Made by a program: the position numbers and the translations under genes. Shown piece after piece: positions 1 to 64,000 of a DNA stretch of 64,000 nt. The stretch's first letter is position 1; every line of letters starts with the position of its first letter. The notes beneath the pieces were generated by a model, which worked only from the letters and a program-made list of their open reading frames with translations, did no database searches and had not been told where the DNA came from. Source of the stretch: Nitrosospira lacus (GTDB lineage Bacteria > Pseudomonadota > Gammaproteobacteria > Burkholderiales > Nitrosomonadaceae); NCBI RefSeq assembly GCF_000355765.4, contig NZ_CP021106.3, forward strand, positions 1,459,137-1,523,136. The letters run 5' to 3'.

Positions 1-1
1 C

Positions 2-1966
2 GTGGGAAGCTTCAAGTCGGATTCGGTTCAGGTCGGGACGTTCCGTGATATGGCGCCGCTGGATGTGCCTCAGACGAGCAATGTGGTGACGCGGGAAGTG
101 CTCGATGTACAAGCGACGACAGGCCTGTTCGGCGCTCTGCAAAATACGGCGGGCGTTACGCGCTCACAATTGAATGGCTCGACTTACGACAATATTTCGA
201 TTCGCGGCATTCTGGTGGAAAATCGCAGCAATTACAGGCTGAATGGATCACTGCCAATCATCAACCTGATCGATACGCCTATGGAAAACAAGGAACGCGT
301 CGAGGTTCTCAAAGGCGCTTCATCACTATACTATGGTTTCGTGCCGCCATCCGGTATCGTCAATCTGGTGACCAAGCGCGCCGGCAGGGTTCCCGTTACC
401 AACCTTTCCGTAATGGCCAACAGCTACGGCGGCGCAAACGTCCACGTCGATCTTGGCCGGCGCTTCGGCAGCGAACAGGAATTTGGCGCACGTATTAATC
501 TGCTCGGTGGCCGCCAAGACATTGGTATCCACAATTTTTCCGGTTCCCGCGCGCTTGCCGCCGGCGCTTTCGACTGGCGGGTCACAGATAAACTCTCCTT
601 GAAGTTCGATGTGGAACATTACCGCAAGGAGGTCTCCGAACAGGCGGCAATCCAGGCGCCGGCGGCGATAAACGGTATCATCACTTTGCCGCATGTGCCG
701 GATAATCGTCTCAATCTCGCTGGCGAATGGCAGAAATACGACGCCGAGGCTACCAATCTGCTGCTGCGCGCCGATTATGCGCTCAGCGACAATTGGGGGC
801 TGCTATTCGAGGTCGGCAAGGCACAAACCAGACGCGACCGCAACTTCTCTCAGTTCCAGAATTATAATCTCGTCACGGGTGACGGTACATTGCGCACTTT
901 CTTCAACCGTGGCCAGGTGTGGGACAACGAGAACATTCGCGCCGAAGTGTTCGGCCGCTTGCAGTGGAAGTGGATCACGCACGAGGTATCACTCGGCTTC
1001 ACCGGCAATTCCCGCAAACAGGACCCCCGCACATCAACCATGGTTGATGTGCCGCAGAATCTGTACCACCCGATTGATATCGCACAGCGGTCTCCTACCG
1101 TCCCCTTCGGGCCAAACCGATCGAAGATAACGGACATGGGAATCTATTTATCCGATCGAATCCTGATCGGCGAAAAATGGTCAGCCATGGTCGGGGTGCG
1201 CGGCAGCTTCTACGAGAGTGTCGGGGCCACCACCCACTTTAAGGCCGATACCGTCAATCCGTCAGTATCGCTGATGTATAAGCCTGTTCCCAACGTATCG
1301 ATATATGGCAGCTACCTGGAAGGGATGGAGGAAAGCGGACAGGCACCCTCCAACCGCGCCAATAATGGTGAGATCCTGGCGCCGGCATTGTCGAAGCAAA
1401 AGGAAATCGGCATCAAGGCGATAGTTGCCCAGGGGATATTGCTGCAGGTGGCAGCCTTTGACATTAAACGCTCATCCACAACAGTGGATGCGGCCAATCG
1501 GTTTGTTTTGAACGGCATGTCGCAGTATCGGGGCATAGAACTGGCGGCCACCGGCGAAATAACGAAGCAGTTGTCGCTCATTGCGTCCGCCCTGTTCTTG
1601 GATGCCCGGCAACTGAACAAGTCCAACGCGGAGACTTTCAACAAGATACCCGATAACACGCCGGAGCGCACCGCCAGCATGATGGCGGAATATCGCCTGC
1701 AAAGTGTCCCGGGGCTGGCACTCAGCGGCGCCGTATATTACGTGGGCAAACGTCCGGTTAATAATGCGAACCAGGCCTTCGTGGATGACTACGTAATACT
1801 GACCCTGGGTGCGCGTTATGCTACCCGCATTGCGGGTAAACGTACCACGATTCAGGCGGTGCTGGACAATGCGACCAACAACAGCTACTGGAGTACCGCA
1901 GGCAATGGGCTGCTTGGCGTGGGCGCTCCCATCCTGCTGAAAACCGTGGCTCGGGTCGAATTCTGA
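2..1966 (+). CDS. TonB-dependent siderophore receptor, 5' end cut by window
   Basis: Outer-membrane receptor that imports ferric siderophores using TonB energy. The visible 654 residues begin inside or just before the plug domain (NTAGV, SIRG, the RVEVLKG block and the GGIVN-like PPSGIVNLVTK segment, about residues 45-130). A long beta-barrel follows and ends in an aromatic residue (RVEF), as outer-membrane barrels do. No signal peptide is present, and the first codon is a GTG at base 2, so the true start lies upstream of the window. The closest recognisable type is the FhuE/FpvA-like siderophore receptor class; substrate cannot be told. The PepSY membrane protein downstream supports a role in iron uptake. 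Confidence 0.88.
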   Translation: MGSFKSDSVQVGTFRDMAPLDVPQTSNVVTREVLDVQATTGLFGALQNTAGVTRSQLNGSTYDNISIRGILVENRSNYRLNGSLPIINLIDTPMENKERVEVLKGASSLYYGFVPPSGIVNLVTKRAGRVPVTNLSVMANSYGGANVHVDLGRRFGSEQEFGARINLLGGRQDIGIHNFSGSRALAAGAFDWRVTDKLSLKFDVEHYRKEVSEQAAIQAPAAINGIITLPHVPDNRLNLAGEWQKYDAEATNLLLRADYALSDNWGLLFEVGKAQTRRDRNFSQFQNYNLVTGDGTLRTFFNRGQVWDNENIRAEVFGRLQWKWITHEVSLGFTGNSRKQDPRTSTMVDVPQNLYHPIDIAQRSPTVPFGPNRSKITDMGIYLSDRILIGEKWSAMVGVRGSFYESVGATTHFKADTVNPSVSLMYKPVPNVSIYGSYLEGMEESGQAPSNRANNGEILAPALSKQKEIGIKAIVAQGILLQVAAFDIKRSSTTVDAANRFVLNGMSQYRGIELAATGEITKQLSLIASALFLDARQLNKSNAETFNKIPDNTPERTASMMAEYRLQSVPGLALSGAVYYVGKRPVNNANQAFVDDYVILTLGARYATRIAGKRTTIQAVLDNATNNSYWSTAGNGLLGVGAPILLKTVARVEF

Positions 1967-2098
1967 TCCACGATTCGGGGTGATGCGGCGGAACCCGATT
2001 CCTGAGCCTGAAATGCCTTCCCCTCGGAAGAGACCTCCGGATCATCCCGGGTTTGCCGGTAATTCGTTCCCCCCGAGGACTTGTTCAGCGGTTCTATA

Positions 2099-2482
2099 AT
2101 CCTAAATCCGGCAGTTGGACGGGGCGGAGTGTGTGGTTTTTGGGGTGCAGGGCAAGGCGCAACGACGCGGAATGGTGCGACCGCGAAGGGTGGAGCAGTG
2201 CCTTCCGCAGGAAGGTGCGACCCCGCAGGGGGATGCGGGCGCAATGAAGCGCGGTCGCGGCATCCCCTGCGCTGCCCGATCCCCGCTTCGCGGGGGCCCC
2301 TCGTGCGACGCTCCGAAGCGCCCCATTCCAAGGAGCTGCAACGCTGCCATGCGCCACAAAAATTATACAATCTGCCCCGTAGCGGGTTCACCCGGAAGGC
2401 GAAGGTCAAATAGCACAAAATATTGTTATTTATCATGGCTATAACCTGATAAATGAGCGGTCAACTGCCGGATTTAGGATAA
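2099..2482. repeat. MITE-like element with 19-20 bp terminal inverted repeats
   Basis: The sequence ATCCTAAATCCGGCAGTTG at 2099-2117 is repeated in inverted orientation at 2462-2480, with mismatches only at the edges. The roughly 380 bp between them carry no credible gene: short ORFs exist in all frames because the interior is GC-rich and itself partly palindromic. The left arm (about 2101-2182) is recognisably repeated at 44064-44144. This fits a non-autonomous miniature transposable element. It separates the receptor gene from the PepSY gene and ends about 20 bp before the latter's start codon. Confidence 0.7.
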
Positions 2483-2501
2483 TGTCTACTCAAGGTCTGT
2501 T

Positions 2502-3641
2502 ATGAAAACGCGGAGAGTCGTCTTCAATTTTCACCTTTATCTCGGTCTTGCGGCTGGATTGTTTCTGGTGATGAGCGGATTGACCGGCAGCATGATCGTT
2601 TTTCGGGACGAGATCGAGGCGCTCATCTATCCCGAATTGATGGAAGTGGCGGTACGCGATGAACGGGTTCCGGTACAGATGGTACTGAATGCCGTCAAAC
2701 AGGCCTACCCCCGGGACAAACTCCTATCTGTGCGTATGCCGCGCACGCCGCAGCAGACCTACCTGCTGAAGATGAATGATGCGCATGGCTTATTCGTTTA
2801 TGCGGATCCCTATAGTGGCGAACTGCTTGGGGCACACCGGCAGGAAGATACCCTTATCGGATGGATCGCCCTCCTGCATACCGAGCTTCTGATTGGCGAA
2901 CGCGGTAAAAACATCCTCGGCGTTAGCGCCTTGCTATTAATCTGCATGAGTATCACCGGATTCGTTCTGTGGTGGCCACCCAACGGAATAAAAAATATTT
3001 CTCGAGGTTTCAAAATCAGCTGGGCCGCCCCATGGAAAAAATTGATCTTTGATATGCATCGCGCATTGGGTATCTATGCCCTGCTTTTTCTGGTAATTAT
3101 TGCCTTTACCGGGGTTTCCCTGGTATTCAATAAAACCGTAGCCGAGTTTACCAATTTTGTGACAGCCAGTCCGCCAAGGCCTGCACCGCCTCTTTCCGAT
3201 ACTTCTGGAGTAGCGGGAGCAACACTTTCCCTTGATGAGTTTTTGAATCGGGCCGATCATATTTTGCCTGCCCCCACGACCTGGATCAATTTTCCGCAAA
3301 CGCCCCAGGCGCCGCTGGTCGTGCGCAAGAAAATGCCGGAAGAATCCCATCCCAACGGGCGGAGCTTCATCTATTTCGATCAATATACGAGTGAAGTATT
3401 GCTTATCGAAAATGCCTCGCAGGCTCCTTCGGGAACCCGCATTTTCAATACTTTTTACCCCATACATATCGGGATAATAGGTGGACTGCCGACCCGCATC
3501 CTGCAAGTAGTCGCCGGTGTTTCACCTCTTGTTCTATTTGCTACCGGCTATATTATGTGGAGAAATCGAAGGAAAACCAAATCAATAAAAAACACCTCTA
3601 TAAAGTGGGCCAGAAACTCCGCGTCACGACATGATAAATAG
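2502..3641 (+). CDS. PepSY-associated membrane protein (iron-regulated type)
   Basis: A 379-residue inner-membrane protein of the PepSY_TM (PiuB-like) family, often encoded beside TonB-dependent siderophore receptors and thought to help release or reduce iron from imported siderophores. An N-terminal helix (about 10-35, HLYLGLAAGLFLVMSGLTG) carries the family signature. Further helices lie near 140-160, 190-215 and 335-360, with a large periplasmic loop between the last two. The ATG at 2502 matches the family N-terminus, but no strong Shine-Dalgarno sequence is visible, perhaps because the MITE end lies just upstream. Exact function is not proven for this family. Confidence 0.8.
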   Translation: MKTRRVVFNFHLYLGLAAGLFLVMSGLTGSMIVFRDEIEALIYPELMEVAVRDERVPVQMVLNAVKQAYPRDKLLSVRMPRTPQQTYLLKMNDAHGLFVYADPYSGELLGAHRQEDTLIGWIALLHTELLIGERGKNILGVSALLLICMSITGFVLWWPPNGIKNISRGFKISWAAPWKKLIFDMHRALGIYALLFLVIIAFTGVSLVFNKTVAEFTNFVTASPPRPAPPLSDTSGVAGATLSLDEFLNRADHILPAPTTWINFPQTPQAPLVVRKKMPEESHPNGRSFIYFDQYTSEVLLIENASQAPSGTRIFNTFYPIHIGIIGGLPTRILQVVAGVSPLVLFATGYIMWRNRRKTKSIKNTSIKWARNSASRHDK

Positions 3642-4020
3642 ACAGCGCAAGTCCTGGAGAAGATTCCCGTCTCTTTTCGCAACGAAGGGTTAGTTGCACC
3701 GCCGACAGGAAATCCCGAAGCCGCTCAAAGCTGTATCGGCACTTTATCCGGATAGATTCTATTATTGGGGTTCTAAGCCCAAACCAGCGGAATCTTTAAC
3801 TATTTGTAATTAATAGTATTATAACCTCACGCCAGCCTGCGGCGGACAGGATTGAACGACGGGGCATAGGCGCCCCTCTTGTAAACGAGGGTTTTTGATA
3901 AGCCTCGTCCAGTCACCGATGCAGTACACAGAATCAAGGCGCTACAATTCTCAAAAATACTTCTTGAAATACTATTCTCGATCTCTTACCATCGCAATGA
4001 GTTTTGATAAGGAACAGGGC
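3642..4020. other. gene-free stretch between PepSY gene and toxin-antitoxin module
   Basis: About 380 bp without a supportable gene. A small hairpin (CCCTC / GAGGG, about 3874-3892) followed by five T residues could be a weak terminator. An in-frame upstream extension of the DUF433 gene from a TTG exists, but it encodes residues unlike the family. Confidence 0.4.
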
Positions 4021-4251
4021 ATGGGACAACTTAATCGGATTACCCAGCAACCGGACGTGATGGGGGGCAAGGCGTGCATCCGTGGCATGCGTGTCACGGT
4101 CGGCATGATCGTTGGCCAAATTGGTGCGGGACACAGCATCGAGGAAATTCTTGCTGATTATCCCTATCTCGAACGCGAGGACATCATGCAAGCGCTTCGC
4201 TACGCTGCGTGGCGTGCGGAAGAGCGCGAGGTCACGCTGGCCACGATGTGA
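4021..4251 (+). CDS. DUF433 family antitoxin
   Basis: A 76-residue protein of the DUF433 (COG2442) family, typical antitoxin partners of DUF5615 PIN-like toxins. The core reads as a family member: GGKACIRGMRVTVGMIVG followed by EEILADYPYLEREDI, a winged or homeodomain-like helix-turn-helix pattern. The ATG at 4021 was chosen because AAGGAA lies about 7 bases upstream and the length matches the family; in-frame starts at 3895 (TTG) and 3997 add non-conserved residues. Its stop codon overlaps the GTG start of the toxin (GTGA), implying translational coupling. Confidence 0.85.
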   Translation: MGQLNRITQQPDVMGGKACIRGMRVTVGMIVGQIGAGHSIEEILADYPYLEREDIMQALRYAAWRAEEREVTLATM

Positions 4252-4622
4252 AGCTGCTCGTCGATATGAACCTGTCACCGCGCTGGGTGGGCATATTGTC
4301 CGAGGCAGGCATCGAGGCGGCGCATTGGTCAAAGCTGGGCGCGCACAACGCGCCGGATTCGGGAATCATGGCCTTTGCCGCCGCGAACAATTACATGGTA
4401 CTTACTCATGATCTGGACTTCAGCGCGATCCTTGCCGCCACCCGGGGTGAGAAACCCAGCGTCGTGCAAATCCGCGCCGAGGACGTCAGTCCGGATGTGA
4501 TCAGTAAACAAGTCATCGTTGCCCTGCGCCAGATGGCGACCGAGTTAGAGGACGGGGCGTTGCTTACCATCGAACCCAATCGTACGCGCTTACGCGTGCT
4601 GCCGTTGCAGTCGAGAGGCTAA
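4248..4622 (+). CDS. DUF5615 PIN-like toxin
   Basis: A 124-residue member of the DUF5615 (COG4634) PIN-like group, predicted metal-dependent RNases. Acidic positions sit where expected: an N-terminal LLVDMNLSPRW block and a central THDLDF block. The GTG at 4248 overlaps the antitoxin stop, giving the usual short N-terminus MKLLVDMNL. The resolvase gene starts only 6 bases after this stop, so all three genes are probably one transcript. Toxin activity is inferred from the family only. Confidence 0.82.
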   Translation: MKLLVDMNLSPRWVGILSEAGIEAAHWSKLGAHNAPDSGIMAFAAANNYMVLTHDLDFSAILAATRGEKPSVVQIRAEDVSPDVISKQVIVALRQMATELEDGALLTIEPNRTRLRVLPLQSRG

Positions 4623-4628
4623 AAGGCC

Positions 4629-5186
4629 ATGTTGATCGGTTATGCCCGCGTTTCCACGCAAGACCAAAATCTTGATCTTCAAATCGACGCTTTGACAAAG
4701 GCAGGCTGCAAAAAAGTTTTCGATGACAAAGTCGGCGGTAGCCGGGCCGAGCGTCCCGGACTTGCTAAGGCGTTGGAAATGCTGCGTGAAGGCGACACTT
4801 TGGTTGTGTGGAAACTGGATCGCCTTGGCCGTAGTGTCAAGAGCCTGGTCGATCTGGTCGGAGAATTACACAAGCAAGGTGTTCAGTTCAAGAGCCTTAC
4901 CGACGCCATTGACACCGGCACCCCATCAGGCCGCTTCTTCTTCCATGTCATGGCCAGGCTGGCCGAGATGGAGCGGGAACTGACGATAGAGCGCACGCGT
5001 GCCGGCCTGGAAGTCGCCCGCCAGCTAGGCCGCAAGGGCGGCCGAAAACGCCAGATGACCGACAGCAAGATCGCTTCTGCAAAGAAACTGTTAACTAATG
5101 GTGTACCGCCACGGGACGTGGCTAAGAACCTTGGAGTATCCATTCCAACGCTTTACCGTTGGATTCCGGCTTCCGCGCAGCCTTAA
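4629..5186 (+). CDS. Serine recombinase, Tn3-type resolvase
   Basis: A 185-residue small serine recombinase. The N-terminal catalytic domain has the nucleophile Ser9 in YARVSTQDQ, the conserved WKLDRLGRS segment (about 60-70) and the long E helix (MARLAEMERELTIERTRAG). A C-terminal helix-turn-helix (about 145-180, PPRDVAKNLGVSIPTLYRW) would bind a res or inversion site. In a Tn3-family transposon it would resolve cointegrates. The stop codon lies within a 38-bp Tn3-type terminal repeat, so the gene abuts a transposon end. It follows the toxin gene by 6 bases, an arrangement known for Tn3-family elements carrying toxin-antitoxin passengers. Confidence 0.92.
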   Translation: MLIGYARVSTQDQNLDLQIDALTKAGCKKVFDDKVGGSRAERPGLAKALEMLREGDTLVVWKLDRLGRSVKSLVDLVGELHKQGVQFKSLTDAIDTGTPSGRFFFHVMARLAEMERELTIERTRAGLEVARQLGRKGGRKRQMTDSKIASAKKLLTNGVPPRDVAKNLGVSIPTLYRWIPASAQP

Positions 5187-5219
5187 CGTACTTTGCGATC
5201 CGTTTTCTGAGACGACCCC
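5182..5219 (-). repeat. Tn3-family 38-bp terminal inverted repeat
   Basis: Read on the minus strand, this 38-bp block begins GGGGTCGTCTCAGAAAACGG and ends ACGTTAAG, which is the classic shape of Tn3-family ends (GGGG at the tip, TAAG at the inner end, 38 bp). It overlaps the resolvase stop codon. The transposon therefore extends leftwards from 5219 and carries the resolvase and probably the toxin-antitoxin pair. A matching left end was not found in this window. Confidence 0.8.
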
Positions 5220-5414
5220 ATAATAGGAAATTTTTATTACCAGGAATCTGACTAATCTGGCCATGCCGCTTGGTATAGCTTAGAGCGGCGGCAGGAGTTC
5301 GCCTGCACCATGTAATCATGATCGCCACAACATCCAATTCCATGTTTAATTAAGGGTTTTCACTAAGGGAAACATTTAGTAGAAAATCAGGGTTTCCCCA
5401 ATATACCCAGGGTA

Positions 5415-5444
5415 TTGACTAAGGTAGGATAAAGTCACTTTAAT
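5415..5444 (+). promoter_or_regulatory. Putative sigma-70 promoter of the small secreted protein
   Basis: TTGACT at 5415-5420 and TTTAAT at 5439-5444, spaced 18 bp, lie about 20 bases before the ATG at 5464. The start site would fall near 5451. Support is from consensus similarity and position only. Confidence 0.4.
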
Positions 5445-5463
5445 CCTAATTGGATTTGCCGCC

Positions 5464-5883
5464 ATGAAAACAAAATTTGGAAATATTATCGCCGCGTTGT
5501 CCGTGATTGGTATGCTGGGCTCGGCGAGCTCATCGGTCGTTGCAGCCCAGCCAATCGATACCCCGGAAATCCGCGCTGCCGCTCAGAATGCCGTCACTCG
5601 CAGCGACCATGAGTCCATTGCAAAATTCTATGAGAATACTGCGGCGCAGATGCAGGCAAAGGTGAAGGAGCAAAAAGAGCTGCTGGAGCAATATGAAAAC
5701 AAGAGCTATCTCTATGGCCGGCGAGCTCAAGACCTTCAATCGCATACCGCAGCGCTCATTCGTGATTATGAGAAAAGCGTGGAAGCAAGCACCCAAACAG
5801 CAACCCTGCATCGGCAAATGGCTGCCAAGCTCAATCAAAATCACGCAGCCACGCAACTGCCTGACTCCGCAACCGGGTTGTAA
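5464..5883 (+). CDS. Small exported hypothetical protein
   Basis: I do not recognise this 139-residue protein. It has a clear signal peptide (KTK, hydrophobic stretch about 8-22, likely cleavage after VVAA near residue 28). The mature part is charged and helical, with KVKEQKELLEQYENKS suggesting a coiled coil (about 55-80). It looks like a periplasmic helical protein. It lies just outside the Tn3 tip at 5219 and has its own promoter-like sequence, so it may be a host gene. No function is assigned. Confidence 0.7.
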   Translation: MKTKFGNIIAALSVIGMLGSASSSVVAAQPIDTPEIRAAAQNAVTRSDHESIAKFYENTAAQMQAKVKEQKELLEQYENKSYLYGRRAQDLQSHTAALIRDYEKSVEASTQTATLHRQMAAKLNQNHAATQLPDSATGL

Positions 5884-6244
5884 CAATCCAGCAAGACTCG
5901 GTCTGATCACGCTCTCGACCCGAGAAAGCTCCCCTCAAACAAAGTCAATTGCCCGGTGCTCTTATGCACCGGTGCAACCTTGCGTGCTTGCTGCATAACC
6001 GCTTCCGGCGTGGCCGGCACCGCATGATCGGCGTTTCCTCCTGCCCTGCCTGGCGCTCACGTCCTGCTTGATCTTCGCAATAACGGATTGTCCGTCATCC
6101 AGATCAAAACAGTATAACCAACAACAAATACCGGAATACAGGTCAAATTCCAACAAAGGTACGTAAAGTCCCACAGGAGTTTGCATAACCAACTGAGCAA
6201 TGGAAGAAAGCCAGGATTCATGAACTCCCAAAATTCGAGGTGGG
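5884..6244. other. gene-free stretch before decayed transposase
   Basis: About 360 bp. I see no gene with coding character and no clear Tn3 end here, although the tnpA remnant that follows on the minus strand would normally be flanked by one on this side. Confidence 0.4.
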
Positions 6245-7492
6245 TTAGTCGATCAATTTTGGAGGCTTGATACCGACGGAATCCTTGAGTCGCGCGTCGG
6301 AGAAATCATACTCCCCCAGCAGGTTCACATGGCGCCAGGAGGCGGCGGAGCCGTGCCGCAGCGCCTGGACGAATTCCTCGCGTTTGGCGGGGTCGTCGAT
6401 GGCGGCGAACTGCTGCGACAGATACAGGTAATTCCAGCAGACAATGCAATTATTGATGAGGCGCTTGCAGGCCTCGGCGAGCTTCTGATCCTCCTTTTCG
6501 GCGTTCAAAAACTCCCGTGGGCTGCCAACGGACACAGCGCGGGTGAAGCGATGCACGTGCTCGATGCCGTTGAGCACTTTTTCGATCGACATGCGCAGCT
6601 CCGGTTCATCGATGTAGCGCAGAATGAACAGGCTCTTTGGGATCTGGCCGAACGCCTTAAGGGCTTGGTAGAGCCCGTGCTGCTTGGAGTAGGAATTCAG
6701 GCGCCGGAAGATATCCGAGACGGTGATTTCCTTGAGTTTGATCGTCGCGATGAAGTGCAGGATGTCGTCCCACTGGGCGATGATCAAATCCGTATCGCGG
6801 TAGGCGTCGGGTTTGATGCGCCACTCGGACTGACCCACGTTTTTGCGGCTGCGGAACAGATAGCGGCGCTGGCGCTTGAGGTTCTTGAACCGCGGGGCAT
6901 AAGCAACGTCCACCAGGAAACTGGCGGTGAAGATTGCCTCGCTGTAGCCAAAGGCGTCGGTGGAGTGGATATCGCTTTTGACCACGTCGTTTTTCAGCAA
7001 GCCATTCACGTTGGTTTTGAGTTCTCCCAACGCCTTGGCATCCATAGGTTCTGGAATCATTCGGCTATCAAGCACGCTGCGAATGCGTCGAACTTTTTCC
7101 TCGTCTGTGAGCGTACCGTCCTGCGTGAGCGTCTTGATGGCGGCCAGCATCTCAACCGCTCCGCTGTCCAGGTAGCCGACGAGAGCTTTCAGGGATTCAT
7201 GGTGTTGCTCCCGTCGGGTATAACACTGCTCTTTGTGTTGGCGCGTGGCGGTGTTCTGTAGCCGTTGCACGCTGGTCAACAGCACCGCGACCAAATTGTC
7301 CTGCAGCCGGTAATACTGGTGGGCGACGAATGCCACCAGGTGCAAATAGCGATTGCGTTCGTCACGCCGAGTCAGTTGAAAGATCTCGGATCGGATGACG
7401 CTATGGGCGTAGTACTGGATGGCATCCGGGCTTAAGGCCAAGCCGTCAAGCAGCGGCTGCAGTCGTAGATGATAAGGTATATCGTTGCCCAA
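6245..7492 (-). pseudogene. Tn3-family transposase remnant, N-truncated and internally deleted
   Basis: A 415-codon reading frame related to Tn3-family TnpA, whose normal length is near 950-1000 residues. The first part (about 1-140, QYYAHSVIRSEIFQLTRRDE and the following helical region) matches the part before the catalytic domain. The later part (about 175-415) has SDIHSTDAFGYSEAIF, matching the second catalytic Asp region, and GIEHVHRFTRAV, matching the catalytic Glu region. The block with the first catalytic Asp is missing, and so is the N-terminus; a stop codon immediately precedes the TTG at 7492. It is therefore very unlikely to be active. A 310-codon frame on the opposite strand is its shadow. 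Confidence 0.82.
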
Positions 7493-8070
7493 TTATATTG
7501 ATATCTGTATTCTTGAGAGCAGCTATGTCCAAGAAAACTGAATATAAAGTTTCGTAATTGTCGAGAGTTAGTGGTTAAGCTTTTCACAGTCAATATCAAG
7601 GATCGTAAGTTGATTATTGATGATTTGAAATCCTTATTTTAGGGTTTTCATTTCTGAACATATAGAAATGCTCCAGCACACAACTGATAATGCCGGGTGA
7701 CCGCCATATGACCGTATGACAGGAGTTGGAATTGATCTTAACATTCTCAGAAAATAGAAAAAGTTCGTTCTCAGGGCAAGCCATTTTGGACGACCCACGC
7801 TTGCACTATGGATAATGGCGATATAGGCATAGCGAGGGTAGATGCCCGATCCGCAAATCTGGCTATCACAAGCGCGAGCAGCGCGTTCCAGCTGATTACA
7901 CGACTGGCACAATCGAAGAAGGTTATGACGGTGAGTATGCACGATACATGATCGATCTCACCCAGGAGGAACTTGATACTATTATCTCATCCATCGGGTA
8001 CGGGAGTTACCGGACCCTGATTTTTGTGCTAGCGTGGACACGCACCGGCCAATCTATAATAGTTTCTATA
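7493..8070. other. stretch without a clear gene left of the cargo cluster
   Basis: About 580 bp. On the plus strand one frame stays open from about 7812 to the TAG at 8116, passing through KREQRVPADYTTGTIEEGYDGEYARYM-type protein-like text, but without a convincing start. It may be the tail of a broken gene. A minus-strand frame at 7634-7942 looks random. No transposon end was recognised in this part. Confidence 0.35.
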
Positions 8071-8090
8071 AGAATGACTCACTACACTAG
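8071..8090 (+). repeat. Left copy of 20-bp inverted repeat (IS630-type 3' end)
   Basis: AGAATGACTCACTACACTAG is the inverted counterpart of 13321-13340 (19 of 20 bases identical). On the right side the same sequence is the last codons and stop of an IS630-type transposase (NDPLH stop); here the equivalent frame reads KNDSLH stop. The two copies point inward and enclose exactly the five-gene cargo. Confidence 0.7.
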
Positions 8091-8126
8091 GTTACCCGAT
8101 TTCTATCGTATTAACTAGGAGCTGCA

Positions 8127-9116
8127 ATGAGCACGAAACCAGTTCGGATTGCCGTCACCGGTGCTGCCGGTCAAGTGAGCTATGCTTTGCTTTATCGCAT
8201 CGCCAGTGGCGAGATGTTAGGAAAAGATCAGCCAGTTATACTGCAATTGCTCGAACTTCCGAACGAGAAGGCCCAGGCAGCACTAAAAGGTGTAATGATG
8301 GAGCTGGAAGATTGCGCTTTTCCACTGCTCTATGGGATGGAAGCCCATAGCGATCCTGCCGTCGCCTTTAAGGACACTGAGTATGCGCTTCTAGTGGGCT
8401 CCCGGCCGCGGGGTCCGGGTATGGAACGAACAGAACTTCTAGCCGCCAACGCACAGATATTTACCGCTCAAGGTAAGGCACTCGACGCTGTCGCGAGCCG
8501 GAATGTCAAAGTGCTAGTCGTTGGGAATCCAGCGAATACAAATGCTTGGATCGCGATGCAGAGCGCGCCGAGCCTGCCTCGGGAGAACTTCACGGCTATG
8601 CTGCGGCTGGATCACAACCGTGCCCTCAGTCAACTCGCCGCCAGGATGGGTAAGCCTGTCTCCTTAATCAAGTGTTTGGCTGTCTGGGGCAATCATAGTT
8701 CTACCATGTACCCGGATTATCGGTTTGCTTCCATGGAAGGCGAGAGTGTCAAAGACATCATAAACGACGATGCTTGGTACAAGGATGTATTCCTGCCTAC
8801 TGTTGCCAAACGGGGCGCGGCGATCATCGAAGCACGGGGGCAATCAAGCGCCGGTAGTGCAGCAACCGCAGTGATCGACCACATGCGCGACTGGGTTATG
8901 GGCACGCAAGGTAGGTGGGTCACGATGGGGGTACCGAGCAACGGCGAATATGATATTCCAAAGAACGTCGTATTCGGCTACCCGGTTACCTGCAGCGGAG
9001 GAAAGTACACCATCGTCGAAGGGTTGAAATTCGACGACGAATTCAGTCAAGATCGAATCGAGAGAACATTAGCTGAGCTGATTAGCGAGCAGGATGCTGT
9101 TAAGCACTTGCTCTAG
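8127..9116 (+). CDS. mdh: Malate dehydrogenase family protein
   Basis: A 329-residue NAD-dependent malate dehydrogenase of the cytosolic/bacterial type (malate to oxaloacetate). The dinucleotide motif GAAGQ is at 12-16. Substrate-binding arginines lie in [11 protein letters not shown] (91-101), with VGNPANTNA at 132-140. The catalytic Asp and His are present in LDHNRA (Asp162) and WGNHS (His190). The ATG at 8127 follows AGGAG at a good distance. It is the first gene inside the IS630-bracketed segment and is followed by a palindromic element that begins at its stop codon. Because it sits with a citrate-synthase-like gene on a mobile segment, it may be a pathway-specific paralogue, not the TCA-cycle enzyme; the sequence does not decide this. 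Confidence 0.88.
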
Positions 9117-9296
9117 GGCCTATTAACACTTATTTTGCACCCGCGACGGTCCTGTCCCTTCGGGTTGCTACACAAAAAACGCGGAGGCAAGGCGCGAAGC
9201 GCAGGCCATAGTGGGCCTATGGCCAAGCCTCGTAACGCGGCATCCGCGTTTTTTGTGTAGCAACGCGGGTACGAAATAAGTATTAACAGGCCCTAG
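9113..9296. repeat. Long palindromic MITE-like element
   Basis: A nearly perfect inverted repeat of about 184 bp. Outer arms begin CTAGGGCCTRTTAAYACTT on both sides, and inner arms contain GTTGCTACACAAAAAACGCG and its inverse at 9172-9184 and 9242-9265. The left arm carries an extra 18-20 bp (about 9153-9171). The centre, AGGCCATAGTGGGCCTATGG, is also palindromic. Such a transcript would fold into one long hairpin. The CTAG at the left end contains the stop codon of the malate dehydrogenase gene. It separates that gene from the citrate-synthase-like gene and could attenuate the operon. Confidence 0.75.
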
Positions 9297-9421
9297 AAAA
9301 ACAGGGCCGACTCGCGTCAGCGGCGGGGGCTTTCCTTTCCAGTCGTGCGAGATGCACATTTAGGAAACCAAGGGAGCAATACCCTGCGCGGGTGAATCCG
9401 CACAATGCCTTTGAGAAATCT

Positions 9422-10540
9422 ATGCGAGCAACAAAAGTACAATTCGATAAGTTGATCGCGTCACAGACCGAACTTAGTCTAATCGATGGAAGGACCGGAC
9501 GACTTTTCATTCGGGGCGTCGGTATTCAGGAGTTGGCACGAGATGCAGAGTTTGAGGATATATTTTACTTACTATTGCACGGTTCTCTGTCAAGAGGAAG
9601 AGAGCGGGAGGACTTCCGGCGCGGTTTTGTAGACAGCAGATGCCTTTCTGAGCTCAGCCAGACTGTCTTGAATTGTTTCCCATCCCATTCACGTCCAATT
9701 GACGTGGTTAAGGCGGTATTGGCTGCTGAGGGCGCAATCTGGGATGATGCGAAGTCAGAATTGGAGACCATGATATCTTGCGTTGCGACGTTACCTTCGA
9801 TTGTGGCGGCAGCCCACCGTCTCAGACAGCACCTAAAGCCTCTGCCAGCGGTTCGAGAGCTTGGTCATGCCGCAAATTTTCTCTATATGCTTAGCGGTGA
9901 AAAAGCGAGTGAGCAACATGCAAAGGCTATGGATACATACATGGTCTTGATGGCAGAGCACGCCCTGAATGCCTCTACTTTGAACGCACGTGTCATCGCC
10001 TCAACAGGCGCCACTTACTATCCTGCTGTTATAGGCGCAATTTGCGCACTTCAAGGGCCGCTACATGGCGGGGCCCCACCCCTTGTATTGAACCAAATCG
10101 ATGAAGCTCTATGCGCTGCGGATATCAAGAAGTGGTGCAGTGATCAGCTGGCAAAAGGTTTGCGACTCATGGGATTCGGTCATCCTGTGTATGAGACCAT
10201 AGATCCACGATCTGAGATATTCAAGGGTATGCTTCAGGTCTTGGATCCCGAGATGCATGCCAAAGCACACGATCTTGAGCAGCGGATCCTCAGTTTCCTT
10301 AGGTATCACAAACCTGAACACCCATGGCTGACGAATGTGGAATACTATTCTGCACTCGTCTTGCGTTCAGTCGGGGTGCCGTCAGACCTCCTGGTGACGG
10401 TGTTTGCCTGTGCCCGTATCGCGGGCTGGAGTGCTCATATCGCTGAGCAGCGCAAACAGCAGAAAAGTGGCCTAACTGGTGTGATGCATCCACGGTCGGT
10501 CTATATCGGGAAGGTCGCTGCTGGTGCAGAATTCCCTTGA
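9422..10540 (+). CDS. Citrate synthase family protein
   Basis: A 372-residue member of the citrate/2-methylcitrate synthase family, which condenses an acyl-CoA with an oxo-acid. The N-terminal SLIDGRTGRLFIRG element and both catalytic histidine motifs are visible (GPLHGGA and GFGHPVY). At the place of the catalytic Asp (Asp362 in E. coli GltA, usually NVDFYS) it has NVEYYS, an Asp-to-Glu change. C-terminal AGWSAHIAEQ is conserved. A GTG at 9392 would add ten residues; the ATG at 9422 was preferred because it matches family length, though its ribosome site is weak. It starts a tight run with the two next genes. The unusual active site and the context suggest a non-standard substrate, but true citrate synthase activity is not excluded. 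Confidence 0.82.
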   Translation: MRATKVQFDKLIASQTELSLIDGRTGRLFIRGVGIQELARDAEFEDIFYLLLHGSLSRGREREDFRRGFVDSRCLSELSQTVLNCFPSHSRPIDVVKAVLAAEGAIWDDAKSELETMISCVATLPSIVAAAHRLRQHLKPLPAVRELGHAANFLYMLSGEKASEQHAKAMDTYMVLMAEHALNASTLNARVIASTGATYYPAVIGAICALQGPLHGGAPPLVLNQIDEALCAADIKKWCSDQLAKGLRLMGFGHPVYETIDPRSEIFKGMLQVLDPEMHAKAHDLEQRILSFLRYHKPEHPWLTNVEYYSALVLRSVGVPSDLLVTVFACARIAGWSAHIAEQRKQQKSGLTGVMHPRSVYIGKVAAGAEFP

Positions 10541-10558
10541 AATGCTTTGGGTGAAACC

Positions 10559-11182
10559 ATGGCTGTTACTTCGCGCGAGGCTCGGAGATCTCGAATCGGT
10601 GTGTTCGTTGGGAGTTTCAACCCACCACACATTGCGCATTTATTCCTCGTGCAGGATGCAATGCAGGAGTTTGGCTTAGATTTGGTCTATGTTGTAGCCG
10701 ACCGGCTCGTCAAATATAAGGCTTTGGTCAATCTAGTTCATCGTCAGAAAATGATTGATTTGCTTTTTGGAGCGTACCCTGGTGTTCTCACCCAATTCTC
10801 AGCAAAAGATAACGAGCGGTTTGAGAATGCCGAATTGTGGGATATTCACCGCACCATTGAGGAAGCGCATCCAGGTGATGATGTTTACCTCATATTAGGC
10901 ACAAGTACCCTACAATGGTATGTCGCACAGTTCCCAGAACACTCACTTGAAGTGGTCCGGCAACTCATTGTGTGCCTACGCGACGAAGATTCGATCGTTT
11001 ATAGCACTCTAGCCGGGTGCACTGTTCAATCGTTTGTGCCGCGAATTCGAGGCGCGTCATCAACGCAGATCCGTGATCAGCTTACTCGCGGAGTACCGAC
11101 TCCGCTACTGACTCCTGAGCTTATTGCCTATATTGCCGAGCACAACCTGTACGCGAGCACCGCTCCCCCGAAGGCATTATGA
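10559..11182 (+). CDS. Nicotinamide-nucleotide adenylyltransferase-like nucleotidyltransferase
   Basis: A 207-residue HxGH-superfamily nucleotidyltransferase resembling NadM/NMNAT enzymes, which join a nucleotide to a phosphorylated acceptor. The N-terminal motif VGSFNPPHIAHL has His24 and His27 in place, with Ala26 replacing the usual Gly. The C-terminal ASSTQIRDQL (about 166-175) is the ISSTxIR-like phosphate-binding motif. The ATG at 10559 has GGGTGA just upstream. The stop overlaps the next start by ATGA. Homologues in phosphonate and phosphinothricin-type clusters (PhpF) use such enzymes on non-NAD acceptors, so the context leaves the acceptor open. Confidence 0.8.
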   Translation: MAVTSREARRSRIGVFVGSFNPPHIAHLFLVQDAMQEFGLDLVYVVADRLVKYKALVNLVHRQKMIDLLFGAYPGVLTQFSAKDNERFENAELWDIHRTIEEAHPGDDVYLILGTSTLQWYVAQFPEHSLEVVRQLIVCLRDEDSIVYSTLAGCTVQSFVPRIRGASSTQIRDQLTRGVPTPLLTPELIAYIAEHNLYASTAPPKAL

Positions 11183-12069
11183 ATCAGTACCCCGTGTTAA
11201 AGGGTGGGTTGGCCGATTCGATTCTCCGTAACATTATGTCGCCAAGCTACTACTTTCATGTTCCGGTCGGTGAGCGTACATTCGCTTATCCGCTTTTCTC
11301 TCGTGAATTAAGTCTGTACACCGATGGTAGCCGTGGGAGGGCGTTGCTTCATCAAAGCATGACAGTTCTCGATATGTACGGATTACAAACCACGAGTAGG
11401 TATCTAGCTTGGGTTTTCAATAAACCTTGTTCTGAGAACGGACGGAGCGCTAGCAGTCTAGAAGCCTTCATTGAGGGGGAAACGTACGATTTATGTGATT
11501 GTGTTGATAGTCAGCGATTTTCCCGCGTCGCTCCAATCCCATTACAAGGGCGATTCGGAATCCGTACTGCTCCCCGGCCTCGCGTCCTTATATTGGGGGC
11601 ATTCTTTCCAGCAGATTATGCAATTCGTCTCTTCGACGATCCTACAGCAGTTTTGGAGCGCTTGGCTACGGAACAGCCAATTCTGCCCTTTGAACGCACC
11701 GTTATGGTTTGCCATCAGTTGCGGCTGAGCGGACTTGAGTGTATGACCTCCATGACCCATGCACGTGACATTCTGAACCTGTTTCTTCGCGTGCATGCAC
11801 TTATGCGTATCGCTGAACATATAGTTGTTCTGTTGACACCAGGGTCTTCGTCGGTTGCGATGGAATATGGGGTCGTTTGCGCGGATCCCACCCTAGCTCG
11901 TAAGGCCGTCGTCTTGGTGCCGCGAGACAGCACCTTCATAACGATGGGCATTCGTGGGACTTTCATGCTTGAGGAGCCCAAGCATTTTTTCTATGTGAGT
12001 GATGGACAGATCCCGGGAGCACTTGATCAGGCGATTGCCTATATGAAAAGTTTGCGACACCCTGCGTGA
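11179..12069 (+). CDS. Hypothetical protein with possible nucleoside-deoxyribosyltransferase-like C-terminus
   Basis: I do not recognise this 296-residue protein. It is soluble, with no signal peptide or membrane helix. The last third (about 213-250) has the pattern hydrophobic strand, TPGSSSVAMEYG, then ARKAVVLVP, which recalls the PGS-x-AE-x-G strand-turn-helix of nucleoside 2-deoxyribosyltransferase-like and related Rossmann-type domains acting on nucleotides. RVLILGAFFPADYAIRLF at 135-152 may be the first strand of that fold. Its start overlaps the nucleotidyltransferase stop (ATGA), strongly suggesting coupled expression and a shared nucleotide-related substrate. The fold comparison is by eye and weak. 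Confidence 0.6.
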   Translation: MNQYPVLKGGLADSILRNIMSPSYYFHVPVGERTFAYPLFSRELSLYTDGSRGRALLHQSMTVLDMYGLQTTSRYLAWVFNKPCSENGRSASSLEAFIEGETYDLCDCVDSQRFSRVAPIPLQGRFGIRTAPRPRVLILGAFFPADYAIRLFDDPTAVLERLATEQPILPFERTVMVCHQLRLSGLECMTSMTHARDILNLFLRVHALMRIAEHIVVLLTPGSSSVAMEYGVVCADPTLARKAVVLVPRDSTFITMGIRGTFMLEEPKHFFYVSDGQIPGALDQAIAYMKSLRHPA

Positions 12070-12192
12070 GGGATACGCGCACCATTTAGGATTTTCAGAG
12101 AGCCCGAATCTTAGGACCATTAGATGAAGGTGCATCGCCCGCCCGGGGAGGAGTAACGTCATTGCCATGTCTTTTTCACCCAGGAGAACTCT

Positions 12193-13290
12193 ATGCGTTT
12201 GGACCTCATAGGCAGTGACTTGGTCTGTCCCGTCTGTGTAAATGACGCTCCCAATGCGCCCCCTCTCGAAGCTGTGCCCTACACAGGTAAGATTGAGGTG
12301 GCTTCTGAAATGACCTCAACATTCGAAGCCGGGGTACTTCATTGCTTGCGATGCGAACGCAACTTCCGTGTAGAGGATGGTGTAGGATTCTTTTCTGGAC
12401 TACCTCATTCGGCCGGAAGGAAGGATGACTTTGGCAGAGGACGGTATAACACCGAGGCTTATGCGCGCGCCTACATTCAGACCCACTTTCGCGACGTGAT
12501 CGCGGACGACAAGGCGGCGCGCACCCATCTCGATCTGCACGACGTCACGGGTTTCTATTCGTGCTCAGCAAACAATATGTACTATCGGTCCATGGCCGAG
12601 ATGCTCTTCACTAAACTCCCACTTGGCGCTACAGTGCTCGACCTAGGGTGTTCGGTGGGAAGACTCTCCCACGAACTCGCGCGGAAAGCTCGAGTTGTCG
12701 TAGGTGCTGATTCCTCCGAAACTCATATTCGAGTTGCCAAAACGATACAACGGCATCGCCGCGTCTCATTTCGCGTGGGGGAGGCGACGGTTTCCGGAAA
12801 GTACGTAGGAGATCCAGAGATCGTTGTGGATGTGTCCTCTGTTGTTCGCAACAACGTGGTTTTCGTGGTCGCTGACGAACAGTGCCTTCCCTTCCGTCTC
12901 TTCGACGGGATCGTATGCTCGGCAGTGATTGAACGCGTGCCAAACTTGGAGGTGTTTCTCCGTACACTGCGACATCGAATACACGACGGTGGCTTGCTAC
13001 TACTGAGTAGCCCCTTCGATCAGGACGAGCGCTTCGTCGATCGTAGCAACTGGCTGGGCTATGGCGCGTACGGCACTGAGTTGGGTACAGCAGAGGAGTC
13101 GCTTCGTGGATTGGTGCAACGGATAGGATTTCGCCCGATAGGCGGGATCGGCAGTGTAGGAGAAGGTGGACCTAGTCCACATAACGACGCTTACCGGCGC
13201 GACCTAAGGTGGGTTACCTATAATGACAGGCGCAAGCACATGGTCTGGAGTGTCCACGCGGAACTGTTCGAGGCGTGCGACTCGTTGTGA
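12193..13290 (+). CDS. SAM-dependent methyltransferase with N-terminal zinc ribbon
   Basis: A 365-residue class I methyltransferase. The N-terminus carries a Trm112-like zinc ribbon: cysteines at 12 and 15 (CPVC) and 51 and 54 (CLRC), followed by VEDGVGFFSG. The SAM-binding motif I is VLDLGCSVGR (148-157), followed by an acidic strand end (VVGADSS) and a later FDGIVCSAVIERV segment. The ATG at 12193 follows CAGGAGAACTCT, a good ribosome site. It is 123 bases after the preceding gene and last in the cargo run. The substrate is unknown; the context suggests tailoring of the product made by the upstream genes. Confidence 0.78.
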   Translation: MRLDLIGSDLVCPVCVNDAPNAPPLEAVPYTGKIEVASEMTSTFEAGVLHCLRCERNFRVEDGVGFFSGLPHSAGRKDDFGRGRYNTEAYARAYIQTHFRDVIADDKAARTHLDLHDVTGFYSCSANNMYYRSMAEMLFTKLPLGATVLDLGCSVGRLSHELARKARVVVGADSSETHIRVAKTIQRHRRVSFRVGEATVSGKYVGDPEIVVDVSSVVRNNVVFVVADEQCLPFRLFDGIVCSAVIERVPNLEVFLRTLRHRIHDGGLLLLSSPFDQDERFVDRSNWLGYGAYGTELGTAEESLRGLVQRIGFRPIGGIGSVGEGGPSPHNDAYRRDLRWVTYNDRRKHMVWSVHAELFEACDSL

Positions 13291-13320
13291 AGTCAGCGGT
13301 TTGGTCCAGGAGACTATACG

Positions 13321-13340
13321 CTAGTGTAGTGGGTCATTCT
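13321..13340 (-). repeat. Right copy of 20-bp inverted repeat bracketing the cargo
   Basis: On the minus strand this reads AGAATGACCCACTACACTAG, 19 of 20 identical to 8071-8090 in inverted orientation. The five cargo genes lie wholly between the two copies. Confidence 0.72.
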
Positions 13341-13518
13341 GTTTGGAGCTTAAATGGCGATTGGCCCAATTGACTTTTTGCAGGATATCATTGGCCTTGG
13401 CAGTCCAGACAAACGGCCTGGGGGAGTGGTTATGCATGGCGATGTATTCCTTGATGGCAGCGTTGAGTTCCGGGACGCTGCGGAACACGCCACGGCGCAG
13501 ACGGCCGGTGATGATATC
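13321..13518 (-). pseudogene. IS630-family transposase C-terminal remnant
   Basis: The minus strand encodes DIITGRLRRGVFRSVPEL, then MHNHSPRPFVWTAKANDIL, then ends NDPLH stop. This is the characteristic C-terminus of IS630-family transposases (HNxxPxPFVWTxxAxxIL). The rest of the gene is missing: at 13518 it is cut by the tip of a Tn3-type repeat. The 20 bp at its 3' end (13321-13340) are the right copy of the inverted repeat that also occurs at 8071-8090. Confidence 0.8.
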
Positions 13519-13556
13519 GGGGGTCAGTTCAAGAAACGGAAATTACGCACGTTAAG
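13519..13556 (+). repeat. Tn3-family 38-bp terminal inverted repeat
   Basis: A 38-bp block beginning GGGGGTCAGTTCAAGAAACG and ending CACGTTAAG, the standard shape of a Tn3-family end. The tnpA tail on the minus strand ends 6 bases away at 13563, which is the normal tnpA-to-end distance in this family. The tip points left, into the IS630 gene, so the Tn3 element inserted into IS630 DNA. Confidence 0.8.
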
Positions 13557-13562
13557 GTGAAC

Positions 13563-13799
13563 TCAAGCCGGAATAGCCAGTGTTATGACTGGCCGTAAGG
13601 GCCGGAATTTGCCCTTCGTCACCCGCTTGTTGGCATGCCATACATAGTCTCCGGTCAGATTGATGTGTTCCCATCCCAACGGTGAAACATGGGGCAAAAG
13701 CGCTTCATCGACACTTTTGTGCTGGCGCAGCGCTTCAATCGCTTTCTCCAGGTAGATCGTATTCCACAACGTGATAGCTGCCATGACCTGCCCCACGTA
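13563..13799 (-). pseudogene. Tn3-family transposase C-terminal remnant
   Basis: The minus strand encodes [38 protein letters not shown] and GKFRPLRP, the highly conserved end of Tn3-family TnpA. Only about 77 codons remain. It differs clearly from the C-terminus of the remnant at 6245-7492, so it comes from a different Tn3 element. Homology stops at about 13800 where an IS3-like end begins. Confidence 0.85.
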
Positions 13800-13940
13800 T
13801 TAGCTTCATGAGATAGTAGAGTCCGATTCTTGGAAAAGGAGCGAACCATGATGAAGCGATTCAGTGAAGAACAGATTATGACTGGTATGGTGGACGAAGG
13901 GCAGTGGGCCGGCGTCGGAAGGCGCGCTCTTCCGTCATGA
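13800..13940 (+). mobile_element. IS3-family left-end remnant
   Basis: The sequence GATTCTTGGAAAAGGAGCGA followed by an ATG at 13848 and MMKRFSEEQI resembles the left end and first residues of OrfA of IS3-type elements (MKKRFSEEQI). The frame loses similarity after about eleven residues and ends at a stop near 13938. This is a short fragment and cannot be active. Confidence 0.5.
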
Positions 13941-14091
13941 GAATGACGACACTACAGGAGATATAATCGAAAGGTGCGTTCAGGCGAGCACCGGATGAAG
14001 GCTCAACGTGGATAGGCAGACACGGTGCGGTCATCAACGGCTCGGAATATTGAGATTGCCTGCCGCTTATCTATTCAGGAAGATCAATGGA

Positions 14092-14109
14092 TTCCCGCTT
14101 TTGCGGGAA
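14092..14109. repeat. Short hairpin TTCCCGC-TTTT-GCGGGAA
   Basis: A perfect 7-bp stem with a TTTT loop, of the ATTCCCGC type that is dispersed in many proteobacterial genomes. It lies about 45 bases before the prpD start. A TATAAT hexamer follows at 14140-14145, which would give a very short leader. Confidence 0.45.
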
Positions 14110-14153
14110 AGACGATGTTCGCTGCTGGATGGCTGACCCTATAATATGTGACT

Positions 14154-15605
14154 ATGTCATACCATATCTCCAATATTCGCCCCCAGCCCGATCACGTGCT
14201 GGTGGACATTGCCGATTATGTCGCCAATCGCGAGATTCAAGGTGGCCTGGCTTACGATACCGCGCGCAACTGCCTGATGGACTCGATTGGTTGTGCGATG
14301 GAAGCGCTTACTTATCCAGCCTGTACCAAATTGCTTGGACCGCTTGTTCCGGGTACGACTGTGCCCAATGGAGCGAGAGTTCCCGGCACCCGATTTCAGC
14401 TTGATCCGGTGCAGGCTGCATTCAATATTGGCACCCTGATCCGCTGGCTTGATTTCAACGATACCTGGCTTGCCGCCGAATGGGGGCATCCGTCGGATAA
14501 TCTGGGTGGCATACTTGCTGTGGCGGACTGGTGTGCGCGCAACGCGGTGGCTGCTGGAAAAAAACCGTTCACGATGCGCGACGTGCTGACCGCCATGATC
14601 AAGGCACATGAAATCCAGGGCTGCCTGGCATTGGAAAACAGCTTCAACAAGGTGGGGCTGGATCACGTAGTGCTGGTGAAAGTGGCTTCCGCTGCAGTGG
14701 TGACGCATTTGCTCGGTGGCGGCCGCGATCAGATTATCGATGCCCTTTCGCAGGCGTGGGTGGATGGACAATCGCTGCGCACCTATCGCCATGCGCCCAA
14801 TACCGGTTCACGCAAATCCTGGGCTGCGGGAGACGCCACCAGTCGCGCGGTCTGGCTCGCGTTGATTACGCATAAAGGCGAAATGGGTTATCCCTCGGCA
14901 CTCACCGCTAAAACCTGGGGATTTTACGACGTGCTGTTCAAGAGCCAGCCATTCCGGTTTCAGCGGCCCATTAAACAGTGGGGGTCATACGTGATGGAAA
15001 ACATATTGTTCAAGATTTCATTCCCTGCCGAATTCCACGCGCAGACAGCGGCGGAGTGTGCGATGCAGTTGCATCCGCGCATCAGTGAGCGGATCGACGA
15101 GATCGGGAAGATCACCATTCGGACACATGAGGCGGCGATCCGCATCATCGATAAGAAGGGGCCACTCAACAATCCAGCCGACCGGGATCATTGCATCCAG
15201 TATATCGTTGCGGTATCGCTGATTTTCGGGCGGCTTACCGCTGCCGATTATGAGGATGCCGTGGCGGCTGACCCGCGCATCGATAAGATGCGCGCTAGAA
15301 TCATCTGTGTCGAAGACCCGCGATTCACGCAGGATTATCACGATCCTGAAAAACGTTCCATCGCCAATGGTGTTACGGTGGAATTCAAGGATGGCGGCAA
15401 ACTGGATGAGGTCGTGGTGGAATATCCCATTGGGCATAAGTTTCGCCGCAATAAAGGCATTCCGCTACTCGAAGAAAAATTCAGAGCCAATCTCGCGCGC
15501 CGGTTTCCAGCCAGGCAACAAAGTACGATCATTAACCTCTGTCTTGACCAGCCGAGACTGGAAGCAACACCCGTCAACGAATTTATTGACATGTTTGTGA
15601 TTTAA
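14154..15605 (+). CDS. prpD: 2-methylcitrate dehydratase (PrpD)
   Basis: A 483-residue MmgE/PrpD-family enzyme that dehydrates 2-methylcitrate to 2-methyl-cis-aconitate in propionate breakdown; homologues also act on citrate. It aligns along its whole length with E. coli PrpD from memory: [17 protein letters not shown] at the start, then [20 protein letters not shown] and [19 protein letters not shown] (about 75-125). The ATG at 14154 was chosen to match that N-terminus; an in-frame GTG lies 6 bases earlier. It stands alone: no prpB or prpC lies next to it, although a citrate-synthase-like gene (9422) and an aconitase (19272) lie within 6 kb. Confidence 0.92.
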
Positions 15606-15652
15606 GCCGGATGTTTCATCCTCGAATGCGTTTCCGGCAAGTGAGGGAAATC

Positions 15653-17059
15653 TTAGTCTGATTCACGCACTTTCGTATCTGAACTGGCAGCGTTTTCTCC
15701 CTGAGCGGTATTTACATCGAGCAATATTTTAAGTGCCGTGAGTTTTACCTTCCACGACGGAACTGCCGCGGGGTCCATCGATAAACCTGATACGAGTTGT
15801 TCCACCCCATCCACGTGCGCAGACTCACAGGCGGACAGAAAATGCCGCAACTCGTCGCTACTGCCAATACCGGTGCGCCGGGCAAAATCCGGATAATCCT
15901 CGCGCAGGTGCGCTGCAAGCCAGGCCTGATCTATCCATTGCCTTAACTGATTGTAGGTGAAGCAGGTACGCACGGCCAGATCCACAGCATCGGCATTGCA
16001 GAGATTCTCAATGTTATCAAAACCTTCCCGCTCCAGTCTCAATTCATGGGCGTAACTCATCCCGGCGAGCATGGAAAGCGGCAACGCACGGTAATTGTCG
16101 CCGGGAATGTTCCTCATCACTTTGAGCACAACGCGCTCAATGGCCAGTGCGGCCCGTTTTGGATAAAAGCCAAAGAAAAAGCTCAAAACAGGAAGCAGGC
16201 TAAGGCTTGCGGGTATCGCTGAACCTGTTTCATCCGGGTTGTCTTTCAAGTCTTTATTGGCGGGCGGGGCGTCAGCGGTGGATGAAGATTCAGCGGCATT
16301 ATTATTGGCGGATGTGGCAACTCGCGCCGCAGCGGGTCTGGAGTCTTCAGGAAAAGTGAAGTTGAAGACGAAAGAAAGAACCAGCGCCAGTATGCTCGCG
16401 ACGATCATGCGGATGGCGCCATCGACGAAAGTGTGAGAGGTCAGATCCAGCGTGAAGTATGCGCGGGTAACCGAGCCGATGAAATAAATATAGGCACCGA
16501 GGAAACCGTACTGGAAAGCGGTCAGATTGCGGACGAGATGGGAATAATACGCCTCCGGATTTTTCCCGAATAGTTCGGCGAAAGGCCCCATGGTCAACAT
16601 ATTTGCACCCAGACTGAAGTCCACGCCTCCGTCCGCCGAGGGAACAGGTTTGAACAGCAACAGGATGCAAATGCCGAGCAGCACAATGGTGGTGGTCAGC
16701 CAGACACTACCCCGATAGGTGCTGAAGGAAGCCCGGTGCCCCATCCTTCTGCGGATTTCGCTACGGCGCTCAGCCGGGACTTCGCGCTGGAGCTGCCGCT
16801 CTTTGCGGTTGGTCATGCTCTGTATATAGGTTAAGGCGAGAGATGGCACGACCAGGACGGCCAGAAGCGCCATGATCAGGTTATATTGAAAAAATACTGG
16901 GTCAAACCAGTGCGCCACGGCGCGGAAATCATGGTACTTGACGTCGTCGGGTCCCAAGGCGGATTCCAGCCCAAGACCCACGATAAGAAGTGTCGGCACC
17001 AGAAACACCAGCCAGTCGTACCACGGCATGCTCCACTTGTTTCCCTCGGTCTGATCCAT
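15653..17059 (-). CDS. Multi-spanning membrane protein of unknown function
   Basis: I do not recognise this 468-residue protein. Hydrophobic segments lie near 17-35, 53-78, 118-137, 183-202 and 215-235. A low-complexity Ala/Ser/Asp linker follows (about 243-283, TSANNNAAESSS). The C-terminal 170 residues are cytoplasmic-looking, with a helix-hairpin-helix-like stretch (EGFDNIENLCNADAVDLAVRT, about 350-370) that may bind partners. Its start lies 12 bases after the stop of the upstream lipase-like gene, with AAGGAGG near the ATG, so the two probably form an operon. A joint envelope role is possible but unproven. Confidence 0.7.
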   Translation of the reverse strand: MDQTEGNKWSMPWYDWLVFLVPTLLIVGLGLESALGPDDVKYHDFRAVAHWFDPVFFQYNLIMALLAVLVVPSLALTYIQSMTNRKERQLQREVPAERRSEIRRRMGHRASFSTYRGSVWLTTTIVLLGICILLLFKPVPSADGGVDFSLGANMLTMGPFAELFGKNPEAYYSHLVRNLTAFQYGFLGAYIYFIGSVTRAYFTLDLTSHTFVDGAIRMIVASILALVLSFVFNFTFPEDSRPAAARVATSANNNAAESSSTADAPPANKDLKDNPDETGSAIPASLSLLPVLSFFFGFYPKRAALAIERVVLKVMRNIPGDNYRALPLSMLAGMSYAHELRLEREGFDNIENLCNADAVDLAVRTCFTYNQLRQWIDQAWLAAHLREDYPDFARRTGIGSSDELRHFLSACESAHVDGVEQLVSGLSMDPAAVPSWKVKLTALKILLDVNTAQGENAASSDTKVRESD

Positions 17060-17071
17060 GTATATCCTCCT

Positions 17072-17803
17072 TCAGCTTGATTTGCCTGCGGCCGTGGCTA
17101 TGGCTTCGATAGCGGTCCGGGTCCAGAAATCAAGATGGTCGAAAGGTCGGCCGGTCCGCCTGTTCGGCAGATCGAGGCTCCACCCGAGCAATTCGATGTG
17201 ATCTGTGCGCAGGACGCCGCGGAATTCTCCCCATTTTGCCGATTCAACCGGCACCAGGCCATCGTTGGCCTGTGGAATTGCCCGTCCAAAGTATCGTAGC
17301 CAGAATGGCTGTTCATCAAGTGGGCGATGGCCTGCATAGGATGAGTAGACGACGTCGGAGCGATCCGGGATCGGTGCGGCGGAACGGGCTTGGGGAGTCA
17401 ATTCATTCAAACCGGGATGGCCGAGGTGCCGGATCCAGGCTGGAATCAGTCCGCCTGATTCGAGTATCCATATTGCCAGCGGTGTGCCATGATGTGGCGT
17501 GGCAATGGTAAGCAGACTTTTCACACGCCGGTCCGGGTCAAGATGGGTAATCAGGTGACGGGCATCCAGGCCTCCCATGCTGTGCGCCAGCAACGCAAAG
17601 GCCGGGGCGTCATTGCAGAAAAGCTGCTGCGCGAGCGCTTCCGCACGTTCGACTATAGTGCCGGCAGGCGGCACTTCCGGTATGAGAGGAGTAATATGCA
17701 CCCGGCGCAACGCATGTTCAACGCCGCGAAAGTACTCGATCGGTCCGCGACGCGAAAAACCAAGAAAACCATGCAACAGAGCCAGCGTGGGGGCCATAAA
17801 CAA
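17072..17803 (-). CDS. Alpha/beta hydrolase, lipase/esterase-like
   Basis: A 243-residue alpha/beta hydrolase of the triacylglycerol-lipase/PGAP1-like type. The nucleophile elbow is AHSMGG (about residues 73-78) and the oxyanion region follows LLHGFLGF near the N-terminus. A HGTPLAIW segment after the elbow is typical of this group. The likely catalytic His is in TDHIELLGW near residue 205. No signal peptide is visible. It is the first gene of a two-gene unit with the membrane protein downstream. Confidence 0.75.
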   Translation of the reverse strand: MFMAPTLALLHGFLGFSRRGPIEYFRGVEHALRRVHITPLIPEVPPAGTIVERAEALAQQLFCNDAPAFALLAHSMGGLDARHLITHLDPDRRVKSLLTIATPHHGTPLAIWILESGGLIPAWIRHLGHPGLNELTPQARSAAPIPDRSDVVYSSYAGHRPLDEQPFWLRYFGRAIPQANDGLVPVESAKWGEFRGVLRTDHIELLGWSLDLPNRRTGRPFDHLDFWTRTAIEAIATAAGKSS

Positions 17804-18332
17804 TGCTCGCTATAAGGTAATCCATCGGATGGAACGCGCAAGCCCGAAATAGCGGTGACAAGGCGCATTTGCGCAAGATGGCCACGTTGCGCGGCAGCAG
17901 CCGTTCTTTTTTCATATTATATGATTTTTCGGATTTGCGCGTTGTTTAGTCGTGCCAGCAGTCAGATAAGCATGGAAGTCGATTCCTGTGAATGCTACGA
18001 TGATAACTTCAATGCGTACGTCACTTTTGGAAGTCATGATTTAATAGCCTCTGCACAGTTTATGGCGATCCAGCATTGCGCTTTTATATCTTGCCAAGCG
18101 CAATCCGGCCGAGATCCAGGTCATGGCTTGATAGGTCGTTTTGTGTGGAGTTTTGATGACTGCGATTACTCATCCTGTATAGGCGCCAGGCTGAGGAGGG
18201 ATCATGGGCATTTAATTTGAAGCAGGAAATTTGCGACAGGAAAATACAGCTACTCGCCTGTCGAGGTGAAGCGATCATGCTAAACAGACACATTCAGTCA
18301 ATTAAGACACTTAACCCAATTCGCATTAAAGA
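17804..18332. other. stretch without a supportable gene
   Basis: About 530 bp between the divergent hydrolase and SDR genes. A minus-strand frame ending near 18045 reads KTTYQAMTWISAGLRLARYK, which could be the degraded C-terminus of an insertion-sequence transposase, but I cannot name a family. The plus-strand frame at 17855-18220 shows no protein character. Confidence 0.35.
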
Positions 18333-19097
18333 ATGAAGGTGAAGAAACACTATGACGTAAAGGGCAAGATAGCTCTTGTCACGGGCGCAAATCGCGGAAT
18401 AGGCAAGGCAATACTTGCCGCTTTTTTGCATAATGGCGCGGCAAAAATCTACGCTGCGGTTCGCAATTTGAACTCCGTTATTCCGATTGTCGCCCGCTAT
18501 GGCGACAGGGTGGTTCCGGTTCAACTGGACCTGACCAAACCCGAAACTATCATGGCCGCCGCGGAGACAGCGAGGGACGTCCAGGTGGTGGTCAATAACG
18601 CAGGCGTCTTTATCGCTTCAACCCCGATGGATGGCGATGCTATCAATTCGCTTGAGCGAGGAATGGAAATCAATGTATTGGGCCTTATCCGCATGGCGCA
18701 AGCCTTTGCCCCCGTTCTCGAGAGAAATGGGGGCGGGGCGTTTGTGCAACTTAATTCGATTGCGTCGCTGAAGTGCGCTTCCAGCTTTGCAACGCATTCC
18801 GCTTCCAAAGCTGCTGCCTACTCCATCACGCAGGCGCTGCGTGATTTGCTGGATCAGCAGGGTACGGTGGTTCTGAGCGTACATCCCGGTCTTATTGCGA
18901 CTGACATGAGTGATGCCGCGGGTTTGGGCGGGATTGCCGAGCCTGCCTCGCTTGTCGGCGAGGGTATCGTCACCGCATTGAAAGCGGGAAATTTCCATCT
19001 TTTCCCCGACTCAATGGCCAAGCGGATCGGGAGTGCCTACCAGCATTTTTCCGAGAACGTAATCGAAGCTGATATTTCAGAATATCGATCCCATTAA
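18333..19097 (+). CDS. Short-chain dehydrogenase/reductase family protein with altered active site
   Basis: A 254-residue SDR. The cofactor motif TGANRGIG is at 17-24 and NNAG at 88-91. The catalytic Ser lies in QLNSIAS (139-145) and Lys159 is present, but the usual catalytic Tyr of the YxxxK motif is His155 (HSASK). The remaining fold markers (HPGLIATDM, about 184-192) are intact. A Tyr-to-His change usually abolishes or alters oxidoreductase activity, so the protein may have a binding or changed catalytic role. The ATG at 18333 follows GAATGAAGG-type sequence. It stands alone, followed by a hairpin. Confidence 0.82.
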   Translation: MKVKKHYDVKGKIALVTGANRGIGKAILAAFLHNGAAKIYAAVRNLNSVIPIVARYGDRVVPVQLDLTKPETIMAAAETARDVQVVVNNAGVFIASTPMDGDAINSLERGMEINVLGLIRMAQAFAPVLERNGGGAFVQLNSIASLKCASSFATHSASKAAAYSITQALRDLLDQQGTVVLSVHPGLIATDMSDAAGLGGIAEPASLVGEGIVTALKAGNFHLFPDSMAKRIGSAYQHFSENVIEADISEYRSH

Positions 19098-19135
19098 AAT
19101 TTAAAATTGAAAAGCAAATATAAAAATATTGAATG

Positions 19136-19155
19136 CCTCTTCAATTGAGAAGAGG
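19136..19155 (+). terminator. Hairpin after the SDR gene
   Basis: CCTCTTC and GAAGAGG form a perfect 7-bp stem with a 6-base loop, 39 bases after the SDR stop. No T-run follows, so it is a weak terminator or attenuator candidate before the aconitase gene. Confidence 0.4.
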
Positions 19156-19271
19156 TTGAAGGGGGGCAGGGAGTTTTTCAGAGACCCTGGTGTGATCGTG
19201 GCAATGATCTTCCCCGTCGTTATGGTTTTTAATTTTCGCGATATGGAGCACTATTTTGAAGGAGTATCATC

Positions 19272-22103
19272 ATGACGCATAACCTGTTCAATACGCGAAA
19301 AGTGTTTCCTCTTGCCGCCGGCAAGAAAGCAAAGTTCTATTCTCTCTCCGCCCTGGAAACATCGGGTGTGGGCAGGATTTCGCGGTTGCCGGTTTCCATT
19401 CGGATCGTGCTGGAATCAGTCTTGCGCAATTGTGACGGCAAGAAAATCACCGAAGCCCACGTGCGGCAATTGGCTAACTGGCAGCCCGACGCCGCGCGGA
19501 CGAGTGAGATTCCCTTCGTTGTGTCCCGGATCGTATTGCAGGATTTTACCGGCGTTCCGCTCCTCGTGGATCTGGCGGCGATGCGCAGCGTGGCAAAAAA
19601 GATGGGCAAGGATCCCAAGCTCGTTGAACCGCTGGTGCCGGTCGATCTGGTGGTTGACCACTCGGTGCAGGTCGACTACTACGGTGATAAGCAAGCGCTC
19701 AATCTCAACATGGAAATTGAATTCCATCGCAATAATGAGCGCTACCAGTTCATAAAATGGGGTATGCAGGCATTTGATACATTCAAGGTGGTCCCCCCCG
19801 GAATCGGTATTGTGCATCAGGTGAATCTGGAATATCTTGCCCGCGGCGTGCACCAGAAAGACGGCGTGGTGTATCCGGATACACTGGTTGGCACCGATTC
19901 GCATACCACCATGATCAATGGCATTGGTGTGGTTGGGTGGGGTGTTGGCGGGATCGAAGCGGAAGCCGGAATGCTGGGGCAGCCGGTTTACTTTCTTACG
20001 CCGGACGTGGTGGGGGTGAATCTGACGGGCCAGTTGCGTGGCGGTGTTACCGCCACCGATCTGGTGCTCACTGTTACCGAGATGTTGCGCAAGGCCAACG
20101 TGGTGGGCAAGTTTGTCGAATTTTTTGGTGAAGGCACCGCATCGCTGCGGGTACCCGATCGCGCCACGATCGCCAACATGGCGCCTGAATATGGCGCCAC
20201 CATGGGTTTCTTTCCGGTGGATGATGCCACCATCGAGTATTTCAGGGGTACGGGGCGTAGTGAAGAGGAAGTCACCATGCTTCAATCCTACTTCAAGGCC
20301 CAGGGACTGTATGGGATTCCCCGCAGGGGGGACATCGATTACACGCGTGAACTGGAGCTTGATCTGGGCACAGTCGCGCCCTCGCTGGCCGGACCGAGGC
20401 GCCCACAGGACCGTATCGAGATCGGCAATATCAAATCCAGATTCATCGAACTTTTCGCCCAGGCCATTATGGAAGGTGGTTATGGCAGAAAGGCAACGGA
20501 TCTGAGTCAAAGTTATCCAGTGCGCGGCTGCGATGACCGCCATAACGACATGGGAGCCATCACTGGCAGCTCAAGCCGACATGCGGTGCGACCGGGCACC
20601 GAAAGGAATATTACGGAGATGGTCGACAACCGTCCGATACTGGCAATGGAAGCAGCGCCATTATGTATACCGGAAGCCCCGTTTAATCTTGGTCACGGCG
20701 ATATTCTGATCGCAGCCATCACATCATGTACGAACACCTCGAACCCCAGCGTGCTGATTGCCGCCGGGCTGCTGGCAAAGAAGGCGGTGGAAAAAGGGCT
20801 GACAGTGAAGCGACATATCAAGACGTCGCTTGCTCCCGGATCACGCGTGGTGACGGAATATCTCAGCGCTACCGGTCTGCTGCCATATCTTGAGAAACTT
20901 GGCTTTAATCTGGCAGGCTATGGCTGCACAACCTGTATCGGCAACTCGGGGCCCTTGTCGGAGCCGATCGAGGAAGCTGTGGTGACAAATGATCTAGTGT
21001 GTGCCGCAGTACTCTCGGGCAATCGCAACTTCGAGGCACGAATTCACCCCAGTATTCGCGCCAACTTTCTTGCATCTCCGCCGCTGGTGGTGGCATACGC
21101 CATAGCGGGCACCATGCTCAAGGATTTGATGACCGAGCCGCTGGGCCTTGGCAAGGACGGCAAGCCTGTCTGGCTCGGTGACGTCTGGCCGAGTGAGGAC
21201 GAAATTCATGGGCTGATGAAATTTGCTGCCAACGCGGAAACGTTTCGCCGCCTCTACAGTAATCTCACCAAGGATCATCCATTATGGAACGATATCTCAT
21301 CGGTTTCGGGGCAGGTATATGACTGGCCGAAATCCACTTATATTGCCGAGCCGCCGTTTTTCCAGGATTTCTCCATGCAGCCGGGGCAACCTGGCGGTAT
21401 ACGCAATGCGCGTGTGCTGGGCATATTCGGCGATTCTGTAACCACCGATCACATCAGTCCCGCCGGCTCCATTAAGGATACCTCACCCGCAGGCCAATAC
21501 TTGCTTGCAAGCGGCGTTTCGAAGGCCGATTTCAATAGCTACGGGGCGCGCCGCGGCAATCATGATGTGATGATGCGCGGCACTTTTGCCAATGTACGGA
21601 TCAAGAACCTGGTGATCCCCGGCAGTGAAGGGGGCATCACCCTGCATCAGCCGGATGGCCGGCAAATGAGTATTTATGATGCCGCCATGGAGTATATTTC
21701 TGATGGCGTGCCGACGGTGGTATTTGGAGGAGAGGAATACGGCGCTGGCTCGAGCCGTGACTGGGCCGCGAAAGGAACCCAGCTACTCGGTGTCAAGGCA
21801 GTAATCGCCCGCAGCTTTGAGCGTATACACCGGAGTAATCTTGTTGGCATGGGTGTATTGCCATTGCAATTCAAGGAAAATGTCAGCGCTCAATCACTGG
21901 GTATCAAAGGCGATGAGCAATTCGACCTTCTGGGTCTGGATGTTATTCGTCCGCAACAAGGGGTGACATTGGTGATTCATGGCAATGATGGTTCGCGCCG
22001 CGAAATCGATTTATTAAGCAGGATCGATACGGCAATCGAGGTAGACTATTACATGCACGGCGGTATATTACCTTACGTTCTCAGGGAACTCATGAGGGCG
22101 TGA
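19272..22103 (+). CDS. acnA: Aconitate hydratase A
   Basis: A 943-residue monomeric aconitase of the AcnA/IRP type, interconverting citrate and isocitrate through a [4Fe-4S] cluster. The cluster cysteines are in [10 protein letters not shown] (about 490) and [11 protein letters not shown] (about 555). The early [12 protein letters not shown] and [23 protein letters not shown] blocks (about 180-230) and the C-terminal swivel domain ([16 protein letters not shown], about 820) are intact. The ATG at 19272 follows AAGGAGTATCATC, a strong ribosome site. The Fe-S 2-methylisocitrate dehydratase AcnD is a related alternative, but length and motifs favour AcnA. It is convergent with the Crp-family gene. 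Confidence 0.93.
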
Positions 22104-22208
22104 AATGGAGAATGGGATTCGTTTAAGCGGCCAAGCCGGACTACACAGCTCAAACCAGGATCAGGGGGAGGGCGAATCTGGCTTTTGCTGGATAGTCCGG
22201 GGTTCTCC

Positions 22209-22985
22209 TCAGTTTACAGTCCAGAGTTCTTTGCTGACGCGGCGTTTAGCGGCTGCAGGCGCGGGATCGGAAAGCGGGCGATATGGTAACAGGCGCTCGT
22301 ATTCATTGTTCACCACCGCATAACATTCGCATACGCAACCTTCCAGCTCTTCGCGATCCAGAACGGTGATATGACCGCGGCTGTATTGAATTGCTCCGAT
22401 CGTTTGCAGCTTAAGCGCCGCCTGGGTCACGCTTTCCCGGCGGACACCCAGCATGATCGCTATCTGCTCATGCGTCATTTGCAACTCGTTGCCCGACAAT
22501 CGATCCAGGCTCATCAGAAGGAAGCGGCCCAGCTGTTGCTCTATATTATGGTGCCGGTTGCATACCGCATTCTGCGCGGTCTGAGTAATCAGGGCCTGGG
22601 TGTAATGCAACACCAGGCGTTGAAATTTGCCGCGTGAGTCGAATTCTTTTTTCAGGATATCCGCCTTGATTCGATAAGCGTTGCCCGCGCTCTGTACCAC
22701 AACCCCGCCGGGCATGCCGCCACCCCCCAGGAGAGTCGAAACACCGGTAAGCCCCTCGTTGCCAATGATTGCAAGCCGCACCGAAGTCCCATTTTCCACG
22801 CCGTACACAGGCGCAAGGATGCTGGTGGCCGGAAAATACAAATGATTAATCAAAGTGCCAGGTTCATAAACCACTTGTCCCAACGACATGAGTGCGGGTT
22901 CAAGATACGGTAGAAGTCTCGCGTAATCTTCCGCAGGCAGGGCCGCAAGAATCCGGTTTTGCTTAGGGCTTTGCAGTGGAAACAT
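22209..22985 (-). CDS. Crp/Fnr family transcriptional regulator
   Basis: A 258-residue regulator. The N-terminal cyclic-nucleotide-binding fold (about 15-130) includes the LRIA-like RLAIIGNEGLTGVSTLLGG segment. The C-terminal winged helix-turn-helix (about 170-215) contains LQMTHEQIAIMLGVRRESVTQAALKLQ, the recognition region. No N-terminal cysteine cluster of the FNR type is present, and cAMP-contact residues are not obvious, so the signal is unknown. This subtype (GNEGLTGVSTLLG) is common in proteobacteria as stress-related regulators. The gene points toward acnA, and a roughly 1-kb gene-free region lies upstream. Confidence 0.85.
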   Translation of the reverse strand: MFPLQSPKQNRILAALPAEDYARLLPYLEPALMSLGQVVYEPGTLINHLYFPATSILAPVYGVENGTSVRLAIIGNEGLTGVSTLLGGGGMPGGVVVQSAGNAYRIKADILKKEFDSRGKFQRLVLHYTQALITQTAQNAVCNRHHNIEQQLGRFLLMSLDRLSGNELQMTHEQIAIMLGVRRESVTQAALKLQTIGAIQYSRGHITVLDREELEGCVCECYAVVNNEYERLLPYRPLSDPAPAAAKRRVSKELWTVN

Positions 22986-23996
22986 AATGAAAGTACCTCC
23001 ATATGTTATTGCTGTTTTGCCAAAGTCAATCCTTCGACCATGACGCTACTGAGACAGGCTAAAGATCGATCCGGACAGTCAGTCAACTGCGCCGGATCAA
23101 TATGAGTGCAAAGTGTCTTTGGTACGATATTTCCATTTATCCCATTGATCGCCCCCGTGGATTGAAGGTTATGAGATTGAATGTTATGAATCGCAAATTC
23201 AGGGCTTCATTGCCAGGATTCCGGCACTTGGTGCATCATTGATTCGAGCGACATCCTTCAAGAGATAAAGCATTTATCATGCCAGGATTAATTGTTATAT
23301 AAAACAGTCGATTAATATATAAGGTGAAAGACAGTCGCCCATTACTGTTGCTGCTCAGCAACGCTAAATCAATGAAGTAATATAAGTGATTGATAACAAA
23401 TTGATAGTTTGTGTCGCCAAATAGCGACGGATAAAACTGGAAATAATATCAATATGTTGTATAGGAATGATGTTCTGATTCCCTATCCTGATTGGATCCA
23501 TCAGAAATGGAGTGGCAGGCCATCTCGAATCGCGGGCAGACAAGGGATGTAACAAAGTGATAGGGCATTGTGGAGTCCAGTCGTCCCGTCACTTCGGCAG
23601 CGGACGAAGCCACGCTTTCCGATTGGGTCGCCGCCGGGGCCGGGATGGGAGCTCTCCGGGGCTTGGGTTTGGGTAGAGGCGAGCGTGGACCGCTCGTGAG
23701 GATGTGAGCCCATTATGACTTGGGGATATTCCTCTCCCTTCTATCATCAACCTCCACCATCCATCAGGGCGAGCTAACAGAGAGTTTGATCGGGCGCGCG
23801 ACGAGCGATGCCAATGTTGTTCGGGCGCCAGTCGGTTCCGGATGCCGGTTTCTTAAGTTGTGGCGGCAGGGTATCGCGCGCTGTCCTGGAAGCGATCCCT
23901 GCCTGATAGGGGGTGCCGGTTCAGGGTCAATTTCCAGCCCGGCAAGGACGACATGTCATGTCGTTTTACCAGTCTTCCATTAGCCCCGGTTCCGAT
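22986..23996. other. About 1 kb without a recognisable gene
   Basis: The left half (23000-23480) is AT-rich, as expected for promoter DNA of the regulator. The right half (23500-23990) is GC-rich, with short open frames in several directions (for example minus 23501-23713 and plus 23720-23983). None shows a known motif or a ribosome site, so I list none as a gene. Confidence 0.4.
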
Positions 23997-24827
23997 TCAT
24001 ACCGATATCTCCAGGTTATCTATTAACCGGGTTTTACCCAGCCGTGCAGCACCCAGCACCACCATATCGCCATCATCCTCTCGGGCCGGATTCAGCGTAT
24101 CGCGTTGCCGCACCGCGATGTAATCCGTTTTCCAGCCATGAGCATCGAGGTCTTCTTTTGCGTTTTGCCGCAACCCACGAAAATTTCTATTGCCGTTCTC
24201 TATTTCCCATTTGATTTGCGATAAAACTCGATAAAGCCGTAGTGCTTCGACACGTTCCTCGTTAGACAGATAGCGATTACGGGAGCTCAACGCCAGGTTA
24301 TCCGATGCGCGCACGGTTTCACCCCCTATAATTTCCAGAGGCACATTGAATTGCCGTACCAGTTCACGCATGATATGCAACTGCTGGTAATCTTTTTTTC
24401 CGAAAACCGCTACATGAGGTTGCACGATATTGAAAAGTTTCAGTACGATTGTTGCAACTCCGCGGAAAAATCCGGGACGAAATTCGCCTTCCAGCGTATT
24501 CGCTATGGGCGGAGGTTCCAGCATGAACTCCTGTCGCACGGGATAGAGGCTTTTTTCACCCGGCGCGAATAATACATGAGTGCCTTGCGCCTTCAATAAT
24601 TCGCAGTCATCCGCCAGAGTACGGGGATACTGGTCAAAATCTTCTGCCGGTGCAAATTGCAGGCGGTTGACAAAAATGCTCGCCACCACGCAGTCCGCTT
24701 CTTGTTGTGCGATACGGATCAGCGACAGATGGCCTTCATGCAGCCCGCCCATGGTGGGAACGAAGGCAATGGAAGATTCATGCCTGAGGCGGCTGCGCAA
24801 GGATGAAATCCCGGTGATGATTTCCAC
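23997..24827 (-). CDS. panC: Pantothenate synthetase
   Basis: A 276-residue enzyme joining beta-alanine and pantoate with ATP to make pantothenate for coenzyme A. The nucleotide motif [11 protein letters not shown] has His30 and His33. FGKKDYQQL and [11 protein letters not shown] are the other family signatures. The usual FVNPxQF reads FVNRLQF, a minor change. The ATG at 24827 matches the family N-terminus. It is 14 bases downstream of panB and probably the last gene of the pcnB-folK-kinase-panB-panC unit. Confidence 0.95.
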
Positions 24828-24841
24828 TCTCTATCCGCAAT

Positions 24842-25633
24842 TCAGAATGCGTGCTCAGGTGTCGGAAACTCCCCGGTTTTGACTGATTTGACGTAATTTG
24901 CCAACGCCTCCTGGATGCTGCCTGCACCGATCATGAAATTCCTCATAAATCGGGCTTTCCTGCCGGAATAAATACCCAGCATGTCATAAAGCACCAGTAC
25001 CTGTGCCGAACAATCTATGCCGGCGCCAATGCCGATGGTAGGGATGGAAAGTTTCCTGGTAACTTTCTTGGCGAGCGCAGCGGGAACAACTTCCATCAGC
25101 AACATACCCGCTCCCGCCTTTTCCAGCGCAACTGCGTCGTCCAGTAATTGCTTTGCCTGGTGATCTGTTTTGCCTTGCACCGTGTAGCCGCCCAGTTGAT
25201 TCACCGATTGAGGTGTCAAACCGATATGAGCGCAAACCGGGATACCGCGCCGGGTCAGGAATTCAACCGTTTCCGCCATGATGCTGCCGCCTTCGATCTT
25301 GACCATATTGGCGCCTGCGGCCATGAGTTCGGCGGCATTCTCAAAAGTATCTTCCGGCGCCACCTGAGACGTACCGAACGGCATGTCTGCCATGATGAAC
25401 GCTTTGCTTGACCCGCGTGCCACACAGCGCGTGTGATAGATCATGTCATCCAAGGTGACGGGGAGGGTAGTCTCTTCCCCCTGCAGAACATTGCCCAGTG
25501 AATCGCCCACTAGCAGGATATCGACCCCGGCATTTTCCAGCAGTGCCGCAAAGCTTGCATCGTAACAGGTGAGGATGGCAATTTTCTCGCCATCGTCACG
25601 CATTTTCTGTAAAGCACCTTGTGTGGTACGCAT
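24842..25633 (-). CDS. panB: 3-methyl-2-oxobutanoate hydroxymethyltransferase
   Basis: A 263-residue TIM-barrel enzyme making ketopantoate from 2-oxoisovalerate and methylenetetrahydrofolate, the first committed step to pantothenate. [21 protein letters not shown] (metal-binding Asp) and VKIEGG are the family signatures, and [14 protein letters not shown] lies near the C-terminus. The ATG at 25633 was chosen because AGGAG lies 7 bases upstream and it gives the normal [10 protein letters not shown] start; a longer frame to 25732 runs into the upstream gene. It starts 10 bases after the kinase stop. Confidence 0.95.
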
Positions 25634-25643
25634 GAATGGACTC

Positions 25644-26285
25644 CTAGATTCCACGATTGAAATATTCCCGGGGACTGCGCATCTGCTCGAGTTGCTGCAG
25701 CAATAGATCGAAATCTTCTTGGCTATCGACAAAATTGAGATTTTCGCTATTGATCATCATGACCGGCGCATCCTCATATTGATAAAAGAAGCGAGTATAA
25801 CTTTCAGCCAGCCGCCATAGATATTCCTGAGAGATGTTCTTCTCGAACGCATTGCCGCGCCGCTTCACCCGTTCAATCAGTGTGGCGGGAGAAGCTTGTA
25901 AGTAAATCACCAGGTCGGGCGGCGACGCCTGGGGTTGCAAGTGACGATAAATTTGCTGGTACAGCTCATACTCGGCATCGCTCAGCGTGAGCCTGGCAAA
26001 CAGCGGGTCTTTGTCGAGCAGGAAGTCGCTTACCATTACCCGGGTAAACATGTCCATTTGCGCAAAGCTCTGCAATTGATTCGTTCGCTGGAACAGAAAA
26101 AATAATTGCGTTGGCAGGGCATAGCGGGAAATGTCGCCGTAAAACTTTTCAAGAAATGGATTTTCACCGGGTTTTTCCAACAGCAGGGTGCCATTCAGAT
26201 GATCTGCCATGCGCTGCGCCAGACTCGTCTTGCCTACGCCTATCGGACCCTCGATCGCAATGTGGCGGTATTTTTCCAGCTTCAT
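25644..26285 (-). CDS. Deoxynucleoside kinase family protein
   Basis: A 213-residue kinase of the deoxyadenosine/deoxyguanosine kinase family, phosphorylating salvaged deoxynucleosides. The P-loop GPIGVGKTS is at 13-21. The substrate region contains EKPGENPFL, and a [10 protein letters not shown] strand is followed by the arginine-rich lid [12 protein letters not shown]. Betaproteobacteria commonly carry this gene between folK and panB, as here. The ATG at 26285 lies 5 bases after the folK stop, so translation is coupled. Confidence 0.88.
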
Positions 26286-26290
26286 TTATT

Positions 26291-26791
26291 TTATTCCCGT
26301 TCCACCCATTGCCCCGTGCATGCGGCCAGCAACTCGATAACCGTTCCACGTCCCGGAAGGCGGCAATCCGGCGCAATTTCGAGAAGCGGTTGCAATACGA
26401 ATACACGCTGATGCATGCGTGGATGAGGCAGGATCAGATCGTGCTCGTCGCATTGCAGGTCGTCATACATCAGCATATCCAGATCGAGCGTTCGCGGCCC
26501 GTTGGGGTATTTGCGCACGCGCCCGTGGGAGTGCTCGATTTCGAGTAGCCCCTGGAGCAGGCCGTGCGGATCGAGAGCGGTTTCGATTTGCGCCACTGCA
26601 TTGATGAAATCAGGCTGATCAAGCCACCCCACCGGCGCGCTGCGATAAAGCGCGGAGCGTCTCAGCAGGCGGCATGCCGGAAGCCGCGCCAGCTCATCAA
26701 AGCCCTGCCGTACATGGGACGCCGGATCATCCAGATTGCTGCCTAGCGCAATAAAAGCCTGGTGGGCCGGCTGTGATACCATAAATGACAT
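26291..26791 (-). CDS. folK: 6-hydroxymethyl-7,8-dihydropterin pyrophosphokinase
   Basis: A 166-residue HPPK of folate synthesis, transferring pyrophosphate from ATP to the pterin. The start AFIALGSNLDDP, the central SALYRSAPVGWLDQPDFINAV and the RxWGPRTLDLD-like PNGPRTLDLDMLMYD with metal-binding Asp residues are all present. The ATG at 26791 was chosen because GGTGG lies upstream and it follows the pcnB stop by 4 bases; ATG 26782 is an alternative three codons in. Confidence 0.93.
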   Translation of the reverse strand: MSFMVSQPAHQAFIALGSNLDDPASHVRQGFDELARLPACRLLRRSALYRSAPVGWLDQPDFINAVAQIETALDPHGLLQGLLEIEHSHGRVRKYPNGPRTLDLDMLMYDDLQCDEHDLILPHPRMHQRVFVLQPLLEIAPDCRLPGRGTVIELLAACTGQWVERE

Positions 26792-26795
26792 TAAG

Positions 26796-28196
26796 CTAAT
26801 CCACCATGTCCGTGGCAATCCCGCCTTCTGCCGCCACGCTGGGTACGGGTTTGTGGCGGCTACGGCTTCTTTTCCGCTTCTTTTGCGTTTCGTCCTTGAG
26901 CAGCATGGCTTCGCGTTCGCCGGAACCGGCGTGCTGGAATGCCTCCCACCACTTGCCCAGCTCCATGTCTATCTCGCCACTTTCGCAACGGAGCAGCATA
27001 AAGTCATACGCGGCCCGGAAGCGAGGGTGCTCCAGCAAACGAAATGGCCTGCGGCCTGATCTGCCGGTGAAACGCGGCTGCATGGCCCAGATTTCCTTCA
27101 TGATGGCATCGTAACGGTGCGGAATCGCGAGTTTCTTATTTTGCACCGCCAGCACATCATCCATTGCTTGGTGCAACGCGGGAATCATCTTTTCTCCCGC
27201 GGTTTGCCGGTTATTCCATGCCGCCAGCACTTCGTGCCACAACAGCGCCGCGAACAGGAAGCCGGGAGATACCGGCTTTTCCTGCTGTACGCGTTCGTCG
27301 GTGTTCTTGAGCGCGAGGGTGATGAAGCGCTCACCCAGCGGTTGTTCCAGTATCACGTCCAGCATCGGCAGCAAACCATGGTGCAAGCCGCGTGTGCGTA
27401 AATCGATCACACAGGCCAGGGCATGACCGGACAGCAGCAGCTTTAACATTTCGTCGAATAGGCGCGAAGGTGGCACGTTCTGCAACAGCGGAGCAAGGTC
27501 GCCGATGGGCGCGGCGGTGTCCGCGTCTATCTGCATATTCAGCTTGGCCGCGAGCCGGACTGCCCGCAACATTCGTACCGGGTCTTCCCGGTACCGCCGC
27601 AAAGGATCACCGATGATACGCAAGCGCTTCGCCTGGATATCTTCATAGCCGTTCAGGTAATCCCAGATCTCTTCATGGACGGGATCAAAAAACAATGCGT
27701 TGACAGTAAAATCGCGCCGCTTTGCGTCCTCTTCCTGGCTGCCGAATACATTGTCCCGCAGCAGGCGTCCATGTTCGTCAGCATGCACGCTGGCTGGGGA
27801 TCCATCGTTCTCGCCGGCTTGCGTGTCGCCGCGGAAAGTCGAGACTTCCACCGTCTCGGCACCGCACATCACGTGCACCAGGCGGAAACGACGGCCGATA
27901 ATGCGTGAGCGGCGGAAAATAGCACGCACTTCCTCAGGCGTAGCATTCGTGGCAATGTCAAAATCCTTCGGGTCCAGCCCCAGCAGCAAGTCGCGTGCCG
28001 CACCGCCGACGACGAAAGCGGAGTACCCGGCTTCCTGCAAGCCCGAGGTAACTTTTAGCGCACAGGGATTGATATGGTCGCGCGTAATGCCATGCTGCTT
28101 ACGCGAGATGACGTGTACTCCAGCGGGAGGGCGGGAGGCGGAAACGGGAATGGATACCTTGCGGCCAAAAACGCGGTGGAGAAATTTACGGATCAT
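26796..28196 (-). CDS. pcnB: Poly(A) polymerase I
   Basis: A 466-residue class II nucleotidyltransferase that adds 3' poly(A) tails to RNA and promotes decay. The head domain has VGGAARDLLLG (63-73) and catalytic Asp78 and Asp80 in PKDFDIATNA. RRDFTVNALFFDP and the RMLRAVRLAAKL block (about 200-215) are conserved. The C-terminus is basic (KKRKRSRSRHKP), as in PcnB, which separates it from CCA-adding enzymes. It heads the folK-panC gene run on the minus strand. Confidence 0.94.
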   Translation of the reverse strand: MIRKFLHRVFGRKVSIPVSASRPPAGVHVISRKQHGITRDHINPCALKVTSGLQEAGYSAFVVGGAARDLLLGLDPKDFDIATNATPEEVRAIFRRSRIIGRRFRLVHVMCGAETVEVSTFRGDTQAGENDGSPASVHADEHGRLLRDNVFGSQEEDAKRRDFTVNALFFDPVHEEIWDYLNGYEDIQAKRLRIIGDPLRRYREDPVRMLRAVRLAAKLNMQIDADTAAPIGDLAPLLQNVPPSRLFDEMLKLLLSGHALACVIDLRTRGLHHGLLPMLDVILEQPLGERFITLALKNTDERVQQEKPVSPGFLFAALLWHEVLAAWNNRQTAGEKMIPALHQAMDDVLAVQNKKLAIPHRYDAIMKEIWAMQPRFTGRSGRRPFRLLEHPRFRAAYDFMLLRCESGEIDMELGKWWEAFQHAGSGEREAMLLKDETQKKRKRSRSRHKPVPSVAAEGGIATDMVD

Positions 28197-28225
28197 TACG
28201 AAATTTGAAAAGCATCAGGAGCGGA

Positions 28226-29011
28226 TTATACACCCGGCATCGTTTCCGGTACGAAATGGCGGCCATTGTTCATAACGATTTCCTTGATATTGCATTGGTA
28301 AAGCGCTTCAAGATTGGACTGGTTGAGTGTCTCTTCCGAACTTCCGCGAATAGTGTGGCCATCATCAAACAGCATCAGAACATGATCGCAGAAACGGCTC
28401 GCCCAGCCGATATCGTGCAGCACCATCACCACCGCGCTACCTTGCCTGGCCAGTTCGCCAAACAGCGTCATGGCGAGAAGCTGGTGGCGCAGATCCAGAT
28501 GTTGCAGCGGTTCATCCAGCAAATAACATATGGGTGACTGCGCGAGCAATAAAGCGATGCGTGCGCGTTGGCGCTCGCCACCGGAAAGCGTGATGAGCGG
28601 CCGGTGGGCGAGGCTGGTCAATTCCATGCGCTCAATGGCGTGGAGCGCCATGTCCTGGTCAATGGCATCCCAGCCAAATATATTTTTGACATGAGGATAG
28701 CGTCCCAGTAATACGTATTCGGATACACTGCCCCAGAACTCACCCGGTTCTTCCTGCAACAGGATGCCGAGATTACGCGCAAGCTCGCGCCGGGGCCAGG
28801 TTTGTGGCGGTTTCCCCGCCACCATAACGGAAGACTCATTTTCCCTGTCGACGCGGCGCAAGCCCCCTAGCGCGTGTATCAACGTCGTCTTGCCGCAACC
28901 ATTCTGGCCGAGTATGGCCCAGCATTCGCCCGGTCCAACAGTCAGGCTCAAGTTACGGCACAGTAGCTTGCCAGGATATTGGAGCGTTAGATCGAGGGTT
29001 TGTAGAATCAT
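28226..29011 (-). CDS. ABC transporter ATP-binding protein, iron/cobalamin uptake type
   Basis: A 261-residue ATPase of the FecE/BtuD class. Walker A is GQNGCGKTT (about 34-42), the signature LSGGERQRARIALLL, and Walker B CYLLDEPLQHLD; the H-loop is LHDIGWAS. The ATG at 29011 gives the family start MILQTLDLTLQYPG; a longer frame from 29113 has no family residues. No permease or binding-protein gene is adjacent in the window, so partner and substrate are unknown. It lies 29 bases upstream of pcnB on the same strand and may share its transcript. Confidence 0.85.
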   Translation of the reverse strand: MILQTLDLTLQYPGKLLCRNLSLTVGPGECWAILGQNGCGKTTLIHALGGLRRVDRENESSVMVAGKPPQTWPRRELARNLGILLQEEPGEFWGSVSEYVLLGRYPHVKNIFGWDAIDQDMALHAIERMELTSLAHRPLITLSGGERQRARIALLLAQSPICYLLDEPLQHLDLRHQLLAMTLFGELARQGSAVVMVLHDIGWASRFCDHVLMLFDDGHTIRGSSEETLNQSNLEALYQCNIKEIVMNNGRHFVPETMPGV

Positions 29012-29207
29012 TCCGAACCTGATAGCCGCACGGCAGCAAATTCCCCATGAATGGGCAGGCAGAATGATGTAAAGTCTCTTTGAATCATAACAAAATGAAA
29101 TACAAATGTTCAATCGCCGTATTCAGGATCATTCATTGATATCCGGCCCAAAAATCTATCCTCGCCCCGCCATTTTTTTGCTTCGATTCTTTGGGGCCGA
29201 CAGACTG

Positions 29208-31316
29208 CTAGACTCGCAGGTATTCGCTTTTACGCCCTAGCCAGCGATGAAGATGTCGATTAGCAGCTTCCGGGTGGTCGCGGAGCAATTCTTCGGCGAC
29301 GGTGCGGGCGTCGTCGAGCAAGTCTCGGTCATATTCCGGATCGGCAAAGCGCAGCATGGGCACGCCGCTCTGGCGCGCACCCAGAAACTCCCCCGGACCG
29401 CGGAGCCGTAAATCCTGGCGCGCGATCTCAAAACCGTCGTTATGTTCGAAGATGATTCGAAGCCGCTCTTGAGCGGTGGTGGACAAGGGCTTCTGGTACA
29501 GCAGTATGCATATGCTGGCTTCCGCACCCCGCCCCACGCGCCCTCGTAACTGGTGCAATTGGGATAATCCCATGCGCTCCGCATGCTCAATCACCATCAA
29601 TGAAGCATTGGGTACATCGACACCGACCTCGATTACCGTTGTGGCAACCAGCAGCTGGATTTCACCTTTCTTGAATGATTCCATGACCGCCGATTTTTCC
29701 CGGGCAGAGAGCCGGCCGTGCACCAGCCCAATTTTCAAATCCTGGAAAGTCAGGCTCAACGTTTCATGCGTTTCCTGCGCTGTCTTGAGTTGCAAAGCTT
29801 CGGACTCTTCAATCAGCGGACAAACCCAGTAGGCCTGTTTTCCGGCATGGCAAGCCTCCCGGATACGTGCAGTCACTTCATCGCGGCGGGTATCCGCAAC
29901 CAATTTAGTCGTCACTTCGGTTCTGCCCGGAGGCAGCCCATCAATCACCGATACATCCAGATCGGCATAGTAGCTCATCGAAAGCGTGCGCGGAATGGGT
30001 GTTGCGCTCATCATCAATTGATGCGGCACCGCATCTGCGTGAGTACCTTTCATCCTCAATGCCAGCCGCTGATGCACGCCGAAGCGGTGTTGCTCGTCGA
30101 TAATGGCAAGTCCGAGCCGGTCGAATTCCACCTGCTCCTGGAACAATGCATGAGTACCAACGGCAAGCATGGCGCGACCTTCGGCGATATCGGCGAGTGC
30201 GCCCTCCCGTTGTTTTTTTTTCTGACTGCCGGATAGCCGGGCAATCGTGATACCCAAGGGGGCAAGCAGCGGTTCCAGCCAGCCTGAAAGCTTCTGATAG
30301 TGCTGCTCGGCCAGGATCTCGGTGGGAGCCATCAAGGCGGCCTGGTAATCATTTTCAACTGCCTGCAACATCGCCAATGCGGCGACGATGGTCTTGCCGC
30401 AGCCCACGTCGCCCTGCAACAATCGCTGCATTGGATGACTTGCGGCAAGATCGCGGCTGATTTCGGCGAGTGCCTTTTTCTGGCCGCTGGTGAGCTCGAA
30501 GGGGAGTGATTGAAGCAGCGCCGTGGTCAGTTTGTTTTTATTGAGCAGGAGGGGGGCGCTCTGACTGCGGCGCTGGCGATAATGCAGACGCATCGAGAGT
30601 TGTTGCGCCAGCAGTTCATCGAACTTGATCCGCCGCCAGGCCGGATGCTTGCGCTCCTGCAATAAAGCGGCTGATGCGTCCGGCAAGGGTTGATGCAGAA
30701 AAATGATGCTGTCCCTGAAGCCTTGCAATCGATAATGCCGTAAAAACGTACCGGGCAGGGTTTCCGATAGATGGCTTTGCGGGTCCCCGCACTCCACCAA
30801 CCGCTGCAGCGTTTGCAGGATCAGCTTGCGTATTGTTCCAGAGGCGAGGCCCGCCGCAACCGGGTAGATTGGTGTCAGCGCGTCGGCCAGTGGTTCGCCT
30901 TCGCGCACGATGCGGCATTTGGGATGGACCATTTCGACACCGAAAAAACCTGGACGCGCTTCTCCCAGCAAGCGTACCCGTGTGCCTGCGGCATACGCTT
31001 TTACCTGGCTGCCATAAAAATTGAGGAAGCGCATGAAAAGTATGCCGCTCCCGTCTTCCACCTGGCATACCAGCTGGCGCCTCGGTCGATACATGACTTC
31101 ACTGTGGATAATGATGCCTTCAACCTGCACCGTCCTGTTTTCGGGAAGGTCGTTAATGGGATAAAGATGCGTTTCGTCCTCATAGCGCAGCGGCAAATGC
31201 AGCAACAGATCGAATTCGTCGGTAATGCCAAGCTTGGCGAGTTTTTCTTGCACTACCCTGGTAACAAAACAAGTGACGGCACCCGGCGTGGAATCGTTAC
31301 GGGTGTTATTCTTCAC
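29208..31316 (-). CDS. recG: ATP-dependent DNA helicase RecG
   Basis: A 702-residue branched-DNA helicase that reverses stalled forks and processes Holliday junctions. The N-terminal wedge/OB domain precedes the helicase core. Walker A is in [11 protein letters not shown], the Walker B box is [10 protein letters not shown], motif III is [10 protein letters not shown], and motif VI is QLRGRVGRG. The TRG-like C-terminal segment is present ([16 protein letters not shown]). Its start overlaps the stop of ridA by 4 bases. Confidence 0.96.
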
Positions 31317-31702
31317 TCCTGCAATACCATTACCGCATCCATCTCCACTAATGCCCCGCGCGGAAGCGCCGCCACGCCTATCGCCGCTCGCGCCGGATAG
31401 GGCGGGTTAAAATAGCTCGCCATGATTTCGTTTACCCTCTCAAAATTGGCAAGATCGGTCAGATAGACATTCAGTTTAACAATATCGCTCAGATTGCCAC
31501 CACTCGCGGCCGCCACGGCTTTCAAGTTCAGAAAGACCTGCTGGATTTGTCCCTCCACCCCTACCACCATCTGCATGGTAAATGGGTCCAGCCCGATCTG
31601 GCCGGAAAGATAGACGGTATTCCCCCCGTCGACGCGTATCGCCTGAGAATAGGTGCCGATGGCTTGGGGCGCGTCGCCAGTTTGGATCGTCTTTTTTTTC
31701 AT
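31313..31702 (-). CDS. ridA: RidA family reactive-intermediate deaminase
   Basis: A 129-residue RidA/YjgF protein, which hydrolyses reactive enamine/imine intermediates from amino-acid metabolism. Signatures are [19 protein letters not shown], the conserved arginine in [25 protein letters not shown], and the length. The ATG at 31702 has AAAGGAGATCAA directly upstream; the longer frame to 31837 is upstream DNA. The last codon overlaps recG by ATGA, so both are co-translated. Confidence 0.93.
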
Positions 31703-33296
<1,594 letters not shown>

Positions 33297-33348
33297 GGTA
33301 TGGATATTCCTCGGGTGAGGAGGGGACCATGCGTTTAGTTACCCTGTT

Positions 33349-34272
33349 TCAGGGGATTGTCATGGCGAGACGAAATCCCAGATAACGCATCCGTTTCGTC
33401 GTATCAAACCAGTTGCGCGTCGTAGCCCGCATATCCTGTGGTCTGTGATTCCACGAACCGCCATAAAACATGCGTTTTGCGCAATTGCCTTGCCAGCAGG
33501 TGCCGGTCCATTGCCATACATTTCCCATCATATCGTACAGGCCGAAAGCATTCGGCTTGAAGCTGCCCACAGGCGCAGTCCTTCGATTGTCCCACTCGCT
33601 TCCGCAGCCATCGCAATTCGCATGATTACTTCCGACATCATCGCCCCAGTAATATTCGGTGGTCGTCCCGGCACGCGCGCCGATTTCCCACTCCTCGGCA
33701 CTCGGCAGGCGGTAGGCCTTACCGGATTTTCCTGACAGCCATTGAATATAGGCTTGAGCATCATTCCAGTTCACGTTGATCACCGGTCTTTTTCCGCGTC
33801 CCCAGCCGTTATCCGCAGGCTGGTATCCGCCACAACCACCGTCCGCCACGCAGGCATCCCACTCTTCGAAGGTTACAGCGAACTTGCCGATGGCAAATTT
33901 ATAACCTGGAATGGATATTAATTCGGGGCAGTCAGTACATGCTTTATTCCCTTCAGCCTGCTTCTTGCCTCCAGACGGTGGCCGCTCGCCATCATGCCGC
34001 TCAACTTTTCCGTCGAGTTGTGCCAGCCGCCGGGCTTCAAGCTTGTGGAGCAGGGTCTCGCTTATTTCAAGGTTTTCCTCAAGTAATGCCTCGTCGACTG
34101 CACTGATGCCTTCCGATGACTTCAGCTCTGCCATCTCCGCTGGTATTTTCGTACTCAAGACGTTCACCTCGCGTCCGTGCGGTAGCGTGGAGGCGACCGA
34201 ACGCGCTTCCGCGAATCCTGAAAAGATCAGGATAAGCAGGCAGGTATAACAAACTGAGTTCATGAATGTCAT
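33349..34272 (-). CDS. SUMF1/FGE-sulfatase domain protein, exported
   Basis: A 307-residue protein with an N-terminal signal sequence (VCYTCLLILIFSGFAEA), a charged helical linker (about 40-95) and a formylglycine-generating-enzyme-like domain (about 110-307). The domain has FAVTFEEWDACVADGGC, PVINVNWNDAQAYIQWLSG, YRLPSAEEWEIGARAG, NAFGLYDMMGNVWQWT and a C-terminal MRYLGFRLAM. Family members include sulfatase maturases, EgtB-like oxygenases and non-enzymatic proteins. Cysteines occur near the core (GTCWQGNCAKR), but the exact FGE pair cannot be confirmed. Start chosen at ATG 34272; 34263 is possible. Convergent with murA. Confidence 0.82.
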   Translation of the reverse strand: MTFMNSVCYTCLLILIFSGFAEARSVASTLPHGREVNVLSTKIPAEMAELKSSEGISAVDEALLEENLEISETLLHKLEARRLAQLDGKVERHDGERPPSGGKKQAEGNKACTDCPELISIPGYKFAIGKFAVTFEEWDACVADGGCGGYQPADNGWGRGKRPVINVNWNDAQAYIQWLSGKSGKAYRLPSAEEWEIGARAGTTTEYYWGDDVGSNHANCDGCGSEWDNRRTAPVGSFKPNAFGLYDMMGNVWQWTGTCWQGNCAKRMFYGGSWNHRPQDMRATTRNWFDTTKRMRYLGFRLAMTIP

Positions 34273-34459
34273 TCTAAAAACAGGATTGGAAATTTCAATG
34301 TGTTTCCGTATAAGCATATCGGGGGAGCGGCCGGTGCCTACATGGTAGCCGATGCTAACCGCGTATGGCGAGAAATTGCTGTCAGGCGCGGTAAGCTTTG
34401 TACAGTCCGGACTGCCTGTCCGTGAAGCTCTCGGAGATTCAGGCTTGATACCTGCCAGA

Positions 34460-34951
34460 CTATTTAACCTTGACTCGCAGCACCATTTTATCATTCGACT
34501 GGACCACTTCCACCCTGCGCAAGAAGTTTTGTCCAAGCAATGCGATGTCGCCGTGTATGCCGATGCCTACACTAAGACCTTCCACCACGATGCCTCCCGC
34601 TTCAATCGTTTGCCCGGCAACTATTTCGCCCATGACCGTACCATTTGCGGTCACAAAATTAGCAGGTATACCCCTGGGAAGACGGGCATTCCGCGCGATC
34701 TCATGACTGATGGATATCGTGCCGGCTCCCGTATCCACCATGAAATCCACAGGGTAACCGTTGATTGCGCCCCGCACATAGTAATGGCCGTCGCGTGATC
34801 TGGGAATCACTACTTCTCCGCTACCCAACTCCATGCTGGCGACCGCGATCGTTGGCTTCTGGCGGGCGTCAAAGTATAGGTACATCACCCCGGAGATAGC
34901 GATCCAGATCGCGAGGGCGGTGAAATGACCCCAAGGGGTGCGGCTACTCAT
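34460..34951 (-). CDS. Retropepsin-like aspartic protease, membrane-anchored
   Basis: A 163-residue protein with one N-terminal membrane anchor (about 9-27) and a single-domain retropepsin-like fold: VDFMVDTGAGTISIS holds the catalytic Asp, and IALLGQNFLRRVEV is the later flap/hairpin motif. Single-domain enzymes of this TIGR02281-type group act as dimers, probably in the periplasm. Substrates are unknown. It lies on the same strand as the SUMF1-type gene, 187 bases upstream of it. Confidence 0.85.
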   Translation of the reverse strand: MSSRTPWGHFTALAIWIAISGVMYLYFDARQKPTIAVASMELGSGEVVIPRSRDGHYYVRGAINGYPVDFMVDTGAGTISISHEIARNARLPRGIPANFVTANGTVMGEIVAGQTIEAGGIVVEGLSVGIGIHGDIALLGQNFLRRVEVVQSNDKMVLRVKVK

Positions 34952-35046
34952 CGTGATTACGGGGTTTTTCTATTCTGCCGGCCAAAGCAGATGGCACGAG
35001 TGGCGGGTAAATTCCACCGGTATCCAGGATAACGCAAATCAGCGTG

Positions 35047-36711
<1,665 letters not shown>

Positions 36712-37084
36712 AGGTAGCTGTCAGCGTAAGTAAGATTGAATGTCCAAGTTTAACCCATGGAAGCGCTACGCATAAGATCTTTGTCACCAAAGTGAAAGGC
36801 AGACCCATGTGCCGTTTCCGGCCGCCGTATTCATTCTCGAACAAGTGAGGAATTGACGGGGCGTTAGTTTTACCCCATGACGTTCCGGTTGCTCTATTGT
36901 TCTTGATATTGAGCCTGACAATGGATAGGATGCCGGATATTCATTTATATGGCATGAGCGAAAGCGCATATCACGGCATACTCATAACATGTGAATTGCA
37001 TGACGGTGCTTCCAGTAATTTTTGCGCGTAACCGGCCCCGCCACGGCTGCGATGACGCATATTCGGCGGCTGAAATGGAGTGGA
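36712..37084. other. divergent intergenic region between ettA and a lipoprotein gene
   Basis: About 370 bp. I see no gene; short minus-strand frames (for example 36784-36969) lack motifs. The region probably holds both promoters, but I could not single out hexamers. Confidence 0.35.
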
Positions 37085-37420
37085 ATGATGTCGTTCACCT
37101 TGAGAAGTGCAATGCTAGTTACCGTCGCCGCGAGCGGGTTGCTTTTTGGCTGTGCTACATCGCAAAAAATACAGGTAGTTCAGCCTGGCGATCAAAACCT
37201 TTCCTGTAACGCCATCAAGGAGGAATTGGCAAAGCTTGACAAGGCGCAGGCGGAAATCGATTCAAAGAAAGGTGTCACAGGAACCAACGTTGCCGCCGCA
37301 CTTTTTTGGCTTCCGGGTTTGGCGTATACCTATTATGACGCTGGCGAAGCGACTCGTTTGGTGAATGATAGAAGGAGTGCCCTAACCACTATCTTTAACA
37401 GCAAAAATTGCACTCCCTGA
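37085..37420 (+). CDS. Small lipoprotein of unknown function
   Basis: A 111-residue protein with a lipoprotein signal: a hydrophobic stretch followed by the lipobox LLFGC near residue 23. The mature part has a short helical charged region (KEELAKLDKAQAEIDSKKG) and a hydrophobic LFWLPGLAYTYYDAG stretch that may touch the membrane. Two consecutive ATGs (37085, 37088) follow GGAG; either may be used. I do not recognise a family beyond small proteobacterial envelope lipoproteins. A strong hairpin follows the stop. Confidence 0.75.
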   Translation: MMSFTLRSAMLVTVAASGLLFGCATSQKIQVVQPGDQNLSCNAIKEELAKLDKAQAEIDSKKGVTGTNVAAALFWLPGLAYTYYDAGEATRLVNDRRSALTTIFNSKNCTP

Positions 37421-37429
37421 TTACAAGAT

Positions 37430-37462
37430 CCGCCGTTTGTTCATTATGAGAACAGGCGGCGG
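37430..37462. terminator. Bidirectional terminator-like hairpin
   Basis: Arms 37430-37442 (CCGCCGTTTGTTC) and 37450-37462 (GAACAGGCGGCGG) pair with two mismatches around a 7-base loop, between the convergent lipoprotein and cysteine-protease genes. AAAA follows on the plus strand, which reads as a T-run upstream on the minus strand. Confidence 0.55.
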
Positions 37463-37472
37463 AAAATCGTAC

Positions 37473-38645
37473 TCACGCTCCCATCGTATCATCCATATTT
37501 GCCAGTGGCCGCGCTGCTTCTCGCAATGCGCCGAGCGCATCCTGCAAGGCCACTGACTGGTGCTGGACCAGTTGGCCCACGGTGCGCAAGGGAACCAGTA
37601 TATCCTTGCCGCCATCTTCGTACTTGATCCATAACGCCTCGAAATTGAGCGCGGGGACACGCAACAGCCGCAGTTCAGCCTCCCGTTCATCCCGGCCGAT
37701 TGCGGCCAGCACTTCCACCAGACCGCGCGCGAATCGTTCCAGATGATCCTTCGATGCGGACATTTGCAACAGACGCGGCTCTTCTCCTTCGCTGACATCG
37801 AAAAAGGCGCTGGGCGTGTCGCCCAACGTTTCGTAAACCCGGAGGCCAACAGGCTGGGGAGCGAGTTCCTGTCTTTCCAGCAATGCATCCAAGCCAACCG
37901 AATACATGCGATGCGCCATTCCAAGGGCGGCGCGTGCTTCTTCGGTACCGGGCGATTCGCTCGATTGGCGCATTAAGCCGGTGTCCTGCTTTACCTTCAA
38001 GAGCGGACGGGCTTCCCAGATACGGCGAAGAACCGGTTCTACGGGAATGAGGTACTTTATGGGCATTTTGAAATAGCTCTTTGTAAAATAGGTATGGGTC
38101 CAGCTGCCGCTTCCCTGGTAGTTGCTGGCGAAATCGGATACGGCAAGATGACTCTTGCCGTATATGGGATCGTCAATATCGAAGTATTCCATGCCGAGAA
38201 AGCGGCTGTAACCATAAATCACCATGAAGTGGCCGCCACCGCCGTTCCAGCCGATGCGCGCACCCACCGGCCGCCCGGCGTCAATCTCATCCCTTACCTG
38301 CTGAAAGCTGGCTTGCTGTCCGATAACGCTTACAAAATTGTGGGTGCGCGTGAGCGCCTTGTCGAGATACCACGGAACGTTACATGCAGACGGGACCGGG
38401 CTGTTGCAGCAATCACTATGGCCGAGTTCTCCATTCGCCACACCGCACTGCGACCATGTGCTCCAGAACCAATAAAAATGCGACACGCTTGTTGATGTTG
38501 CCGCCCAGCACCAGTTGGATTGGGTCTGCATCTGCATGTTGAATGCCAGCTGCTTTGAAGTGAAAAGGTTGCCCGAAATATTGACTTCCCGCAAAAGGGA
38601 ACTATAAGGACGACTCGTGACGTAGATGTATTCGGATAAATTCAT
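37473..38645 (-). CDS. Papain-like cysteine protease (AvrRpt2/C70-like)
   Basis: A 390-residue protein. The N-terminal half is papain-like: the nucleophile motif QTQSNWCWAATSTSVSHFY (Cys near 47), then GGGHFMVIYGY (catalytic His near 145) and FDIDDPIYGKSH (Asp near 162). QSNWCWAA is the form seen in AvrRpt2-type effector proteases. Extra cysteines (HSDCCNSPVPSACNVPWY) may bridge. The C-terminal half (about 200-390) is an unrecognised helical region. No secretion signal or propeptide is visible, so the protein may be cytosolic or exported by a specialised route. It stands alone, with a ribosome site AAAGGAGGGG before the ATG. Confidence 0.75.
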   Translation of the reverse strand: MNLSEYIYVTSRPYSSLLREVNISGNLFTSKQLAFNMQMQTQSNWCWAATSTSVSHFYWFWSTWSQCGVANGELGHSDCCNSPVPSACNVPWYLDKALTRTHNFVSVIGQQASFQQVRDEIDAGRPVGARIGWNGGGGHFMVIYGYSRFLGMEYFDIDDPIYGKSHLAVSDFASNYQGSGSWTHTYFTKSYFKMPIKYLIPVEPVLRRIWEARPLLKVKQDTGLMRQSSESPGTEEARAALGMAHRMYSVGLDALLERQELAPQPVGLRVYETLGDTPSAFFDVSEGEEPRLLQMSASKDHLERFARGLVEVLAAIGRDEREAELRLLRVPALNFEALWIKYEDGGKDILVPLRTVGQLVQHQSVALQDALGALREAARPLANMDDTMGA

Positions 38646-38744
38646 GCGCTATCCCCTCCTTTAGAGCTTCCTGCCAGGGTGTATGGAAACATGGAACCGA
38701 TTTGTTTATAGTTCACACGGTGTAAAAAGCAAGCGTTTCCGTTT

Positions 38745-38768
38745 GCCACATCAGCGTGCTGATGTGGC
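38745..38768. terminator. Perfect 11-bp stem-loop at the GST stop codon
   Basis: GCCACATCAGC and GCTGATGTGGC pair perfectly around a 2-base centre, overlapping the last codons and stop of the GST gene. There is no T-run, so this may be an mRNA-stabilising or factor-assisted end, not a classical terminator. Confidence 0.5.
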
Positions 38769-39473
38769 ACGAGCCAGACGTTCGGCATTATCTTTAGTAT
38801 CGTAGATGTTGATAGTTGGCTGACCCTCTGCCGCTCTGCTCATGCGTTCCCGGATTTCGGCCGCCATGTCATTATTGCGTTGCACAGCCGGACGCGCTTC
38901 CATCGCCTCGAACCAGCGCATGAAATTGGGGAAAGCGGCGCGGTCGACGCCGCGATCCCTATACCTTTTGCACCATGGATAGGTTGCGATGTCGGCAATG
39001 GTGTATTCGTCGCAAGCGAGCCATGGGTATTCGCCCAGCCGGTTGTCCAGCACCCGGTACAGGCGCAGCGATTCGTTGTTGTAGCGATCCCTGGCATATT
39101 GATTATTCCTGGCCTGGCTATTGAAGTGATTGGCCTGGCCGAACATGGGCCCGATATGCGCCACCTGGAAAAACAGCCACTGCATCGTATCGTAGCGTTT
39201 GCAAGCATCCTTTGGCAGAAACTTCCCGACTTTCTCCGCGAGATAAAGGAGAATGGCGCCGGACTCCATCATGGTGTAGGGCAGGCCTTCTGGTCCTTCC
39301 GTGTCCACAATGGCGGGAATCTTGTTATTGGGGCTCAGCTTGAGGTGCTCGGGCTTAAACTGGTCGCCGGTCCCGATATTGACGTCGATATGCTGCCATT
39401 TGATTCCAATCTCTTCCAGCATGATCATTATCTTTTGCCCGTTGGGCGTGGGGCTCGAATGCAATTCAATCAC
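38751..39473 (-). CDS. Glutathione S-transferase family protein, YfcG/YghU-like
   Basis: A 240-residue GST of the Nu-type (disulfide-bond oxidoreductase) group. The thioredoxin-like N-domain has SSPTPNGQKIMIMLEEIG, NKIPAIVD with the cis-Pro, and MMESGAILLYLAEK. The helical C-domain has the marker FQVAHIGPMFGQANHF. In YfcG-type enzymes a Thr/Asn near the N-terminus replaces the catalytic Ser/Tyr, consistent with TPNG here. Likely roles are glutathione-linked disulfide or peroxide reduction. Confidence 0.85.
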   Translation of the reverse strand: MIELHSSPTPNGQKIMIMLEEIGIKWQHIDVNIGTGDQFKPEHLKLSPNNKIPAIVDTEGPEGLPYTMMESGAILLYLAEKVGKFLPKDACKRYDTMQWLFFQVAHIGPMFGQANHFNSQARNNQYARDRYNNESLRLYRVLDNRLGEYPWLACDEYTIADIATYPWCKRYRDRGVDRAAFPNFMRWFEAMEARPAVQRNNDMAAEIRERMSRAAEGQPTINIYDTKDNAERLARATSAR

Positions 39474-39715
39474 AGTCTCTCCTTTATCGCGTGTATTGAA
39501 GGGTCTGCCGCACTCTGTCCATACATTTTTGATTTGGCAGGGGATTAATGGAAAATGTCATGCGACTCGCTGGCGGGGTGGCGGCAGCCGGCCAAGTATT
39601 CGTGCGTGACGATGAATTTATCCGCTCAATATGTCAACCAAGTATGTCAGAATTCCGATTTCAGTAATAATTATCTAACTTAGGACTATTTGCCACATTA
39701 TTCACAGGAATTCCC

Positions 39716-40489
39716 TTGTTTAAAATAATTGGACTTTTATTAGGTTATTACTTCCTGGGTATTTTCGGCGCGTTCGCCGGGTATATTGTCGGAAGTATCC
39801 TCGACCGTTACCGGGCTTATGGTGCGGGTGCAATTAACCCGCTTACCAACGCCCATCGCCAGACAGTTTTCATTGAAACCGTCTTCATCCTGATGGGGAA
39901 GCTCGCCAAAGCGGATGGCCATGTTTCCCAGGATGAGATTAATCATGTGGAAGATTTCATGCGGAAGCTGGGAATGTCTTCCGAGCATCGGCAATTGGCA
40001 ATCGCCCTGTTCAAGCAGGGAATGGCGCCGGATTTTGATATCAAGCCCAAGCTGAACGAATTCATGGCGGTTTGCGGGCATACAAACAGCCTGAAGCAGA
40101 TGTTGCTGATCTACCTCATCGTCATGGCATTGTCGGATGGGCGACTGGATGCGGCTGAAGAAGGTTTGTTAAAAGATTTTGCTTTTCATCTGGGCTATGA
40201 TCAGTCCGCGTTCAAGCAATTGCTGGAGATGGTTCTGGGCCAGTCACACTTCGCAGGCGGGCAGGCGACCTCCGCCACCGCGCTGGATGACGCTTATAAG
40301 GCATTGGGTGTCAGTAAAGAAAGCAGCGATCAGGAAGTCAAACGTGCCTATCGGAAGCTGATGAGCCAGTATCATCCCGACAAATTAATGGGCCAGGGAG
40401 TGCCGGAAGATATGATCTCGATGGCCACCGCGCAAACTCAGGAAGTGCAGGCTGCGTATGATTTGATTAAAAAGAGCCGTAATATGTAG
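39716..40489 (+). CDS. djlA: DjlA-like membrane-anchored DnaJ co-chaperone
   Basis: A 257-residue protein with an N-terminal membrane anchor (about 3-27), a TerB-like helical domain (about 50-175, MGKLAKADGHVSQDEINHVEDFM) and a C-terminal J domain (about 190-257) with the HPD motif in SQYHPDKLMGQG. It stimulates DnaK ATPase at the inner membrane. The TTG at 39716 is preferred as start because CAGGAA lies 6 bases upstream and the anchor begins directly. Confidence 0.9.
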   Translation: MFKIIGLLLGYYFLGIFGAFAGYIVGSILDRYRAYGAGAINPLTNAHRQTVFIETVFILMGKLAKADGHVSQDEINHVEDFMRKLGMSSEHRQLAIALFKQGMAPDFDIKPKLNEFMAVCGHTNSLKQMLLIYLIVMALSDGRLDAAEEGLLKDFAFHLGYDQSAFKQLLEMVLGQSHFAGGQATSATALDDAYKALGVSKESSDQEVKRAYRKLMSQYHPDKLMGQGVPEDMISMATAQTQEVQAAYDLIKKSRNM

Positions 40490-40626
40490 GCAGATCATAT
40501 CTGAACTGTGGGAAGGGGGTATTTGCAACCTGAAAAAGGGGAGTTCGGAGCCTGTCAGAATGCTGTGGAAAGGAGTCATACGACGATAATGAGTTTCAAT
40601 GGAGAGGATACGTGGGACTCGATAAA

Positions 40627-41307
40627 TTATGATGTTCTTTTACGCGCCACGATCACGCCATCACGCGTCGGGTTGATAAAAGCGTCAAATTCAGGGTCAT
40701 TAAAAATGAGCCGGTTATGATCAAGAATCGCTTCAGTCCAGCCGGGAATAATGTCAACATATTTTTCCACCGCCACGCGTCCATGCCAAAGCACATTATC
40801 AGCAATGTAAAGGCCGCCGGGACGAATCCGGTCTTTAGCCATTTGCCAGACTTCGGGATAATCGCCTTTGTCGACATCGTTGTAACAGATGTCGAATAGC
40901 CCTTCGGTTTGCGTAAATATCTCTTGCGCGAGTCCGGTGCGAAAATCAACTCTTTCCGACAAACCTGCGGAACGGAGATATTGCTCTGCTTTCTCTTTGT
41001 TGAGAGGGTCTCCATCGGTGCAGATTACCTGTCCATCCGCCCCCACCGCTTTTGCAAACCAATAAGCGGAATAACCGTAGCCGCTGCCAAACTCGAATAT
41101 ACGCCTGGCGTTGACTGTTTTCGCCAATGTTTCGAGAAATATCCCCACTAAACGGCCAACGATGGGAAAATTGTTTTGCTTCGCTACCGCTTCCATTTCC
41201 GTCAGCACTGGGTGATCTGTTCGACCTGCGAGGCCGCGCATGTAGTCCTCGATTGCCGGATTGACTGGAATCAGTACGGCGGGATTCACAATAGTGGGTG
41301 ACTGCAT
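40627..41307 (-). CDS. O-methyltransferase family 3 protein
   Basis: A 226-residue SAM-dependent O-methyltransferase of the caffeoyl-CoA/catechol type. The SAM motif is IFEFGSGYGYSAYWFA (about 65-80), with VICTDGD and the metal-binding region ICYNDVDKGDYPE followed by GGLYIADNVLWHG. The start ATG at 41307 follows GAGGAG; a longer frame to 41382 is not family-like. The natural acceptor is unknown. Convergent with djlA. Confidence 0.85.
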   Translation of the reverse strand: MQSPTIVNPAVLIPVNPAIEDYMRGLAGRTDHPVLTEMEAVAKQNNFPIVGRLVGIFLETLAKTVNARRIFEFGSGYGYSAYWFAKAVGADGQVICTDGDPLNKEKAEQYLRSAGLSERVDFRTGLAQEIFTQTEGLFDICYNDVDKGDYPEVWQMAKDRIRPGGLYIADNVLWHGRVAVEKYVDIIPGWTEAILDHNRLIFNDPEFDAFINPTRDGVIVARKRTS

Positions 41308-41725
41308 GGTAGTCGTAATCTCCTCTTCAGAAAAGCCGGATAGCCGGCACGTCATCGTTGGACTGTACGCCCATCGCCGCAATGGGTCAATGCGAGCGGG
41401 ATGACCCGAAATACGTGTTCGGGCGTGGGTATCGAATCAAGTCCATGGCGATGCCATGGTAATATCGGCGCTATTTGGTGTAAAATTACCCTTCCTTCTT
41501 TCCGATCGAGTCAACCGCACTTGTTACCGCGGGCTATACTGATCTGATCAAAACCGTCCAAACCGGATGTGCCGGATACCTTGATTGCCGTGCGATACTG
41601 GTTGAGCAGGCGGCAGGAAAACTCGACTGCGCTACACTGGCTTGGGCCTTCGCGCGTTTTGTTACGCTATGATATTGCTCCCCGAAACTGTCTGAAATTA
41701 ACCAAAACTCGAAACGAGGGTAAAA

Positions 41726-42139
41726 ATGAGTAGCAGACCACAAATTGTACTGACGTCTCAAGATCTGGACCGGCTGGAGGCGTTGCTTGAGTCGCTTCCG
41801 GAAAATGCGTTTCCCGGCAAGGCGGCATTGCGAGCCGAACTCGACCGTGCTGAAATTGTCGAGTCTGAGCAGATACCGCCATCGGTGGTAACCATGAATT
41901 CGACTGTTCGCTTCAGCATCGACTCCTCGGGTGAAGACTTCTGCCTGACCCTGGTCTATCCGAAAGATGTAGACGGTACCGGAGACAAAATTTCCATTCT
42001 CGCACCCGTGGGCAGTGCCCTTCTCGGTCTTTCCACCGGAGATGAAATAGAGTGGCCACGGCCGGGCGGCGGCACAATAAAGGTACGGATTGTGGAAATT
42101 GTCTCCCAGCCGGAGCGCGAGGGTAAGTTTTACCGTTAG
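41726..42139 (+). CDS. rnk: GreA/GreB-type regulator of nucleoside diphosphate kinase
   Basis: A 137-residue Rnk-like protein, which binds RNA polymerase near the secondary channel. A short N-terminal helical arm (SQDLDRLEALLES) replaces the long coiled coil of GreA. The C-terminal FKBP-like fold has VTMNSTVRF, ISILAPVGSALLGLSTGDEIEWPRPGG. It lacks the GreA tip acids, so it should not cleave RNA. ATG chosen from family match; GAGGG lies upstream. Confidence 0.88.
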   Translation: MSSRPQIVLTSQDLDRLEALLESLPENAFPGKAALRAELDRAEIVESEQIPPSVVTMNSTVRFSIDSSGEDFCLTLVYPKDVDGTGDKISILAPVGSALLGLSTGDEIEWPRPGGGTIKVRIVEIVSQPEREGKFYR

Positions 42140-42297
42140 AAAGACTTGCCCTTCCTGGGAATAAAAAGAATAAGCCATTAATCCCGATGAGTGGTGAATG
42201 GAACCGCGGGTTATCCTGATCATGATCATTCAAAAAATGCCATGAGTCTGCTATAGTTGCGGGCATTTTTTACCAGGAACCCACAGGAACTTCCGCC

Positions 42298-43989
42298 ATG
42301 AATATGCCCCGCCCCCTGATCCCTCAAGTGATGACCACCCCACCCACGGCATTTCCGGCCCGCATACGCGGACCCCTGTTGAAATTATGCCTGGGCGCGG
42401 GGACGCTGGGACTGGCATTGCATGTTTTCGCGGCAGACCCCGCTCCCGTCCCCCCTGCAACCACAACCCCGGCGGCCACGGCAACCGCAGGGGCGGCGGC
42501 GACACCCGCGGCTCCCAAGGCGGGCGCCCAATTCGATTGGTCGAAGGTTCCCCCCGTCACCGCGCCATCGCGTCCCGGCATGTTCGTCATAGCACCCTCC
42601 GGGCCGGGGTACTACTCGCTCTGGGATGTAGTCACCGGCAATGAGCGTAAGGCCCCGCCGGTTTCTCCCAATGCGCCCTATGCCCTCATGACCAACCCCG
42701 CTTTCGAGATCGATTACCGTTACATGGAGAAACCGGGCTATGAGCCGGATCTTTTCGATCCCATCAAGCGTATCCACATGGGCGAGGACTTCCTGCTGTC
42801 TTTCGGCGGCAGCTTCTGGTACCGGTACATGCGCGAATCCGATGCCCGTTTGACCAACACCAGCGATAATTACCATCTGATACGCAGCCGCTTCCACGCC
42901 GACTTCTGGTATCAGGACAAGGTCCGCATATTCGCCGAGTTTCTGGACGCCCGCAGTTTCGGTCAGGCCCTGGCGCCGGCCGCCACCGATGTCAATCGCA
43001 CCGACATGCTGAACCTCTTCGCCGATATCAAGCTGGCGAACATCAAGGATGGCCCCGCTTATCTGCGCGTCGGCCGCCAGGAATTACTCTATGGCTCGCA
43101 GCGGCTGATTTCCACCCTCGACTGGGTGAACACGCGGCGCACCTTCCAGGGCGTCAAGGCATTCTGGCGCACGCCGACATTTGACCTGGACGCATTCTGG
43201 GTGCGTCCCATGATCACGGAAAGAAACCAGTTCGACAACTGGGATACCAAACAGGAATTCTTCGGTCTGTGGGGAACCTACAAGCCCATGAAGGGCCACC
43301 TGGTCGACATGTACTTCCTGAGCTTGGACGACAATCGCCACCGCGCACTCGGCAGGAACGGCATCTTGGGCGATTCGATCACGCATACCCTCGGCGGGCG
43401 CCTGGCCGGGGACTACAACCAGTTCCTCTACGAACTGGAAGGCATGTACCAGTTCGGCCAGTATTCCAATCAGGATATCTCCGCCTTTGCGGTCGCCTCC
43501 GGCGCCGGCTACCACTTCAAGGGGGCACCCATGAATCCCCAGGCCTGGCTGCGCTATGACTTCGCCTCCGGCGACAATAATGCCAATGACGGCCGGCGCA
43601 ACACCTTCAACCAGCTCTTCCCCTTCGGGAACTATTACCTGGGCTGGATCGACCGGGTGGGCCGCCAGAACATCCACGACTTCAATGCCCAGATCAACCT
43701 GCATCCCCAGCCCTGGGCCACGTTTACCGCCCAGTACCACCGCTTCTACCTGGCCAACAAGCAGGACTTCCTGTACAACGCCGCCGGTGCCGCCACCTTG
43801 CGGGATGCCACCGGGCAAGCCGGCAGTTACGTCGGCGATGAAATCGACTTCCGCTTCAACATCCACGTCGACCGTCACCAGGATATCCTGGTCGGCTACT
43901 CGAAGCTCTTTGCCGGCAATTTCCTCAAGGCCACCGCCCCCGGCGTCTCGCCGGATCTCTTCTATGTCCAATACAATATGCGATTTTGA
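42298..43989 (+). CDS. Alginate-export family outer-membrane porin
   Basis: A 563-residue protein with a long signal region (about 1-46, ending HVFAADP), a Pro/Ala/Thr-rich linker (about 47-75) and a beta-barrel of the Alginate_exp type (about 130-563). FSFGGSFWYRYMRE-like strands, YLRVGRQELLYGSQRLI and NTRRTFQGVKAFWR are typical. The protein ends YNMRF with the terminal Phe needed for barrel assembly. Homologues in ammonia oxidisers are annotated this way, but a true alginate substrate is not implied. AGGAACTTCCGCC precedes the ATG. Confidence 0.85.
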   Translation: MNMPRPLIPQVMTTPPTAFPARIRGPLLKLCLGAGTLGLALHVFAADPAPVPPATTTPAATATAGAAATPAAPKAGAQFDWSKVPPVTAPSRPGMFVIAPSGPGYYSLWDVVTGNERKAPPVSPNAPYALMTNPAFEIDYRYMEKPGYEPDLFDPIKRIHMGEDFLLSFGGSFWYRYMRESDARLTNTSDNYHLIRSRFHADFWYQDKVRIFAEFLDARSFGQALAPAATDVNRTDMLNLFADIKLANIKDGPAYLRVGRQELLYGSQRLISTLDWVNTRRTFQGVKAFWRTPTFDLDAFWVRPMITERNQFDNWDTKQEFFGLWGTYKPMKGHLVDMYFLSLDDNRHRALGRNGILGDSITHTLGGRLAGDYNQFLYELEGMYQFGQYSNQDISAFAVASGAGYHFKGAPMNPQAWLRYDFASGDNNANDGRRNTFNQLFPFGNYYLGWIDRVGRQNIHDFNAQINLHPQPWATFTAQYHRFYLANKQDFLYNAAGAATLRDATGQAGSYVGDEIDFRFNIHVDRHQDILVGYSKLFAGNFLKATAPGVSPDLFYVQYNMRF

Positions 43990-44063
43990 TAATTATCAAC
44001 AGCGCATAAAGTGTAGGGCGGCAATAAACGTAGCACATTGCGCCGTATGAGCATTCCTTCAAC

Positions 44064-44144
44064 TCGAATCCGGCTGTTGGAGCGGTGGGGTGTGCGGTTT
44101 TGAGGGTGCAGAGCAAAGCGTAACAACGCGGAATGGCATCACCC
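44064..44144 (+). repeat. Partial copy of the 2.1-kb MITE left arm
   Basis: TCGAATCCGGCTGTTGGA and the following GTGTGCGGTTTT, GAGGGTGCAG and AACAACGCGGAATGG track the left arm of the element at 2101-2182 with scattered differences. No right-hand terminal repeat is seen nearby, so this is a solo arm. It lies between the porin gene and the apt stop codon. Confidence 0.6.
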
Positions 44145-44151
44145 AAGCGCC

Positions 44152-44679
44152 TCAACCACCCTCGAAATCGCATAACGCAAACACCTTGAGGCCCTGATTT
44201 TCCAGCCGGAGCCTGCCACCAACATCAGGCAGGTCGATCACGAAACAGCATTCCACCACTTCTCCACCCATTTCCTGTATCAATGCGGCGGCGGCCTCGG
44301 CCGTGCCACCGGTAGCGATGAGGTCATCGACCAGCAGCACCCGATCGCCTTTCTGAATCGCATCCACATGAATCTCGATACGGTCGCTGCCATACTCCAA
44401 TTGATAATCGCGCCCGCGTGTCTCCGCAGGCAGCTTGCCCTTTTTGCGTATCGGCACGAAACCCAAACCAAGTTCATAAGCGACGGGGGTGCCGATGATG
44501 AAACCGCGTGACTCGATACCCGCGACCTTGTCGATCTCTAGTTTTTTATAACGGTTGGTGATCTCCTGAATGGTGGCGCGCAGTCCTACCGGGTCCTTGA
44601 GCAGCGTGGTGATGTCCCGAAACATGATGCCTTCATGAGGATAATGCGCGATAGTGCGAATACGTGATTTAATTTGCAT
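44152..44679 (-). CDS. apt: Adenine phosphoribosyltransferase
   Basis: A 175-residue purine-salvage enzyme making AMP from adenine and PRPP. The PRPP-binding loop is RVLLVDDLIATGGTAEAA, and the substrate loop ESRGFIIGTPVAYELGLGFVPIRKKGKLP is characteristic of Apt. The start IKSRIRTIAHYPHEGIMFRDIT is the family N-terminus. Confidence 0.96.
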   Translation of the reverse strand: MQIKSRIRTIAHYPHEGIMFRDITTLLKDPVGLRATIQEITNRYKKLEIDKVAGIESRGFIIGTPVAYELGLGFVPIRKKGKLPAETRGRDYQLEYGSDRIEIHVDAIQKGDRVLLVDDLIATGGTAEAAAALIQEMGGEVVECCFVIDLPDVGGRLRLENQGLKVFALCDFEGG

Positions 44680-44846
44680 GAGAAGATCCTGTTTCTGGTT
44701 TCAATTCTTGGAGCTGTCAAATACTCACTCTAGCAATACGGATGATGGGGAATTTTCCCCTATGGTACCGGAAAAGTTGCCGGAAACGCCGTTCTGGTTT
44801 ATTCTTTGCGCCCTTACCGGGTTCCTGGCAGGGGATTTCATCAACC

Positions 44847-44938
44847 GGAGAGATGGCCGAGTGGTTTAAGGTACACGCCTGGAAAGCGTGCGTACGGCTT
44901 CAACCGTACCGAGGGTTCGAATCCCTCTCTCTCCGCCA
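44847..44938 (+). tRNA. tRNA-Ser (anticodon GGA)
   Basis: A 7-bp acceptor stem pairs GGAGAGA (44847-44853) with TCTCTCC (44928-44934). The discriminator is G and CCA is encoded. The anticodon loop CTGGAAA puts GGA at 44881-44883, reading UCC/UCU. A long variable arm (CGTACGGCTTCAACCGTACC) marks a class II tRNA, and GGTTCGAATCC is the T loop. Confidence 0.97.
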
Positions 44939-45082
44939 CGAAAGAGGCCTGTCGCTTCACCTCGGCCACTATCCTGGAAGACGAGGCGCCGTGGCTACCG
45001 ACGCGAATCAAATAAGATGCGCTGGGCGGTACCCGTAAATCCTGATCCGTCGTCGCATCATGATCAATTTATCCCTCTCGCA

Positions 45083-45874
45083 TCACTTCGCCTTGAACAC
45101 ATCCGCGAGGAAACTCTTGGTTTCATCCCATGAAGCCTTGTCCGCCGCGGCATCATATGCAAGTGGCAAATTGAATCTGCGCCCATATTCATCGGCGTCC
45201 GGGTTGGTGAAGCTATGCTTGACCCCGGCAAAAGTCACCGCCTTGTAATTTACGCCGGCGTTGTCCATTTCCTGCCTGAACGCCGCGACCTGTTCTGCTG
45301 GAATCATGGGGTCGTCCATGCCGGTAAAGGAAATAATCCGCGCACTTACCTTACCTGGCTGTGCTGGCGTTTCTGTTGCCAGGCCGCCGTGAAAGCTTGC
45401 CACACCCTTTAAATTCTCGCCCAGGCGAGCCATCTGCAGCGCCACACTGCCACCGAAACAATAACCCAGCGCGGCGATATTTCCCGCGTCCACATTCTTC
45501 TGTTGCCGCAGTAACTTCATTGCCGATTCAAACCGCGCTTTTGCCAGTGGCAAATTCTTAGCCAACTCGCCCGAGAATTTCGCGGCCTCGTCTGGATGGT
45601 GAGCCTGCTTGCCGTCACCGTACATATCCAGTGCCAGTGCAATATAACCCATCTCCGCCAACATCATCGCGCGTTTACGCGCATAGCCGTCGTGACCCCA
45701 CCATTCATGCACCACCAGCACACCGGGGCGCCTGCCTTCGATCGCATCATCATAGGCAATGTAGCCTTTCATAACGGTACCGCCGGCAGTATATGTCACC
45801 TCCTTGCCCTGTACGGCGGCTTGCACGAACGAACTGCCGAATAACAACATAGCGAATAATGGAATACTTTTCAT
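45083..45874 (-). CDS. Dienelactone hydrolase family protein, exported
   Basis: A 263-residue alpha/beta hydrolase. A signal peptide (IPLFAMLLFGSSFVQA) precedes the fold. The nucleophile is a Cys in ALGYCFGGSVALQ (about 133), as in dienelactone hydrolases. The early VVHEWWGHDGYARKRA block, the catalytic Asp (TGMDDPMIP) and His (GVKHSFTNP) are present. The ATG at 45874 has AAGG upstream; the longer frame adds non-signal residues. The periplasmic substrate is unknown. Confidence 0.88.
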   Translation of the reverse strand: MKSIPLFAMLLFGSSFVQAAVQGKEVTYTAGGTVMKGYIAYDDAIEGRRPGVLVVHEWWGHDGYARKRAMMLAEMGYIALALDMYGDGKQAHHPDEAAKFSGELAKNLPLAKARFESAMKLLRQQKNVDAGNIAALGYCFGGSVALQMARLGENLKGVASFHGGLATETPAQPGKVSARIISFTGMDDPMIPAEQVAAFRQEMDNAGVNYKAVTFAGVKHSFTNPDADEYGRRFNLPLAYDAAADKASWDETKSFLADVFKAK

Positions 45875-46491
45875 CGTGACCTTCTGTTGAGTGGTTGAAT
45901 AAATCCGTGTCCAAGAATTTTTGTAGCTCTGAGCCATCCGTCAGAATGGATGGCGGAAGAGCTTACGTCCGAGTGCAACCAAAAAAATACGGGGATCACC
46001 CGCATATTCCCCGACCCTGAGTCCCTCGGGAACCCTTGTTATTGAAGGATCCTCGTCGATACTTCTAATATTCTGCCTTCCCACCTGTAAGATTTTACAG
46101 CTATTTAAAGTTATCGTTTTGTAGTCTCATCACTTCTATTATCAATCAGCGCTAAAGACGGAAGGATGGGTATTCCCGCATGGCGCAAAAATGGATTGCC
46201 AGGCAATTGGGGCGATCCATTAATCGGGATATGAAGGTCTTGATGTCCTGAGTAGTTGGGGATCGATGCGCGATATGGGTATGGAGCATGATCCGCCGAG
46301 CCCTTCCATCCAATTCTCAATACTGACTGATCTCACAAACATTTGCTTTGCCATGGTGTGGCAGCAAAGGAAGCGCATCAACCATGGATACAAGAGTCCT
46401 GTTTCTGCGTGCACCCGATAAACGGGGGTATGCAGCACTCTTCAGCCATAAAGGGCGGTAAAGCGGTTATACGATATCGTTTTCATGCGGA
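45875..46491. other. Upstream region of the Wsp-like operon
   Basis: About 620 bp without a supportable gene. A 7-bp hairpin (GCCATCC / GGATGGC, 45933-45954) lies just upstream of the hydrolase gene, and an interrupted GGGGAT-ATTCCCC inverted sequence sits near 45991-46012. The operon promoter should lie here, but I cannot place it. Confidence 0.4.
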
Positions 46492-46944
46492 ATGCTTAAT
46501 CAATATATTGTTTTCATGCTGAATGATCAACGCCATGCGCTGCACCTGTCCGCGGTGGATCGAGTCGTGCGCATGGTCCATATCACCCCGCTGTCAGGCG
46601 CACCGGACGTTGTGCTCGGCGTAGTTAACCTGCGAGGCCGAATCGTCCCGGTCATTAATGTCCGGCAGCGTTTTAACCTGCCGCAACGGGAAATCACCCT
46701 GAATGACCGGCTTATTTTCGCACACACCAAACAGCGCACCGTAGCACTGGCTGCAGACGCGGTGACGGACGTCGTCGAAAGTCCCGAGGAGAATCAGATT
46801 CCGGCAGAAAGTATTCTTCCAACACTCAAATACATGGCGGGGGTTAGCAAATTTAAGGATGGATTGATCCTTATTCATGATCTGGACAAATTTCTTTCTC
46901 TGGAAGAGGAAAATAGTCTGGATCTGGCGCTGGCTAGCGCTTGA
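46492..46944 (+). CDS. CheW-type coupling protein (WspB-like)
   Basis: A 150-residue stand-alone CheW domain linking a chemoreceptor to its CheA kinase. VVLGVVNLRGRIVPVINVRQRF is the core signature (about 40-62). It is the first gene of a seven-gene chemosensory operon. Its stop overlaps the cheR start (TGATG), so translation is coupled. By order it matches WspB of the Pseudomonas Wsp surface-sensing system. Confidence 0.9.
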   Translation: MLNQYIVFMLNDQRHALHLSAVDRVVRMVHITPLSGAPDVVLGVVNLRGRIVPVINVRQRFNLPQREITLNDRLIFAHTKQRTVALAADAVTDVVESPEENQIPAESILPTLKYMAGVSKFKDGLILIHDLDKFLSLEEENSLDLALASA

Positions 46945-48467
46945 TGCCCGATATGCAACTCACCGTTCCCCATCTGCTGCTGTCCCGACTAAGCGAATTA
47001 CTCGCCATGCAAATGGGCTTGTACTATCCGGAAAAACGCTGGAGTGATCTTGAGCGCGGAATTGCCGCCGCTGCGCCGGCGCTTGGCATGAGGAACACGG
47101 AAGCTTGTATTCATCAGCTTCTGTCCGCACCCCTGACACGTAAGCAAATCGAGATACTTGCTTGCCACCTGACTGTGGGCGAGACCTACTTCTTCCGCGA
47201 AAAAAAATGCTTCGATGTGCTCAAGGAACATATTTTCCCTGAATTAATACGCGCTTGTGCACAGGCTAACCGGCAATTGCGCATCTGGAGTGCAGGCTGC
47301 TGCACCGGGGAAGAGCCCTACTCGATCGCTATGCTTCTTGACCAATTGACTCAGCATTCCGCCGAATGGAATGCAACCATCCTTGCCACCGACATTAATC
47401 CTGTATTTCTGCAAAAGGCAGCCGAAGGTGTATATGGCGAATGGTCGTTCCGCGATACGCCACCCGCGATCAAGGAGCGCTATTTTAAACGGAGAAAAAA
47501 TGGGAAATTCGAGATATTGCCGCATATTCGTAAACGAGTAACTTTTTCCTATCTGAACCTGACCGAGGATGTTTATCCCTCTCTCACCCATGGCATCCAC
47601 GCGATGGACATGATCTTCTGTCGCAATGTGCTGATGTATTTCAAGCCGGAAGTGATCAAGAAAATTGGACAGAATTTCCATCGAGCACTCGGCGATGGCG
47701 GATGGCTCATCGTAAGTCCCGTGGAGGTCTCGAACAGCTTATTTCCACGGTTCAAGGCCATCACCTTCCCGGGTGCAGTTCTCTATCAAAAAAATAAAAT
47801 CCCCGGATCGCAGACGAACATGCATGAGTGCATGGCCTCGACGCAAAATCCGGTGCCGAACAATACCCTATTCATGCCGGCACCCGCCTCGGGACAAATG
47901 TCCTATTTTCAGGATGGGGAAACATCCTTTGCTTTGGAAAGCGCAAAGACGGAGACCCTGTCAGCGGGAGTGAACGTAGCCGCACAACCACACAAGATAC
48001 GGCAAGTTGAAACCCATCCAGTGCATCATGAACGGCATCATGCATACTACGACACAGCCCGTTCCCATGCCAACCTGGGGAAGCTTGCCGAGGCAATTGA
48101 ATGGTGCGAGAAAGCAATTGCCGCCGACAAGCTCAATCCGGTAAATCATTATCTCCTGGCCACCCTGCAACAGGAGGTGGGACAGGGCGGACTGGCTGCG
48201 CAATCGCTGTTGCGGACGCTTTACCTCGATCCGGATTTTGTGCTTGCGCACTTCGCGTTGGCCAACCTGTGTCTGTCCCAGGGCCGGGCCCGCGAGGCAA
48301 AACGGCATTTTGATAATACGCTGACGCTATTGCATCGATTTCCTCCCGACGCCCTCCTGCCGGAATCGGAGGGACTGACTGCTGGTGGGCTTATTGAAAT
48401 TATTCACTCCCTGGATCGATTTCACCGCACCAGACCGCGCGGATTCGAGAGGGAGAACAACGCATGA
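46944..48467 (+). CDS. CheR methyltransferase with C-terminal TPR (WspC-like)
   Basis: A 507-residue protein methyltransferase that methylates receptor glutamates with SAM. The N-terminal CheR fold covers about 1-270, with TVGETYFFRE, IWSAGCCTGEEPYSIAM and IFCRNVLMYF. A linker (about 270-360) leads to TPR helices (about 365-455, ARSHANLGKLAEAIEWCEKAI), as in WspC, which lacks the receptor-tether binding mode of classical CheR. The ATG at 46944 was chosen over the TTG at 46941. The stop overlaps the next gene by ATGA. Confidence 0.93.
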   Translation: MPDMQLTVPHLLLSRLSELLAMQMGLYYPEKRWSDLERGIAAAAPALGMRNTEACIHQLLSAPLTRKQIEILACHLTVGETYFFREKKCFDVLKEHIFPELIRACAQANRQLRIWSAGCCTGEEPYSIAMLLDQLTQHSAEWNATILATDINPVFLQKAAEGVYGEWSFRDTPPAIKERYFKRRKNGKFEILPHIRKRVTFSYLNLTEDVYPSLTHGIHAMDMIFCRNVLMYFKPEVIKKIGQNFHRALGDGGWLIVSPVEVSNSLFPRFKAITFPGAVLYQKNKIPGSQTNMHECMASTQNPVPNNTLFMPAPASGQMSYFQDGETSFALESAKTETLSAGVNVAAQPHKIRQVETHPVHHERHHAYYDTARSHANLGKLAEAIEWCEKAIAADKLNPVNHYLLATLQQEVGQGGLAAQSLLRTLYLDPDFVLAHFALANLCLSQGRAREAKRHFDNTLTLLHRFPPDALLPESEGLTAGGLIEIIHSLDRFHRTRPRGFERENNA

Positions 48468-49090
48468 AGACGCGAGCGCCGCGAAACAACGAGTTCGTTA
48501 ACTCCAGCGGGATCGGACAGGGTCTGAAAACCACAGATGTTATGCTCGCACGCATCTGGATGCCGTCTACCGATGAGACACAACGGATCTTAAAGGCGAG
48601 GGCGCTTGCGCTGGCGGAAGAACCGGCGCCGGAAAACGCCGCCGATGAAGGCATTGAGGTCGTGGAATTCATTCTCGCCGATGAACGTTATGCGATTGAA
48701 TCGCACTTCATCCGCGAAGTTGCGCCCCTGGAAAGCCTTACGCCGCTTCCATGCACCCCTGCGTTTGTCCTCGGCATCATCAATTTGCGTTGGGAAATAC
48801 TTCCGGTCATTGACCTCAAGAAATTTTTCGAGCTGCCGGACAAAGGGCTGACCGATCTCAACAAAGTTATCGTGCTGCAATCCGGAATAACGCTCTTCGG
48901 CATCCTGGCGGACGCCATCGTCAGTGCACGCCGTATCCTGCTGAGCGACATCCAGTCTTCGCTGCCCACGCTAACAGGTGTGCGCAAGAATTACCTGAAG
49001 GGGGTGACTCCCGAGCGGCTGGTGATCCTGGATGCGGAAAAACTCCTGACCGACGAAGGCCTTGTCGTGGAGGAGCAGGCAGATCCGTAG
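48464..49090 (+). CDS. CheW-type coupling protein with N-terminal extension (WspD-like)
   Basis: A 208-residue second CheW. The first 60 residues are an extension with acidic and Ala-rich stretches. The CheW fold follows (ADERYAIESHFIREV and FVLGIINLRWEILPVIDLKKFF). Having two different CheW proteins on either side of a CheR-TPR gene is characteristic of Wsp-type operons. Start overlaps the CheR stop (ATGA). Confidence 0.92.
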   Translation: MKTRAPRNNEFVNSSGIGQGLKTTDVMLARIWMPSTDETQRILKARALALAEEPAPENAADEGIEVVEFILADERYAIESHFIREVAPLESLTPLPCTPAFVLGIINLRWEILPVIDLKKFFELPDKGLTDLNKVIVLQSGITLFGILADAIVSARRILLSDIQSSLPTLTGVRKNYLKGVTPERLVILDAEKLLTDEGLVVEEQADP

Positions 49091-49209
49091 CACGGTCTGG
49101 CATGGAACGGGATAAAACCGCAGATGACGGCAAGAAACAAAGATCAGCAATTCCAAAAATTCTAGACCTTGAGACACGCAGGAAAACCGCAGTTTTGAGA
49201 GGGTAAACC

Positions 49210-50673
49210 ATGACCATCAGCAAGAAAATAATCGGGGGATACATAGTCGTACTGGGACTACTCCTGCTCGTAACCAGCGTTGCCTTTTACGCTCTCAACC
49301 AGACGCAGGCGACATTCAACCGCTTCCTCAATGTGGACGAGCGTCTGCTGGAGAGCGCCAACGAACTTCGGACCGTCGTATTTGCTCAGCAGACCTATGT
49401 CCGGGGCGTTTTGCTCTATCCGGAGCTTCGCACACTGAATCAGTCCCTTCTCCAAGCCAACGGTCTCCAGTACAAGCAAATCCTGGCAAAAATGCGCCAA
49501 CTGACAGGCGCTGGAGAAGGGATCGATCTCATTAACGATATGGAATCCTTGCAGGAACAACTGGAGCAAGCCCAGCAAAGCGCCGTCCGGCTCGCTCTGG
49601 AGCAGAAAAATGAAGAGGCGGTCGCCTATACCATCAAGGAGTTCCGCCCTCGCAGCTTCGCGCTCATCGAAAAAGCCAAGCATTTCTATGAGCGTCAATC
49701 GAAACTGCTGGATAAAGGAAGAGCCGATCTTGCGGAAAACGTAAGCCTTTTTACGCTCACGTTGACGGTGGTTTCGCTGCTCGCCATTCTTGTCGGCCTG
49801 ATGATCGGATTTCATCTCGGCCGCACCATTACCCGCCAGCTGCGGGAAAGCATCGCTCAGTTGTCTTCGTCGTCGGCGGAAATCCTCGCCACCACCACGC
49901 AGGTTGCGTCCGGTGCAGCCGAGACCGCCGCCGCCGTGAGTGAAACCACCGCTACCGTGGAGGAGGTAAAGCAGACCGCGCAGCATGCGAGTCAGAAGGC
50001 GCAATACGTTTCCGACACTGCGCAGAAAGCTTCAAATGTGTCCCAGGCAGGCCGCCAGGCGGTAGACGAGGCTATTCAGGGGATGCGCCGCATCCAGGAA
50101 CAGATGGAATCCATTGCCGGCAGCATCGTGCAACTTTCGGAGCAAAGCCACGCCATCGGCGAGATTATCGCCACCGTCAATGACCTCGCTGAGCAATCCA
50201 ATCTATTGGCTGTGAACGCAGCCATCGAGGCGACCCGAGCGGGGGAACAAGGCAAGAGTTTCAGCGTGGTGGCGCAGGAGATCAAAAGCCTGGCCGAGCA
50301 GTCCAGGCAGGCGACCAGCCAGGTACGCAGGATTCTGGGCGACATCCAGAAAGCCACCAATGTTGCAGTACTTGCTACCGAGCAGGGGAACAAAGCGGTG
50401 GAAGCGGGCGTGAAACAGTCCGGCGAGACCGGTGAATCCATCCGCCTGCTATCGGCGAGCATCAACGAGGCGGCGCAGGCCGCGACCCAGATCGCGGCTT
50501 CCAGCCAGCAGCAGATGGTGGGCATGGATCAGATAGTGCTGGCCATGAACAATATCAAGCAGGCGAGCGAGCAGAACGTACTGGGCACAAAACAGGCAGA
50601 ACTGGCGGCGCAGGGTCTGTATGAGATGGGCGGCAAGCTGAGCATTATGGTCAGTGGCAAGACTGCACACTAG
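49210..50673 (+). CDS. Methyl-accepting chemoreceptor (WspA-like)
   Basis: A 487-residue inner-membrane receptor. The first membrane helix is at about 7-29, a helical periplasmic sensor (about 35-172, four-helix-bundle type) follows, and the second helix is at 177-203. The cytoplasmic signalling hairpin is near 327-365 (LAEQSNLLAVNAAIEATRAG). No C-terminal NWETF-like tether is present, consistent with the TPR-type CheR. The gene is preceded by GAGAGGG. In the Pseudomonas system WspA comes first; here it is fourth. Confidence 0.93.
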   Translation: MTISKKIIGGYIVVLGLLLLVTSVAFYALNQTQATFNRFLNVDERLLESANELRTVVFAQQTYVRGVLLYPELRTLNQSLLQANGLQYKQILAKMRQLTGAGEGIDLINDMESLQEQLEQAQQSAVRLALEQKNEEAVAYTIKEFRPRSFALIEKAKHFYERQSKLLDKGRADLAENVSLFTLTLTVVSLLAILVGLMIGFHLGRTITRQLRESIAQLSSSSAEILATTTQVASGAAETAAAVSETTATVEEVKQTAQHASQKAQYVSDTAQKASNVSQAGRQAVDEAIQGMRRIQEQMESIAGSIVQLSEQSHAIGEIIATVNDLAEQSNLLAVNAAIEATRAGEQGKSFSVVAQEIKSLAEQSRQATSQVRRILGDIQKATNVAVLATEQGNKAVEAGVKQSGETGESIRLLSASINEAAQAATQIAASSQQQMVGMDQIVLAMNNIKQASEQNVLGTKQAELAAQGLYEMGGKLSIMVSGKTAH

Positions 50674-50678
50674 CGGGA

Positions 50679-53024
50679 ATGGAATCAGCGCCCATGCCGT
50701 CTAAAAACGATGAGCTCCTGAAAAGACTCCTGGTGACATTTCGGATCGAGGCGGATACTCATCTGCAGGCGATGTCTTCAGGACTGCTTGCATTGGAGAA
50801 AATACCAGCGGGCGAGCAATATACCGGTACCATCGAGACAGTCTTCCGGGAAGCGCATAGCCTGAAGGGTGCCGCGCGCGCCGTGAATCTCACGCAGATC
50901 GAGTCGGTCTGCCAGTCCCTGGAAGATGTTTTTGCGGCGCTGAAGAATAAACATCTTGCCATCTCGCCGCCATTGGTGGATCTGCTGCTCCAGGTGATAG
51001 ACGCTCTTGCCGGGCTTCTGGCTGCGGATGGCAGCGTGGCCGGGAATCAAAAGCCACTGGTGGAGTCATTGAGACGGCAGCTCGATGCCGCATTAAGAGG
51101 ATCATTGGCGGACTCCGCTGCGCCGCCGGACGCTCCGCCGCCGGTCCCTGTCAATGCGCCCACCGAGTCTGGCACGGGTGCCGGGATGCACACGCCGACT
51201 CCCCCTCCCAGCCTGGCATCGGCTACGGTCAGGGTTTCGGCCACAAAGCTCGATGCGGTGATGCGCCAAGTTGAGGAGTTGCTGCTGCCGCGTCTGGCGG
51301 TAAGCCAGCATGCCAAGGAGTTAAACGAAGCCATCGCGATACTCGCAGGATGGAAAAAGCAGCGGCTGCAGATTCAACCGGCACTACAGGTGGTCGATCG
51401 CGAGTTCGAGCGCAATATCAGGCATGGCGCGATTTCCCAGGGAAAATCCGAGCTCCCCAAGCTGCTCAAATACCTGGATGCCGAACAACTCCCCATGAAG
51501 ATGCTGGAGGACCAGCTTGCGAGACTGCAACGTGCAGCCGAGCGCGATCAACGCATGCTGGCCGGCATGACCGATGGCTTGCGGCAGAATGTCAAGGAAA
51601 TGCAGTTATTGCCATTTTCGTCGTTGCTGGGCATTTTCCCGAGATTCTCACGCGAGCTGGCCCGCGAGCAGGGCAAGAGCGTGGAACTGGTGATCAAGGG
51701 CGGTGAAATCGAAATCGACCGGCATATTCTGGAGGAGATGAAAGATCCTCTTATCCACCTTGTGCGCAATTGCATCGATCATGGTATCGGGCAGCCGGCG
51801 GCGCGCTCTGCCAAGGGCAAGCGGCCGCAGGGAACGATTACGCTGGCATGCTCGCAGAAGGACAGCGGCGCGGCCGAGGTTCTGGTAGCGGATGATGGTG
51901 CCGGCATTGATATCGCCATGATCAAGGCCGCAGCCTGCAAGCTCGGCGTCATTTCCGCCGAAGACGCGGAACGGCTCGCTGAGCCGGAGTCGGTGGCGCT
52001 GGCTTTTCAATCCGGCGTGACCACCAGCCCCATCATCACTGATATCTCAGGGCGTGGGCTCGGGCTTGCGATTGTGCGCGAAAAGATCGAATGCCTGGGG
52101 GGCAGCGTCACGGTCAAGTCAGAACCAGGTGCCGGCACCGCATTCCATATTTCGCTGCCGCTCATGCTGGCGAATTTCCGTGGCGTCCTCGTTCGCGCCG
52201 GCGGGCAATTTTTTGTTATTCCCTCGACCAGTATCGAGCGGGCGGTACGAATCATCAGTAAGGAGGTACAGACGGTCGAAAATCGTGAAACCATCCTGGT
52301 GGATGAACAGCCGGTTTCCCTGGTCCGGTTGAGCGACGTACTGGAATTGGCACGCCATGTTGCGGCGGTCGAGCCGGAGCGCCCCTCTCAAGCCCTGGTT
52401 CTTAGTTCAGGTTCCGTCCGTGTCGCTTTTCTGGTGGAAGAAATACTTGGTGAGCAGGAGGTGCTGGTCAAGGCGCTCATGCGGCCATTGGTACGCGTAC
52501 GCAATGTCGCGGGTGCGAGCGTGCTGGGAACCGGCCGGGTGGCGCCTGTGCTCAATGTGCCCGACTTGCTGAAATCGGCTGTGAGGCGTCCGGCTGCGGC
52601 GCCTGGCTCCCCCCACCGGTTACCAGACAAGAAACTTGAAGGGGCGCAAGAATTATCTATTTTGGTGGTGGAAGATTCCATCACTTCGCGTATCTTGCTC
52701 AAAACCATCCTGGAGTCTGCCGGCTATCGTGTCAGTACCGCAGTGGATGGAGTTGATGGCTACACCACGCTCAAGACCGGAACATTTGATCTGGTCGTTT
52801 CCGACATTGAAATGCCGCGCATGGACGGTTTCGACCTCACGCTCAAAATACGTGCGGACAAGCAACTTGCCGCTCTGCCGGTGGTGCTTGTGACAGCGCT
52901 GGAATCGCGCGAGCAACGCGAGCGCGGGATCGATGCGGGTGCCAATGCCTATATCGTGAAAAGCGGCTTCGATCAGAGCAATCTGCTGGAGATCGTCCAG
53001 CGTCTCATCCATATTCCATCATGA
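50679..53024 (+). CDS. Hybrid CheA kinase with receiver domain (WspE-like)
   Basis: A 781-residue histidine kinase. The Hpt domain carries His60 in REAHSLKGAARAV. A Pro/Ala linker follows (about 145-180). The ATPase domain (about 350-495) has the N box LVRNCIDHG, then VADDGAGIDI and GRGLGLAIV. A CheW-like regulatory domain covers about 497-630. A C-terminal receiver (about 660-778) has the phospho-acceptor Asp in LVVSDIEMPRMDG. CheA-REC fusion is the WspE architecture. The start is 5 bases after the receptor stop; ATG 50694 is an alternative. Confidence 0.94.
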   Translation: MESAPMPSKNDELLKRLLVTFRIEADTHLQAMSSGLLALEKIPAGEQYTGTIETVFREAHSLKGAARAVNLTQIESVCQSLEDVFAALKNKHLAISPPLVDLLLQVIDALAGLLAADGSVAGNQKPLVESLRRQLDAALRGSLADSAAPPDAPPPVPVNAPTESGTGAGMHTPTPPPSLASATVRVSATKLDAVMRQVEELLLPRLAVSQHAKELNEAIAILAGWKKQRLQIQPALQVVDREFERNIRHGAISQGKSELPKLLKYLDAEQLPMKMLEDQLARLQRAAERDQRMLAGMTDGLRQNVKEMQLLPFSSLLGIFPRFSRELAREQGKSVELVIKGGEIEIDRHILEEMKDPLIHLVRNCIDHGIGQPAARSAKGKRPQGTITLACSQKDSGAAEVLVADDGAGIDIAMIKAAACKLGVISAEDAERLAEPESVALAFQSGVTTSPIITDISGRGLGLAIVREKIECLGGSVTVKSEPGAGTAFHISLPLMLANFRGVLVRAGGQFFVIPSTSIERAVRIISKEVQTVENRETILVDEQPVSLVRLSDVLELARHVAAVEPERPSQALVLSSGSVRVAFLVEEILGEQEVLVKALMRPLVRVRNVAGASVLGTGRVAPVLNVPDLLKSAVRRPAAAPGSPHRLPDKKLEGAQELSILVVEDSITSRILLKTILESAGYRVSTAVDGVDGYTTLKTGTFDLVVSDIEMPRMDGFDLTLKIRADKQLAALPVVLVTALESREQRERGIDAGANAYIVKSGFDQSNLLEIVQRLIHIPS

Positions 53025-53034
53025 GTTCCTGTTC

Positions 53035-54117
53035 ATGATCAACGTCCTGGTAGTGGAAGACTCATCCTTGGTGCGTGAATTCCTCATCTACATTCTGAGT
53101 GCCGACCCCGACATCGCGATTGTCGCTACGGCAGGTGACGGCGAGGAAGCACTCGCCGCCGTGCGGCGCCACCGGCCCGATGTCATCATCATGGATTTCC
53201 ATATGCCGAAACTGAATGGGCTGGAGGCCACGCGCCGGATCATGGAAACGAATCCCACTCCCATCGTCATGGTGAGCGGCAGCGACGACTCGGGAGAGGC
53301 TCTCACAACATTCGACGCAATGGAGGCTGGCGCACTCGCGGTGCTGCACCGCCCCGTTGGCATCGGCCATCCGGATCACAAGGCCGCGGCTCTGAATATG
53401 ATACAGACGATAAAACTGATGTCAGAAGTGAAGGTAATACGGCGTTGGCCGCAAATGCGAAAGGCGGCACCACTTTCACCGCCAGCACATATGGGCTTGG
53501 TCCGTGAATCGGCACAAATACAAATTGTCGCCATAGGTGCCTCGACCGGTGGCCCGCCCGCGCTCGAAACCATCCTGAGGGCGCTACCGAAGAATTTTCC
53601 CGTGCCTGTATTGATCGTCCAGCATATCTCGACCGGCTTCGTCGGCGGTTTGGCAGAGTGGTTATCGAGATCGTCCGGCCTGGCCGTCCATGTCGCCACA
53701 CATGGCGAGCTTCCACTGAGCGGCCATGTCTACATCGCGCCCGACGAATACCAGATGAAGGTGGAGCGCGGAGGAAGGATTGTTTTGACGAAAGATGAAC
53801 CCGAGCATGGGCTGCGGCCTTCGGTTTCATACCTCTTTCGCGCGGTCGCAGAGGTCTATGGCTGTGATGCCATTGCCGGTTTGCTGACCGGCATGGGACG
53901 CGACGGCGCGAGGGAACTGCGGTTGCTGAAAGAGAAAGGCGCAATCACTTTCGCTCAGGACAAAGATAGCTCCGTCGTACATGGCATGCCGGGTGAAGCG
54001 ATCAAGCTGGACGCAGCGATGCTCGTCCTGCCACTGGGGAAAATAGCTGCAGTGCTCCTGAATCTAGTGAATCATCAAGGAAAAATAGAGCGCGACCATG
54101 ACATCCAAAATATTTGA
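53035..54117 (+). CDS. CheB methylesterase response regulator (WspF-like)
   Basis: A 360-residue protein. The N-terminal receiver (about 1-120) has VIIMDFHMPKLNG as phospho-acceptor. The C-terminal methylesterase (about 165-345) has the catalytic Ser in GASTGGPPAL, His in VQHISTGF and Asp in LTGMGRDGA. It demethylates the receptor and thereby resets the pathway; loss of WspF locks the Wsp system on in Pseudomonas. Its last 20 bases overlap the next gene. Confidence 0.95.
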   Translation: MINVLVVEDSSLVREFLIYILSADPDIAIVATAGDGEEALAAVRRHRPDVIIMDFHMPKLNGLEATRRIMETNPTPIVMVSGSDDSGEALTTFDAMEAGALAVLHRPVGIGHPDHKAAALNMIQTIKLMSEVKVIRRWPQMRKAAPLSPPAHMGLVRESAQIQIVAIGASTGGPPALETILRALPKNFPVPVLIVQHISTGFVGGLAEWLSRSSGLAVHVATHGELPLSGHVYIAPDEYQMKVERGGRIVLTKDEPEHGLRPSVSYLFRAVAEVYGCDAIAGLLTGMGRDGARELRLLKEKGAITFAQDKDSSVVHGMPGEAIKLDAAMLVLPLGKIAAVLLNLVNHQGKIERDHDIQNI

Positions 54118-57046
54118 AACCGCCAATTTCGAAATACTTATTGCCGAAGACAGCCCGACCCAGGCAGAAAAACTGCGGTATCTGCTCGAGGAAAACCGCT
54201 ATATCGTTACCTCCGCACCCGACGGCAAGCAAGCCCTTGCGGCGGCCCGGCGGCGCAGGCCGGCGCTGATTATCAGCGATGTGGTGATGCCCGAGATGGA
54301 TGGGTTCACGCTATGCAGCGAAATCAAGCGTGACGAGCAGCTCAAGGATATCCCGGTGATCCTGCTCACTTCGCTGTCCGACGTCCAGGACATTCTGAAG
54401 GGACTGGAGTGCGGTACCGACAATTTCATTCGCAAGCCGTACGAAGATCAATATGTGCTGGCCCGTATCGACTACCTGTTGATGAACCTGGAGTTGCGCA
54501 GGAGCCAGAAGATGCAAATGGGGATGGAAATTTATCTGGGTGGGCAAAAACATTTCATCACTACCGAGCGGCAGCAGATCGTGGATTTGTTGATTTCGAT
54601 CTACGAGGATGCGATCCACATCAACAAGGAGCTTCATGCGCGGCAGCTTGATCTGGCACATTCGAATCGCTTGCTTAACGGACTTTACCGGATCGCCGAA
54701 GGTCTGAACCAGGCGACAAGCGAGCGCGAAGTCTGCGAGAAAGCGCTCGAGTATGCGATGGAATTGCCCGGAGTGCAGGCGGGATGGCTCTATCTGCGGG
54801 ATAATGAAACCTTCCGGTTAGCGGCTGTGCACAACCTGCCGCCGCAGACTGCGAAGGGGCTGGAAAACCCATGCGAGTGCCGGCGCCTTTTTCTGGCGGG
54901 AGAGCTCAGCCATGCCACCAATATCATCAACTGCGAGCATCTCATCCCATGCGGAGGTGGCGCTTCCGGCCTCCGCTTCCACGCCAGCATACCGCTATGG
55001 ATCGGTAACCGGAACCAGGGCATCATGAACCTGATGGGAGTAGAACAAGGCCCGTTCAAGGACGACGAATTGGAAACGTTTCACGGGGTCGGCCACCAGA
55101 TAAGCGTCGCGCTGGCGCGTGCCCGGCTGCATGAACACATGGAAAAACTGGTGGATGAGCGCACCATGGCACTAACCGCGGAGATCTCCCAGCGCAAGAA
55201 GCATGAAGCCAGGATTGTTCGTCTAAACCGAATTTACAGTGTACTCAGCGGCATCAACACCACTATCGTGCGCGTCCGGGAAATAAAGGAACTATTCGAT
55301 GAAGCGTGCCGCATCGCGGTGGACCACGGGCAATTTGTGTTCGCCTGGATCGGAATGTTCGATGCGGCCACACAGAATATTACACCTATGGCCAAGGCGG
55401 GCCGTGACGAGGGTTATCTGTCTCAGCTCAAATTGACTGCTTTGGTTGATGCCCCGGGAAATTCCTGGCTGATAGCGGAGGCGATCGCCCACCACAAGCC
55501 GGCTATTTGCAATGATCTCGCCGCCGACGAGCACATGCGGATCCGGTATGCCGCGGCACTGGAACGCGGCTATCATTCCAAAGTAGCCCTGCCTCTAATC
55601 CTGGATGACCAGCTCGTGGGCACCTTCGTGCTCTACGCGCCGGAAACAGAGTTCTTTGACGAGGAGGAAATGACCCTGTTGACCGAAATGGCGGGCGATA
55701 TTTCATTTGCGATGGATCACCTGAAAAAAGAGGAGCGCATTAATTATCTTGCTTTTTTCGATGCCGTGACCGACCTGCCGAACCGCGCGCTGTTTCTCGA
55801 CCGGGTCAATCAGCGAATCAACACGATCCACCATGATCACAAGGCAATTTCAGTGATTGTCCTCGATCTTGAGCGCTTCAGCAATGTCAATGAATCGCTC
55901 GGGCACCAGGCAGGGGACAGCCTGCTATGCCAGCTTGCACACCGCCTGAAGCAGGTACTTGCGGAAACAGATATCCTGGCTCGTCTCTCGGCGGACTATT
56001 TTGCCGTCGCCATAACGCACGAACAAGAAAGTACGGACATTGCCCACGTTCTGGAGAAAATTCTCTTCGGGATCCAGCATCAGCCTTTCCTGATCGACGG
56101 ACATGAATTACGCATTTCCGCCAGAGCGGGCACTTCGTCTTATCCTGCTGACGGCCAGGATACCGACACTCTGCTACGCAACGCTGAAACGGCACTGAAA
56201 AAAGCCAAGCTTTCCTGCGACAAGCACCTGTTTTACGCTCCTGAATTCAACACCCGCGTTACAGAGAAGCTGAAGCTCGAAACCAAATTGCGCCGAGCAC
56301 TGGAACAAGAACAGCTGGTACTGCACTACCAGCCCAAAATTGATTTGGCAAGCGGACAAATCAGCGGACTGGAGGCACTGATGCGCTGGAAGGACCCCGA
56401 TAATGGCCTTGTACCGCCGGTAGACTTTATTCCCCTGCTCGAGGAAACCAGGATGATTCTTGAGGCGGGACGGTGGGCATTGGGAAAAGCGATCTCGGAT
56501 TCCAAGAAATGGGAGGGCATGGGACTCAATCCACCCAAGGTAGCCGTCAACGTCTCGCCAGTTCAATTACGGCAAAAGGATTTTGTCGGCATGGTAACGA
56601 GTGTGATAAACGGTGCTCAAAAGGTGACAATCGGGTTGGAACTCGAGATTACCGAGAGTGTAATCATGCAGGACATAGAAGCCAATATCCAGAAGCTCAG
56701 GATCATTCGCGATATGGATATCGAGGTCGCGATAGACGATTTCGGCACCGGCTATTCCTCGCTCAGTTATATTGCCAAGCTGCCTGTCAATGTTCTGAAA
56801 ATCGATCGGGCTTTCATCACCAATATGACCACCAACCGTGACGACCTAAGCATCGTTTCCGCCATTATCTCCCTGGCGCACTCCCTGAATCTGCGCGTGA
56901 TCGCCGAGGGAGTGGAAACCACTGAGCAGGCAGATCTTTTGCGCTTGCTCAAATGCAACGAGATGCAAGGCTATCTATTCAGTCCCGGTGTTCCCGCGGA
57001 GAAAATCGAAGAATTTCTCCGTCAGAAAAAGTCATTCCCCGCGTGA
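54098..57046 (+). CDS. REC-GAF-GAF-degenerate GGDEF-EAL output protein
   Basis: A 982-residue c-di-GMP-type response regulator. The receiver (about 10-128) has Asp61 in LIISDVVMPEMDG. Two GAF-like domains cover about 195-360 and 385-545, joined by a coiled coil. The GGDEF-type domain (about 548-715) has LSADYF in place of GGDEF, so cyclase activity should be lost. The EAL domain (about 735-975) keeps SGLEALMRW, LEITESV, DDFGTGYSSLSY, KIDRAFI and AEGVET, so phosphodiesterase activity is expected. It overlaps cheB by 20 bases and occupies the place of WspR, which is a diguanylate cyclase. Phosphorylation by the hybrid CheA is the likely control. Confidence 0.93.
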   Translation: MTSKIFETANFEILIAEDSPTQAEKLRYLLEENRYIVTSAPDGKQALAAARRRRPALIISDVVMPEMDGFTLCSEIKRDEQLKDIPVILLTSLSDVQDILKGLECGTDNFIRKPYEDQYVLARIDYLLMNLELRRSQKMQMGMEIYLGGQKHFITTERQQIVDLLISIYEDAIHINKELHARQLDLAHSNRLLNGLYRIAEGLNQATSEREVCEKALEYAMELPGVQAGWLYLRDNETFRLAAVHNLPPQTAKGLENPCECRRLFLAGELSHATNIINCEHLIPCGGGASGLRFHASIPLWIGNRNQGIMNLMGVEQGPFKDDELETFHGVGHQISVALARARLHEHMEKLVDERTMALTAEISQRKKHEARIVRLNRIYSVLSGINTTIVRVREIKELFDEACRIAVDHGQFVFAWIGMFDAATQNITPMAKAGRDEGYLSQLKLTALVDAPGNSWLIAEAIAHHKPAICNDLAADEHMRIRYAAALERGYHSKVALPLILDDQLVGTFVLYAPETEFFDEEEMTLLTEMAGDISFAMDHLKKEERINYLAFFDAVTDLPNRALFLDRVNQRINTIHHDHKAISVIVLDLERFSNVNESLGHQAGDSLLCQLAHRLKQVLAETDILARLSADYFAVAITHEQESTDIAHVLEKILFGIQHQPFLIDGHELRISARAGTSSYPADGQDTDTLLRNAETALKKAKLSCDKHLFYAPEFNTRVTEKLKLETKLRRALEQEQLVLHYQPKIDLASGQISGLEALMRWKDPDNGLVPPVDFIPLLEETRMILEAGRWALGKAISDSKKWEGMGLNPPKVAVNVSPVQLRQKDFVGMVTSVINGAQKVTIGLELEITESVIMQDIEANIQKLRIIRDMDIEVAIDDFGTGYSSLSYIAKLPVNVLKIDRAFITNMTTNRDDLSIVSAIISLAHSLNLRVIAEGVETTEQADLLRLLKCNEMQGYLFSPGVPAEKIEEFLRQKKSFPA

Positions 57047-57324
57047 GGGTAGGCCCGCCGGATATGGGTTACCGCAAGCCGCGCTATCAGAATGGGTTAT
57101 GGCGTCAAGGGCCCAGGGACCGCCGACTTTCGGCATCAAAAGAATAACGCAGCACAATGCCGCCCCGTTCTTCTGCTGTCAAATAATCGTATTTCCATCC
57201 ATTCTGATTCTGGTACTGAATGACTCACCAGAAAGCATTGACTTTTTCATGACGAGATCTAAACTGACTTTATCCTGCTGCTCATTGCCAGGACGTTTAT
57301 ACCGAGGATAAAGAGGATAAAGCC

Positions 57325-57825
57325 ATGATCCGTAATCCTATTGATATTGCCACCCGCGTCAGCCCCAACCTGTCGGCACTCATCGAAAGCCGGGTCAACG
57401 ATCCGGATGCCGAGCAACCCATAACACTCGCAACGGTACGCACTTTTGTTGCCGGCTTGCTACCCGCTGCATTCACGGAAGTGGAACAACTGCACCACTT
57501 TGATATTGACGCATCGTTACTTGACGAACTGGATGCGCTGATCGAGGAGTATGGGGAAGACGCACTTGCCATCGATTTTGCGCAGAACACCGCCAGCGAA
57601 CCGCTTTCGCGGGTAATCGATGCAGTGATAAACGACGAGAACCGGCAAAACCCGCCCACCCTCGAAACGATAAGAGAAGCCATTGCCTCGGGCCTGCCTG
57701 CCAGGCTGGTCGGCGATGGTGTACTGGAGGATGACGAAGACGACGCCCTGCTTGGGGAAATTGAAGCACTGATCAGGCGCTATGGCGCCGACTCGCTGGC
57801 AGAGGAGTTTTTACGCTACGAGTAA
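57325..57825 (+). CDS. Acidic protein with internal tandem duplication
   Basis: I do not recognise a family for this 166-residue acidic protein. It consists of two similar halves of about 75 residues. PITLATVRTFVAGLLPA, then LLDELDALIEEYGEDALAIDF in the first half correspond to PPTLETIREAIASGLPA, then LLGEIEALIRRYGADSLAEEF in the second. The repeats look helical. No signal peptide is present. It lies 278 bases after the Wsp-like operon on the same strand, with GAGGATAAAG before the ATG, and could belong to it or be independent. Confidence 0.75.
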   Translation: MIRNPIDIATRVSPNLSALIESRVNDPDAEQPITLATVRTFVAGLLPAAFTEVEQLHHFDIDASLLDELDALIEEYGEDALAIDFAQNTASEPLSRVIDAVINDENRQNPPTLETIREAIASGLPARLVGDGVLEDDEDDALLGEIEALIRRYGADSLAEEFLRYE

Positions 57826-57844
57826 GTATACGAGGCGGCGCGGC

Positions 57845-59116
57845 TTAAAAGGCGTTTCCTCGTAGAGCAACATCCACGAATGCATCAATCTCGATTTTCA
57901 ATTCCTTCCGGTCGATCAGCCCTTCCACGAGGTGGTCAGGCAGATCGTAGCCGGACGCTCCGGTAATCAGACCCATAATCATGCCCCGGTGCACGTTGTC
58001 CCCGCCTGCGTTGGCGTTCGCCAGAAGGGACGCCTCGATCCCGAGATTATGTTTTACGATGAGATACAAGAGGAGTGGAAGGCCATGCTCCGGGTAGCAG
58101 GCCGTCGCAAGAAGATGACGGACAACTTCTGGCTCTGCGTGCTGCCGGGCTAACTGAAATACCTCATAAGGCGCGTCATTGAGTCTTACATGAAGTTGCC
58201 ACATCTCGGCTTTCGGAATATTGCCGGGACCGCCATGCTCGCGATAGGCGGTGAAGAGTTCCTCGCCGGTAATCTGCGGTGTGCGCAGGGATCTGGCATA
58301 CACAGAGATCACTTCAACCGGGTCGATACCTTTCACCAGTGAGTTCAGGAGGGGAACCAGAATGCCCAGCGAACTGGCTGCGTTTTCCGACCTGTGGGTG
58401 AGACACTGATGCTCTACGGCAAACCCCAGTCCCTGATAGGCGCTTTCAACCAGCATGGTGAGAACCAGGGGCCGTACCAGCGCGCCATGCGAGCCGATGG
58501 ACCATATGTTGCGTTGCAGTTCCGCGCATGCGTGGGGCGGCAGGCCTCGGGAATAATTCTCGAACCAGCGTCGAAGATAGATTTCCGTATAAGGGTCGCG
58601 GTTTTCACCCGGCGTGGTGAGATATTTCACAAACGCTTCGAGAAAGTCTTGCGGATCATAGCGGCCAGCACGTATCACCGAACGCAACAGCACACGGACC
58701 AGATGAGCACCAAGTGTATTCTCTCCCGCTTTCAATCCATCGTGGTAATGGAAACGATCCTCCAGGCGGGGAACGCGATTGCCGTGCTCACTCTCGCGCT
58801 CCAGAGATCCGATTGCCAGATCACTATAGCTGGTGTCATAGAAACGGGCATGCGCGTGAAGAATGTCATAGCAGCGGCCAAGGCGATTTGCGGTTTCAAT
58901 ATCAGGATGGTACGTCATGCCCACCATGAAGCTTTCAGGGTGCGGGTGGGGTGGTGGTTCGTATCCACGAATACCGCCGTCAAAGTATTGCCGGACATTT
59001 TTCAGGCTGTAAAACCAGTGTGCTGGCATCGCCAGCGCGTCGCCTATGAATAACCCCCATAATGCGTTGCGCATGCGCCTTGCGCGAGACTCAGCCGTGC
59101 TTGTGTAATGATTCAT
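57845..59116 (-). CDS. ADP-ribosylglycohydrolase family protein
   Basis: A 423-residue member of the DraG/ARH family, which removes ADP-ribose from proteins or small molecules using two metal ions. The N-terminal RNALWGLFIGDALAMPAHW is the first metal/substrate motif. The C-terminal ANAGGDNVHRGMIMGLITGA corresponds to the GGDTD-type motif, with Asn-Val in place of Thr-Asp, which may alter metal binding. No signal peptide is present. No partner ADP-ribosyltransferase is visible here, so the substrate is unknown. Confidence 0.82.
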   Translation of the reverse strand: MNHYTSTAESRARRMRNALWGLFIGDALAMPAHWFYSLKNVRQYFDGGIRGYEPPPHPHPESFMVGMTYHPDIETANRLGRCYDILHAHARFYDTSYSDLAIGSLERESEHGNRVPRLEDRFHYHDGLKAGENTLGAHLVRVLLRSVIRAGRYDPQDFLEAFVKYLTTPGENRDPYTEIYLRRWFENYSRGLPPHACAELQRNIWSIGSHGALVRPLVLTMLVESAYQGLGFAVEHQCLTHRSENAASSLGILVPLLNSLVKGIDPVEVISVYARSLRTPQITGEELFTAYREHGGPGNIPKAEMWQLHVRLNDAPYEVFQLARQHAEPEVVRHLLATACYPEHGLPLLLYLIVKHNLGIEASLLANANAGGDNVHRGMIMGLITGASGYDLPDHLVEGLIDRKELKIEIDAFVDVALRGNAF

Positions 59117-59529
59117 AGATTTAGATTCTTAAGGAACCTCTGAGTAAGTTTTCGTGTTGCACGTTGCCGGCAGACTAAGGGATCCGCTCGGAAATTCCTC
59201 AAGATGTGCTATACGGATTTCCATGATAAATTGCCAGAATCCTGATGTCCAATCGTCCCAACCTGCTCAAACCAGGCCAGCATTACGTAACCATCCGCTA
59301 CGGCGAATAATATTACTCAGGACAACGTTACTGTTATCAGACAAAGAAAAAAACGACATACTCATGATCACTGAAATTCAAGCCATGCATGTCACTGCAT
59401 GGATATTAAGTATCGACATGCACGTGGTGATCAAATCATACGTAATTCGTTGCTGACCACACCATAAGAATATTTATTTCAATTGCAATTCGAAAGTGAA
59501 ACCATGAAATAGAGGTGGCATCGGATGTC
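59117..59529. other. divergent intergenic region upstream of the P-type ATPase
   Basis: About 410 bp. A plus-strand frame at 59154-59456 has no ribosome site or motif and is not listed as a gene. The region is AT-rich near 59330-59500 and probably holds both promoters. Confidence 0.35.
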
Positions 59530-62187
59530 ATGAAAATCCACCAGCTTACTGTTGAACAAGCCTATGCGAGCCTGCACAGCAGCCTCATCGGATTGCCTGA
59601 GCATGAGGCACGCAGAAGGTTGCAGGAATACGGGCCAAATCGTGTGGAGGAGGTTCGCGAAGAGAGCCTGCTACTGAGTTTCGCCAAAGAATTTACCCAT
59701 TTTTTCGCACTGATCTTATGGCTCGCCGCAATGCTGGCTTTCGTCGCCGAATGGAACGAACCGGGGCAAGGCATGGCCATGCTTGGCTACGCCATCATTG
59801 GTGTGATCCTGATCAACGGCGTGTTTTCATTCTGGCAGGAATACCGTGCGCATAAAGCAGTGGTTGCGCTGCGCAATCTGCTACCCCATCAAGTAAAAGC
59901 CATGCGCGACGGGGCTCTCAGGCAAATACCGGCGGCTGAATTGGTGCCAGGGGACGTAATCCTGCTGGCGGACGGCGACGCTGTCCCGGCTGATTGCCGC
60001 TTGCTCGAGGCATTCGGCGTACGCGTAAACAATGCCACGATTACCGGTGAATCACTGCCCCTGGCGCGTAATTCCGAGCGCTCCAGCCAGGACGAAGCGC
60101 AGAACAGTCGCAATGTGTTGCTCGCCGGCACCACCATGGTGTCGGGAGAAGCGAAGGCACTCGTATACGCCACTGGCATGCATAGTGAGTTCGGCAAGAT
60201 CGCACATTTGACCCAGGTGACGGGTGCAGCCCTGTCGCCTCTGCAAGTCGAAATCATGCGCCTCAGCCGTTTCATCGCGACGCTCTCGGTGCTCATCGGC
60301 GTGGTGTTTTTCTTGATTGGTTTATGGCTGGGTTTACCTTTCTGGCAGAACCTAATTTTCGCCATTGGCATAATCGTTGCCAATGTCCCGGAAGGGTTGC
60401 TACCCACGGTGACCCTGGCGCTGGCCATGGCCACCCAGCGCATGGTGAAAAGGAACGCGTTAGTATGCCATCTGCCGGCAGTGGAAACCCTGGGCTCCAC
60501 CACGGTGATCTGTACCGACAAGACCGGAACGCTGACGCAGAACCGCATGACGATTGAAAAACTTTTTTTGTCCGGGAAATTCTACCTGCCCGCGGATATT
60601 GCACAGTTGCGCGACAGTCCACTGTTTGCCGTCGCAATGTATTGTCATAACCTGAAACAAAGCGAGCATGAGGGCAAGCAGGTCTTGCTCGGCGATCCAA
60701 TGGAAGTCGCTTTGCTTGAACTGGCGCGCATGGCAATCTCGGCGCATCCAGATCACAAGCGTATTGATGAAATTCCCTTCGATACCGACCGTAAGCGCCT
60801 CTCGCTGCTGTACAAAACACCCGGCGGCAACATGCTGTACTGCAAAGGCGCACTGGAAACCGTGCTGCCACTGTGTCGCGACATCCATCTGAACGGCAGG
60901 ATACAGACTCTGGATGACCCCTATCGACAGCGTTTGTTCCAAGCCCAGGAAAGCATGGCGGAAGAGGGGCTGCGCGTGCTCGCCTTGGCTTATCGCCGAA
61001 GCGTTCCAGGCACCGCGCGTGAACGCTTGGAGGAAGAACTGATTTTATGCGGACTGGTTGGGATGGAAGATCCACCACGAGCAGAAGTTCCCGCAGCAAT
61101 TGCTCGCTGCCGCGCAGCGGGCATCAAGGTGATCATGGTAACGGGAGATCACCCGCACACCGCCCGAGCCATCGGTCGCGAAATTGGGCTGACCCAAACC
61201 CCGCTTATCATTGTTGGCGATGAATTGCGGCGTATGTCACAAATCCAGCTGCAATTGGCACTTGATGCAGAGGAAATAATCTTCGCCAGAGTGGGTGCGG
61301 ACCAAAAAATGCGCATCGTGCAGGCGCTGAAAAAGAAAGGCGAAATCGTGGCGGTAACCGGCGACGGTGTCAACGACGCACCGGCGTTAAAAGCGGCGGA
61401 TGTCGGCATCAGCATGGGCATCTCCGGCACCGACGTCGCCAAACAATCTGCCGATATTATTTTGCTCGACGATAATTTTGCCAGCATCGTCGCAGCAATC
61501 GAGGAAGGGCGAGCGGTGTTCGAAAACATCCGTAAGTTCATGACGTACATTCTCACCTCGAATGTTCCCGAGCTCATCCCTTATCTGGCTTTCGTGCTGT
61601 TTAAAATTCCGTTGCCACTCACCATTGTGCAAATCCTCGCGGTTGACCTCGGCACCGACATGCTTCCGGCACTGGCGCTGGGCGCTGAAGCACCCCGTGA
61701 CGACGTAATGCAGAGACCGCCGCGTGCGCGCAGCGAACGGCTGCTGCATTGGCCGCTACTGTTGCGCGCCTATCTTTTCCTCGGCTTGCTTGAAGCAGCG
61801 GCGGCGATGGCAGCGTTCTTTTATGTACTACACAACGGCGGCTGGTACTACGGGCAGATACTGGCTCCCGACAGCACACTTTATTTGCAAGCCACTACTG
61901 CATGCCTATCGGCCATCATTGTGATGCAGGTGATGAACGTATTTATTTGCCGTCATCCCCGAGAATCAGTTTTCCGCTTCGCCTGGTTCGGCAATCGCCT
62001 GCTGCTGCTGGGTATTGCATTAGAAATTATCTTGATCCTGCTCATTGTTTACATGCCGCTAGGCAATAGTCTCTTCGGAACCACGCCTATAGGCGTTGAT
62101 GTCTGGCTATACGCCATTCCCTTCGGCGTTGCCATGCTCGCCCTGGATGAATTGCGCAAGGCGCTGCTGCGGCGATTCACGAAATAA
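59530..62187 (+). CDS. P-type cation-transporting ATPase, type II
   Basis: An 885-residue ion pump. The phosphorylated Asp is in ICTDKTGTLTQNRM. The actuator motif is ITGESLP, and the hinge/P-domain motifs are MVTGDHPHTARAIG and GDGVNDAPALKAADVGISMG. The M4 motif ANVPEGLLPTVTLALA resembles the Na/K- and Ca-pump group (types IIA/IIC), not the heavy-metal or plasma-membrane H+ type. The N-terminus has the cation_ATPase_N helix (HQLTVEQAYASL). ATG 59530 is preferred; GTG 59515 lies within the AGAGGTGG ribosome site. Ion specificity (Ca, Na or K) is not decided by the sequence. Confidence 0.9.
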   Translation: MKIHQLTVEQAYASLHSSLIGLPEHEARRRLQEYGPNRVEEVREESLLLSFAKEFTHFFALILWLAAMLAFVAEWNEPGQGMAMLGYAIIGVILINGVFSFWQEYRAHKAVVALRNLLPHQVKAMRDGALRQIPAAELVPGDVILLADGDAVPADCRLLEAFGVRVNNATITGESLPLARNSERSSQDEAQNSRNVLLAGTTMVSGEAKALVYATGMHSEFGKIAHLTQVTGAALSPLQVEIMRLSRFIATLSVLIGVVFFLIGLWLGLPFWQNLIFAIGIIVANVPEGLLPTVTLALAMATQRMVKRNALVCHLPAVETLGSTTVICTDKTGTLTQNRMTIEKLFLSGKFYLPADIAQLRDSPLFAVAMYCHNLKQSEHEGKQVLLGDPMEVALLELARMAISAHPDHKRIDEIPFDTDRKRLSLLYKTPGGNMLYCKGALETVLPLCRDIHLNGRIQTLDDPYRQRLFQAQESMAEEGLRVLALAYRRSVPGTARERLEEELILCGLVGMEDPPRAEVPAAIARCRAAGIKVIMVTGDHPHTARAIGREIGLTQTPLIIVGDELRRMSQIQLQLALDAEEIIFARVGADQKMRIVQALKKKGEIVAVTGDGVNDAPALKAADVGISMGISGTDVAKQSADIILLDDNFASIVAAIEEGRAVFENIRKFMTYILTSNVPELIPYLAFVLFKIPLPLTIVQILAVDLGTDMLPALALGAEAPRDDVMQRPPRARSERLLHWPLLLRAYLFLGLLEAAAAMAAFFYVLHNGGWYYGQILAPDSTLYLQATTACLSAIIVMQVMNVFICRHPRESVFRFAWFGNRLLLLGIALEIILILLIVYMPLGNSLFGTTPIGVDVWLYAIPFGVAMLALDELRKALLRRFTK

Positions 62188-62369
62188 TAGCTGTCTCTCG
62201 CCTATTGCGTATTATTATGGATTGACCCATCGCGGCAGGGCTGTTCATCCGTGTATCTTTTTTCTAAATCGTGATAACGCCGCGTATAAGTGGCATAACA
62301 ATTAAAGCCCTGCCGTGATCAAAATTCGTAAGCGCTTGCGTTTTCCGCATTGTGTGCCTGGAGGAAAAA

Positions 62370-62468
62370 ATGGAGATGATTCATCCTGGCAAGCAGGTGT
62401 ACCAGGAACATCAGCTTCGCTACGGCGATCATGGTGAAAGCAGGTCCATCCATATGTCTATGGGTTAA
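62370..62468 (+). CDS. Possible 32-residue small protein
   Basis: A short frame (MEMIHPGKQVYQEH...) preceded by CTGGAGGAAAAA, the best Shine-Dalgarno match in the surrounding DNA. It is hydrophilic, His- and Ser-rich and not recognised. It overlaps the 3' end of the convergent pncB gene by 11 bases. It could equally be chance. Confidence 0.3.
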   Translation: MEMIHPGKQVYQEHQLRYGDHGESRSIHMSMG

Positions 62469-63801
62469 GCACGCGCGCCGCATCCAGTTCGTTAGCCAGT
62501 ATTTGCAACGCTGCGGAAATGACCACCGGGTAAGGTGCGGCCATCTCAAGTGTCGTCATCGCTTTCGGTAGACGAGCATACTCTGCCAATGTCCGTTGGC
62601 GTATTTGGTCCAGCGTAGCATGGGCATGGATGCGGCGGCCGGCCCGCATAATAGGCATGAGAAGCGGTTGACCATCATGAGGATCATTCTCCTCCAACGC
62701 TACCACGTCACCAATCATGCAGCCATTCGCGCTATAGCTGCGGTATACCTGCTTTCTTCCGGGCCACGTGGCCTTTCCCTCCGAACGTTTGCGGCGTGGT
62801 TTGCCGCCATATTCTTGCAGCTTGTAGGCGCAATCCAGCGAAGGCGCATCGCTTGAGACATCCAGCGCTGTCCCTACGCCGAAACCATCTATCGGCGCGG
62901 CGGATGACAGTAAGTCACGCAGCCGGTATTCATCCAGATTACCGCTGGCAAAAATCGTCGTCTTCTCCAGTCCGCCTTCGTTGAGTATTTGGCGCACGCA
63001 TCGGGCATGCGCCGCGAGATCGCCGCTATCCAGCCGCACGCCCTTGATGCCGATGCCTTCCCCGCGAAGCTTTCTGGCCAGGGCTACGACCTTGGTTGCG
63101 GCGGTCTCCGTATCATAGGTATCGATCAGTAGAGTCGCTCTATCGGGGTGGCAGCGTGCAAAATGTTCAAACGCAGTGGCTTCATCCTCATGCGCCTGGA
63201 TGTAGGAATGGGCCATGGTGCCGAACAGCGGAATTCCATACAGCGTGCCGGCCAGCACGGTGGCGGTGCCGGAGAATCCGGCCAGATAGCTCGCCCGCGC
63301 CGCAAGCAGTCCGGCCTCCGCCCCATGTGCGCGGCGCATGCCAAAATCCACCAGCAGCTTGTGAGGCGCCACCATCACCAGGCGAGCCGCCTTGGAGGCA
63401 ATTAACGTCTCGAAATGCAGCAGATTCATGATCCGTGACTCGACCAGTTGGGCTTGTGGCAGCGGGGCGGTTATCCGCAGAATAGGTTGATCCGGAAAAA
63501 ATACGGTACCTTCGGGCATGGCATGAACGTCGCCATTGAAACGGAATTTTTCCAGGTAGGCAATGACCGCAGGCGGGAAACGCGGGGTAAGCCAAGCCAG
63601 TTCTTCCGGTGAAAATTTCAGGTTTTCAAGAAAATCAAGGGCTTGCTCCAGACCAGCCGCAACCATGAAATTCCGCCCCGGCGGCAGCTTGCGAACGAAA
63701 AACTCAAATACCGCGCGCTCATCCATGCCTTGCTCAAGATAGCTCTGCAACATCATCAGCTGATAATGGTCAGTCAAAAGAGGGCTGGAAAGCGGATTCA
63801 T
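62458..63801 (-). CDS. pncB: Nicotinate phosphoribosyltransferase
   Basis: A 447-residue enzyme making nicotinate mononucleotide from nicotinate and PRPP in NAD salvage. The N-terminal LTDHYQLMMLQSYL, the central DFGMRRAHG, the GTMAHSYIQAHEDE motif with the phosphorylated His, and GVRLDSGDLAAHA are all present. The start overlaps the stop of the upstream nicotinamidase-like gene by 4 bases, so the two enzymes act in sequence from one transcript. Confidence 0.93.
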   Translation of the reverse strand: MNPLSSPLLTDHYQLMMLQSYLEQGMDERAVFEFFVRKLPPGRNFMVAAGLEQALDFLENLKFSPEELAWLTPRFPPAVIAYLEKFRFNGDVHAMPEGTVFFPDQPILRITAPLPQAQLVESRIMNLLHFETLIASKAARLVMVAPHKLLVDFGMRRAHGAEAGLLAARASYLAGFSGTATVLAGTLYGIPLFGTMAHSYIQAHEDEATAFEHFARCHPDRATLLIDTYDTETAATKVVALARKLRGEGIGIKGVRLDSGDLAAHARCVRQILNEGGLEKTTIFASGNLDEYRLRDLLSSAAPIDGFGVGTALDVSSDAPSLDCAYKLQEYGGKPRRKRSEGKATWPGRKQVYRSYSANGCMIGDVVALEENDPHDGQPLLMPIMRAGRRIHAHATLDQIRQRTLAEYARLPKAMTTLEMAAPYPVVISAALQILANELDAARVLNP

Positions 63802-64000
63802 GCCCGGAGTGCCTTGAAGCAGATTAGAATCGCGCCAAGACGCACCATTTCCTCAAGTGCGTGACTATGATTCGAATTTATGTCCATGGCACATATCGCG
63901 TCGTTGAGCGCAAAGACGGTGTAGTGATACTGCAGGGCATCCTTTACGGTATTGAGTACGCAGTACTCCGCGGAGATACCGCCGATAAATAGACGACGAG
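63798..64000 (-). CDS. Nicotinamidase/isochorismatase family protein, cut by window end
   Basis: The last 66 residues of a cysteine hydrolase. The segment FIGGISAEYCVLNTVKDAL holds the catalytic Cys and its oxyanion loop, then VFALNDAICAMD matches the family. The N-terminal part with the catalytic Asp and Lys lies beyond 64000. Being fused by a TGA/ATG overlap to pncB, it is most likely a nicotinamidase (PncA) producing nicotinate for the next enzyme. It is too short to be seen as a complete gene. Confidence 0.85.
   Translation of the reverse strand, partial: RRLFIGGISAEYCVLNTVKDALQYHYTVFALNDAICAMDINSNHSHALEEMVRLGAILICFKALRA

Follow-up and report, generated by a model that had tools for sequence, protein, structure and literature searches.

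Why should five genes, one of them encoding a second malate dehydrogenase (MDH), stand together between transposon ends in a 64,000-nucleotide stretch of the Nitrosospira lacus chromosome (the window)? The open reading frame list of the window places all five on the + strand at 8127-13290, the single strand that the initial annotation had described, and the enzyme classes it had assigned are reproduced by Pfam and NCBIfam for four of them. These are mdh2 (8127..9116, 329 aa, matched to its family over the whole length), a citrate-synthase-like gene (9392..10540, 382 aa, PF00285), a gene for an NMNAT-like nucleotidyltransferase (10547..11182, 211 aa from TTG, with an ATG at 10559 and a 4-bp overlap with the next gene), and a methyltransferase gene (12193..13290). 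The fourth reading frame, encoding an orphan protein of 296 aa (11179..12069), was assigned to no family in the family searches.

The identical five-gene order was found in three Nitrosospira, related soil ammonia-oxidising bacteria, namely the window's genome (G000), G311 and Nitrosospira sp. NpAV (G314). The set occupies three different chromosomal places with different surroundings, and the orphan gene is present in 3 of the 23 genomes of the genus. We compared empty sites for the window and for NpAV. In NpAV the five genes form a 5.47-kb insertion that is absent at the same place in three genomes, where the flanks are separated by 17 bp (G311), 36 bp (G000) and 134 bp (G305); the window's insertion site is empty in G305, G306, G311 and G314. 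The prpD gene (14148..15605, + strand, by Pfam/NCBIfam) lies 0.7-3.5 kb from prpC in four relatives, and in the window's genome the two are separated by the gene set plus about 31 kb. The window, G311 and NpAV all show MITE-like or IS remnants at junctions.

The real unit is the five genes, not the IS630 bracket. That they belong together had been proposed from the window, and the order kept at different sites of three genomes bears this out. Neither of two circumstances named at the outset as damaging to the proposal was found: the homologues do co-occur elsewhere, and the genes are not standard TCA/NAD enzymes that the genome otherwise lacks, since besides a native mdh it has two other citrate-synthase genes, read as gltA and prpC. 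Related sets were found neither via the citrate-synthase-like protein (E 1e-70, 397 other genomes of the phylum, the best four candidates or fewer per genome) nor via the methyltransferase (1e-20, phylum genomes, the best five or fewer per genome), so that lower-ranked relatives may have escaped. Beyond the phylum, the coverage consisted of one named-genome scan (close relatives only), plasmid searches and viral contigs.

MDH2 scores above the curated cut-offs of NF003916 and TIGR01759 over its whole length, and falls outside the native mdh lineage in a comparison of MDH sequences that set aside the second MDH of G003, a weak G008 match and the G311 and G314 remnants. These remnants, of merely 82 or 88 residues and with different deletion edges, are what is left of native mdh in G311 and NpAV, while the gene is kept in all 16 non-carriers examined (a count without G318-G321). 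Two of the three carriers have lost the native gene, and there MDH2, with predicted malate activity, is the only full-length match of MDH type. The G311 deletion falls inside the NpAV one, and a single shared, later enlarged deletion is therefore possible; the loss could also follow from mere redundancy. At conserved columns MDH2 has ten residues of its own, six of which lie in two cofactor or catalytic loops (Fisher p 0.0017, with the loops chosen post hoc, after the residues were seen); for 15 control rows or groups the same test returned p values of 0.52-1.

The citrate-synthase-like enzyme keeps both catalytic histidines and all three substrate arginines. Its catalytic Asp is replaced by Glu (Glu317) in all three cassette copies, the residue being Asp in four of four GltA and PrpC proteins compared; the His-His-Asp positions follow those of Escherichia coli GltA. 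The enzyme reaches 294 of the 421 bits required by TIGR01800 for citrate/2-methylcitrate synthases, and the NMNAT-like enzyme 64 of the 197 and 55 of the 112 bits required by the NadD models. Searches of NCBIfam, PHROGs, PDB profiles, plasmids and viral contigs gave no match to the orphan protein; its best E-value against Pfam was 0.11, and that of its C-terminal half against PDB 0.8. By eye, this half may recall nucleoside-deoxyribosyltransferase-like folds. Among 398 phylum genomes it matched itself and two weak candidates, one with internal stops and the other overlapping reading frames of a GC-rich stretch. The last protein had been called a zinc-ribbon methyltransferase. The methyltransferase class stands, with a domain related to OvoM, OvsM and the OvoA C-terminus, and the zinc ribbon is a reading of two CxxC pairs in an N-terminal CxxC...CxxC segment, which matches no family. 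Anti-phage defence was rejected as a role of the set, three of four proteins having no PADLOC match; the methyltransferase stretch was matched by mads_2 with E 1.2e-13.

The proposal that this mix of genes makes up a small biosynthetic pathway remains reasonable, its phosphonate variant being unlikely. We tentatively prefer the explanation that the set is a small antimetabolite pathway carrying a tolerant copy of its own target, and regard it as possible rather than probable. The citrate-synthase-like enzyme would catalyse the condensation of an acyl-CoA with an oxaloacetate-like acid, a nucleotide would be attached by the NMNAT-like enzyme, the OvoM-like enzyme would methylate a ring nitrogen or a similar atom, and the orphan may perform a further step. 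The product would be a small citrate-like or dinucleotide antimetabolite hitting malate dehydrogenase, probably at its NAD or active-site loops, and MDH2 would be the tolerant target copy, now covering the malate dehydrogenase duty of the cell. Several observations count against this: there is no transporter or regulator within the five genes, the substrate of the nucleotidyltransferase is not readable from sequence, the window's genome retains both mdh genes, and Y23 and S92 of MDH2 are ordinary in eukaryotic cytosolic MDHs. The fuller claim, that a citrate-synthase-like enzyme, an NMNAT-like enzyme, the orphan and an OvoM-like enzyme produce an undescribed class of MDH inhibitors and that tolerant MDH2 displaced the native enzyme in two nitrifiers, we consider rather unlikely.

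A plain supply role for MDH2 is nearly as likely as the antimetabolite pathway. MDH2 would then be the first enzyme of a non-toxic pathway, feeding oxaloacetate, or the keto acid of a malate analogue, to the citrate-synthase-like enzyme, and native mdh would have been lost because MDH2 can serve both duties. The position of mdh2, first in the set and directly upstream of the citrate-synthase-like gene, agrees with this, as do the intact substrate arginines of the latter, and the residue changes near the MDH2 active site may just as well reflect a different substrate. However, where an ordinary MDH is present, a pathway should have no need of its own unless the substrate differs, and with a differing substrate the loss of native MDH would be harmful.

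Synonymous divergence of the five genes, mostly 2-5 times below that of core genes, suggests recent movement between species. For the three carrier pairs, dS of the five genes is 0.06-0.09, 0.12-0.30 and 0.16-0.30, against 0.34-0.58 (eight genes), 0.55-0.73 (four) and 0.26-0.62 (four) for core genes in the same order, with gltA versus NpAV excluded as a non-orthologous match and glgP, sdhB and acnA having no NpAV row. Core gene zwf counts against the transfer argument, its dS of 0.255 between G311 and NpAV falling within the range of the cassette. GC3 of the five genes is 0.49-0.58, compared with 0.60-0.69 in eight native genes. Their dN/dS of 0.12-0.45 points to purifying selection on all five; that it is higher than most core values (0.02-0.13) counts, like zwf, against the preferred explanation. 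Taken together, the sequences are best explained if the five genes are a horizontally spreading metabolic cassette of Nitrosospira. It is improbable, though not negligibly so, that an ordinary gene set was passively transferred in a repeat-rich genome, with co-occurrence and native mdh loss being neutral and redundancy-driven: the junction remnants fit such a history, and redundancy explains the loss of one copy, but selection on all five genes and a gene order unbroken in all three carriers argue against it.

A composite transposon with five cargo genes, as the initial annotation proposed, is a much poorer explanation and very improbable. The 20-mer at 8071-8090 does recur inverted at 13321-13340 with one base different, a pair never matched in 100 shuffles, and one further copy (at most three mismatches) exists in the 3.26-Mb genome; two related 20-bp IS ends thus surround the genes in the window. 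The right copy proved to be the 3' end of an IS630 transposase remnant, as predicted (13321..13542, - strand), the 73-residue fragment sharing 72% identity with an IS630 transposase of Caballeronia; the annotated element of the latter carries CACTACACTAG at either end, and in a second relative (L103) just one end was found with up to six mismatches allowed. The two ends had been read as pointing inward. Their inverted orientation was confirmed, but the CTAG edge of each, including the outer edge of the left remnant (8071..8090, + strand), of which just these 20 bp survive, faces the genes, so that each end is read as belonging to a separate IS copy, and the outer IS edges are missing on both sides of the set. 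In the other carriers the genes are not accompanied by this bracket. The transposase remnant and its right end were not seen at the right junctions of NpAV and G311. In NpAV the left 20-mer is diverged (4 of 20 bases) and belongs to a longer stretch that NpAV has in common with the window and not with G311 (7910..8086), and in G311 no 20-mer occurs within five mismatches in the stretch compared. Homology of G311 to the window ends at both CTAG sites, which could favour the transposon, but the right CTAG of G311 carries a MITE-like end, and since MITE and IS630 ends both lie at CTAG, the shared edges are explained without a composite element. On comparison of the junctions in NpAV and G311 this candidate was rejected. 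A MITE-like palindrome between genes 1 and 2 (9112..9297), at a CTAG containing the mdh2 stop codon, is absent at this place in NpAV and represented by at most about 15 bp in G311. C-terminal fragments of two Tn3-family transposases, different in sequence by eye, flank the region at 13563..13796 and 6245..7492 (both - strand, Pfam/NCBIfam).

A cryptic pathway of the phosphinothricin-like phosphonate type, its PEP mutase gene lying elsewhere in the genome, is the least credible reading and was rejected: citrate-synthase-like and NMNAT-like enzymes do occur in phosphonate routes, the resemblance that had been noted, but PEP mutase (TIGR02320), already reported absent from the set, passed the curated cut-off in none of the three carriers (nor in any of 14 control genomes, leaving the search without a positive control for its sensitivity), the single weaker match in each carrier being at the place of prpB.

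If MDH2 is indeed a tolerant target copy, the set points to a naturally occurring compound, made by slow-growing soil nitrifiers, that inhibits a central enzyme. Under the supply reading the set would still be a natural case of mobile genes replacing a citric-acid-cycle enzyme, and the differing MDH2 residues are testable singly. Malate dehydrogenase as a self-resistance target is named in none of the literature titles listed (all 4 of one set, 10 of 6,398 in another).

Each protein with a family has a known counterpart from which it departs. MDH2 resembles the cytosolic-type bacterial MDHs along its full length (best PDB match 1b8p, E 9e-161), but is a second copy of a lineage other than the native gene, with cofactor and catalytic-loop residues that are absent from the 28 other MDHs in the comparison. 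The citrate-synthase-like enzyme shares with citrate synthase II and 2-methylcitrate synthase (TIGR01800, PF00285) the family, two His and three Arg, whereas its Asp is Glu, it falls short of the cut-off in every one of the 21 NCBIfam models listed, and the best plasmid place among the matches listed is 40.4% identical. The NMNAT-like enzyme has the GxFxPPHxxH and SSTxIR motifs of NadD (TIGR00482) and the cytidylyltransferase-like family (PF01467) over nearly its whole length, but lies far under the cut-offs, with 19-29% identity to seven plasmid relatives. OvoM (5-thiohistidine N-methyltransferase, 9bxl) and OvsM (5-selenohistidine, 9bxh) are nearest to the methyltransferase domain, with profile E-values of 1.7e-15 and 5.4e-13, though the cassette protein reaches just 96 of the 170 bits that TIGR04345 requires, has the extra CxxC...CxxC segment and belongs to a set without a sulfoxide synthase. 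Finally, biosynthetic gene clusters are known in which the target enzyme is present as an additional, resistant copy (PMC12616698). Compared with such clusters, the cassette is alike in having a second housekeeping-enzyme copy beside divergent enzymes, here within a conserved, co-inherited set, and differs in having no classical backbone synthase and a resistance that is putative.

Of the five genes (window 8127-13290, + strand), the fourth, an orphan, is present in 3 of 23 genus genomes and in one of 300 order genomes, namely that of N. lacus itself, the other two carriers lying outside that draw; the N. lacus genome also has the only full match among 398 phylum genomes, and a scan of named genome contigs returned a single locus, in Nitrosospira sp. 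NpAV. Weighted dS over the five genes is 0.082 between N. lacus and the carrier G311, 0.203 between N. lacus and NpAV, and 0.235 between G311 and NpAV. The core-gene values for the same pairs are 0.34-0.58 (eight genes), 0.55-0.73 (four) and 0.26-0.62 (four), with gltA against NpAV left out as a non-orthologous match and with zwf (0.255, G311-NpAV) within the range of the cassette. The dN/dS ratios are 0.12-0.45 for the cassette and 0.02-0.13 for the core genes kept; thus the cassette is constrained, though less than the core genes. Its GC3 is 0.49-0.58, versus 0.60-0.69 in eight native genes. From these data we conclude that the set moved between the species after their split and is maintained by selection.

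Occupied and empty sites were compared for NpAV and N. lacus. NpAV carries the set as an insertion of 5.47 kb (about 6757-12230 of locus L059), the flanks of which are separated by 17 bp in G311, 36 bp in N. lacus and 134 bp in G305, another Nitrosospira genome. The left edge of the insertion matches a dispersed MITE-like repeat, and the two edges carry an 11-bp inverted repeat, to which we give little weight since the same stretch of NpAV has many pairs this long. In N. lacus, the set lies directly upstream of prpD, within about 31 kb between prpC, named from its sequence and place, and prpD (C1:1441681-1473284; the window part ends at 14148). This stretch is missing from NpAV, G311, G305 and G306, where the prpC-prpD gap is 0.7-3.5 kb. 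Its window part also encodes a TonB receptor, a PepSY protein, and a DUF5615/PIN-like protein followed by a serine resolvase (4209-5186), and many ORFs fill the remainder. On either side of the five-gene region lies a C-terminal fragment of a Tn3-family transposase (6245-7492 and 13563-13796); the two are on the - strand and, by eye, differ from each other. A repeat of about 380 bp (2096-2482) also occurs near the G311 set (locus L060, 4197-4579, 83%) and in G305 (locus L070, 18865-19256, 81%). Beyond prpD lies a 468-aa ORF (15653-17059, - strand) with no Pfam match at 1e-5.

The initial annotation placed the set between inverted 20-bp IS630-type ends (8071-8090 and 13321-13340), as in a composite transposon. 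The inverted pair is real and far above chance expectation, and its right member indeed covers the terminal codons, including the stop codon, of an IS630-type transposase, an open stretch of 73 residues with 72% identity to a Caballeronia IS630 transposase. The annotated Caballeronia element carries CACTACACTAG at both ends, one overlapping the transposase stop; for a second relative, one end only was located at <=6 mismatches. Since the CTAG edges of both window 20-mers face the genes, we read them as ends derived from separate IS copies. Elsewhere in the genome (single contig, 3.26 Mb) there is a third remnant, which is longer. Judging from the junctions in the other carriers, this bracket does not delimit the unit. 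In NpAV, homology spans window 7910 to 13292, broken by the MITE at window 9112-9297; a 16/20 version of the left 20-mer lies within the shared stretch, and no copy of the right one was found at <=5 mismatches. In G311, homology runs from CTAG site to CTAG site (window 8086 to 13322); the right CTAG carries a MITE-like end, and the sequence on the left differs from that in the window. A MITE-like palindrome in the window (9112-9297; 34-nt arms, nested 28-nt arms), with 22 matches from about seven places in the N. lacus genome, is inserted at the CTAG containing the mdh2 stop codon. As IS630 ends and the MITE both lie at CTAG here, the shared edges require no composite transposon.

The first gene, mdh2, encodes a full-length malate dehydrogenase by family profile search. 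In a tree of 31 sequences, the three MDH2 proteins form one clade (support 100/99). Its neighbours are MDHs from other genera of the order, and the 17 native Nitrosospira MDHs stand elsewhere in the tree. N. lacus retains its native mdh (C1:1438621), upstream of prpB and prpC, and one full-length native copy is found in 16 of the 18 genus mates searched. The two others are G311 and NpAV, which have MDH2 and a native remnant of 82 or 88 residues, lacking the start and bearing small insertions and deletions but no internal stops. The remnants differ in their edges; the smaller deletion is nested inside the larger, so a single event, enlarged later, is possible. Native mdh is thus lost in 2/3 carriers versus 0/16 non-carriers (Fisher p 0.018, kinship ignored; four further genus genomes, G318-G321, lay outside the mdh search).

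In 28 other MDHs, 181 columns are conserved, and at 10 of them MDH2 carries a residue of its own. Six of the ten fall in the glycine-rich cofactor loop (10-25) or the catalytic loop (88-106), two loops that account for 30 of the conserved columns (p 0.0017, the loops having been chosen after the residues were listed). Thirteen single rows and two groups, used as controls in the same loop test, gave p 0.52-1. At the six loop positions, the five solved bacterial MDHs among the matches listed are in agreement with the 28; three of the five, which are nearly the same protein, have R at residue 102.

A second copy of a central enzyme, changed around the active site, with subsequent loss of the native gene, would be expected if the product of the pathway hit malate dehydrogenase. 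The same pattern is expected if MDH2 feeds the pathway and native mdh became redundant. A plain supply enzyme, however, would be unneeded alongside a working native MDH, and we therefore put the reading of MDH as the target slightly ahead, by a small gap.

Of the other products, the citrate-synthase-like protein scores 294 bits to TIGR01800 (cut-off 421). At catalytic positions assigned by E. coli numbering, it retains both His and the three Arg, whereas the Asp present in all four GltA and PrpC proteins compared is Glu in all three carriers. The third gene, NMNAT-like, overlaps by four bases the fourth, the orphan, for which no recognised family was found. Among the papers listed in a literature search, none describes this five-gene set, and no title among the matches listed names malate dehydrogenase as a self-resistance target; the general principle of self-resistance via a target copy is stated in the abstract of PMC12616698. 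As to known enzymes, the citrate-synthase-like protein is 28-31% identical to GltA and PrpC of the same genome, and the fifth gene encodes a methyltransferase whose closest solved structures are OvoM/OvsM.
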